A DNA stretch of 31,799 nt from a virus. Position numbers and translations under genes: made by a program. Under the pieces are notes generated by a model that ran no database searches, had not been told where the DNA came from, and was given only the letters and a program-made list of their open reading frames with translations. The DNA lies in the IMG/VR virus record IMGVR_UViG_3300042465_007579, positions 1-31,799 of that record; one strand, written 5' to 3'. Positions 1 to 31,799 of the stretch are shown piece by piece. How positions within the stretch are numbered: position 1 is the first letter of the stretch; each line of letters begins with the position of its first letter.

Positions 1-3000
1 TTACCAGTTGAGATTCCAGTAACTTTATAAAGAGTATTATACTCATTATTTGCTGCTGGAATGATTCCATCCAATTGAATCGAATCGTTAAGATTATCGG
101 TGATAGATGTAACTTGAACAACTGCTTGAGTAAATCCAGTGGTTGTTGCGATACCAGCAATAGTAAGAGTGTTTCCAATACCATATGCACTACCACCGTC
201 CATAATCTTGACGGCGGTAATAGTTCCAGAACCATTAAATGTGACAACTGCAGTTGCATTTGCTCCTGTTGTGGAACCAGCAAATCCAACTAATCTTGCG
301 TTGTATACATTTCCTGATGAACCAGAACCATAAGCCAAACCACCAGATACAATACTTACCGAAGTAATGCCAGCAAGTCCATGATCAAGTTTGGAATAAA
401 ATGTATGTGCAGTTCCTGCAGCATTTGATTTAATATCAGTTAATGCAAAACCAACATTAAAGTCAATTAAACCTCTTCCAAGGGATTCCTTAGTGATGCT
501 TCTTTGAGCATCATTAACAACAACCTGTCCGATTGGATCGGGAAGTGCAAAAGATGCTGTAGGTGCTGGGTCAGATACTGGATTATCTCTGTTTGTTTGT
601 GGATAAAGATTCTGAATAGGTTGCGAGAATCTTAAATCAGAGAATGGTGCAACAGTTGGTGAGTTTGATGCGTTAGTGATAATTAAATGATAAACACCAT
701 CCTGCTGACCCGGAATGTATTTTTGAATTTCTTGACTTCTATAGATCTGATAGGTTCCAGTATATTTCTTTCTTCTGAATGCAGGGAGACCTGATGTTCT
801 AATACCAGTATTATTTGTAAATGTACCAGGATTGTTAGTTAAAGAATAACTAAAGTGCTTCGTGCTACTGATTCCTGTAACCGTAAAGGTTCCGTTGAAT
901 GCAGAATTTGCAACGCCTACAGTGTTATTGGTACTGGTTACATTAATAACTTCAACTTGAGAACCAACTACTAAATCGTGAGGAAGTTCTGTGATAATAT
1001 TAGCAGTGTTTGCTGTCCAGTTTGCCCCTGCAATAAATCTTGGATTACGAAGTTCGGTTGAGTTTGAAAGTGTTGAACTATTCGTTGGATCAAAATACTT
1101 TTGAATCTCAGTTGTTCCTGCACCTATTACATTATTAGATTCTTCAAGAATATATCCATCCAGAGGTGGTCTTGCTGAAAGTGTAGAATCCTTAGGAAGA
1201 ACATAACGAAGACGATAGATTGTATCAATTAAACTTCTTGTATCTGGATTTCTTGTGATATAAGTTCTTGGAGTTGCTTCTCCTAATCCAGCAGTTCCGA
1301 GAGTAGTTACTGTTGAATAGATAGTATTCTCAGTTGCTGCTGTCGAAACATTAACATACCACTGAGAACCATCCCACTGAACTGGGTGTCCAATCTCACC
1401 AGCAGATTTATCAGAAACTCTACTTACGATTGTTAAAATACCACCATTACTATTAACAGTAATTGGATTATCTCTTACCGCATCATTAAGAGATTGTGCA
1501 ATCTTAACCTGATTGTTAGCAAGAGTTATATCGGTTACATTTGTAATGACATTATAAACCTGATTTGAGTTCAAACCATCAGGGACATGTCCATTTTCGC
1601 CAAAGATACGAACAGTTTCTCCTGTGAGGAAAGAATGGTTTGAAGTTAAAGTGAAAACATTTGCAGAGATACTATTAATACCTGCAACACTTCTTCCTAC
1701 AGTAAATGTTTTTTGTGAAGATAATTCAGTTCCAGTATATTGAGTATTCGGCATAATAATACGTGCCGAATACTGTGTTGTAACTCCTGCCTGAGAAATT
1801 TGAACATTCAGAGTATCATTTACTTTTGCACCTAAACGATATCCATCAATAACTGTAGATGGTGCAACATCTTCATTAAGTTCATTATAAAGATAAAGAC
1901 GATTGGTTGATGCAATACCTACAGTTTTTGCTACATCAACAGCAACAAATTCAATACTTGTTTCGGATGTTTCAATTTCCTTAGGGGGAATAACATGCGT
2001 GACATAACCAATATCATCTCTTGGGAATGCTTCACTTCTAAATCCCGAAGCAATCAGAGATTTTGCACCGAAGTTTGAGTTAGAGTTGGTGATCGATAAG
2101 TCACCACCAGATTCTGAAACAAAGTGCTGGGCATAACCAATCGCAAAGATTGAAACTAACTGAAGGAATGCGTTATTGGTTGCCTTAATATGGAAATTCT
2201 CATACTCTGGTTTAAATCTTGCCAGAGAATCGGTATGAAGATTGTCGTATGAAGTTTGATCCTTATAAGTTCCAGAAGTGGAGTCATATTTTACAAATGC
2301 ATTATCATCCTTCTGAAGACCGATACCTGTGAACTGAGCCACAACCATCGACTTAAATCCACTTGCCTTATTACCATCAGCAAGCAGACCACACATGCCA
2401 TAAACAGAACGCAGAGAAATATTGAAAATGTATGGTGAAGCAGATGTAACTGTATCTACAGAAATATTCAGAGTTGCTCCAGCAATCGATGGAAGTGCAT
2501 TTGCTGGAGAATTTTGTACTTCATAAACAATCTGTGTCGTGCTATTAACTTCGGAAACAACATACTGACCATCATATCCAGGGGAACCTACACCATTAAT
2601 ACTAATTGGTGTATCCACATTCAAACCAGCAAGTGGTTCTGATAAAGTTACAGTGATTTGAGTACCGGAAGTTACACCATCTCCAGCTTTGATGCTTGAG
2701 ATTCCAACTTCAGCACCACGAGATCCAACAATACGATATTCATCAACAACAGTTTGAATGTCGAGTGAAGCAGAAGGATAGTCCGGTTCAATAGGTCTAC
2801 CACTTGATTGCCCATAAGCAATACCAACCTTCTCATAATACATATCCAGATCAGTTCTATCGGTAGAATAGGTCTGGAAATCATCATTAATACTTACATC
2901 ATTCACACCATCAGCATACTCAAATCCTGTGAGTTTATGGTGAGAAAAATTAGGAACAAAGGTATTTGTTGTATAATCTTTAAAGCAAATACCATTTGGA

Positions 3001-3560
3001 TCAGCATCAAGAATACTAAACTGCCAGAGATAGCATCCACCAGTTACACGGAAAACTGCAGATCTTTCAATATTATCATTCTCTGGATTTGGAACATAAA
3101 GAGGACGGATCTTGGTCTTACGAAGATCCATACCAACGATAGAAACACCACGAGGAATAATAACACCACCATGAATGGAGTTTAACTTATAAAGTGCGTT
3201 ATTATTTGTTGCAAGATCAAAGTTTGTGGTGAGATCAAATGGAACTAAGTCATCAGTTGTTGCACCACTACGAAGTCTAAAATTATTTGCACCATCGGGA
3301 ATATATCCAGGTCTATTATCAACTGTGTGATCTCCAGGATACAGAAGAATTGTGGTTTTATTAAATCTATCGTTGTCTAAACCTCTTTGATAAGAGAATC
3401 GTGCTGCCTCAATCAGTGCCCTTTGAATCGTCTTAAAAGGTCTTGTGAGGCTATTTCCCTGATTCTCGATACTATCGGTCGAATCTAAACTGCTTGGATC
3501 AACATAGAGAATGGTTCCACGAGTTGATTTCAGAAAATTATCTAATCTGGAGAGACCCAT
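1..3560 (-). CDS. Large virion structural protein, beta-helix type (partial)
   Basis: The frame is open from an ATG at 3560 to the left edge, at least 1186 residues with no stop, so the C-terminus is missing. It begins MGLSRLDNFLKS, followed by a region typical of a large T4-like cyanophage structural protein, with phrases such as RPFKTIQRALIEAARFSYQRG. Residues about 60-170 (TTILLYPGDHTVDNRPGY, GGVIIPRGVSIVGMDLRKTK) read like a pectin-lyase-type parallel beta-helix. The rest is a string of beta-rich modules, at least three of the type 'L..G..V.I.....NG.Y.V', plus a glycine-rich repeat near the window edge (GGLAYGSG, ATAVVTFNGSGTITAVKI). A late promoter motif lies about 31 bp upstream and a terminator separates it from the Mom-like gene. 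It is probably a fibre-like or baseplate-peripheral virion protein; the exact T4 counterpart is not clear to me. Confidence 0.75.
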   Translation of the reverse strand, partial: MGLSRLDNFLKSTRGTILYVDPSSLDSTDSIENQGNSLTRPFKTIQRALIEAARFSYQRGLDNDRFNKTTILLYPGDHTVDNRPGYIPDGANNFRLRSGATTDDLVPFDLTTNFDLATNNNALYKLNSIHGGVIIPRGVSIVGMDLRKTKIRPLYVPNPENDNIERSAVFRVTGGCYLWQFSILDADPNGICFKDYTTNTFVPNFSHHKLTGFEYADGVNDVSINDDFQTYSTDRTDLDMYYEKVGIAYGQSSGRPIEPDYPSASLDIQTVVDEYRIVGSRGAEVGISSIKAGDGVTSGTQITVTLSEPLAGLNVDTPISINGVGSPGYDGQYVVSEVNSTTQIVYEVQNSPANALPSIAGATLNISVDTVTSASPYIFNISLRSVYGMCGLLADGNKASGFKSMVVAQFTGIGLQKDDNAFVKYDSTSGTYKDQTSYDNLHTDSLARFKPEYENFHIKATNNAFLQLVSIFAIGYAQHFVSESGGDLSITNSNSNFGAKSLIASGFRSEAFPRDDIGYVTHVIPPKEIETSETSIEFVAVDVAKTVGIASTNRLYLYNELNEDVAPSTVIDGYRLGAKVNDTLNVQISQAGVTTQYSARIIMPNTQYTGTELSSQKTFTVGRSVAGINSISANVFTLTSNHSFLTGETVRIFGENGHVPDGLNSNQVYNVITNVTDITLANNQVKIAQSLNDAVRDNPITVNSNGGILTIVSRVSDKSAGEIGHPVQWDGSQWYVNVSTAATENTIYSTVTTLGTAGLGEATPRTYITRNPDTRSLIDTIYRLRYVLPKDSTLSARPPLDGYILEESNNVIGAGTTEIQKYFDPTNSSTLSNSTELRNPRFIAGANWTANTANIITELPHDLVVGSQVEVINVTSTNNTVGVANSAFNGTFTVTGISSTKHFSYSLTNNPGTFTNNTGIRTSGLPAFRRKKYTGTYQIYRSQEIQKYIPGQQDGVYHLIITNASNSPTVAPFSDLRFSQPIQNLYPQTNRDNPVSDPAPTASFALPDPIGQVVVNDAQRSITKESLGRGLIDFNVGFALTDIKSNAAGTAHTFYSKLDHGLAGITSVSIVSGGLAYGSGSSGNVYNARLVGFAGSTTGANATAVVTFNGSGTITAVKIMDGGSAYGIGNTLTIAGIATTTGFTQAVVQVTSITDNLNDSIQLDGIIPAANNEYNTLYKVTGISTG

Positions 3561-3590
3561 CTTATTAATGCTTATAGTTTCCGTTATGGA

Positions 3591-3600
3591 TTATTTATCA
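3591..3600 (-). promoter_or_regulatory. T4-type late promoter motif
   Basis: On the minus strand this reads TGATAAATAA, matching the T4-type late core TAAATA, about 31 bp upstream of the structural protein start at 3560 and just after the terminator. Spacing is slightly longer than at the other late motifs here. Confidence 0.6.
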
Positions 3601-3604
3601 TATG

Positions 3605-3636
3605 AAAAAAGAGGAGACCCCTAAGGATCTCCTCTT
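3605..3636 (-). terminator. Rho-independent terminator after the Mom-like gene
   Basis: On the minus strand AAGAGGAGA (3636-3628 side) pairs with TCTCCTCTT (3617-3609) around a 10-nt loop, and a run of six or more T follows. The 9-bp stem plus T tract is a textbook intrinsic terminator. It insulates the accessory block from the late structural gene below it. Confidence 0.9.
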
Positions 3637-3661
3637 CGCACTTCCTTCACACCATATTATT

Positions 3662-4270
3662 TTACCACTTCTCCTGCTTCCATGTCAACCTTTTTCGGAG
3701 TCCCTCATCGAATACCATAAGATACCGATGTTTACGAGACCGATCCCTCCACTCACCATCAGCACCGTTAATGCTACCCCTAGAATGTTTGGTTCCGTCT
3801 GCATAATAAAAGTCCTTCTTGGGTGCAGTTAGACCGTAGTATTGAAAATTGCAAGCTCTGTATATAACTCCAGAGTGGTGATTAGAGTCAGCGTAACTAA
3901 GAATAGCAGAAACTGTGGCATCTTTCCTAAACCTCTTAATGCAACGACTGACGAACCAAGACGTAATATTATGTTCTTCTTTTTGTAGATCTGGATGAAT
4001 ACAAAGTCGTGAGAGTTCATAGATTCCCTCTTGCTCATGTCTTTGTAATCCAAATGCACCTACTGCTATTTCTGGGACTGGTAACCCAGTAAAGATACAA
4101 GTGCCCAAGCACCCACCAACCCTAAGAATGTCAGAAACCGAGGATCTGAAAAGCCCATAATTGAAACCAGATTTAAAATCTTTCGATTCGTCTTTAAGAT
4201 AATGATAGGTATAAAGAAGATCTTTAATCTCTTCCTTACCTACCCTATCTATATAAAAATCCGATTTCAT
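3662..4270 (-). CDS. Mom-like GNAT-fold DNA modification enzyme
   Basis: A 202-residue protein resembling phage Mu Mom, an acyltransferase-fold enzyme that modifies adenine in phage DNA and so blocks host restriction. Visible hallmarks are ELSRLCIHP (residues 85-93), SWFVSR (104-109), and the block SYADSNHHSGVIYRACNF (125-142) followed by YYGLT, then an HSRG element near residue 162. It starts at an ATG 9 nt after the preceding small gene and ends before a strong terminator. In Mu, Mom adds an N6-carbamoylmethyl-type group; the same chemistry in this phage is inference. The family assignment rests on motif memory and looks solid. Confidence 0.8.
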   Translation of the reverse strand: MKSDFYIDRVGKEEIKDLLYTYHYLKDESKDFKSGFNYGLFRSSVSDILRVGGCLGTCIFTGLPVPEIAVGAFGLQRHEQEGIYELSRLCIHPDLQKEEHNITSWFVSRCIKRFRKDATVSAILSYADSNHHSGVIYRACNFQYYGLTAPKKDFYYADGTKHSRGSINGADGEWRDRSRKHRYLMVFDEGLRKRLTWKQEKW

Positions 4271-4279
4271 TAAGTATTT

Positions 4280-4453
4280 TTACTCAATTTGTTTGCATTC
4301 TAACATATATTCTACTGTATTTGCTACATCATTCATAGCGTCACGAAGAAATGGTCGTTGTCCTGATTCTTGCTTGCGAATAGGACGAGAAGAATCAGTC
4401 AAAGTCCAACGCCACTGTTTCATTCCACCACAATACCAAAGATTAATTTTCAT
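4280..4453 (-). CDS. Small conserved cyanophage protein (57 aa)
   Basis: The product starts MKINLWYCGGMKQWRWTLTD and resembles small proteins common in T4-like cyanophages; its function is unknown. I chose the ATG at 4453 rather than the upstream alternative start at 4546 because the extra N-terminal part has a different composition and overlaps the preceding gene almost completely. The ATG overlaps the end of the 52-aa gene by 11 nt, suggesting translational coupling. Three tryptophans and two cysteines in 57 residues suggest a compact domain. Confidence 0.6.
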   Translation of the reverse strand: MKINLWYCGGMKQWRWTLTDSSRPIRKQESGQRPFLRDAMNDVANTVEYMLECKQIE

Positions 4454-4601
4454 GTTTGAAATGTTCAAGTTGGATCCAGTTAAGGAGTGTTTGGAATGAA
4501 GTAATGGAAGCTTCCGTGCAATTAGTGTCCTTAAGTGTCTGAACATAATATTCCAGTGCTTCTATGACCATTTGACGGTCTTGTTGTGAAATAAGTGACA
4601 T
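4443..4601 (-). CDS. Small hypothetical protein (52 aa)
   Basis: It starts MSLISQQDRQMVIEALEYYV and is mostly alpha-helical in appearance (QMVIEALEYYVQTL, FQTLLNWIQLEHF). I place the start at the ATG at 4601; the longer frame reaches back into the tRNA-Thr gene. It overlaps the next gene by 11 nt. I do not recognise a function. Its position directly downstream of a tRNA gene is typical of cyanophage accessory blocks. Confidence 0.55.
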   Translation of the reverse strand: MSLISQQDRQMVIEALEYYVQTLKDTNCTEASITSFQTLLNWIQLEHFKHEN

Positions 4602-4622
4602 TTGGAGTTTTATAGAACTCAG

Positions 4623-4694
4623 AGCCCCCGACAGGATTTGAACCTGCGACAAACGGTTTACAAAACCGTTGCTCTACCACTGAGCTACAAGGGC
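4623..4694 (-). tRNA. tRNA-Thr (anticodon UGU)
   Basis: A 72-nt cloverleaf on the minus strand: acceptor GCCCTTG/CGGGGGC (with G-U pairs), D stem GCTC/GAGC with a GG-containing loop, anticodon stem ACGGT/ACCGT with loop TTTGTAA (anticodon TGT, reads ACA), 5-nt variable loop, T arm GCAGG-TTCAAAT-CCTGT. No CCA is encoded. It lies 1 nt downstream of the 89-aa gene stop. Confidence 0.93.
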
Positions 4695-4695
4695 A

Positions 4696-4965
4696 TTAGT
4701 CAGTTGGCATCATTTCTGGATTTTCCAGTTCAACTTCAAACAACATGGGATGACACTCTTCATCTATAAGATAGAAAGAAGAATGATACAAATCCTCAGG
4801 TTCAAAACGTCTTTCGTTGTCTGCCAACTTAATCAACTCCAAGTCAAATAAAGATTCGTCAGGGAGTTCATCAAAAGTAAACGGAACCTGATTTATGAAA
4901 TACATAAGAACAATCATCATTCCTTTATTATACCAACAATATCTGGTATCAATACGGTATTTCAT
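4696..4965 (-). CDS. Conserved hypothetical protein (89 aa)
   Basis: The product starts MKYRIDTRYCWYNKGMMIVL and has an acidic C-terminal half (FEPEDLYHSSFYLIDEECHP). I recognise it only as a cyanophage-type hypothetical protein. Residues 16-30 are hydrophobic but too short and interrupted for a confident membrane segment. A late promoter motif overlaps the stop codon of the HNH gene 19 bp upstream, so this gene can be transcribed independently of the HNH gene; it ends 1 nt before tRNA-Thr. Confidence 0.65.
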   Translation of the reverse strand: MKYRIDTRYCWYNKGMMIVLMYFINQVPFTFDELPDESLFDLELIKLADNERRFEPEDLYHSSFYLIDEECHPMLFEVELENPEMMPTD

Positions 4966-4983
4966 ATGGTTCCGTACTTTTGG

Positions 4984-4992
4984 TTATTTATT
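4984..4992 (-). promoter_or_regulatory. Late promoter motif overlapping HNH stop codon
   Basis: On the minus strand AATAAATAA contains the TAAATA core and includes the TAA stop of the HNH gene. It sits 19-20 bp upstream of the ATG at 4965, in keeping with the other late motifs here. Confidence 0.5.
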
Positions 4993-5439
4993 TCTACCAC
5001 GATAAGTAGGAGTTTGTGCATGGCAATTTGGACATAACAAACGAAGATTTTCTAAACGATTATCTCGATTATTTCCATTAATATGGTCCAATTCAATTGG
5101 AGTAGGTTGTCCTCTCCATTCTGTTATGCCACAACACTCACACTGATGAACTTTGATACCCTCAGATATAAGTCTTAATTTGAGTTTATATGACTGATGG
5201 TAAGAATCTTCAGTTAAATAATATTCAATTGGTTTTGTTGTATGTTTATGAGTTTGTCCTTTTAACCAACCCATACCAGTGAAATGTGAAGTATCAAGAT
5301 TCAATCTTTTGATTTTATCTTTTGCTACTTTATAATTTCCACCTGCTTCTTTAACTCCTATTTTAGATAGGACTTGACGAATACTTGTAGAAGTTTTAAC
5401 TGCTTCCATAAATTGTTCGTCAGTGTATTTAGAAGACAT
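4984..5439 (-). CDS. HNH homing-type endonuclease
   Basis: A 151-residue free-standing HNH endonuclease. The C-terminal half holds the nuclease: a first cysteine pair at C100/C103 (QCECCGI), the core ELDHINGNNRDNRLENLRLL (residues 116-135; catalytic DH at 118-119) and the second pair CPNCH (136-140). The N-terminal 1-60 looks like a DNA-binding helix-turn-helix-like segment (DEQFMEAVKTSTSIRQVLSKIG). It lies between tRNA-Leu and tRNA-Thr and has its own late motif upstream. Such genes move into phage tRNA clusters and intergenic gaps; neither flanking tRNA is interrupted. The target site is unknown. Confidence 0.92.
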   Translation of the reverse strand: MSSKYTDEQFMEAVKTSTSIRQVLSKIGVKEAGGNYKVAKDKIKRLNLDTSHFTGMGWLKGQTHKHTTKPIEYYLTEDSYHQSYKLKLRLISEGIKVHQCECCGITEWRGQPTPIELDHINGNNRDNRLENLRLLCPNCHAQTPTYRGRNK

Positions 5440-5460
5440 ACATTAAAAGGTAAAACTAAT

Positions 5461-5470
5461 AATATTTATG
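5461..5470 (-). promoter_or_regulatory. Late promoter motif upstream of HNH gene
   Basis: On the minus strand CATAAATATT, 22 bp upstream of the HNH ATG at 5439 and downstream of tRNA-Leu. The core ATAAATA and the spacing match the motif before the FmdB-like gene (25887-25894). Confidence 0.65.
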
Positions 5471-5486
5471 TAACCCTACCTTTTAA

Positions 5487-5561
5487 TAGCGGTGGCGAGA
5501 TTCGAACTCGCACTGTGTTGATTTTAAGTCAACTGCCTGCTGCCAATTGGGCTACACCGCC
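5487..5561 (-). tRNA. tRNA-Leu (anticodon UAA), class I-like body
   Basis: A 75-nt cloverleaf: acceptor GGCGGTG/CACCGCT (first pair G-U), D stem GCC/GGC with a 12-nt loop, anticodon stem GTTGA/TCAAC with loop CTTAAAA (anticodon TAA), variable loop ACAGT, T arm GCGAG-TTCGAAT-CTCGC, discriminator A. No CCA is encoded. The anticodon specifies Leu (UUA/UUG), but the variable loop is only 5 nt, unlike the long extra arm usual for bacterial tRNA-Leu. Confidence 0.85.
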
Positions 5562-5566
5562 ACAAA

Positions 5567-5586
5567 AACTCAGAAGAAACTGAGTT
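5567..5586 (-). terminator. Weak terminator-like hairpin before tRNA-Leu
   Basis: A perfect 7-bp inverted repeat AACTCAG/CTGAGTT with a 6-nt loop overlaps the last codons and stop of the 59-aa gene. On the minus strand it is followed by TTTG, so it could be a weak terminator or attenuator, or a signal that sets the tRNA 5' end. GC content of the stem is low. Confidence 0.4.
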
Positions 5587-5749
5587 GATTGTTAGATTCT
5601 ACCACATAAGTTGGAAGATGTAAACGGCAGTATTCATTAAACGTAATCTTCATTTCTTTGTTGGTAAGATTACAGTTCTTTGCTGCCGTTGGTACATTCC
5701 ATTTTGCTGAGAACAGCATTTCCATGGATTGTCGTGTTTCTGGACGCAT
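5570..5749 (-). CDS. Small conserved protein (59 aa)
   Basis: It starts MRPETRQSMEMLFSAKWNVP and includes NKEMKITFNEYCRLHLPTY, a pattern I associate with a small conserved cyanophage protein of unknown role. The ATG at 5749 is preferred; an upstream alternative start would read through the repeated intergenic element. There is no Shine-Dalgarno sequence: the element at 5753-5805 ends 3 nt before the ATG. A short hairpin covers the stop codon and tRNA-Leu begins 8 nt downstream of it. Confidence 0.6.
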   Translation of the reverse strand: MRPETRQSMEMLFSAKWNVPTAAKNCNLTNKEMKITFNEYCRLHLPTYVVESNNQLSFF

Positions 5750-5752
5750 TTG

Positions 5753-5805
5753 AAAAAGTAATAAGGTTAATTTTTTGCCGGGAATTTTTCCCCTCAAAAA
5801 TGGAA
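5753..5805 (-). repeat. Intergenic repeated cassette, copy A
   Basis: On the minus strand this starts 1 nt after the TAA of the 60-aa gene and ends 3 nt before the ATG of the 59-aa gene. It shares with 23816-23868 the blocks TTCCATTTT, AATTCCCGGCAAAAAATT and TATTACTTTTT in the same order and spacing. GGGAA/TTCCC can form a small hairpin. No TTGACA-like -35 is present. It is probably a regulatory cassette. Confidence 0.8.
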
Positions 5806-5806
5806 C

Positions 5807-5989
5807 TTAAAGTGGACTTGCATAAGAGAGAGTTTCTTCATCCACTGTTGCACGAACAAACTCTAACACGTTCATGAACTCATCCACGGTCTCGCAGACC
5901 ACTTCCTTTTCCGACCCCTCACTGGAGTACAAATACACGGTTCGTTTGATTGGATCCACCACACAACGTGTCAGGTACTCGTCTTGCAT
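5807..5989 (-). CDS. Small conserved acidic protein (60 aa)
   Basis: It starts MQDEYLTRCVVDPIKRTVYL and is acidic (SSEGSEKEVVCETVDEF). It looks like a small conserved cyanophage protein with no known function. It is the first gene downstream of the sigma70-type promoter at 6015-6043, so it is probably expressed early, with the 59-aa gene and tRNAs behind it. The ATG at 5989 is preceded by the purine-rich GGACGA. Confidence 0.65.
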   Translation of the reverse strand: MQDEYLTRCVVDPIKRTVYLYSSEGSEKEVVCETVDEFMNVLEFVRATVDEETLSYASPL

Positions 5990-6014
5990 TCGGTCGTCCG
6001 TTGATTACCTTAGT

Positions 6015-6043
6015 AGTGTACCAGGTCTCAGGGTCCCTGTCAA
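6015..6043 (-). promoter_or_regulatory. Sigma70-type promoter for the accessory block
   Basis: On the minus strand: -35 TTGACA (6043-6038), 17-bp spacer, -10 TACACT (6020-6015). The sequence around the -35, CCCCTTGACAGG, is identical to that of the psbA promoter. It lies between the stop of the 63-aa late gene (6048) and the ATG at 5989. Confidence 0.75.
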
Positions 6044-6047
6044 GGGG

Positions 6048-6239
6048 TCAGGAAAGTTTTAATGTTGTGGATCCAATACCCACCACGGAAAAAATTAAAT
6101 TGGATCCAGATACTGAGAACGTTAAGGTATTTGTCCCATTACTATTTCCCGTGGAAGTAACGATTCCAGAAATTATTAACCCACCAGAATTAGGATCTGC
6201 TGGTAATTCTGGTACTTCTCTTGGTGTAAATCCTGCCAT
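6048..6239 (-). CDS. Small beta-rich protein at end of late operon (63 aa)
   Basis: It begins MAGFTPREVPELPADPNSGG and continues with alternating hydrophobic and Ser/Thr/Asn residues (GIVTSTGNSNGTNTLTFSVS), suggesting beta structure. It is the last gene of the tail operon, 4 nt after the fibre-like protein, and GGAG in the upstream gene's end can serve as its ribosome site. Function unknown. It may be a small virion part or the N-terminal remainder of a once longer fibre gene, since an early-gene block starts right after it. Confidence 0.6.
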   Translation of the reverse strand: MAGFTPREVPELPADPNSGGLIISGIVTSTGNSNGTNTLTFSVSGSNLIFSVVGIGSTTLKLS

Positions 6240-6243
6240 TTAT

Positions 6244-7047
6244 TCACTCCTTTGTATCATAATGGTATCCTGCAATAGATCTTTGAGAATTATCTCCAGG
6301 ATAATCTTCAATCGATCCCTCATATTCTGGAATAAGTCTTTCTGTATCAATTCTCTCAGCCATAATGTGATAGAAACAATTGATTGGCATACCTCCACGA
6401 GATTGAAGATACACTTTTTCATCATCCCATCGTTTTACAATAATATCTTGATGAGCACCGATTGGTGTCAAGTTAATTGTAATTGTTTCAATATCAACTA
6501 AACCTTTCCAATAATCTGGTAAGGAAATTTCATCCCTGTTTCTTACTCTACCACGAATATAAACTGCTGCTTCAGGTCCTTCAACACAGGTATGTGTCAA
6601 TCTCCAACCTTCTCTCGTTGGGTGAGGAATATCAAAGTTTTTCTTTGCAGATAATCTATGAGCACCACAGAAAGCAACAACATCACCTTGAGATTGAACA
6701 AGTGCTCCTGCTCTTACAACTGCTTGTGCATTAACATCACCATTTACATCAAGATTATCAAAAATTGCAGCATCACCTCGAACTGCAAGTGAATATGGTG
6801 AATGATTCCAAGCACCACAAGCAATAATAGCTCCTGGAATGAATGGTGGTGTATGTGGATCGGTATTTAAGTCTGGACCGATCATTACCGTTGCCCAAAT
6901 GTTAGGAAAAACATTAGGACTTCCCATAATAGTTGGAGATTCAATATAAGCAGATCCTCTAATTTCTAAGGGTCCAATACCTAAAATATCAGGTCTACCT
7001 ACTCCAACAAATAATCTTTTTCCTACATATAAATCTGGAACTTTCAT
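6244..7047 (-). CDS. Tail fibre-like structural protein (267 aa)
   Basis: The N-terminal half is beta-rich with hexad-like segments (AAIFDNLDVNGDVNAQAVVR). The C-terminal half holds a block frequent at the ends of cyanophage fibre-like proteins: KNFDIPHPTREGWRLTHTCV (residues about 136-155), EGPEAAVYIRGRV, LPDYWKGLVD and ITINLTPIGAHQDIIVKRW. This block resembles the region of fibre proteins linked to intramolecular chaperone-type folding, but I cannot identify a self-cleavage site. It sits 3 nt after the spike-like gene in the late operon and is therefore probably a virion protein. Host-range role is inference. Confidence 0.7.
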   Translation of the reverse strand: MKVPDLYVGKRLFVGVGRPDILGIGPLEIRGSAYIESPTIMGSPNVFPNIWATVMIGPDLNTDPHTPPFIPGAIIACGAWNHSPYSLAVRGDAAIFDNLDVNGDVNAQAVVRAGALVQSQGDVVAFCGAHRLSAKKNFDIPHPTREGWRLTHTCVEGPEAAVYIRGRVRNRDEISLPDYWKGLVDIETITINLTPIGAHQDIIVKRWDDEKVYLQSRGGMPINCFYHIMAERIDTERLIPEYEGSIEDYPGDNSQRSIAGYHYDTKE

Positions 7048-7050
7048 AGT

Positions 7051-7638
7051 TTATAGTTTAAATCTATCTTCATTAAAGAAGAACCCACCTTTGGATCCTT
7101 TAATCTTTGTTGCACCATCAGCACAATCAATTAATCCACCGTAGATATTAAGAATACCTTTACCAATACATTCTACAGTTTTCTCTGAGAATATTTTGGT
7201 GGATACTTTACTATCTAGGTCAATTTGCTGTGCCTTTATAAGAATTTTTTCATCGGCGTCTAATACTATAACACCTTTTTCGTTTCCTGTCCCCGAAGCA
7301 CGGATGTCAATATTTTCTGCTGCTATCCTCAGTCTTCCTTTAGGAACATTAATTACAAAATCACCACTTGTTGCCTCAAAATATATTCCAGGTATTTCTT
7401 TCGAAACGTCAGTTCCTGCAATAACCTGATAAGTTCCAGGACATCTGTTAATAGTTCCACCTTTTCTACCACCTTCCGTGGATCCATCAACATCCATTTG
7501 CATGTAATGTCTTCCACCATCAGGTCCAGTACGAAGCATAACTCCCGACTGAACATTATCATCATGAATATGACCAAATCTCAATTCACCATGATGAGTT
7601 CCATATCTTGTGCTATATCTATCTTTCTTTTGACCCAT
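7051..7638 (-). CDS. Spike-like beta-helix protein next to gp5 (195 aa)
   Basis: Residues about 95-185 have short alternating repeats such as GDFVINVPKGRLRIAAENID, GVIVLDADEKILIKAQQIDL and FSEKTVECIGKGILNIYGG, like the triple-stranded beta-helix of the T4 gp5 C-terminus and of VgrG spikes. N-terminal histidine and glycine residues (HHGELRFGHIHDDN) precede it. The ATG overlaps the gp5 stop codon (TAATG), so translation is coupled. I infer that this protein supplies, or caps, the needle below the gp5 hub. A small structural protein of another kind is possible. Confidence 0.6.
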   Translation of the reverse strand: MGQKKDRYSTRYGTHHGELRFGHIHDDNVQSGVMLRTGPDGGRHYMQMDVDGSTEGGRKGGTINRCPGTYQVIAGTDVSKEIPGIYFEATSGDFVINVPKGRLRIAAENIDIRASGTGNEKGVIVLDADEKILIKAQQIDLDSKVSTKIFSEKTVECIGKGILNIYGGLIDCADGATKIKGSKGGFFFNEDRFKL

Positions 7639-10196
7639 TATGGTACTACCTCAAATTGTTGTTTTGGTGGAATCTTTCCTACACAGTCAATTACAGAAAT
7701 AATTCTATCACCTGCTTGCTGCTTTCTATCAAGTTCTTCAGGTGTCAGTCTATTAATTGACGTAACAGGAACTAACTTAGCATTAAATCCACTCTTACTT
7801 ATAACAAATATATTTGGATAACCTGTGATACTTCTGTTTTTGACAAGAGTAACTTTTTTTATTCCTCCTTGACCATCAACTTCATCAACATAACCGTCAG
7901 GATCTTCAACTGTTGTGGGAGGAACTATCTCTTCAGTAGGATCATCAGACTCTGTAGGAACAATTAATATTGGGTCTCCTGGAGTATATCCTTCACCAGG
8001 ATCTAATGGTAAAGTATCAATAATTATTACTTCAATCGGATATGCTTCATCATCAACGGGAGTTGTAGGATCAAAAGGTGTTGGAGTTGGAAACTGTGGT
8101 GGTGGACCTGGAGGATCTGAAGAGTCATAATCTCCACAAATCGGAGCAGTTACAGTTTGACTTTCGGTAACTTGAACTGCTTCAGAGTTTGGATACTTAA
8201 CCCAATCTCCGGCATTTAGACTGATTTTTTCTCCAGAAAGATATGGTAAGTCATAACATCCACTGGATCTTCTCACCATAGTTTCGCAATAGTTTGCAAA
8301 CGTTCTTCCACCACCCCCTTCACTTCCATCATAACCATAAAGATAATCCTTTCCAGGTTCTTCAATTACAACAGCAACTACTCTACCATTTTTTAATCCA
8401 CTAAGAGGAATGCAACCTTGTTTTCCACTATCTCCACCAAAAGATGGATTATTTGTTGTAGCACCACCTTCACCATTTTTTACATCAGGATCATATTCAA
8501 GAATGGCTCTTCCTACTGCACCAGAACCTTTACCGCAATTATCTTTAAACTTTACAAATGGTGGTTCAGAATATCCACCACCTTCAGTAATAATATCAAC
8601 ACCAAGAATCTCACCAGTGAATCCTATGATTGCATTTCCAGTAGCACCACCACCTTCTCCACCAAAAAACTCAACAACTGGTGGACCACAACGGAAAGGC
8701 CCAACATCACAAGGAGCACCTAATGGACTTACATCAAATCCATTTGTTGCGGATTCAACTGTTCCTTGGATAGATGTGATTGCTCCAGTGACTGCTCCCG
8801 CAGCATCTTCTACCTGATCAGTAATATTACCAGCAAAGTTAGTTACTTGATCCACAAGACCTTGAATGTCAAACGTTGCAGTTTTTTCTACACCATTCCA
8901 AGGACTCCAAGAATCAATCTCAGGGCAATTTGGTTTCGTATCACAAGTCAACCATGAGAAAATATCTGCAATAAATCCAAGAATATTTCCAGCAATATCA
9001 ATCGTGGTTCCAATAATACCACTTATAGCACCCAAGATACCAGTGACTCCCGAGAGAATATCATTCAGAACACCACCAAGAATAACACTCACAAACTGAG
9101 AAGCAAAACAGGCAGGAACATTTATAAGTTTGTCAAATAATGAAAGAAGTAATTTTGATACTAGATTGAAAAGATTACCAATAATTTTTCTGAATAAACA
9201 TGCAATCAGATCATTAACATTCTCTACAGCAGTTTTCAGATTTGGTCTCTCATTTGGAAAGATGAAATAATAAAAATCTTTCATCTTATCATTTACAACC
9301 TTAATTACATTCTTTTCAATTTCAGTAACAATCCATGTAATTCCTTGAGTAATTTTATCTGCTACAAACTTGACTTTATCTTCAATCCACCTCTGGACAT
9401 CTTCAATACTTGTAGATACCTTTGTCTTCCAATCTGTTAATGTTTTTCTTGCCATCTCGATATCTTTTACAAGTTCCAAGATATCGAGTTGTATCTGCCC
9501 CATCGGTTGTTTTTCACAAACCGATGTAAGTGGAACACTATGTCTTTTCTGACCCTCTGTTTTTTGCTGTTCCGATGCAGCATCTTTAAGTGCATTATCA
9601 CCAATAACAGATTGATTAGTTGCGTTGTTTACATTACCAGTGTTACCTTCACGATTCAGTGGATCAGTTTCTACAACATTAGGACCACCACTTTGTTTTC
9701 CTAATGGTTTTTCTTTATCTGTTCTTAAAGAATATTTTGCTACAGTTTCTTCAGCAAATCTATATCCCTGAAATGGTTTAAATCCAGCATCAGGAATATT
9801 ATTCAAGACCTGAGTATATTGATTATATCCAAGCACACCCATAATAATTGGTTGTTGTGCATCTTCTCCATCTAAGAAGAAACCATACACAAACATACCT
9901 TGCTTAAGGTTTGGTGTCTGAGACAATCCACCAGTTCCTGCACCTGCAGTCACTGGATACATTACAGAAGCCCAAGGAAGATCATCGTCCTTTAATTCAG
10001 AAGGAACTGCAGTATGGTATCCCATAATGCGAACCTTATAACGATACTCGAATCCTTTATGATCTTCTGTAGTTGGAGTTCTGTATCCAGGAATGTTACC
10101 ACTCCATTTGGTTTCATCAACGATTTGACCTAACCACCAAATGAAGTTATCTCTTCCTACAAAGTGTCTTTTAAATAAACCTTGCTCAACTGTCAT
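7638..10196 (-). CDS. 5: Baseplate hub protein gp5-like
   Basis: An 852-residue protein whose first 135 residues (FVGRDNFIWWLGQIVDETKW, KVRIMGYHT, KQGMFVYGFFLDGEDAQQPI, MGVLGYNQYTQ) form the OB-fold typical of gp5/VgrG hub proteins. Residues about 215-310 are helical and charged, 310-420 are long hydrophobic segments rich in Ile, Leu and Gly, and 500-640 contain a glycine-rich repeat (GGEGGGATGNAIIGF, GGGYSEPPFVKF). A Pro/Asp-rich stretch follows. I see no T4-type lysozyme domain, although T4 gp5 has one. It overlaps the CP12-like gene by 11 nt and the spike-like gene by 1 nt. Confidence 0.8.
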   Translation of the reverse strand: MTVEQGLFKRHFVGRDNFIWWLGQIVDETKWSGNIPGYRTPTTEDHKGFEYRYKVRIMGYHTAVPSELKDDDLPWASVMYPVTAGAGTGGLSQTPNLKQGMFVYGFFLDGEDAQQPIIMGVLGYNQYTQVLNNIPDAGFKPFQGYRFAEETVAKYSLRTDKEKPLGKQSGGPNVVETDPLNREGNTGNVNNATNQSVIGDNALKDAASEQQKTEGQKRHSVPLTSVCEKQPMGQIQLDILELVKDIEMARKTLTDWKTKVSTSIEDVQRWIEDKVKFVADKITQGITWIVTEIEKNVIKVVNDKMKDFYYFIFPNERPNLKTAVENVNDLIACLFRKIIGNLFNLVSKLLLSLFDKLINVPACFASQFVSVILGGVLNDILSGVTGILGAISGIIGTTIDIAGNILGFIADIFSWLTCDTKPNCPEIDSWSPWNGVEKTATFDIQGLVDQVTNFAGNITDQVEDAAGAVTGAITSIQGTVESATNGFDVSPLGAPCDVGPFRCGPPVVEFFGGEGGGATGNAIIGFTGEILGVDIITEGGGYSEPPFVKFKDNCGKGSGAVGRAILEYDPDVKNGEGGATTNNPSFGGDSGKQGCIPLSGLKNGRVVAVVIEEPGKDYLYGYDGSEGGGGRTFANYCETMVRRSSGCYDLPYLSGEKISLNAGDWVKYPNSEAVQVTESQTVTAPICGDYDSSDPPGPPPQFPTPTPFDPTTPVDDEAYPIEVIIIDTLPLDPGEGYTPGDPILIVPTESDDPTEEIVPPTTVEDPDGYVDEVDGQGGIKKVTLVKNRSITGYPNIFVISKSGFNAKLVPVTSINRLTPEELDRKQQAGDRIISVIDCVGKIPPKQQFEVVP

Positions 10197-10404
10197 AGAC
10201 TCTACATTCTAATGCATCAGGGTTTTCATCACAGTACATTTCAAAACCACTAGGATCGTGATCGGTATCAGGATGATTTGCCTGATATCTTTCAAGGTGC
10301 TCGACCTCATCTTCTAAATGACGACGACGTTGCCCACTGGTATTAGGATTATCCAGTTCATCTTTGTCGTCATTAATATGTTGTTGTAGTGATTTGTCTG
10401 TCAT
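10186..10404 (-). CDS. CP12-like protein
   Basis: The 72-residue product ends with DPSGFEMYCDENPDALECRV followed by YDS. This is very close to the C-terminal GAPDH-binding end of cyanobacterial CP12, with the disulphide pair at C58 and C67 and the ENPDA..C.VYD signature. LEDEVEHLERY (30-40) stands where the CP12 core helix would be; the N-terminal cysteine pair is absent. CP12 inhibits GAPDH and phosphoribulokinase, so phage CP12 is thought to shut the Calvin cycle and divert NADPH to phage synthesis. It lies between the gp27-like and gp5 genes in the tail operon and so is probably made late. The alternative is a small structural protein with a convergent tail. Confidence 0.72.
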   Translation of the reverse strand: MTDKSLQQHINDDKDELDNPNTSGQRRRHLEDEVEHLERYQANHPDTDHDPSGFEMYCDENPDALECRVYDS

Positions 10405-10413
10405 TTTGGTCTC

Positions 10414-11775
10414 TTAGAAAGGTTTTCTTCCGAAGCTGTCTCTTACGAGAGTCATACTTGTGAAGGTGTCTCTTGGTGTTATTCGATGGCACAAACTTGC
10501 TATCATATATATGCCACCAGTTTCCTTGTTGATATCCTTATTTAAAGATCCCTCAAGTTTTGGAAACTCACAGTGTATCAAGTCCCCTGCCCTTAAACTA
10601 AAATCTCCTGGTATAATGATATTAATTTTAATCAAAAACATTTGATTATATCTCATGATGGATTGAACCATCGTATTTGCAGCATCATATGTAGGATTAA
10701 AAGGAGTATTCTTCCAATTAGAAAGTTGCTCTCCAATATTTTTACCACGAGGAAGAGTTCCGACATCAAGAACATGACTCATTAATCTTGATACTGGTTT
10801 TCTAAATTCATCAGCAACGGATAAGATATCATCTCTACCACCTGTTACTATCTTATCTTTTTGATTATCATCAATAGTATACTCACGAACTCTGTAGTCC
10901 ATCGCAAAAAAATCAAAGAAAATACTACGGTTGGCATAAGTTCCAAGAGTCAGATTATTCTGAAGATCTATATCTTTATTGATTGTGTATGATAAAATTT
11001 TACCATCATATTCTTCTGGTTTATCTGCAGATTCTGTATAGATATATTTCTTTTTATATTTTTGATCAAACAGAGCATCGATAGATCTAAAGTTATATCC
11101 ATCATAAGTTTCATAGAAAAAATATCCAGCAGCACCACCAACTTCTCCAGATTTTTCTGGGACAGATTTAGATGCTAACCAAGTACACACATAAAAAGGT
11201 TTTCTATCATTACCAATAAACTGATAATTGATTGCAGTTTTATCTACTTTAACATCTTTTTTGGTTAATATTCCTTTTTCTTTAAACAAAGGTTCTTTAA
11301 GAATCTTTTCTACATTTTCTGATATTACTCCAGTATCATTTCCATATCTTTTGACTACTCTACTTTGTTCATTTGCAAAAAGTTCTCTAGAACAAAAGTC
11401 GAGAATATATACATCACTTTGAGTTTGAGGATCGGCGTTCCTTACTCTATTCACATATAGAGCATTATCTGCTTGAAATTTTAATTCGTTAGGAGTGTTC
11501 TGAGCATCTGCTATGGTTATGTTTACTTGCTCACCACCACGAATAGGTAAACCATCCAACACACCCACAGACTCTACAGGATTTCCATCATCTGTTGCCA
11601 CAAATCCACTTTCAGTAATGACTGCAGACATCGTAACAGAATTAGATAACACACTTTCATAGTATCTAAGATCACTAACTCCACCAGATAGATCCGCAGA
11701 CTCTCCAGTTTTTGTAGAAAAAACTCTAAACTTTAATATATTACCAGGAAGAGCTTGAAAATTATCTGCTGTCAT
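10414..11775 (-). CDS. Baseplate hub protein, gp27-like
   Basis: A 453-residue protein starting MTADNFQALPGNILKFRVF. Its C-terminal region carries the pattern GDFSLRAGDLIHCEFPKL then GGIYMIASLCHRITPRDTF, typical of hub proteins of the gp27/gpD type, where the hub ring meets the tail tube. The gene order (just upstream of gp5, downstream of the two large structural proteins) fits the hub role, since gp27 and gp5 form one complex in T4. The ATG overlaps the previous stop (TAATG). Divergence from T4 gp27 is large, so the name rests on C-terminal pattern and context. Confidence 0.6.
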   Translation of the reverse strand: MTADNFQALPGNILKFRVFSTKTGESADLSGGVSDLRYYESVLSNSVTMSAVITESGFVATDDGNPVESVGVLDGLPIRGGEQVNITIADAQNTPNELKFQADNALYVNRVRNADPQTQSDVYILDFCSRELFANEQSRVVKRYGNDTGVISENVEKILKEPLFKEKGILTKKDVKVDKTAINYQFIGNDRKPFYVCTWLASKSVPEKSGEVGGAAGYFFYETYDGYNFRSIDALFDQKYKKKYIYTESADKPEEYDGKILSYTINKDIDLQNNLTLGTYANRSIFFDFFAMDYRVREYTIDDNQKDKIVTGGRDDILSVADEFRKPVSRLMSHVLDVGTLPRGKNIGEQLSNWKNTPFNPTYDAANTMVQSIMRYNQMFLIKINIIIPGDFSLRAGDLIHCEFPKLEGSLNKDINKETGGIYMIASLCHRITPRDTFTSMTLVRDSFGRKPF

Positions 11776-14408
11776 TAACCTTGCTTGTAAAGGAATCCTA
11801 TCAACTGAGATTGATAATAGTTATTTAACATCTCTTGCTTTGACATAGAATAACCACCAGGTAGTGATGGTTGTCCTGTGGGTTGAGAACCACCACCAAT
11901 AGGAATGACTGTTGGTGGTAAAGGAACTAACCCAGATCTACCTGCTTGAGAAGATTGACTTATGGATTGAGTCATCATAGAAGACTTTGATGCTGCTGAT
12001 TGCTGAGGTGCTAATTGAGCAGTAGAGTCTTGGGATTTAGTATCTCTTCCTTTAAGCATCGCAGGTTCTGAAATTCTTGTTTCATTTTTATCTGTTGCTA
12101 CTTGACTTGACGCTGCCTGTTGCGCTACTGCATTTGATTGTTGTTGATTTTGTGCTAAAGATACTCCACCACTTAACCATTTTTTCCAGTGTTGTGGTGG
12201 ATTTGCTGGTGCTGGGTCGGTTACTTTTCTTTGAGAAGTATAATGATAAAAGTTTCCTCTTGGGTGGAACATCGGATCACCAGCACCTTTATTTTTAAGT
12301 TGCGACTGACCTTTAAAATCAGTTCTCCCATTCAGTACTTTAAGTGCTTCTATAATTTTTCCTTGATTTTGCTTTAATTTTTTAGCAAGAGCAGGATCTC
12401 TTCTAGCTAATCCTTTATAAACAGCTTCAAACTGGTCTGCTTGAGTTCCAACACCCATAATTGTGTTTGGCCAATTAGGATCTGCAACTCTCGTAAGAAC
12501 AGCAGCTGCGACTCCATATTCATCATCAGTTCCTCTTGCAGCTTCTCCACTAACAATATATGCAAGGTCACTCCAATCTTGCTCACTCATATTTTTTAGT
12601 GACCCTCCACCAGATCCCAAAGATGTTACAGTTCCTTGTGGAGTTGCTCCTTCAATTTGTGGAGATTCTGGTCTTCCACCTCTACCACCTTCAGTGTTCT
12701 CTAAGGGTTCCAGATCTGCAAGTTTTTCCTTAGGTGGATTCTTTGGCATATCAAAGAAAGAATTTTTAATATGCTTAAGGAATCCTAACGGATCTCTAAA
12801 CTGGAATGTTGGGTCTGGAAGTTGTGAAAGTTTACCTTTTTTATTTCCAAACCACTGATTATCTGCAACTATTTTAAACGGACTCCAAGGATGTCCACCA
12901 AGGAAATCCTGTAAACCTTTCATAGATCTCTTCCAACCAACACTCCATTCCAAAGCATTTTTTATAATACCAGGAAAACCTGGATTTGGAATCTTATACT
13001 TTGGCCAGTTATCAATATACTTTTTACTACCTCTCTTTACCCAATTCAGGGCAACACCACCAACATCTAATGCTTTCTTTATACCATTCCAAAGTTTAGT
13101 TTTGGCACCACTAATACCTTTACCTAAGATTAATTCATAAAAAATATCACCAACAAACTCACCAATAAACTCACCTAACATAGTTCCCAAAATAGGAATG
13201 GGAATAAAAGATCCAAGGGCACCACCAAGGGCAGCACCACCTGCTTTAAATAATGATTGATTAACTGGTTCACCAGCCATCAAAGAAGCAACACCAATAA
13301 GTATTGGACCTAAGATTGGTATTCTTCTGAAGAATCCTTTAGCAGCTATTGCTCCAGGTTTATTTAAAACATTTAGTCCCTTCCCTCTAGGTGTTGATGG
13401 TTTTAGTGTTGATGGTTTTGGTGCTGTTGCTTGACGGAAAGATCTTTTAGCCGCAGTCCCCACTGCTTTAGTTGCTCCTCTCAAACCCTGACCACCTCTA
13501 AGAGCACCTGCAGCTGCAGTCCCTGCTCTCAATCCAAATCTTGAACCACTAGCAACAGATTTAACAGATAAATTGACTACATTTTTAATAGAACTACCTA
13601 AAGCAGAAAAAGTAGTTGAAACTGCTTTACCAGTTAAATTAACAGATGCTTGAAGTGCTTTGGTTGGAAGATATAAAGGATTTAAAAGAGATTTTCCAGC
13701 AAAGCTTGCAAGAGCAGTGATTGGTTTTCTAAATCCGATTAATAATCTTGAGGCAAACTTCCAGTTGTTAGCAAGTCCGTTTTGAATATCATCTAAAATT
13801 TTAAAAACTTGCTGTTGATTTGTTAATAAGAAATCAGCTAAACCACCAAGTAATATATTCGAAAAGAAATTAATTACTCTATCAAGAAAACTAGGTGCTT
13901 GTATTCCTATACCACCCCTCTTTTCACTACTCTTTTCTTTTTTATCTTCCTCTAATTCATCTTCTCTTTGCTTCTTCTTCTCTTCAGAAACATCTTTCTT
14001 TTTATTTAAAAGTTTCTTATCATCAAATTTTTTCTTTTTACCTAAGATATCGGTTATGTTATTAATATTTTTTTGAATTGTTTCAATAACTTTTACGAGA
14101 GACTCTAAAGATCTTGGTTTGTTTTTCCCTACGTTTCCTTCAGTTATATCCTTTGATAATTGACCACCTCTTTCAGGCTTTTCTAATAATTTTTGAACTG
14201 ATATTGATCTCTTTTCTACTTTTACTAATGCACCACCACGACCTTTTTCTTCGTCGGTAGATATTGTCTTTTTAGCATCCTTTTTAATCTTATCCTTTCC
14301 ACCACCAAGCAATTTATCTTTTGCTATACTTTTTCCAGCAGATATTAAAGCACCTCTTGATGTGCCTGCCGTTAATAATCTTGCTGCTGCTAAAAGTGGT
14401 AGTGCCAT
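11775..14408 (-). CDS. Large structural protein with SleB-like hydrolase domain
   Basis: 877 residues. The N-terminus is Lys/Glu-rich and coiled-coil-like to about 165. Residues about 170-240 (FLDRVINFFSNILLGGLADF) match the equivalent region of the next protein, and a long Gly/Ala/Leu-rich, membrane- or tape-measure-like part follows to about 450. Residues about 605-745 form a cell-wall hydrolase domain of the SleB/CwlJ (Hydrolase_2) type: SGEAARG with the likely catalytic Glu, VAAAVLTRVADPNWPNTI, QFEAVYKG, LNGRTDF and DPMFHPRGNFYH. The C-terminus is Gln/Ser-rich. It overlaps both neighbours by 1 nt (TAATG). It is probably a tail/baseplate protein that also opens peptidoglycan at infection. 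Confidence 0.7.
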   Translation of the reverse strand: MALPLLAAARLLTAGTSRGALISAGKSIAKDKLLGGGKDKIKKDAKKTISTDEEKGRGGALVKVEKRSISVQKLLEKPERGGQLSKDITEGNVGKNKPRSLESLVKVIETIQKNINNITDILGKKKKFDDKKLLNKKKDVSEEKKKQREDELEEDKKEKSSEKRGGIGIQAPSFLDRVINFFSNILLGGLADFLLTNQQQVFKILDDIQNGLANNWKFASRLLIGFRKPITALASFAGKSLLNPLYLPTKALQASVNLTGKAVSTTFSALGSSIKNVVNLSVKSVASGSRFGLRAGTAAAGALRGGQGLRGATKAVGTAAKRSFRQATAPKPSTLKPSTPRGKGLNVLNKPGAIAAKGFFRRIPILGPILIGVASLMAGEPVNQSLFKAGGAALGGALGSFIPIPILGTMLGEFIGEFVGDIFYELILGKGISGAKTKLWNGIKKALDVGGVALNWVKRGSKKYIDNWPKYKIPNPGFPGIIKNALEWSVGWKRSMKGLQDFLGGHPWSPFKIVADNQWFGNKKGKLSQLPDPTFQFRDPLGFLKHIKNSFFDMPKNPPKEKLADLEPLENTEGGRGGRPESPQIEGATPQGTVTSLGSGGGSLKNMSEQDWSDLAYIVSGEAARGTDDEYGVAAAVLTRVADPNWPNTIMGVGTQADQFEAVYKGLARRDPALAKKLKQNQGKIIEALKVLNGRTDFKGQSQLKNKGAGDPMFHPRGNFYHYTSQRKVTDPAPANPPQHWKKWLSGGVSLAQNQQQSNAVAQQAASSQVATDKNETRISEPAMLKGRDTKSQDSTAQLAPQQSAASKSSMMTQSISQSSQAGRSGLVPLPPTVIPIGGGSQPTGQPSLPGGYSMSKQEMLNNYYQSQLIGFLYKQG

Positions 14409-16864
14409 TATCCGATTAAGTTATAGATGGATCTAATGACCAAGTTAGTGACATTAAAAGGATCTTCAGATGAAAAAGAAGGAACTGGAGCTTGTCCAGG
14501 AGTGCTCACTGTAGCAGAATTATTTGGTATAATATTCTGCATTATATTAGATACTCCATTAATAGTTTGATAATCTCCATAAAGAGTCTTTAGTTGATCC
14601 AAAGGAACAAAGTGTTCATCTGGAGTAAGATCAATAGTAGCAGGAGGAGTTGTTTCCATACCAGAACTTGATTGTCCAGGAGATTCTCCTGATGCAGAAC
14701 TTGTAGATCCAAAAGTAGGTTTTCCTGAGGTAATAAAGTTTACAAATGCTTCGTGTCCTGCCGGGTTTGCATCGATATGTAAGTGATCTACATAGTTACC
14801 ACCAGTTTTTCCTTGAGTTCCTATAATTGTTCCTGCCTTTATTTTATCCCCAACCTTAAAGTTGCCAAATTTGCTCAAGTGCCCAAACAACATATTTCCT
14901 GTTTGGTTCTTAACTACAACAGTATTCCCATATCCACCAGCAGGTGCTTTAAAAATTACTTCAGATTCTAAAGGTACGGGAATATCGGCATTTGGTGAGG
15001 ATGCAAGATTAGTTCCATGTAAGAGGGTATAATCCCTAGGGTATCCATCAGTTCTCTTTGTATTGGAACCACTATGGTGAGATCTTAAGTCAGAATATTT
15101 GTATGTTTGTCCTGGATTAAGTATTTTATTTCCACCACCATTACTACTAAAATACTTAATCTTTCCAGCATACCCACCACTGGACATAGTTTGAATATCA
15201 CCAAGTGCAGCCATTCCTGGTTTGTTTGCACCAGGTCCACCATAAAAACTATTAAGGGTTAGTAGATTCTCTACACCAACGGAATCAGCTGCTGCCTTAT
15301 TAATCATAACTTCACCAGGTTGAGCAGCAATCAGTTGCGTGTCTTTTCCAAGACCAGCAATTCTAATGCCAGAATCTGGAGTAATTGGACCACCTCCTTT
15401 GAAACTAATCTGATTCACATGAACAACTTGTCCACCTGTAGTTTGTGTTTGGACTGGTTGAGCAAAAGTTGCTAGAGGTATTCTTGGAAGATTAGGTACG
15501 TTTGGAAGTTGCGGTGCTTGAATTGGAGTATGTCTATAAATCCAACTTGGTATTCTTGAAAGATTATTGTTCACTCCATTAACAAAATTTTTAATACTAT
15601 TGTTTATAGAGTTAATAACATTTCTTAGAGGTTGTATTAGAGTATTATCAATCCAAGTAATAATATTATTAAAAAATCCAATAATGTTATTGACTAAATC
15701 TTGAAGTGGCTTTAACAGTATCTGAGGATCGTTTATAACATTAAGAAGAAATTCAATTGCCCCACCAGTTAAGATGGACAAAAAGAATTGCTTTACTCTA
15801 TCAAAAAAACTAATAAAAGGTTTTTGAACTTTTTCAAGTGCCTTATCAAATATACCACTACTTCTTTTTGATTCTAGCTTTGCTTCCCTTGCTTTCTTTT
15901 TCTTTTTTTCTTTATCTCTTCTGTCTAACTCTGCTTCCCTTTGCTCAGTTTTACTTTGATTTTGAAGAAAAGTTCTTATTGTGATCAAAGATTCTAAGAT
16001 GTTACCGATTCCATCCAGTAAATCTTCTTGAAGTTTTCCAGAGTCAACTTTAGATTTTTGATCTTGATCTGGAAATATATCAGAAACTGAGGGTATAAGT
16101 TTCTGTGCTTTTACAATTGCACTAGAAGGTGCTGGTTGTTTACGATCCAATACTTTATTGATATCAACCTTCTTAGGTTTGACTATAAACCTACCTGTCT
16201 TTCCTTTTACTCTCTTAAGTTCTGCAGTGACTAACTCTATGGTCCCAGTAGACATCTGGGAACCAGGCATTCTACCCGCAGCAGCTGCAGTTCTTAACTC
16301 TCTATAATATTCCTCATAAGTTAAGTCAAAGACATCTTCCAACCCTAAGATGGAAAGAATCTGAGGATCTATATCTTCTTCTACAAAATCATCTAATTTT
16401 TTGGGAGAAACAGCAAGTGCTGAAGATGAAGGTGGTCGTGGGGAAGATCTTCTTCCAGCACCAGCACCAACTTCTACTGCACTTTCTTCTCTAATAAGAT
16501 TTAAAAGTTCATCCAGTCCCTCTGGACCGAGTTCTTCTTCAAGTTGTTTAGTTGCTTCTTTTTTTCTGCTTTCAAATCCTTCTTCTCTAGCCTTAGTTAA
16601 ATATCTTGCAACTAACCATCTTTGATATTCTTCTGCTTTATCTGGAGCATTTGCTTCATCAAATATAGGAATACCTTCAGGATCTTTTTTTATATTACTT
16701 ATTACTTCATCTGCTTCTTTATCAGACAACCTGACATAGGAAGTTTTCCTAGAAGCACCAGGGTAATCCTTGCCAGTTAATTGGGCTCTAAAAGAATTCC
16801 ATCCTCTCTCACCAAGTGGAGTATTATACCATTTTACTATTCCTGATGGTGGATTAAGAGCCAT
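14408..16864 (-). CDS. Large structural protein with M23-like peptidase domain
   Basis: 818 residues. After an N-terminal charged region, a Lys/Glu-rich coiled coil (REAELDRRDKEKKKKK) leads into FISFFDRVKQFFLSILTGGA, equivalent to the segment in the 877-aa neighbour. Hydrophobic repeats with NNI/INSINN follow. Residues about 590-715 resemble an M23 (lysostaphin-like) peptidase: GGYGNTVVV, GNMLFGHLSKFGNFKVGDKI, AGTIIGTQGKTGG and DHLHIDA with the HxH zinc pair. The usual upstream HxxxD zinc site is not clear (LLHGTNL is the candidate). It is probably a tail protein acting on the wall; activity is uncertain. Overlaps neighbours by 1 and 11 nt. Confidence 0.65.
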   Translation of the reverse strand: MALNPPSGIVKWYNTPLGERGWNSFRAQLTGKDYPGASRKTSYVRLSDKEADEVISNIKKDPEGIPIFDEANAPDKAEEYQRWLVARYLTKAREEGFESRKKEATKQLEEELGPEGLDELLNLIREESAVEVGAGAGRRSSPRPPSSSALAVSPKKLDDFVEEDIDPQILSILGLEDVFDLTYEEYYRELRTAAAAGRMPGSQMSTGTIELVTAELKRVKGKTGRFIVKPKKVDINKVLDRKQPAPSSAIVKAQKLIPSVSDIFPDQDQKSKVDSGKLQEDLLDGIGNILESLITIRTFLQNQSKTEQREAELDRRDKEKKKKKAREAKLESKRSSGIFDKALEKVQKPFISFFDRVKQFFLSILTGGAIEFLLNVINDPQILLKPLQDLVNNIIGFFNNIITWIDNTLIQPLRNVINSINNSIKNFVNGVNNNLSRIPSWIYRHTPIQAPQLPNVPNLPRIPLATFAQPVQTQTTGGQVVHVNQISFKGGGPITPDSGIRIAGLGKDTQLIAAQPGEVMINKAAADSVGVENLLTLNSFYGGPGANKPGMAALGDIQTMSSGGYAGKIKYFSSNGGGNKILNPGQTYKYSDLRSHHSGSNTKRTDGYPRDYTLLHGTNLASSPNADIPVPLESEVIFKAPAGGYGNTVVVKNQTGNMLFGHLSKFGNFKVGDKIKAGTIIGTQGKTGGNYVDHLHIDANPAGHEAFVNFITSGKPTFGSTSSASGESPGQSSSGMETTPPATIDLTPDEHFVPLDQLKTLYGDYQTINGVSNIMQNIIPNNSATVSTPGQAPVPSFSSEDPFNVTNLVIRSIYNLIG

Positions 16865-17030
16865 TCTGTTGCAGTCTTAGTTTTTCATCTTCCAGATGTT
16901 GTTGTAACAAACCAATATAGATATCTCGCTCCCAAGGAATCAAGTTTTCAACTTCTGTTAATGAATATTTATGGAACTGCATCAAGGCAAAGTTAATCTT
17001 GTAGTAGTTCTCAAGGTCCATATGGACCAT
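16854..17030 (-). CDS. Small tail chaperone-like ORF, -1 frame of gp26
   Basis: A 58-residue ORF (MVHMDLENYYKINFALMQFH, then KYSLTEVENLIPWERDIYIG) of a type found after gp26 in T4-like cyanophages. It resembles the short T part of tail assembly chaperones: helical, aromatic, with a conserved PWER segment. It can start at 17030 or at the ATG at 17021; neither has a good Shine-Dalgarno. Importantly its frame is reached from gp26 by a -1 shift at the slippery site 17045-17039, with CGC ATA AGC joining the two. It ends 11 nt inside the next gene. In T4 terms it could be part of hub assembly; I give no gene number. Confidence 0.75.
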   Translation of the reverse strand: MVHMDLENYYKINFALMQFHKYSLTEVENLIPWERDIYIGLLQQHLEDEKLRLQQNGS

Positions 17031-17045
17031 GCTTATGCGAAAAAA
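17015..17045 (-). promoter_or_regulatory. Putative programmed -1 ribosomal frameshift site
   Basis: On the minus strand the heptamer T TTT TTC (17045-17039) is in the gp26 zero frame as X XXY YYZ, two codons before the gp26 TAA stop. After a 10-nt spacer lies the perfect palindrome GGTCCATATGGACC (17028-17015), able to form a stem-loop. A -1 shift continues with no stop into the 58-aa ORF and would give a fusion of about 299 residues. Confidence 0.65.
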
Positions 17046-17752
17046 CTCGATAACCCTTCTAATACTACTGTATTTTCTACCTTTGTTTTTGGATTAGTAA
17101 ACTTAATCTCATGAGATAACTTAGGCATAGTATCAAAGAATTTCTCAATTTCTTTGAATTGAATACTATTCATCTGCTCTAAAAAGTCTACCAGTTCTTT
17201 TTTAGTTACATCAGCAGCAACCCACACTTCTTCGGCACTATAAATCTTATCGATACATGAAGAGATTAAATCAAAAGATTCATCCAATCCCACATTTCCC
17301 GAAAAATCAAAGTTATTCTTGATAAACTGATCAAGTGATGGATACTTCATCTCCATCATCAGATTGTCATCGAGTTTAATCTTATTTGTATGTTCTTCAG
17401 ACTTATGAACCTTAATTTCGTCAATATCAATTGTCACTGGAACTGATGTTTCACCGTCATCAGGTGCAATTAAATTAACCTCAATTTGTTCACCTACAGA
17501 TTTTCCTCTAATATTTAAGAACAAGTATTCAATATCAAAGGTAGGAAGTGCTTCTACTTTAACCGATTTTGTTTGAATGCAATTTTTTAAAACTGTCTTA
17601 ATTGCATTTGAAATTTCTTTACTATTTTCAGTTTCAAGAGCAAGAACAAGAAGTTTCTCTTCTTTGACTAAAAATGGTCTATACTTGATTGGTTTTCCAG
17701 TAGATGGCAACTCAAGTTCATAAGTTGGCGTTACAATTGTTGGTAAAGGCAT
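17033..17752 (-). CDS. 26: Baseplate hub/tail assembly protein gp26-like
   Basis: A 239-residue protein starting MPLPTIVTPTYELELPSTGK, followed by IKYRPFLVKEEKLLVLALET and FDIEYLFLNIRGKSVGE, the pattern of the T4 gp26 baseplate family. In T4 gp26 is a minor baseplate hub protein. Its position (before a small -1 frame ORF and then very long coiled-coil/hydrophobic structural proteins) is that of tail assembly chaperone G in lambda. A late motif lies 27 bp upstream, overlapping the gp54 stop region. The C-terminus ends SSFFA at the slippery site. Confidence 0.8.
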   Translation of the reverse strand: MPLPTIVTPTYELELPSTGKPIKYRPFLVKEEKLLVLALETENSKEISNAIKTVLKNCIQTKSVKVEALPTFDIEYLFLNIRGKSVGEQIEVNLIAPDDGETSVPVTIDIDEIKVHKSEEHTNKIKLDDNLMMEMKYPSLDQFIKNNFDFSGNVGLDESFDLISSCIDKIYSAEEVWVAADVTKKELVDFLEQMNSIQFKEIEKFFDTMPKLSHEIKFTNPKTKVENTVVLEGLSSFFA

Positions 17753-17778
17753 AATGACCTATAGAAGTTTCAGTATGA

Positions 17779-17788
17779 TTATTTATTA
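17779..17788 (-). promoter_or_regulatory. Late promoter motif upstream of gp26
   Basis: On the minus strand TAATAAATAA, with the TAAATA core starting inside the gp54 stop region and lying about 27 bp upstream of the gp26 ATG at 17752. It would drive the gp26-to-6048 operon. Confidence 0.6.
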
Positions 17789-18598
17789 TGCCACACCAGG
17801 ATTAAGAACTCCAGTTAAACCTGGTATTCCTTCACCAAGAGGAAGTGGTTGTCCATTTATATCTCTTATAACTGGACTAAATGGTACAGTTGGAATATTT
17901 ACAGTAATTTCTTCTTCTACTGGTGGTTGGGGAACTCCAGGTGGTGTTGTTGGAACTGGTTCTGGAGTATCGGAAACGGGATCAAATCCTCTGCTTGCTA
18001 TGTATCTAATGAATGAGAATGAAACATTACATTTTAAAATTTGACTTTGATCATAAGAAACTGGCATCGCAGTTATGCTAGTAGGAAACCCATGAACAAA
18101 AGTATAATCTAATGTTTTGGTAGATCCATTATAATGATGATCCTTTTCAAACTTTGTTAAATAAAAGTTAACCTTATAATCATTTGCATATGCAACTCTA
18201 TGGTTGACATAAGGACTTTCAAATCTTTGCCTATCAATAACACCAGTAATATAATCTATCCAACTCTCAAAAAAATCTACAACTTTATATTCTCTATCAA
18301 CATAAAATGTCATATCAGCAGTTTCATCATAAATTCTGCGATATACCATCTTCTCACTAACTCCATGGTAATCATTCGTTACATCATGAGTTGCTAAAGA
18401 TGAACCAGGAAGGTTTGCTTCAGAACACAATAAAGAAATGTTATCAACATCAAAGGACGTAATACCTCTGCTAGAAGCAAGAGATGATACTTTTGATGGA
18501 ACAGGGATAGTTAAACGATATAAAGAAGTTTGTGCAAGGTTGAGTAACCTTGATTTGATATCACTTGTTCGTAAGTTTTCTGGGCGGATACCAGCCAT
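17786..18598 (-). CDS. 54: Baseplate tail tube initiator gp54-like
   Basis: 270 residues starting MAGIRPENLRTSDIKSRLLN. It shows the tube-like fold pattern shared by T4 gp19, gp48 and gp54: NISLLCSEANLPGSSLATHD, YRRIYDETADMTFYVDREYK, FFESWIDYITG and YTFVHGFPTSITAMPVSYD. A Pro-rich tail (residues about 212-235) follows and is unusual. In T4, gp54 sits with gp48 on the baseplate and starts tube polymerisation. The gene is divergent from gp4 with 32 bp between starts; I see no clear late motif on its own strand in that gap. gp54 is favoured over gp48 because the better gp48 match is at 19535. Confidence 0.7.
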   Translation of the reverse strand: MAGIRPENLRTSDIKSRLLNLAQTSLYRLTIPVPSKVSSLASSRGITSFDVDNISLLCSEANLPGSSLATHDVTNDYHGVSEKMVYRRIYDETADMTFYVDREYKVVDFFESWIDYITGVIDRQRFESPYVNHRVAYANDYKVNFYLTKFEKDHHYNGSTKTLDYTFVHGFPTSITAMPVSYDQSQILKCNVSFSFIRYIASRGFDPVSDTPEPVPTTPPGVPQPPVEEEITVNIPTVPFSPVIRDINGQPLPLGEGIPGLTGVLNPGVA

Positions 18599-18599
18599 C

Positions 18600-18610
18600 T
18601 ATAAATACTT
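18600..18610 (+). promoter_or_regulatory. T4-consensus late promoter for gp4
   Basis: TATAAATACTT on the plus strand is a full match to the T4 late promoter core TATAAATA, 24 bp upstream of the gp4 ATG at 18631. It lies in the short divergent gap next to gp54. Confidence 0.85.
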
Positions 18611-18630
18611 CTACCGATATATTATGTATA

Positions 18631-19077
18631 ATGGCAGAAAGCATTAAGAGTCGTTATAAACCAGAGTATCCAAAAAAGTATAAAGGCGATCCCAATAATA
18701 TCATCTGTCGTAGTAGTTGGGAAAGAAAATTTTGTCGGTGGTGTGATTTAAATGAAAGCATTTTAGAGTGGGGTTCTGAAGAATTCTTTATTCCATACTT
18801 TGATCCAACAACAAGTAGAGTCAGAAGATACTTCCCAGATTTTATTATCAAAGTTCGTGAGCAATCTGGAGAGATTAAAAAGTATGTGATTGAAATCAAA
18901 CCCAAAAGACAGACGATGCCACCTGTACAGTCAAGTAAAAAAAGAACAAGGACTTATATTAATGAAGTCAAAACTTATGCAGTGAATGAGGCAAAATGGA
19001 AGGCTGCAAAAGAATGGTGTGCAGATAGAATGCTTGAGTTCCGTATCATAACAGAAAACGAATTAGGTATCGGTTAA
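18631..19077 (+). CDS. 4: Head completion protein gp4-like
   Basis: 148 residues from the ATG at 18631 (MAESIKSRYKPEYPKKYKGD). It matches T4 gp4 (gp50/65): NIICRSSWERKFCRWCDLNE, ILEWGSEEFFIPYFDP, RRYFPDFIIK, YVIEIKPKRQTMPPV and NEAKWKAAKEWCADR. gp4 stabilises the DNA-filled head and prepares it for tail joining; its fold is nuclease-like, with DF..K and EIKPK standing where a D-ExK site would be. I rejected a longer frame starting at 18565 because it overlaps the gp54 start and the promoter. The stop overlaps the next ATG (TAATG). Confidence 0.9.
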   Translation: MAESIKSRYKPEYPKKYKGDPNNIICRSSWERKFCRWCDLNESILEWGSEEFFIPYFDPTTSRVRRYFPDFIIKVREQSGEIKKYVIEIKPKRQTMPPVQSSKKRTRTYINEVKTYAVNEAKWKAAKEWCADRMLEFRIITENELGIG

Positions 19078-19457
19078 TGGCACAAGGTTTCGGTCAGAGT
19101 GTTCAAAAACAATCAGTAAGAATATCTCAACTGAAAAGAAAACTTGATGGTTCTGAAGATGCTGATCTAATTATGATGAGCATTATGGAAGTCTTTAGGG
19201 ATATTGAATACGTTCCAGACCCAGGAAACTATTATACCTTCATATACATCCCAAAGACTCCGGAGATTAGATACGATGAACACCCATTAGTTGCAGTGAC
19301 TGAAGTTCAACGATGGGGATTTAAAGGATTCAATTATCACTGGGGAATGATGAGGAACTATACATGGCAAGAAGTTGCAGGAGCACTTTATCATATCAGA
19401 TCAAATGAGATTGATTATCTTCGTTCATTACCTTATGGGAAAATAAGAACTAAATAG
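19077..19457 (+). CDS. Conserved hypothetical protein between gp4 and gp48 (126 aa)
   Basis: It starts MAQGFGQSVQKQSVRISQLK and contains DADLIMMSIMEVFRDIEYVP, PDPGNYYTFIYIPKTPEI and a Trp/Tyr-rich part (GFKGFNYHWGMMRNYTWQEV). I recognise it as a conserved cyanophage protein without a firm function. Coupling to gp4 by a 1-nt overlap and location before gp48 suggest a role in virion assembly. The stop codon lies within a TAAATAG motif. Confidence 0.7.
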   Translation: MAQGFGQSVQKQSVRISQLKRKLDGSEDADLIMMSIMEVFRDIEYVPDPGNYYTFIYIPKTPEIRYDEHPLVAVTEVQRWGFKGFNYHWGMMRNYTWQEVAGALYHIRSNEIDYLRSLPYGKIRTK

Positions 19458-19459
19458 AT
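19450..19459 (+). promoter_or_regulatory. Possible late promoter motif upstream of gp48
   Basis: CTAAATAGAT overlaps the stop of the 126-aa gene. It resembles other late cores here but is about 80 bp from the gp48 ATG, farther than usual. A TATAAT lies at 19469-19474 without a good -35. Confidence 0.3.
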
Positions 19460-19534
19460 AAAAAAGTCTATAATGTCTCATACTCTACAAAAAATTGAGA
19501 TGAATAACCCTCTTGTAGGTGAGGAGAATTTCTG

Positions 19535-20872
19535 ATGGCAAACTCAGGAACATTTACAAAAGGTGGAAGAATTTGGAGATATGAAACTAGTCCTCAGGGA
19601 AATATAATAGGAATTTACTACGAAACAAACCAGACAGAGTACGATAGAGTTAAAAATAAAACATATACAATTTATACAAATCCTGGAGGATCAAGTGCGC
19701 CATCATCTCAACAGACAACGGAGAACGTAACTGGAGAAAGATATACTGGAACTGAAAATGGAAAATATTATGTTCAAGTATCATTCTACGAAAAACAATC
19801 AAATAACACTTGGTCATATAAACCATCTCCACCAGGATTAGAAACTGATAATGGAAATCTCACGCAGGCTCAAGCAATAGGTAATGATACTGCATTAAAA
19901 AATCAAATAACACAAAGTCAATCACCAAATACATCACCAACTGATCCAAACCAACCAGGAACTCCTGGTGGTTCTACTCCAGCAAATCCAAATACACCAG
20001 AAGAACCTGGAAATCAACCACCATCAAGTGGGATCTTAGTATATCCAATATCAAGACCAGATACATTAGATTACTTACAGGTTACTTCTATAAAATATGT
20101 TTCTGGTGGTTTGCCAGGATCTGGAACATTTTCAACAACTCCTGTTGGAAAAAGAATGACTGAACGAGGGACCACAATATGGCTTCCTATGCAACCATCA
20201 ATTACGGATAATAACGCAGTTTCGTGGAACCAAGATGAGTTAAATCCATTTCAAGCAAGACTCGCTAACACAGCATATAATACAATTAATAATCTTGGCA
20301 AGGCACAATTCAAACAAGCTTTTGGAACTATCGTTAACGATGCAAAAGACTTTGCTCAAGATGTTGCATCTGCATCAGGACTTCCAAATTATGTGAGAGC
20401 ATATTTTGCAGGACAAGCAGTTGGAGCAAATATTATCGGAAGACAAACTGGTGCTGTATTAAATAATAATCTGGAACTTCTTTTCCAAGGACCAACACTT
20501 CGTACTTTCCAATATAATTATAGATTCACTCCCAGAGATCCTGGTGAAAGTATTGTAGTCAAAAATATAATAAAAACTTTGAAGATAGAAATGGCAGTAG
20601 ATAACACTGCAGGTAATGGAATATTTTTATCAAGTCCAAATGTATTTGAACTTAAATACTTCTTTGGAGCAACAAAGCAAGAGCATCCATTTTTAAATAA
20701 AATAAAATTATGTGCTCTTACAAATCTTTCAGTTGATTATACTCCAGATGGTTCTTATATGACTTTTGATGATGGTTCTATGACATCATATAATGTTTCT
20801 ATGCAATTCTCTGAACTGGAACCAATCTATAAAAAAGATCAAGTAGAAGCATCTAGTGTAATGGGTTACTAA
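19535..20872 (+). CDS. 48: Baseplate tail tube cap gp48-like
   Basis: 445 residues. The core is residues about 170-440: LVYPISRPDTLDYLQVTSIK, GTTIWLPMQPSITDNN, NNNLELLFQGPTLRTFQYNY, RFTPRDPGESIVVKNIIKTL and YMTFDDGSMTSYNVSMQFSE, the gp48 pattern of the cap that joins baseplate and tail tube. The first 110 residues (MANSGTFTKGGRIWRYETSP) and a Pro/Thr-rich linker at about 130-168 are extra relative to T4 gp48. GGTGAGGAG gives a strong ribosome site. gp53 follows 2 nt after the stop codon. Confidence 0.85.
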   Translation: MANSGTFTKGGRIWRYETSPQGNIIGIYYETNQTEYDRVKNKTYTIYTNPGGSSAPSSQQTTENVTGERYTGTENGKYYVQVSFYEKQSNNTWSYKPSPPGLETDNGNLTQAQAIGNDTALKNQITQSQSPNTSPTDPNQPGTPGGSTPANPNTPEEPGNQPPSSGILVYPISRPDTLDYLQVTSIKYVSGGLPGSGTFSTTPVGKRMTERGTTIWLPMQPSITDNNAVSWNQDELNPFQARLANTAYNTINNLGKAQFKQAFGTIVNDAKDFAQDVASASGLPNYVRAYFAGQAVGANIIGRQTGAVLNNNLELLFQGPTLRTFQYNYRFTPRDPGESIVVKNIIKTLKIEMAVDNTAGNGIFLSSPNVFELKYFFGATKQEHPFLNKIKLCALTNLSVDYTPDGSYMTFDDGSMTSYNVSMQFSELEPIYKKDQVEASSVMGY

Positions 20873-20874
20873 AA

Positions 20875-21897
20875 ATGTCAAGACCTTACTTCAGACAAGT
20901 TCCTAATTTTGAATATGTCAGCAGAAATTCTGGAGAACAAAACATCTCCGATTATGTTGAAGTAAAAAATCTTTTCAAGAGGGGAAAGTTAAGAGAAGAT
21001 ATCTTTGGAAATCTTAACTACTTCACCAAGTATAAGATTATTGGTGATGAGAGACCAGATAATGTTGCATTCAAACTTTATGGGGATTCAACTCTCGATT
21101 GGGTAGTTCTTTTATCAAATAACATTCTGAACATTCAAACAGAGTGGCCGATGACTCAAAGAACTTTTGATCAAGTAATGCTTGAGAAGTATGGTTCATA
21201 TGAAAATCTTTACTCTGGTATTCATCACTACGAAACAGAAGAAGTCAGAGATTCATCTGGAAGAATTGTTTTAAGAAGTGGTCTTAGAATCTCACCAACT
21301 TGGAAAACGAATGGAAACTTTGTAGAGATTGTTAATTCTCAGATTGCAGTTATTTCCTCAGGTGACTCTGTAAATCCATCATCAACTGTTACAGTCTATC
21401 TTGTAAATGGTATTCCTGGATTAGAAATTGGAGATCAAGTTGCAATCAATAATGTAACTGATAATCAATATAATGGAAGACAAGTTGTAACTGAAATCCT
21501 TGCTCAAAGTGGAAATGTCGTAACTGGTTTCAGATACGAACTTCCTTTTACTCCCAATATTGCATCACCTACATTATCAAATCCAAGAAAAGAAGAAGTA
21601 TTATTCTTGGTTCCCGAGACATCTACAGTCACTGCAAATTCTTATTACTATGAATACTGGGATGCAGGTCTTGGATACTCTGTATATGTTCCATCAACTT
21701 CCTTCGTAACTACAGTCACTAATCATGAATACGAACTTCAGATTCAAGAAGATAGAAGAAATATTTTTACACTTAAACCCAGGTATCTGAATGTCGTGTT
21801 TAATGATATGGATGGTTTTATGCCATACAAAAAAGGTGGCAGTCAGTATGTGAATGCCACCTTGAAGAGAGGAGAAAATATTAGATTGTTTGAGTAA
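20875..21897 (+). CDS. 53: Baseplate wedge protein gp53-like
   Basis: 340 residues starting MSRPYFRQVPNFEYVSRNSG. The N-terminal 115 residues match T4 gp53: LFKRGKLREDIFGNLNYFTK, YKIIGDERPDNVAFKLYGDS, LDWVVLLSNNILNIQTEWPM. The C-terminal 60 (RRNIFTLKPRYLNVVFNDMD) also look like the core. Between them, about residues 125-255 form a beta-rich insertion (GLEIGDQVAINNVTDNQYNG) that makes it much longer than T4 gp53 (about 196 aa) and resembles modules in the large structural protein at 1-3560. In T4, gp53 links wedges at the hub. The stop codon abuts the gp32 stop codon on the other strand. Confidence 0.85.
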   Translation: MSRPYFRQVPNFEYVSRNSGEQNISDYVEVKNLFKRGKLREDIFGNLNYFTKYKIIGDERPDNVAFKLYGDSTLDWVVLLSNNILNIQTEWPMTQRTFDQVMLEKYGSYENLYSGIHHYETEEVRDSSGRIVLRSGLRISPTWKTNGNFVEIVNSQIAVISSGDSVNPSSTVTVYLVNGIPGLEIGDQVAINNVTDNQYNGRQVVTEILAQSGNVVTGFRYELPFTPNIASPTLSNPRKEEVLFLVPETSTVTANSYYYEYWDAGLGYSVYVPSTSFVTTVTNHEYELQIQEDRRNIFTLKPRYLNVVFNDMDGFMPYKKGGSQYVNATLKRGENIRLFE

Positions 21898-22833
21898 TCA
21901 CTCTTCAGCAAGACGCTGGAAGTAACTCAGAGCATCATCTTCATCCTCATCAGGAGTCTCGATCTTAGGGAGAGAAGGTGACTTACTGCGTGCAAAGGAT
22001 TGCTCCAGTTCTGCAATCACACTCTCTTCCTTAGAAGGAGTTTGAGCATAGGATTCATAATCATCCTCTTGCTCTTGAACAGCAGCACGAGCAGATTTCT
22101 GACCCAGAACATACTTCAGACGCTTCTCAAGATCCTCATAGGACTTGAACTGATCAGGAGCAACAATAGCAGAGAGAGAATACTCTTTCTTCCACAGTGC
22201 TTCCAGAGCATCGTCATCATCAAACAGAGGAGAAGAAGAATCAAACTCCGACTTGTCGTAGTTCCAATAACCTTCAACCTTACGAATCTTCAGACGGAAG
22301 TTTGCACCACCCCAGAAGTCAAAAGGATTGATCGGTTCTTCATCTTCAAACTCAGGTTGCATAGCATTCAGGATCTTATCAAAGATCTTCTTACCGAACT
22401 TGAACAGGAAAACCTTACCTTCGTTCTCGGGGTGTGCGGGATCTTTTACCACATAGATGTTGCTGTAGTAAGACAGTTTACGTTTCTGCTTACGAACAGT
22501 TTCTTTATCCTTATCACTACCACTGTTCCAGAGTTCACGATTGTGCTCAGAAACAGGATCCTTCTGACCAATAGTAGTCAGAGAGTTTTCAATATACCAA
22601 CCACCATGACCTTGGAATGCGTGTGCATACATCTTCACCCAGGGAAGTTCTTCACCTTCAGGTGCAGGGAGGAAACGAATGATTGCGGAACCAACACCAG
22701 TCTTGTCCATTTCTGGTTTCCAGAAACGTTCATCAGCACCACCAGAACCAGTGCTCATTTTCTCTACTTCCTTCACCAGTTTCTCAGTGAGAGAACCCAG
22801 TTTGGATTGCTTTTTCAGATTTTCAAAAGACAT
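21898..22833 (-). CDS. 32: Single-stranded DNA-binding protein gp32-like
   Basis: 311 residues. The N-terminal basic region (MSFENLKKQSKLGSLTEKLV) serves cooperative binding; the core follows with KTGVGSAIIRFLPAPEGEEL, WVKMYAHAFQGHGGWYIENS, RKLSYYSNIYVVKDPAHPEN and GKVFLFKFGKKIFDKI; the C-terminus is acidic (DEDEDDALSYFQRLAEE) for partner binding. It coats ssDNA in replication and recombination. The cysteines that bind zinc in T4 gp32 are missing (YIENSLTTIG, DPVSEHN). It has its own sigma70-like promoter and is more GC-rich than its neighbours. Confidence 0.95.
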   Translation of the reverse strand: MSFENLKKQSKLGSLTEKLVKEVEKMSTGSGGADERFWKPEMDKTGVGSAIIRFLPAPEGEELPWVKMYAHAFQGHGGWYIENSLTTIGQKDPVSEHNRELWNSGSDKDKETVRKQKRKLSYYSNIYVVKDPAHPENEGKVFLFKFGKKIFDKILNAMQPEFEDEEPINPFDFWGGANFRLKIRKVEGYWNYDKSEFDSSSPLFDDDDALEALWKKEYSLSAIVAPDQFKSYEDLEKRLKYVLGQKSARAAVQEQEDDYESYAQTPSKEESVIAELEQSFARSKSPSLPKIETPDEDEDDALSYFQRLAEE

Positions 22834-22878
22834 TAGATTACCTCGGATTGTTTGGATTTGGCTTTTGTGTACCCTATC

Positions 22879-22907
22879 AGTCTACAGGTCGGAACCCGTC
22901 TTGTCAA
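22879..22907 (-). promoter_or_regulatory. Sigma70-type promoter for gp32
   Basis: On the minus strand: -35 TTGACA (22907-22902), 17-bp spacer, -10 TAGACT (22884-22879), whose first three bases are the TAG stop of the DUF1825 gene. The gp32 ATG at 22833 is about 45 bp downstream. Confidence 0.75.
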
Positions 22908-23226
22908 TACGTTCTTTCATGGTCTCAAGCAGTTGGGTCATGTTGTTGAATATGACGTTCATATCCACATGAGGAGGAAGACCCATCATTTGAGCAGACT
23001 CTCTGATTCTTTCTTTCATCTTGATTGCCTCAGGATCATCAGAAAGTTTCAAACGAGTGTAAAGAACTCGTTGCTTATTCAAAAGTTTCTCCAGAAGAGA
23101 AACGTGAAATAACTTTTCCTCTTTATTCATACGAGGAAACTCAAATACATTTCTGTATACATCTTCTTGTAGTGCAGAAATTTCAGACATCTCAGCACGA
23201 ACAAGTTCTGAATCAAAAAAACTCAT
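22882..23226 (-). CDS. DUF1825-like protein of cyanobacterial type
   Basis: 114 residues starting MSFFDSELVRAEMSEISALQ. The FFDSE start, FPRMNKEEKLFHVSLLEKLL, LSDDPEA..MKERI and the end PPHVDMNVIFNNMTQLLETM match the DUF1825 family otherwise found in cyanobacteria. All-helical; function unknown. It sits between gp59 and gp32, overlapping the gp59 stop by 4 nt (ATGA), so it is made with replication proteins. A host origin for the gene is inferred. Confidence 0.7.
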   Translation of the reverse strand: MSFFDSELVRAEMSEISALQEDVYRNVFEFPRMNKEEKLFHVSLLEKLLNKQRVLYTRLKLSDDPEAIKMKERIRESAQMMGLPPHVDMNVIFNNMTQLLETMKERIDKTGSDL

Positions 23227-23813
23227 GTTCCTCCAACAACTTGCTTGAGTATCTTTTTAAAATGGAATACATCTATATGTAGGAACGGAGAATATTTTTT
23301 TATTTTTAGACTGACGGTTTCCCACACAGGATCTTTTAGTTTCTTATCAAAGTTTTTCCCGAACAGGAATATTCTATCGTATATCACTAGTGTTTCCAGA
23401 CTAATATTACCGATCAGGAAACTTTTTAGAAGCAGTGGATGACCCTTAGAGCAGTCAAATACTTCATCAAACTTATTTTCAAATAACTGTTGCGACTCTT
23501 CCTTAAACAAATAGGATAGAGATTGTATTCTTTTTTGCCAAGACCTATATCGTGTCTCACCTTCTTTAATCATCTCTCCAATCCATACTGTCTGTGGATC
23601 GGTACAAGAAACAAAGTTTGCTACAAAGAAATCGATAACTTCCTTATCTTCCTTTTGTCTCGATAGTTTCTCGAACCAATATCTATCTTTCCTTTTATAG
23701 AAAGATTGAAGAGATGCACGACTCTTACCTTGATACTTGTGATAATCATAAGAATCTTTTGTAAAGTGATTCTTCAGGGCAAGGTAAGTCTTATAAGTAT
23801 CAAAGGGCACCAT
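23223..23813 (-). CDS. 59: Helicase loader gp59-like
   Basis: 196 residues starting MVPFDTYKTYLALKNHFTKD. The segment SYDYHKYQGKSRASLQSFYK, FVANFVSC and GHPLLLKSFLIGNISLETLV are typical of gp59, which binds gp32-coated forks and loads the gp41 helicase. The T4 order 33-59-32 is preserved. There is no Shine-Dalgarno; the repeated cassette at 23816-23868 ends 2 nt before the ATG. Confidence 0.9.
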   Translation of the reverse strand: MVPFDTYKTYLALKNHFTKDSYDYHKYQGKSRASLQSFYKRKDRYWFEKLSRQKEDKEVIDFFVANFVSCTDPQTVWIGEMIKEGETRYRSWQKRIQSLSYLFKEESQQLFENKFDEVFDCSKGHPLLLKSFLIGNISLETLVIYDRIFLFGKNFDKKLKDPVWETVSLKIKKYSPFLHIDVFHFKKILKQVVGGT

Positions 23814-23815
23814 TC

Positions 23816-23868
23816 AAAAAAGTAATATAGGAATTTTTTGCCGGGAATTTTTTCTCCCTAAAATGGAA
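23816..23868 (-). repeat. Intergenic repeated cassette, copy B
   Basis: Begins immediately after the TGA of gp33 and ends 2 nt before the ATG of gp59. It shares with copy A (5753-5805) TTCCATTTT, then a GGG/TTCCC hairpin, AATTCCCGGCAAAAAATT, and TATTACTTTTT, with only small indels between blocks. Confidence 0.8.
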
Positions 23869-24126
23869 TCAAAAGACTAATCTTGCACGGGAGGTCTTCT
23901 TCAAGAAGTTTAACTCCATAGCCTCATACTTAATCTTTTCTTTGAGTGGTTTAGAAATAAGTTTCGGAACAGACTCAACATCGATACTATTCTTTTCACA
24001 GAAGTGAATAATAGCATCGATGTAATTCATGTCTTCATTATGTTGAACAAGATTCTCGATCTCTTGGGCAAATCGAGAAGGACAGAAAAACTTATTTTCT
24101 AGTGCTTTTTCTAATTCATTCTCCAT
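23869..24126 (-). CDS. 33: Late transcription coactivator gp33-like
   Basis: 85 residues starting MENELEKALENKFFCPSRFA. The pattern EIENLVQHNEDMNYIDAIIH, FCEKNSIDVESVPKLISKPL and KEKIKYEAMELNFL lines up with T4 gp33 in residue pattern and in its place before gp59. gp33 bridges RNA polymerase and the sliding clamp so that gp55-directed transcription from late promoters is activated. I start at the ATG at 24126 (AGG upstream); a longer form would need a TTG at 24150. It is driven by a sigma70-like promoter, which fits middle expression before the late genes. Confidence 0.8.
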   Translation of the reverse strand: MENELEKALENKFFCPSRFAQEIENLVQHNEDMNYIDAIIHFCEKNSIDVESVPKLISKPLKEKIKYEAMELNFLKKTSRARLVF

Positions 24127-24172
24127 TTGACCTAACACAGTGATGTACAATCTTTTTCCTCAACTTTTGTTC

Positions 24173-24201
24173 ATTCTAAAACAAAACTGCAATAACGTCA
24201 A
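24173..24201 (-). promoter_or_regulatory. Sigma70-type promoter for gp33-gp59
   Basis: On the minus strand: -35 TTGACG (24201-24196), 17-bp spacer, -10 TAGAAT (24178-24173). The -35 overlaps the TGA stop of the nuclease gene. The gp33 ATG at 24126 lies about 47 bp downstream. Confidence 0.7.
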
Positions 24202-24866
24202 GGCAGTTTATCGTTGACAAACTTCTTGATGTATTGAGTCAACATTCGAATGTATTTTGCTTTGTCGTATTCCTCGTAAACTTCTACTTCTCCGTTCTCA
24301 CAAGTCATAATAATCACGAACTTCTTTACCGAAAGTCCAGTGAGTTCATGAAGCATACATGCATATGCACAACACTGAACGAAGTATCCATCAATCCACT
24401 CTCGTGGTTTAGGTTGTTTGGAAGTTTTAAAATCGATGATTGAAAGTTCTCCATCAAATTCAGCAATACAATCAACAGTGCCTGCGACACCTAAGTATTG
24501 ACTATAAAGAGAACCCTCAAGGGCATAAATGTTATTTATACGATTGAGGGTAGGGACTGCAACTTGAAAGAGATGTTCTGAAATAGGAAGAACATCAGAG
24601 TTGCAATCCAGATTCTTAAGATACTGCTCAATCAGAGTGTGAGCATCTGTTCCACGACTGGTTGCTCTACGAGTAATACGGTCTGCTTCTTCATCACCAA
24701 CTCTCTTACGCCATGCAGCAAACTTTTCTTTGCTGAAATGACTGATTACTGATGTAATAGAAACAAACTTCTGAAGTTCTTCCTTCCCTGGAACTTTGTA
24801 ATAACGAACTCCATCAATCATTTCCCTCTCAAGAGAAGGAAGATTCAATTCAACATGATTAAACAT
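24198..24866 (-). CDS. PD-(D/E)XK exonuclease
   Basis: 222 residues. RGTDAH (71-76), E117 and LGVAGTVDCIAEFDG with D132, then SIIDFKTSK with D145 and K147, and YFVQCCAYA (161-169) form the RecB/Cas4-type PD-(D/E)XK active site and its Q-containing motif. The closest type by feel is the small MGME1/RecB-like exonuclease of cyanophages. It probably acts in degrading host DNA or in recombination. Its ATG overlaps the PhoH stop (TGATG), so it is coupled to phoH. Confidence 0.87.
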   Translation of the reverse strand: MFNHVELNLPSLEREMIDGVRYYKVPGKEELQKFVSITSVISHFSKEKFAAWRKRVGDEEADRITRRATSRGTDAHTLIEQYLKNLDCNSDVLPISEHLFQVAVPTLNRINNIYALEGSLYSQYLGVAGTVDCIAEFDGELSIIDFKTSKQPKPREWIDGYFVQCCAYACMLHELTGLSVKKFVIIMTCENGEVEVYEEYDKAKYIRMLTQYIKKFVNDKLP

Positions 24867-25615
24867 CAGAGATTCAATTCCATCTTAGCAACGAGATACT
24901 CCTTACAAAGTCCCGAACGAACAATATCTTCTACACCAAACTCAATCATAGACATGGATGGCATGACTCTCAGAATTCTCATAAAGTCAACGATACCATT
25001 ACGTTCGTTTGTCTTTACAAGGTCTGACTGAGTTGCATCACCACAGAACATGATCTTAGAGTTCTCACCCACACGAGTAATGATTGAATCAAGTTCGTGG
25101 AAGTTCAAGTTCTGGAATTCATCAACGATGATGATTGCATTATCTAGAGTAGTTCCCCGAATAAAAGAAGTACTCCAAAAACTAATCGTGCCTTGAGTCT
25201 TAAGATTTCCATACAACATCTCAAATGCAGAATCATCAGGCATCTCGAACATGTACTTTACCATATTCTTATATGGAATTTGGTAAAGAGATGATTTATC
25301 CTCATGGTCTCCAGGAAGGAAACCAATCTCACGAGTTGCTACCAGAGAACGAACCAGATAGATTTTTTCGTAAGGAGTTTTCTCATCAAGTACATCGCGT
25401 AGTGCGTTGTAGAGAGTGATAAAGGTCTTACCTGTTCCTGCTGCACCGTAGGCAACAACATTCTGTTGAAGTTTGTATTGTTTGAAGAGTGCCTCTTGAT
25501 TATCAGTCAAAGGCTCAATCGTCTTCATGATATCAAGATTGATTGGCTTCTTGCGTTTCATCTGTCTGTTACTCATTCCAAATGGTACTGGATTCGGTGC
25601 TCTCTTTCTTGCCAT
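24866..25615 (-). CDS. phoH: PhoH-like ATPase
   Basis: 249 residues. Walker A GAAGTGKT (57-64), IYLVRSLVATREIGFLPGDH (85-104), Walker B IIIVDEFQN (161-169) and CGDATQ (191-196) define the PhoH P-loop ATPase, related to helicase superfamily I. phoH is a marker gene of cyanophages; its exact role is unknown (RNA or phosphate-stress related). The N-terminal 30 residues are basic (RKRAPNPVP, RQMKRKKP). It precedes and overlaps the exonuclease. Confidence 0.95.
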   Translation of the reverse strand: MARKRAPNPVPFGMSNRQMKRKKPINLDIMKTIEPLTDNQEALFKQYKLQQNVVAYGAAGTGKTFITLYNALRDVLDEKTPYEKIYLVRSLVATREIGFLPGDHEDKSSLYQIPYKNMVKYMFEMPDDSAFEMLYGNLKTQGTISFWSTSFIRGTTLDNAIIIVDEFQNLNFHELDSIITRVGENSKIMFCGDATQSDLVKTNERNGIVDFMRILRVMPSMSMIEFGVEDIVRSGLCKEYLVAKMELNL

Positions 25616-25618
25616 AAA

Positions 25619-25864
25619 TCAACTAAATGGTTTTACTGTTGCGCCAGGCATTTTTGAAGCTTTACGAAGAACTTCATTCCATCCTGGATTTTTCTTGACA
25701 AGTTTTTCTTGCCACTCACCAACCTCACCGACTCCAGCACATCCCTGAGACCAATCTTTGTCCCAATCTGGATTGTCTTTTCTCCACTGTTCATAGTCAG
25801 CAACTGACATGACAAGTTCTTGTGTATCACCTGTCTTAAGATTTTTAACTGGATATACTGGCAT
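25619..25864 (-). CDS. FmdB-like small protein without zinc cysteines (81 aa)
   Basis: It starts MPVYPVKNLKTGDTQELVMS, followed by VADYEQWRKDNPDWDKDWSQ, and ends GWNEVLRKASKMPGATVKPF. The MP-Y start, the 'E..M' segment, the D/E-NP phrase and the terminal 'VL.K' resemble phage forms of FmdB-type regulatory proteins, but the CxxC zinc knuckles are absent; only one Cys remains. I start at 25864, with a late motif 22 bp upstream overlapping the thyX stop. Function unknown. Confidence 0.6.
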   Translation of the reverse strand: MPVYPVKNLKTGDTQELVMSVADYEQWRKDNPDWDKDWSQGCAGVGEVGEWQEKLVKKNPGWNEVLRKASKMPGATVKPFS

Positions 25865-25886
25865 AGTTAAGAATAATGTATAGGGA

Positions 25887-25894
25887 TATTTATT
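25887..25894 (-). promoter_or_regulatory. Late promoter motif overlapping thyX stop
   Basis: On the minus strand AATAAATA, sharing its TAA with the thyX stop, 22 bp upstream of the ATG at 25864. It implies late re-expression of the FmdB-like gene and possibly phoH. Confidence 0.65.
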
Positions 25895-26579
25895 CGATAG
25901 TAATAGAGGGGGCATCATTACACTCAGAACAACCCTCACGAGTCCAACCAAGTGCTTCAGATACTGCAGGGAACTGACAGGTAAAGATACAACGTACCAA
26001 TTCAGCAATCTCCATATGTTCCTTCTGTGTTCCGTGTGCCGAACGAAGATCGATGTAATGGATCCACGACCTTACAGAACCGGTCATATAGAGTCTTGTG
26101 GGGGTCGCCAGAGGCAGTACAAACCTTGCACACTCCTTTGCCACTCCCTTCTCTAGAAGACGATTGTAGACCCTCTGAGACTGCTCGAACAGAACACGAA
26201 TGTCTTCCAGCAGTGTGAGTTTCAAATAGTCTGGAAGGTCATCAATACTGTTCTGACGATTCTTATTATCCTGACGACGAAGTTCAGGAAGGGGAATGGT
26301 ATTATTCAAAAGATTAGCATCAGCATATCGTTGGGAAAACTCTTGATATGTGAAACTCCTATGACGGAGTATTTGTGCTGCTATTCCACGAGTAGTATTA
26401 ATCTCAACAGTCATACTTGCCTGCTCAAAGATACTCCAGTGCTGATGCTGGATACAATATTTGAGCAATCCAGAGAACTTTTCATTCTCTTGATTCGCAG
26501 GGTTGCTTACACGAGCACAATATGCCATGTGCTTCTCTGCATCTGGTGTAACACTTATGAGTTTAACTTCTGGTTTCAT
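25890..26579 (-). CDS. thyX: Flavin-dependent thymidylate synthase ThyX
   Basis: 229 residues from the ATG at 26579. The ThyX signature RHRSFTYQEFSQRY is at residues 72-85, and HWSIFEQASMTVEI precedes it; RSWIHYIDLRSAHGTQKEHM is the second conserved block. The enzyme methylates dUMP to dTMP with methylene-tetrahydrofolate and FADH2, feeding phage DNA synthesis. Longer starts up to 26663 overlap the preceding acidic small gene and look out of family. The small gene ends 13 nt upstream. Confidence 0.95.
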   Translation of the reverse strand: MKPEVKLISVTPDAEKHMAYCARVSNPANQENEKFSGLLKYCIQHQHWSIFEQASMTVEINTTRGIAAQILRHRSFTYQEFSQRYADANLLNNTIPLPELRRQDNKNRQNSIDDLPDYLKLTLLEDIRVLFEQSQRVYNRLLEKGVAKECARFVLPLATPTRLYMTGSVRSWIHYIDLRSAHGTQKEHMEIAELVRCIFTCQFPAVSEALGWTREGCSECNDAPSITIE

Positions 26580-26592
26580 AAACTCAAACTCT

Positions 26593-26763
26593 TCAATCTG
26601 GGTATCCATCATCGTCATCAAAGATCTCATCGTAGTCGGTAAGGTGAGGAGCAACCTCCTCATAGTTTAGGTAGGAATCAGTATCAGAATACACTTCTGA
26701 CTTCAAACAGTCAACAAGAGATTCCAGATTCCTTATAATTAACTTAAGCTTTTCTTTGTCCAT
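26593..26763 (-). CDS. Small acidic protein (56 aa)
   Basis: It starts MDKEKLKLIIRNLESLVDCL and ends in an acidic tail rich in Asp (YDEIFDDDDGYPD). The ATG at 26763 has a good ribosome site (GGAGG, 8 nt upstream). It is the first gene after the nested promoter/terminator. The protein looks helical then acidic; I do not recognise it. Confidence 0.65.
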   Translation of the reverse strand: MDKEKLKLIIRNLESLVDCLKSEVYSDTDSYLNYEEVAPHLTDYDEIFDDDDGYPD

Positions 26764-26785
26764 CTCATGAACCTCCACAAAGGTA

Positions 26786-26814
26786 ATTATAAACAAAAAA
26801 AAGAGGGGTGTCAA
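26786..26814 (-). promoter_or_regulatory. Consensus sigma70 promoter nested in a terminator
   Basis: On the minus strand: -35 TTGACA (26814-26809), 17-bp spacer, -10 TATAAT (26791-26786), both perfect hexamers. The -35 lies across the loop and stem of the terminator at 26795-26823. It would drive the 56-aa gene, thyX, phoH and the exonuclease. Confidence 0.85.
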
Positions 26815-26823
26815 GACCCCTCT
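26795..26823 (-). terminator. Rho-independent terminator after the 32-aa gene
   Basis: On the minus strand AGAGGGGT pairs with ACCCCTCT around a 6-nt loop (CTTGAC), followed by eight T. It ends the transcript of the DUF4278/32-aa genes 3 nt past the stop codon and contains the promoter for the next unit. Confidence 0.9.
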
Positions 26824-26826
26824 GGA

Positions 26827-26925
26827 TTATTTTGCTGCCAGCAGAGTGGCAAGAGATGCTTTACGACGACGATCTTCTTTTTGCTTTTGTTCTTTAATAA
26901 TTTGAAGTACGTTAAGTTTCTGCAT
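26827..26925 (-). CDS. Very small basic protein (32 aa)
   Basis: Starting MQKLNVLQIIKEQKQKEDRR, it is a basic, helical 32-residue ORF whose ATG overlaps the TGA of the DUF4278 gene (TGATG). It ends 3 nt before a strong terminator, which supports it as a real last gene of a short unit. Function unknown. Confidence 0.55.
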   Translation of the reverse strand: MQKLNVLQIIKEQKQKEDRRRKASLATLLAAK

Positions 26926-27062
26926 CACTTATGACCCTCCTTAGTAAACTTAACACCACGATAGGTTTCGTTATACTGTTGGGGTTGTTGCATCATCTGC
27001 TGTTGATACTCAAGACGCTTTTGAGTATCGTATTCTACACCACGATATACGACTTTAGACAT
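26925..27062 (-). CDS. DUF4278-like small protein (45 aa)
   Basis: It starts MSKVVYRGVEYDTQKRLEYQ and has a second copy of the motif near the end (ETYRGVKFTKEG). The YRGV motif is the mark of DUF4278, small proteins common in cyanobacteria and their phages. Its role is unknown. AAAGGAG gives a clear ribosome site, partly within a small hairpin, and the gene is coupled to the 32-aa ORF. The short unit ends at a terminator. Confidence 0.7.
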   Translation of the reverse strand: MSKVVYRGVEYDTQKRLEYQQQMMQQPQQYNETYRGVKFTKEGHK

Positions 27063-27073
27063 TAGGTTTGCTC

Positions 27074-27090
27074 CTTTACTGTGTGTAAAG
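27074..27090 (-). promoter_or_regulatory. Hairpin overlapping the DUF4278 ribosome site
   Basis: CTTTAC/GTAAAG with a 5-nt loop. On the minus strand the 3' arm merges into AAAGGAG, the ribosome site of the gene starting at 27062. The rest of the 113-bp gap (27063-27175) is a purine-rich leader (GGGACGGAAGTAGGG, CCGAAGGAACGC) with a TATATAAAG upstream but no clear -35. Confidence 0.45.
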
Positions 27091-27175
27091 TGCGTTCCTT
27101 CGGTTTCCCTACTTCCGTCCCTTAGGATGAACGTGCTTTATATAGAAATTATTTTTTGTATTTTTTGTTACCGTT

Positions 27176-27493
27176 TTAATCTCTCTGTCTCCAGTCTTCT
27201 GGTTTATCTCCAGTGAAGAAGTCAATAATATCATCGGCACCATTAAACCTACTTCTATGATTAGAAGGATCTGGGTCTCCAAGGTCTAATGCATTCATAA
27301 ATGCATCAAGACTATCTTCTTGCATATCAGGATTAGCAGCACGTCTTCTTGCCTGTCTCAGAATAGTTGCAGCAGAACGATTTGATTTGGCAAGTTTTTC
27401 TGCCCAGATCATTTCACTTAACTCTACAGATTCACCTTTTACAATACGTTCGCAGATTGCTTCAAGGCGTAAACGATATTGAGTAGAGAGCAT
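27176..27493 (-). CDS. Conserved hypothetical protein (105 aa)
   Basis: It starts MLSTQYRLRLEAICERIVKG, continues MIWAEKLAKSNRSAATILRQ, and ends KPEDWRQRD. I know this pattern as a conserved cyanophage protein of unknown role, helical in the first 70 residues and acidic later. The ATG at 27493 has GGAG upstream and a late motif 21 bp upstream that overlaps the speD end, giving separate late expression. A longer start at 27532 would overlap speD. Confidence 0.7.
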   Translation of the reverse strand: MLSTQYRLRLEAICERIVKGESVELSEMIWAEKLAKSNRSAATILRQARRRAANPDMQEDSLDAFMNALDLGDPDPSNHRSRFNGADDIIDFFTGDKPEDWRQRD

Positions 27494-27513
27494 AAACTTC
27501 TCCAGATATAGTG

Positions 27514-27520
27514 TATTTAG
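27514..27520 (-). promoter_or_regulatory. Late promoter motif at end of speD
   Basis: On the minus strand CTAAATA followed by CACTATA, 21 bp upstream of the ATG at 27493. It resembles the motifs at 29868 and 31281. Confidence 0.6.
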
Positions 27521-27521
27521 T

Positions 27522-27848
27522 TTAACGTTCAATATAACTGAGTGTATGTTCTGTTGCGTAAAGTTGTTCTATGATAATATCACAACCAATCTTAGGATTA
27601 CAATCACCGCAAGTATAAACATCCACTGCTGCTTTACCTTCTTCTGGCCAAGTATGAATACTGATATGACTTTCAGACAACAAACAAATTACAGTAACAC
27701 CCTGTGGTTCAAACTTCTTTGAGATAGTCTGAACCACAGTAGCACCACTTGCAGCAGCAGCATTTTCTAACAAGTCAATAAGACATTTCTCATCATTCAA
27801 AAGGATGAAAGAACACCCGTAAAGATTTAAAAGATAATGCTTACCCAT
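27522..27848 (-). CDS. speD: S-adenosylmethionine decarboxylase proenzyme
   Basis: 108 residues of the short bacterial SpeD class. Self-cleavage is expected between E59 and S60 in LSESHISIHTWPEEG, generating the pyruvoyl group; H65 and C80 are in the places of the known processing and catalytic residues. The enzyme makes decarboxylated SAM for spermidine synthesis, an auxiliary metabolic gene of cyanophages, perhaps to neutralise DNA charge in the head. The ATG overlaps the preceding gene by 8 nt. Confidence 0.93.
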   Translation of the reverse strand: MGKHYLLNLYGCSFILLNDEKCLIDLLENAAAASGATVVQTISKKFEPQGVTVICLLSESHISIHTWPEEGKAAVDVYTCGDCNPKIGCDIIIEQLYATEHTLSYIER

Positions 27849-28023
27849 TTTCCACGTCCTTCAGTAGTTCACTGACAATCTTCTCAGTTCCATCCAACTT
27901 CTTGACAGTAAACACTGGAGACCGCATATATTTTTTAACCTTCTTATATTTCTTAAGAAGATTCTTTACTTCATCTTTATTGATTGCTACTTCAATCTTT
28001 TCTTCACTAAATCCTTCACTCAT
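27841..28023 (-). CDS. Small basic hypothetical protein (60 aa)
   Basis: It starts MSEGFSEEKIEVAINKDEVK and is Lys-rich (LLKKYKKVKKYMRSPVFTVK). Its overlaps of 4 nt (ATGA) with the upstream gene and 8 nt with speD point to a translated link in an operon. I do not recognise a family. Confidence 0.6.
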   Translation of the reverse strand: MSEGFSEEKIEVAINKDEVKNLLKKYKKVKKYMRSPVFTVKKLDGTEKIVSELLKDVENG

Positions 28024-28328
28024 CTTTTTTTCTTTTTCTCTGGTGCTTTATATCCCCACAATTTAGGGTTTACTCTTCCGTATCCAAAATCAATCTTGCG
28101 GACTGCTCCTGAACCATACTTGTCGTAATAGAAATCAAATAGGTCAACTCTCTTTCTGCAACGAGTTACGTCTAAGAAAGTTTCACCATCTACATTATAC
28201 CAAATAAGATATGCATCATTTGGAAGTGATGAATCTTTTGCTTGAACCATAGTTGCTCTTTCAAAAAGGATTTCACATCCATATTCATGAGGCAGATGTT
28301 TTGTGTTTTCTTTTTTCGAATCTGCCAT
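28020..28328 (-). CDS. Conserved hypothetical protein (102 aa)
   Basis: From the ATG at 28328 (ribosome site GGAGAA): MADSKKENTKHLPHEYGCEI, then FLDVTRCRKRVDLFDFYYDK and GYGRVNPKLWGYKAPEKKKK. It resembles a conserved cyanophage protein of unknown function; the Lys-rich end is a tail. It lies in the operon between the DUF6433-like gene and speD. Confidence 0.65.
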   Translation of the reverse strand: MADSKKENTKHLPHEYGCEILFERATMVQAKDSSLPNDAYLIWYNVDGETFLDVTRCRKRVDLFDFYYDKYGSGAVRKIDFGYGRVNPKLWGYKAPEKKKKR

Positions 28329-28348
28329 AACTTTCTCCGCAACTATAC

Positions 28349-28879
28349 TCACGAACGATTGCCCCACTGAATATCAGGGTATGCTTCTTTCACAATATCA
28401 AATGTGATATCGTATTTATTCTCCAAGTTCTTATCCTTCACAAGAACAAGAATATCTGCTTCGAGAGGATGAAGAGATTCGAGAATCTGAATGAAGATTG
28501 TCTCTCTACGAATTTTAGAAAGAGAATCATTACCACCTTTCACAAAATTATAGAGGTTCCTATAATCTCTACGAAGAGAAGAGTGATCTGTTCCTAGTGG
28601 ATTTTCATTAGGACGATAAGGAACTTCACCTTCAGGAAGAAGAGAAACTACAGTATCATCATAATTCCAAATCAAAAGTGACTTAAGTGAGTCAGTTTCA
28701 TATTGCTTTAGAACTTTGACCTTATCCTCATCCGTTTTTTGTTCATGAAGAAGATCAAGGATCTCATTCATAAAAGGATTGGGAGGAAGTTTTTTAATTT
28801 CTTTTGGTTGAGAAGTAGACTTTACAGGTGTCTTTCGAGTCCTATTCGTCGTCTTCTTCGTCGTCGTATTCGTAGTCAT
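28349..28879 (-). CDS. DUF6433-like protein (176 aa)
   Basis: From the ATG at 28879: a Thr/Lys-rich leader (MTTNTTTKKTTNRTRKTPVK), then NPFMNEILDLLHEQKTDEDK, LKSLLIWNYDDTVVSLLPEG, VPYRPNENPLGTDHSSLRRD and YRNLYNFVKGGNDSLSKIRR. The block is highly conserved in T4-like cyanophages (DUF6433 in memory), function unknown. The start overlaps the small membrane protein gene by 38 nt. Confidence 0.75.
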   Translation of the reverse strand: MTTNTTTKKTTNRTRKTPVKSTSQPKEIKKLPPNPFMNEILDLLHEQKTDEDKVKVLKQYETDSLKSLLIWNYDDTVVSLLPEGEVPYRPNENPLGTDHSSLRRDYRNLYNFVKGGNDSLSKIRRETIFIQILESLHPLEADILVLVKDKNLENKYDITFDIVKEAYPDIQWGNRS

Positions 28880-29066
28880 TTTCAAATCTCACTGCTAAAA
28901 TTTCGTCTGGAATTATGTTTCCATTTTGATCAAACATTTCTGGGTGCGTGTATGCAGGATATGAGCTCTCATAGAAATGTTGCTTGGCCATCCATCCAAT
29001 TACTCCACCAACAAAAAAGAACATTATAGAAACAAGAGTGCCGATGGTGAGTGTTACTGCTAACAT
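28842..29066 (-). CDS. Small membrane protein with acidic tail (74 aa)
   Basis: MLAVTLTIGTLVSIMFFFVG followed by GVIGWM makes one N-terminal transmembrane segment (residues 1-26). HPEMFDQNGNIIPDEILAVR then leads to a very acidic C-terminus (DYEYDDEEDDE). I recognise it as a conserved cyanophage small membrane protein; its role is unknown. The ribosome site GGAG lies 10 nt upstream of the ATG. Confidence 0.7.
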   Translation of the reverse strand: MLAVTLTIGTLVSIMFFFVGGVIGWMAKQHFYESSYPAYTHPEMFDQNGNIIPDEILAVRFENDYEYDDEEDDE

Positions 29067-29083
29067 TTTTTTTTCTCCGAGAG

Positions 29084-29290
29084 TTACTTTTTCCGAACGT
29101 CCAAATGAAATTCAAAAAATAAGTGTATCTCTCGACGAAAGAGAGAAATCATCTTACCAAACCTCATTTGGAATGTTTTTGGTTCTTCAGATTTCCTCCT
29201 CCGTTTTCTTAACAATAATTCCACACCCCGATTGATCTCGGGTTCAGAATTATTTAGTTTCTTTTTTGCGTCTCCCTTTCCTTTTGTCAT
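29084..29290 (-). CDS. Small basic conserved protein (68 aa)
   Basis: It starts MTKGKGDAKKKLNNSEPEIN and runs RGVELLLRKRRRKSEEPKTF, RFGKMISLFRREIHLFFEFH. It is strongly basic in the middle with an aromatic helix at the end. A conserved cyanophage protein, unknown role; DNA/RNA or membrane association is only a guess. The ATG at 29290 lies inside the 119-aa gene (41-nt overlap). Confidence 0.65.
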   Translation of the reverse strand: MTKGKGDAKKKLNNSEPEINRGVELLLRKRRRKSEEPKTFQMRFGKMISLFRREIHLFFEFHLDVRKK

Positions 29291-29609
29291 GATTATACTT
29301 CCATGCATCCTCCAAGATGCCATACAAATAGTTTCTTATTTTTCGTGCTTCTGGTTTAGGGATATGACCATAAGCTTCACGAAGTTGTTTGTGCATCTCA
29401 TCAGGACCACCTTCAAGATAGTCATCAAGATCCATTACTACATTACTGATGTTTGATGCAGTTGAACTTTCAATAAACTCTTCTACTTCAACTTTCCTTA
29501 CACCCTTGACTTTAAGGTAGTCATAAAACTTCAGAACAAATTTTCCCTGAAAGGCATAATCAATTGCTTTTTCAACATCGTTATAAACTTCGTGAAAATT
29601 AGTTTTCAT
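29250..29609 (-). CDS. Conserved hypothetical protein (119 aa)
   Basis: It starts MKTNFHEVYNDVEKAIDYAF and includes YDYLKVKGVRKVEVEEFIES, LDDYLEGGPDEMHKQLREAY, and a Lys-rich end (HDKRKGRRKKETK). Predominantly helical; known to me only as a conserved cyanophage protein. Its ATG overlaps the glutaredoxin stop by 1 nt (TAATG). Confidence 0.7.
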   Translation of the reverse strand: MKTNFHEVYNDVEKAIDYAFQGKFVLKFYDYLKVKGVRKVEVEEFIESSTASNISNVVMDLDDYLEGGPDEMHKQLREAYGHIPKPEARKIRNYLYGILEDAWKYNHDKRKGRRKKETK

Positions 29610-29845
29610 TAAACTAAGTTTTGCTCCTTAAGGTATTGAACTGTATCAGTACATCCACCGATGTGTTGATCATTTACAATTACTTGAGGGAATGTAGACC
29701 CCTCACCAAATTCTGCATAGAATTCTTCTTTGGTAAAATCAGTATTCAGTTTGTACACTACATGTTGCAACTCTGCTAACTGTAGCACCTGTTGAACTTT
29801 TGTGCAATATGGACAACCATCTTTCGAATAAACTGTAAACTTCAT
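29609..29845 (-). CDS. nrdC: Glutaredoxin
   Basis: 78 residues from the ATG at 29845: MKFTVYSKDGCPYCTKVQQV with the CPYC redox site at residues 11-14, STFPQVIVNDQHIGGCTD with the cis-Pro and GG-C-D glutathione-binding elements. It reduces ribonucleotide reductase or other disulphides. A longer alternative start at 29944 covers the late promoter and is rejected. A late motif lies 23 bp upstream. The name nrdC follows T4 use; grx is equally fitting. Confidence 0.9.
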   Translation of the reverse strand: MKFTVYSKDGCPYCTKVQQVLQLAELQHVVYKLNTDFTKEEFYAEFGEGSTFPQVIVNDQHIGGCTDTVQYLKEQNLV

Positions 29846-29867
29846 AGTATTTGTTAAGTTTTGAAAA

Positions 29868-29875
29868 TTATTTAG
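29868..29875 (-). promoter_or_regulatory. Late promoter motif for glutaredoxin
   Basis: On the minus strand CTAAATAA, 23 bp upstream of the ATG at 29845. It is placed downstream of the psbA terminator, so glutaredoxin and the two genes after it form their own late unit. Confidence 0.65.
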
Positions 29876-29944
29876 TGGATATAATTGAGGCCAAGTATCT
29901 CTAATGATCTCGGCAAGTTTATATGGTGTATCGGAACTGATCAT

Positions 29945-29968
29945 TAAAAAAGGAGGGTTTCCCCTCCT
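29945..29968 (-). terminator. Rho-independent terminator of psbA
   Basis: On the minus strand AGGAGGG-GAAA-CCCTCCT, a perfect 7-bp GC-rich stem with a GAAA tetraloop, followed by six T. It begins 26 nt after the psbA stop. Confidence 0.95.
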
Positions 29969-29993
29969 ACTTTATCTAATTTTAACTCACGTG

Positions 29994-31073
29994 TCAACCA
30001 ATTGCAGGTGCAGTAAGAGCAACAGGAGTTACTTCAGCAGCAGCAAGATCCAGAGGGAAATTATGAGCATTTCGTTCATGCATCACTTCCATGCCAAGAC
30101 CACCACGATTCAGGATGTCTGCCCAAGTGTTGATCACATGACCTTGGGAATCTTGAATCGACTGGTTAAAGTTGAAACCATTCAAGTTGAAGGCCATCGT
30201 GCTAACTCCCAGAGCAGTGAACCAAATACCAACGACAGGCCAAGCAGCCAGAAAGAAATGTAGAGAGCGAGAGTTGTTGAAGGACGCATATTGGAAAATC
30301 AAACGACCAAAATAACCATGAGCAGCTACGATGTTGTATGTCTCTTCTTCTTGTCCAAACTTGTATCCATAGTTTTGTGATTCATTTTCTGTTGTCTCAC
30401 GTACAAGACTAGAGGTGACGAGAGATCCGTGCATAGCAGAGAAAAGAGAACCACCGAAGACACCAGCAACTCCCAACATGTGGAAAGGATGCATAAGAAT
30501 GTTGTGTTCTGCCTGGAAAACAAGCATGTAGTTGAAAGTTCCCGAAATCCCAAGAGGCATTGCGTCACTGAAGGATCCTTGACCAAAGGGATAGACCAGG
30601 AACACTGCAGAAGCAGCAGCAACGGGTGCAGAGTAGGCAACACAAATCCAAGGACGCATACCAAGTCGGTAAGAAAGTTCCCATTCACGTCCCATGTAGG
30701 CATAGATACCAATCAGAAAGTGGAAGACGACCAATTGGAATGGTCCACCGTTATATAGCCATTCATCAAGTGAATTTGCTTCCCAGATAGGATAGAAGTG
30801 AAGACCAATAGCGTTGCTTGAAGGGACAACAGCACCAGAGATGATGTTGTTTCCATACATGAGTGAACCAGCAACAGGTTCACGAATGCCATCGATGTCC
30901 ACAGGGGGAGCACCGATGAAGGCGATGATGAAACAAATTGCTGCAGAAAGCAGTGTTGGAATCATCAGAACACCGAACCAACCAACATAAATGCGGTTAT
31001 CGGTTGAAGTAACCCACTGGCAAAAAGATTCCCATGGGTTGGTAAGATTGCGTTGTGCAATAGAAGCAGTCAT
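29994..31073 (-). CDS. psbA: Photosystem II D1 protein
   Basis: 359 residues from [20 protein letters not shown], complete and without an intron. Residue numbering fits cyanobacterial D1: Tyr161 (VYPF), Asp170, Glu189 and His190, Ser264, and the manganese ligands His332, Glu333, Asp342 and Ala344, after which the C-terminal extension is cut. Residue 130 is Glu (AYMGRE), as in high-light-type D1. Phage D1 replaces photodamaged host D1 to keep photosynthesis running during infection. The frame extends 42 codons upstream to 31199, but the D1 start is 31073. It has a separate promoter and terminator and is more GC-rich than its neighbours, consistent with transfer from a host. Confidence 0.98.
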
Positions 31074-31125
31074 TTTCGTTAAAGGGTAAGTAAAAGTCCA
31101 GGGGGTTCTGGATGTTACATTATTC

Positions 31126-31148
31126 CCCACACCACCCTCCAGTGTGGG
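31126..31148 (-). promoter_or_regulatory. Hairpin in the psbA 5' leader
   Basis: CCCACAC/GTGTGGG forms a perfect 7-bp stem with a 9-nt loop; on the minus strand the loop contains TGGAGGGTG. It sits about 50 nt upstream of the psbA ATG in a leader of about 160 nt that has no good Shine-Dalgarno. Confidence 0.5.
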
Positions 31149-31235
31149 TATGAGAGACGCATTTATACTCCCATAGGTCTCGGTTAACGGGAGTTGCAAA
31201 CATTAAAGAACTGTTACATTCCTTAACGTGTTGTT

Positions 31236-31270
31236 GTATTTATCATAACACTGTGTTGAAATCCTGTCAA
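31236..31270 (-). promoter_or_regulatory. Composite sigma70 / late promoter of psbA
   Basis: On the minus strand: -35 TTGACA (31270-31265), 17-bp spacer, -10 TATGAT (31247-31242), directly overlapped by a late motif GATAAATAC (31244-31236). The -35 context CCCCTTGACAGG equals that of the promoter at 6015-6043. Confidence 0.8.
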
Positions 31271-31280
31271 GGGGTTTTCA

Positions 31281-31290
31281 CTAAATACTT
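31281..31290 (+). promoter_or_regulatory. Late promoter motif for the 63-aa gene
   Basis: CTAAATACTT, 18 bp upstream of the ATG at 31308, back to back with the psbA promoter on the other strand. Confidence 0.7.
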
Positions 31291-31307
31291 AAAACTGCTT
31301 TCCCACG

Positions 31308-31499
31308 ATGCCAAGGGAATGGAATACTCCCAAAAGGGAACCTTGGAATGCACCGATACATAATATTTTAAAAGCAATAGATAATCACACTCAAGAATAT
31401 TTCAAGAGTGGTGAAATTTGGCATTTGGAAAAAGCAGATGCTTTAAGAAAATATCTTCACGAATTGAAGACTTGGATTCATAAACAAGAAGGACATTAA
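31308..31499 (+). CDS. Small conserved protein (63 aa)
   Basis: It starts MPREWNTPKREPWNAPIHNI, then LKAIDNHTQEYFKSGEIWHL and YLHELKTWIHKQEGH. A conserved cyanophage-type small protein without known function, mostly helical. A late motif is 18 bp upstream. Its TAA stop overlaps the stop of the convergent lysozyme gene in TTAA. Confidence 0.7.
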   Translation: MPREWNTPKREPWNAPIHNILKAIDNHTQEYFKSGEIWHLEKADALRKYLHELKTWIHKQEGH

Positions 31500-31799
31500 G
31501 AACTCCAGAGTTTACCCTCAGCACCTCTTCTTCTTAACAATCCAACTTCAACATTACTACCAGGATTGCGATACATTATTAAAGTATTAGGAACATTAGA
31601 CCATTCTTTATTCCTAAGTACTCTACTTATGGTATTAAAACCGGAAGACCCGTAAAAATTAGCACCAAGATTATAAGCAAAAGATAGAAGAGCTCCTTTT
31701 TGATTTTCATTCATTTCATTCCAGTGGGGAATTTTTTCTAAAGAAGGAAGAAATTTACTTTCAATATCATACTCTAATAAATCATCTGCTTCGAGTTGA
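31496..31799 (-). CDS. Phage lysozyme, GH24-like (partial)
   Basis: The frame is open to the right edge, so the N-terminus is missing. The visible 100 residues (QLEADDLLEYDIESKFLPSL, then KIPHWNEMNENQKGALLSFA, YNLGANFYG and a final VGLLRRRGAEGKLWSS) match the C-terminal half of T4-type/GH24 muramidases: the ..Q..AL.SF.YN.G core and the GL..RR..E..LW end. The catalytic Glu would lie outside the window. It probably acts as the endolysin; a virion-associated role cannot be ruled out. Confidence 0.75.
   Translation of the reverse strand, partial: QLEADDLLEYDIESKFLPSLEKIPHWNEMNENQKGALLSFAYNLGANFYGSSGFNTISRVLRNKEWSNVPNTLIMYRNPGSNVEVGLLRRRGAEGKLWSS

Follow-up and report, generated by a model that had tools for sequence, protein, structure and literature searches.

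Phage lambda makes a short tail protein, gpG, and an extended form, gpGT, by a -1 frameshift at the slippery site G GGA AAG, which lies near the 3' end of the first ORF. In E. coli dnaX, the slippery heptamer A AAA AAG is accompanied by an internal SD about 10 nt upstream and by a downstream structure, and the frameshift product is the shorter of the two proteins. Frameshifting of the G-T type was described in a 2016 review as conserved among long-tailed phages "except T4" (PMC5009743). In T4 itself, gp26 and gp51 are regarded as hub assembly chaperones, and gp51 is needed but is not in the particle (PMC3004832).

A later paper (PMC10885494) describes some T4-like phages in which frameshifting is replaced by a short gene plus a fused long gene. 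Another paper (PMC12846349) mentions poly-T frameshift signals in the TAC-N genes of T4-like phages, citing Vladimirov, Gautam and Davidson 2022 (Virology 566:9); as far as the citing papers convey its content, that work apparently concerned the same genes as those treated here. In Pseudomonas phage Adele and the Vandenendeviridae, a short and a long chaperone are produced through a conserved -1 frameshift with a poly-T motif near the 3' end, but the motif is GTTTTT rather than T TTT TTC and the phages belong to a different family (PMC12846349). This kind of system is therefore already known, from lambda and reportedly from further T4-like phages. The features that may be new are the extent of its conservation in marine phages, the SD-like element, the structured RNA downstream and the absent start codons.

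The gp26 junction and its neighbours

The window (the whole 31,799-nt stretch of viral DNA that was analyzed) encodes on its minus strand a 239-aa, TAC-N-like homolog of gp26 at 17033..17752, which ends in SSFFA and matches PF12322 (E=1.7e-74) and phrog_150, "baseplate hub" (E=7.6e-79). It is followed on the same strand by a 58-aa ORF at 16854..17030 that matches phrog_634, "baseplate hub assembly catalyst" (E=1.3e-25), and aligns with the C-terminus of T4 gp51. These profile matches place the two ORFs in the T4 gp26/gp51 family. The small ORF also matches the C-terminal columns 240-281 of phrog_150, which indicates that in-frame fusions of the two parts exist within that family.

The preceding gene (17786..18598, minus strand) encodes a tail-tube family protein (PF23849, E=1.7e-15; phrog_45 "tail tube", E=8e-36). 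The next gene (14408..16864, minus strand) encodes an 818-aa protein with an M23 peptidase domain near residues 616-700 (PF01551, E=2.6e-13). This protein is likely of the tape-measure type, having weak matches to several tape-measure PHROGs (phrog_58, E=6.8e-5; phrog_1535, E=1.2e-4), and in Cr30 the tape measure is annotated two genes downstream. The locus encoding the short and long forms is thus placed after a tail tube gene and, going by these weak matches, before a tape-measure-like gene, as lambda G and GT lie between the tail tube and tape measure genes.

On the minus strand the junction between the two ORFs reads GAA GGG TTA TCG AGT TTT TTC GCA TAA GC ATG GTC CAT ATG GAC C. An earlier note on this DNA, made from the letters alone, had proposed a programmed -1 frameshift at a T TTT TTC heptamer in the gp26 frame, and this heptamer is present at 17039..17045 on the minus strand. 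The 0-frame TAA stop (17033..17035, minus strand) follows after exactly one codon, GCA, and not two codons later as the note had counted. Shifted by one base, the reading TTT TTT CGC ATA AGC ATG GTC continues without a stop into the ORF at 17030-16854, so that the conceptual gp26-gp51 fusion has 299 aa, as had been predicted. The open stretch of the -1 frame begins 58 nt before the gp26 stop. XXXYYYZ heptamers occur in frame 24 times in 13 minus-strand ORFs of the window, and of these only the one at this junction lies no more than 100 nt from an ORF end.

We propose that gp26 and the small ORF very probably constitute one gene that is read through a -1 ribosomal frameshift at the end of gp26, the 58-aa ORF being the C-terminal part of the fusion. 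Most ribosomes would finish the 239-aa gp26, while a minority would pause at T TTT TTC, where the two tRNA-Phe could slip back one base, re-pair and carry translation onward in the -1 frame to give the 299-aa gp26-gp51 protein. The slip would be favoured by an SD-like element some 10 nt upstream and by RNA structure that begins just downstream. The short and long proteins would then serve as tail (hub) assembly chaperones for the adjoining tape measure, like lambda G and GT. The sequences themselves show the conservation, the frame relation, selection on the signals and, in many relatives, the absence of any other start; slippage in the cell, the ratio of short to long protein and the chaperone role are the steps of this scheme that we infer.

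Conservation of the heptamer and absence of start codons

Relatives were gathered from IMG/VR and from annotated phages (T4, cyanophages, and Pelagibacter, Sinorhizobium, Rhizobium, Ochrobactrum, Caulobacter, Vibrio, Aeromonas, Stenotrophomonas and Pseudomonas phages), giving 226 unique junctions. An in-frame heptamer is found in 212 of the 226, as T TTT TTC in 196 and as T TTT TTT in 16, these being counts of related sequences and not of independent events. In all 212 one-gene junctions, T TTT TT[C/T] lies in the gp26 frame close to its stop, and the -1 frame holds a gp51 homolog. The Synechococcus cyanophage S-PM2 shares the site of the window. The distance from heptamer to stop is 0, 1, 2 or 8 codons, and the one-codon spacing of the window recurs in 177 of the 212. 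Since the proteins diverge down to about 24-30% identity, chance or simple descent is an unlikely cause of this conservation. The heptamer, the frame relation and the open -1 reading are thus universal among the one-gene T4-like junctions, which supports the programmed frameshift that the earlier note had put forward.

The 0-frame stop lies eight codons past the heptamer, rather than one, in the Pelagibacter phage Mosig and 14 other junctions, which lengthens the tail of the short protein in some members of the Mosig-like group. The 14 junctions without the heptamer comprise 12 of the T4 type, in which the short and long forms are separate genes, and those of two Vibrio phages, VP-1 and D506. 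In these two, the stop of the gp26 homolog overlaps a start codon as TAATG, and a canonical heptamer is lacking. VP-1 carries GTTTTTC, a sequence similar to the GTTTTT motif described in Vandenendeviridae, and both phages may rely on a different mechanism.

Thinning the junctions to less than 80% nucleotide identity in the flanks left 126 representatives, and none of them departs from the others at heptamer positions 1-6. The invariant bases include the T at each of the two wobble positions, 1 and 4. Other nearby third positions have entropies of 1.1-1.9 bits in the same set. The codon before the Phe pair varies, encoding Ser (AGT/TCT), Asp, Asn, Ala, Gly or Thr, yet its last base is always T. 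The second Phe is encoded by TTC in 92% of cases, compared with 26% TTC among upstream Phe codons. An in-phase X XXY YYZ heptamer is thus kept beyond what the protein requires, both in presence (212/212) and in the wobble bases of the 126 representatives.

A homopolymer run at the junction could also point to slippage of RNA polymerase on the T run, with the frame change arising in the transcript and not on the ribosome. Transcriptional slippage usually requires longer runs, while the run here is only six T in 196 of the 212 relatives and is interrupted by C at its 3' end. Both the codon-phased conservation of wobble bases and the SD-like element agree with an event on the ribosome, and we consider a transcriptional origin of the frame change extremely improbable.

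The small ORF in the window has its own ATG at 17030, and TAA-GC-ATG forms a close stop/start pair. Most annotations treat gp51 as a gene in its own right, and both observations would be expected if gp51 were a separate gene translated by termination-reinitiation, with ribosomes stopping at TAA and restarting at the ATG two bases on, and with the T run doing no more than encoding Phe-Phe. Among the relatives, however, 87 of the 212 have no ATG in the first 12 codons of the -1 extension or upstream in that frame, and 76 of the 212 have none of ATG, GTG or TTG there. In these start-less extensions, codon positions 1 and 2 are conserved and the third varies, as expected for constraint on a protein. 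Constrained in this way and with no start codon, the extension in those 76 can be expressed by a frameshift only. An early ATG is present in 125 junctions, but an SD motif precedes it in only 8. Moreover, Phe-Phe coding leaves unexplained both the invariant wobble bases and the constant T that ends the varying preceding codons. Reinitiation at a separate gp51 is thus highly improbable in our estimation, and the ribosomal frameshift is the reading that we carry forward.

Among deposited annotations, gp51 is omitted in ACG-2014d, Syn10 and S-H9-1, and its annotated start in Mosig and phiAS5 is a late internal codon. These omissions and late starts are consistent with gp51 having no start codon of its own.

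Stimulatory elements around the slippery site

The signal is accompanied by an upstream SD-like element that the earlier note had missed. When the tetramers GGAG, GAGG and AGGA were counted in the 212 relatives and compared with synonymous resampling, those starting -15 nt from the heptamer were observed 61 times (13 expected) and those starting at -14 nt 111 times (48 expected). The window has a weaker variant, GAAGGG, at 17054..17059 on the minus strand, in a dnaX-like arrangement. The combination of SD, slippery heptamer and downstream structure is shared with E. coli dnaX, and the SD spacing of dnaX matches the -15/-14 peak of the relatives, although dnaX is an unrelated gene with the heptamer A AAA AAG and a frameshift product that is shorter. 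The lambda locus is likened to this one by its layout, of a short protein with a -1 frameshift extension and a heptamer near the 3' end of the first ORF. It differs in its slippery site, which here is T TTT TTC, and in the present group an SD-like element upstream is under selection.

Downstream, the 60 nt past the heptamer have a mean z of -1.87 (se 0.16) relative to codon-resampled sequences, which is the strongest signal of any 60-nt stretch scanned; the others gave z between 0.2 and -1.2. In the window, this region (16979..17038, minus strand) has an MFE of -13.1 kcal/mol, and in the MFE fold a GCAU...AUGC closing stem encloses a 5-bp hairpin with an AUAU loop. The hairpin is formed by the palindrome GGTCCATATGGACC (17015..17028, minus strand), which starts 10 nt past the heptamer, where the earlier note had placed it. 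These comparisons with resampled sequences give statistical support for selection on both the upstream SD-like GAGG and the excess of downstream RNA structure.

The earlier note had named loss of the heptamer or of the frame relation in relatives as grounds for refutation, and its idea passed this test, both being kept in 212 of 212. The palindrome is limited to one clade. All five pairs of the palindrome are possible in 50 of 166 relatives, against 17 expected, mainly in the clade of the window, and the pairing fades outside it. The palindrome was accordingly rejected as a universal stimulator, but it does belong to a wider structured region. RNAalifold over 95 representatives gave no common fold, and no Rfam match was found.

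Relation to T4 and role of the short and long proteins

T4 gp26 and gp51 belong to the same protein family as the products of the window, but T4 has two genes and lacks the heptamer. Both T4 proteins match PF12322/phrog_150, and the phrog_634 C-terminus is found in gp51 only. The two T4 genes are separate and divergently oriented. In the alignment, T4 gp26 ends at the conserved FF that corresponds to the frameshift site of the other phages, while T4 gp51 runs through the junction in one frame, like the frameshift product. This indicates that T4 uses two genes for its short and long forms. A short and a long protein with a common N-terminal domain would thus be supplied by frameshifting here and are supplied by gp26 and gp51 in T4.

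We lean toward the view that a dnaX-like cassette (SD, U UUU UUC and downstream structure) is ancestral and near-universal for the T4-like chaperone pair, and that it disappeared from the T-even lineage as a gene duplication separated the two forms. If so, gp51 would be no independent gene in marine T4-like phages, and published gp51 annotations there would be wrong.

Homology to T4 gp26/gp51, gene order and the literature, rather than structure, indicate that the short and long proteins are probably tail assembly chaperones. Structures were predicted for gp26 alone (pLDDT 87) and for an in-frame long form of the T4 type (pLDDT 90). None of the solved tail assembly chaperones was matched significantly by fold, HK97 2ob9 being found at E=1.9 with a probability of 0.15, and there were no significant sequence relatives in the PDB. 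This lack of a structural match to solved chaperones, the "baseplate hub" annotation of gp26 and its placement in the hub by older genetics (PMC3004832) would agree with a real frameshift whose product is a structural hub protein and not a chaperone. Such a role is nonetheless unlikely in our view. The same source lists T4 gp26 and gp51 as hub assembly chaperones, with gp51 required but absent from the virion (PMC3004832), and the gene order of tail tube, short form, long form and tape-measure-like protein is that of lambda V-G-T-H.

Reading gp26 and the small ORF as a frameshift-encoded chaperone pair would connect tail assembly in T4-like phages with the lambda G/GT scheme and would explain the T4 exception by gene duplication. 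It would also correct a common annotation error in the T4-like phages examined, in which gp51 is listed separately, begun late internally or omitted. The heptamer would offer an easy and specific handle on how the ratio of short to long protein affects tail assembly in abundant marine phages.

Two further genes in this part of the window have recognizable domains. The protein encoded at 11775-14408, next after the tape-measure-like protein, has a cell-wall hydrolase domain, and a head-closure (gp4-like) protein encoded at 18565-19077 (+) matches the TnsA-like endonuclease N-terminal family PF08722 (E=7e-23).
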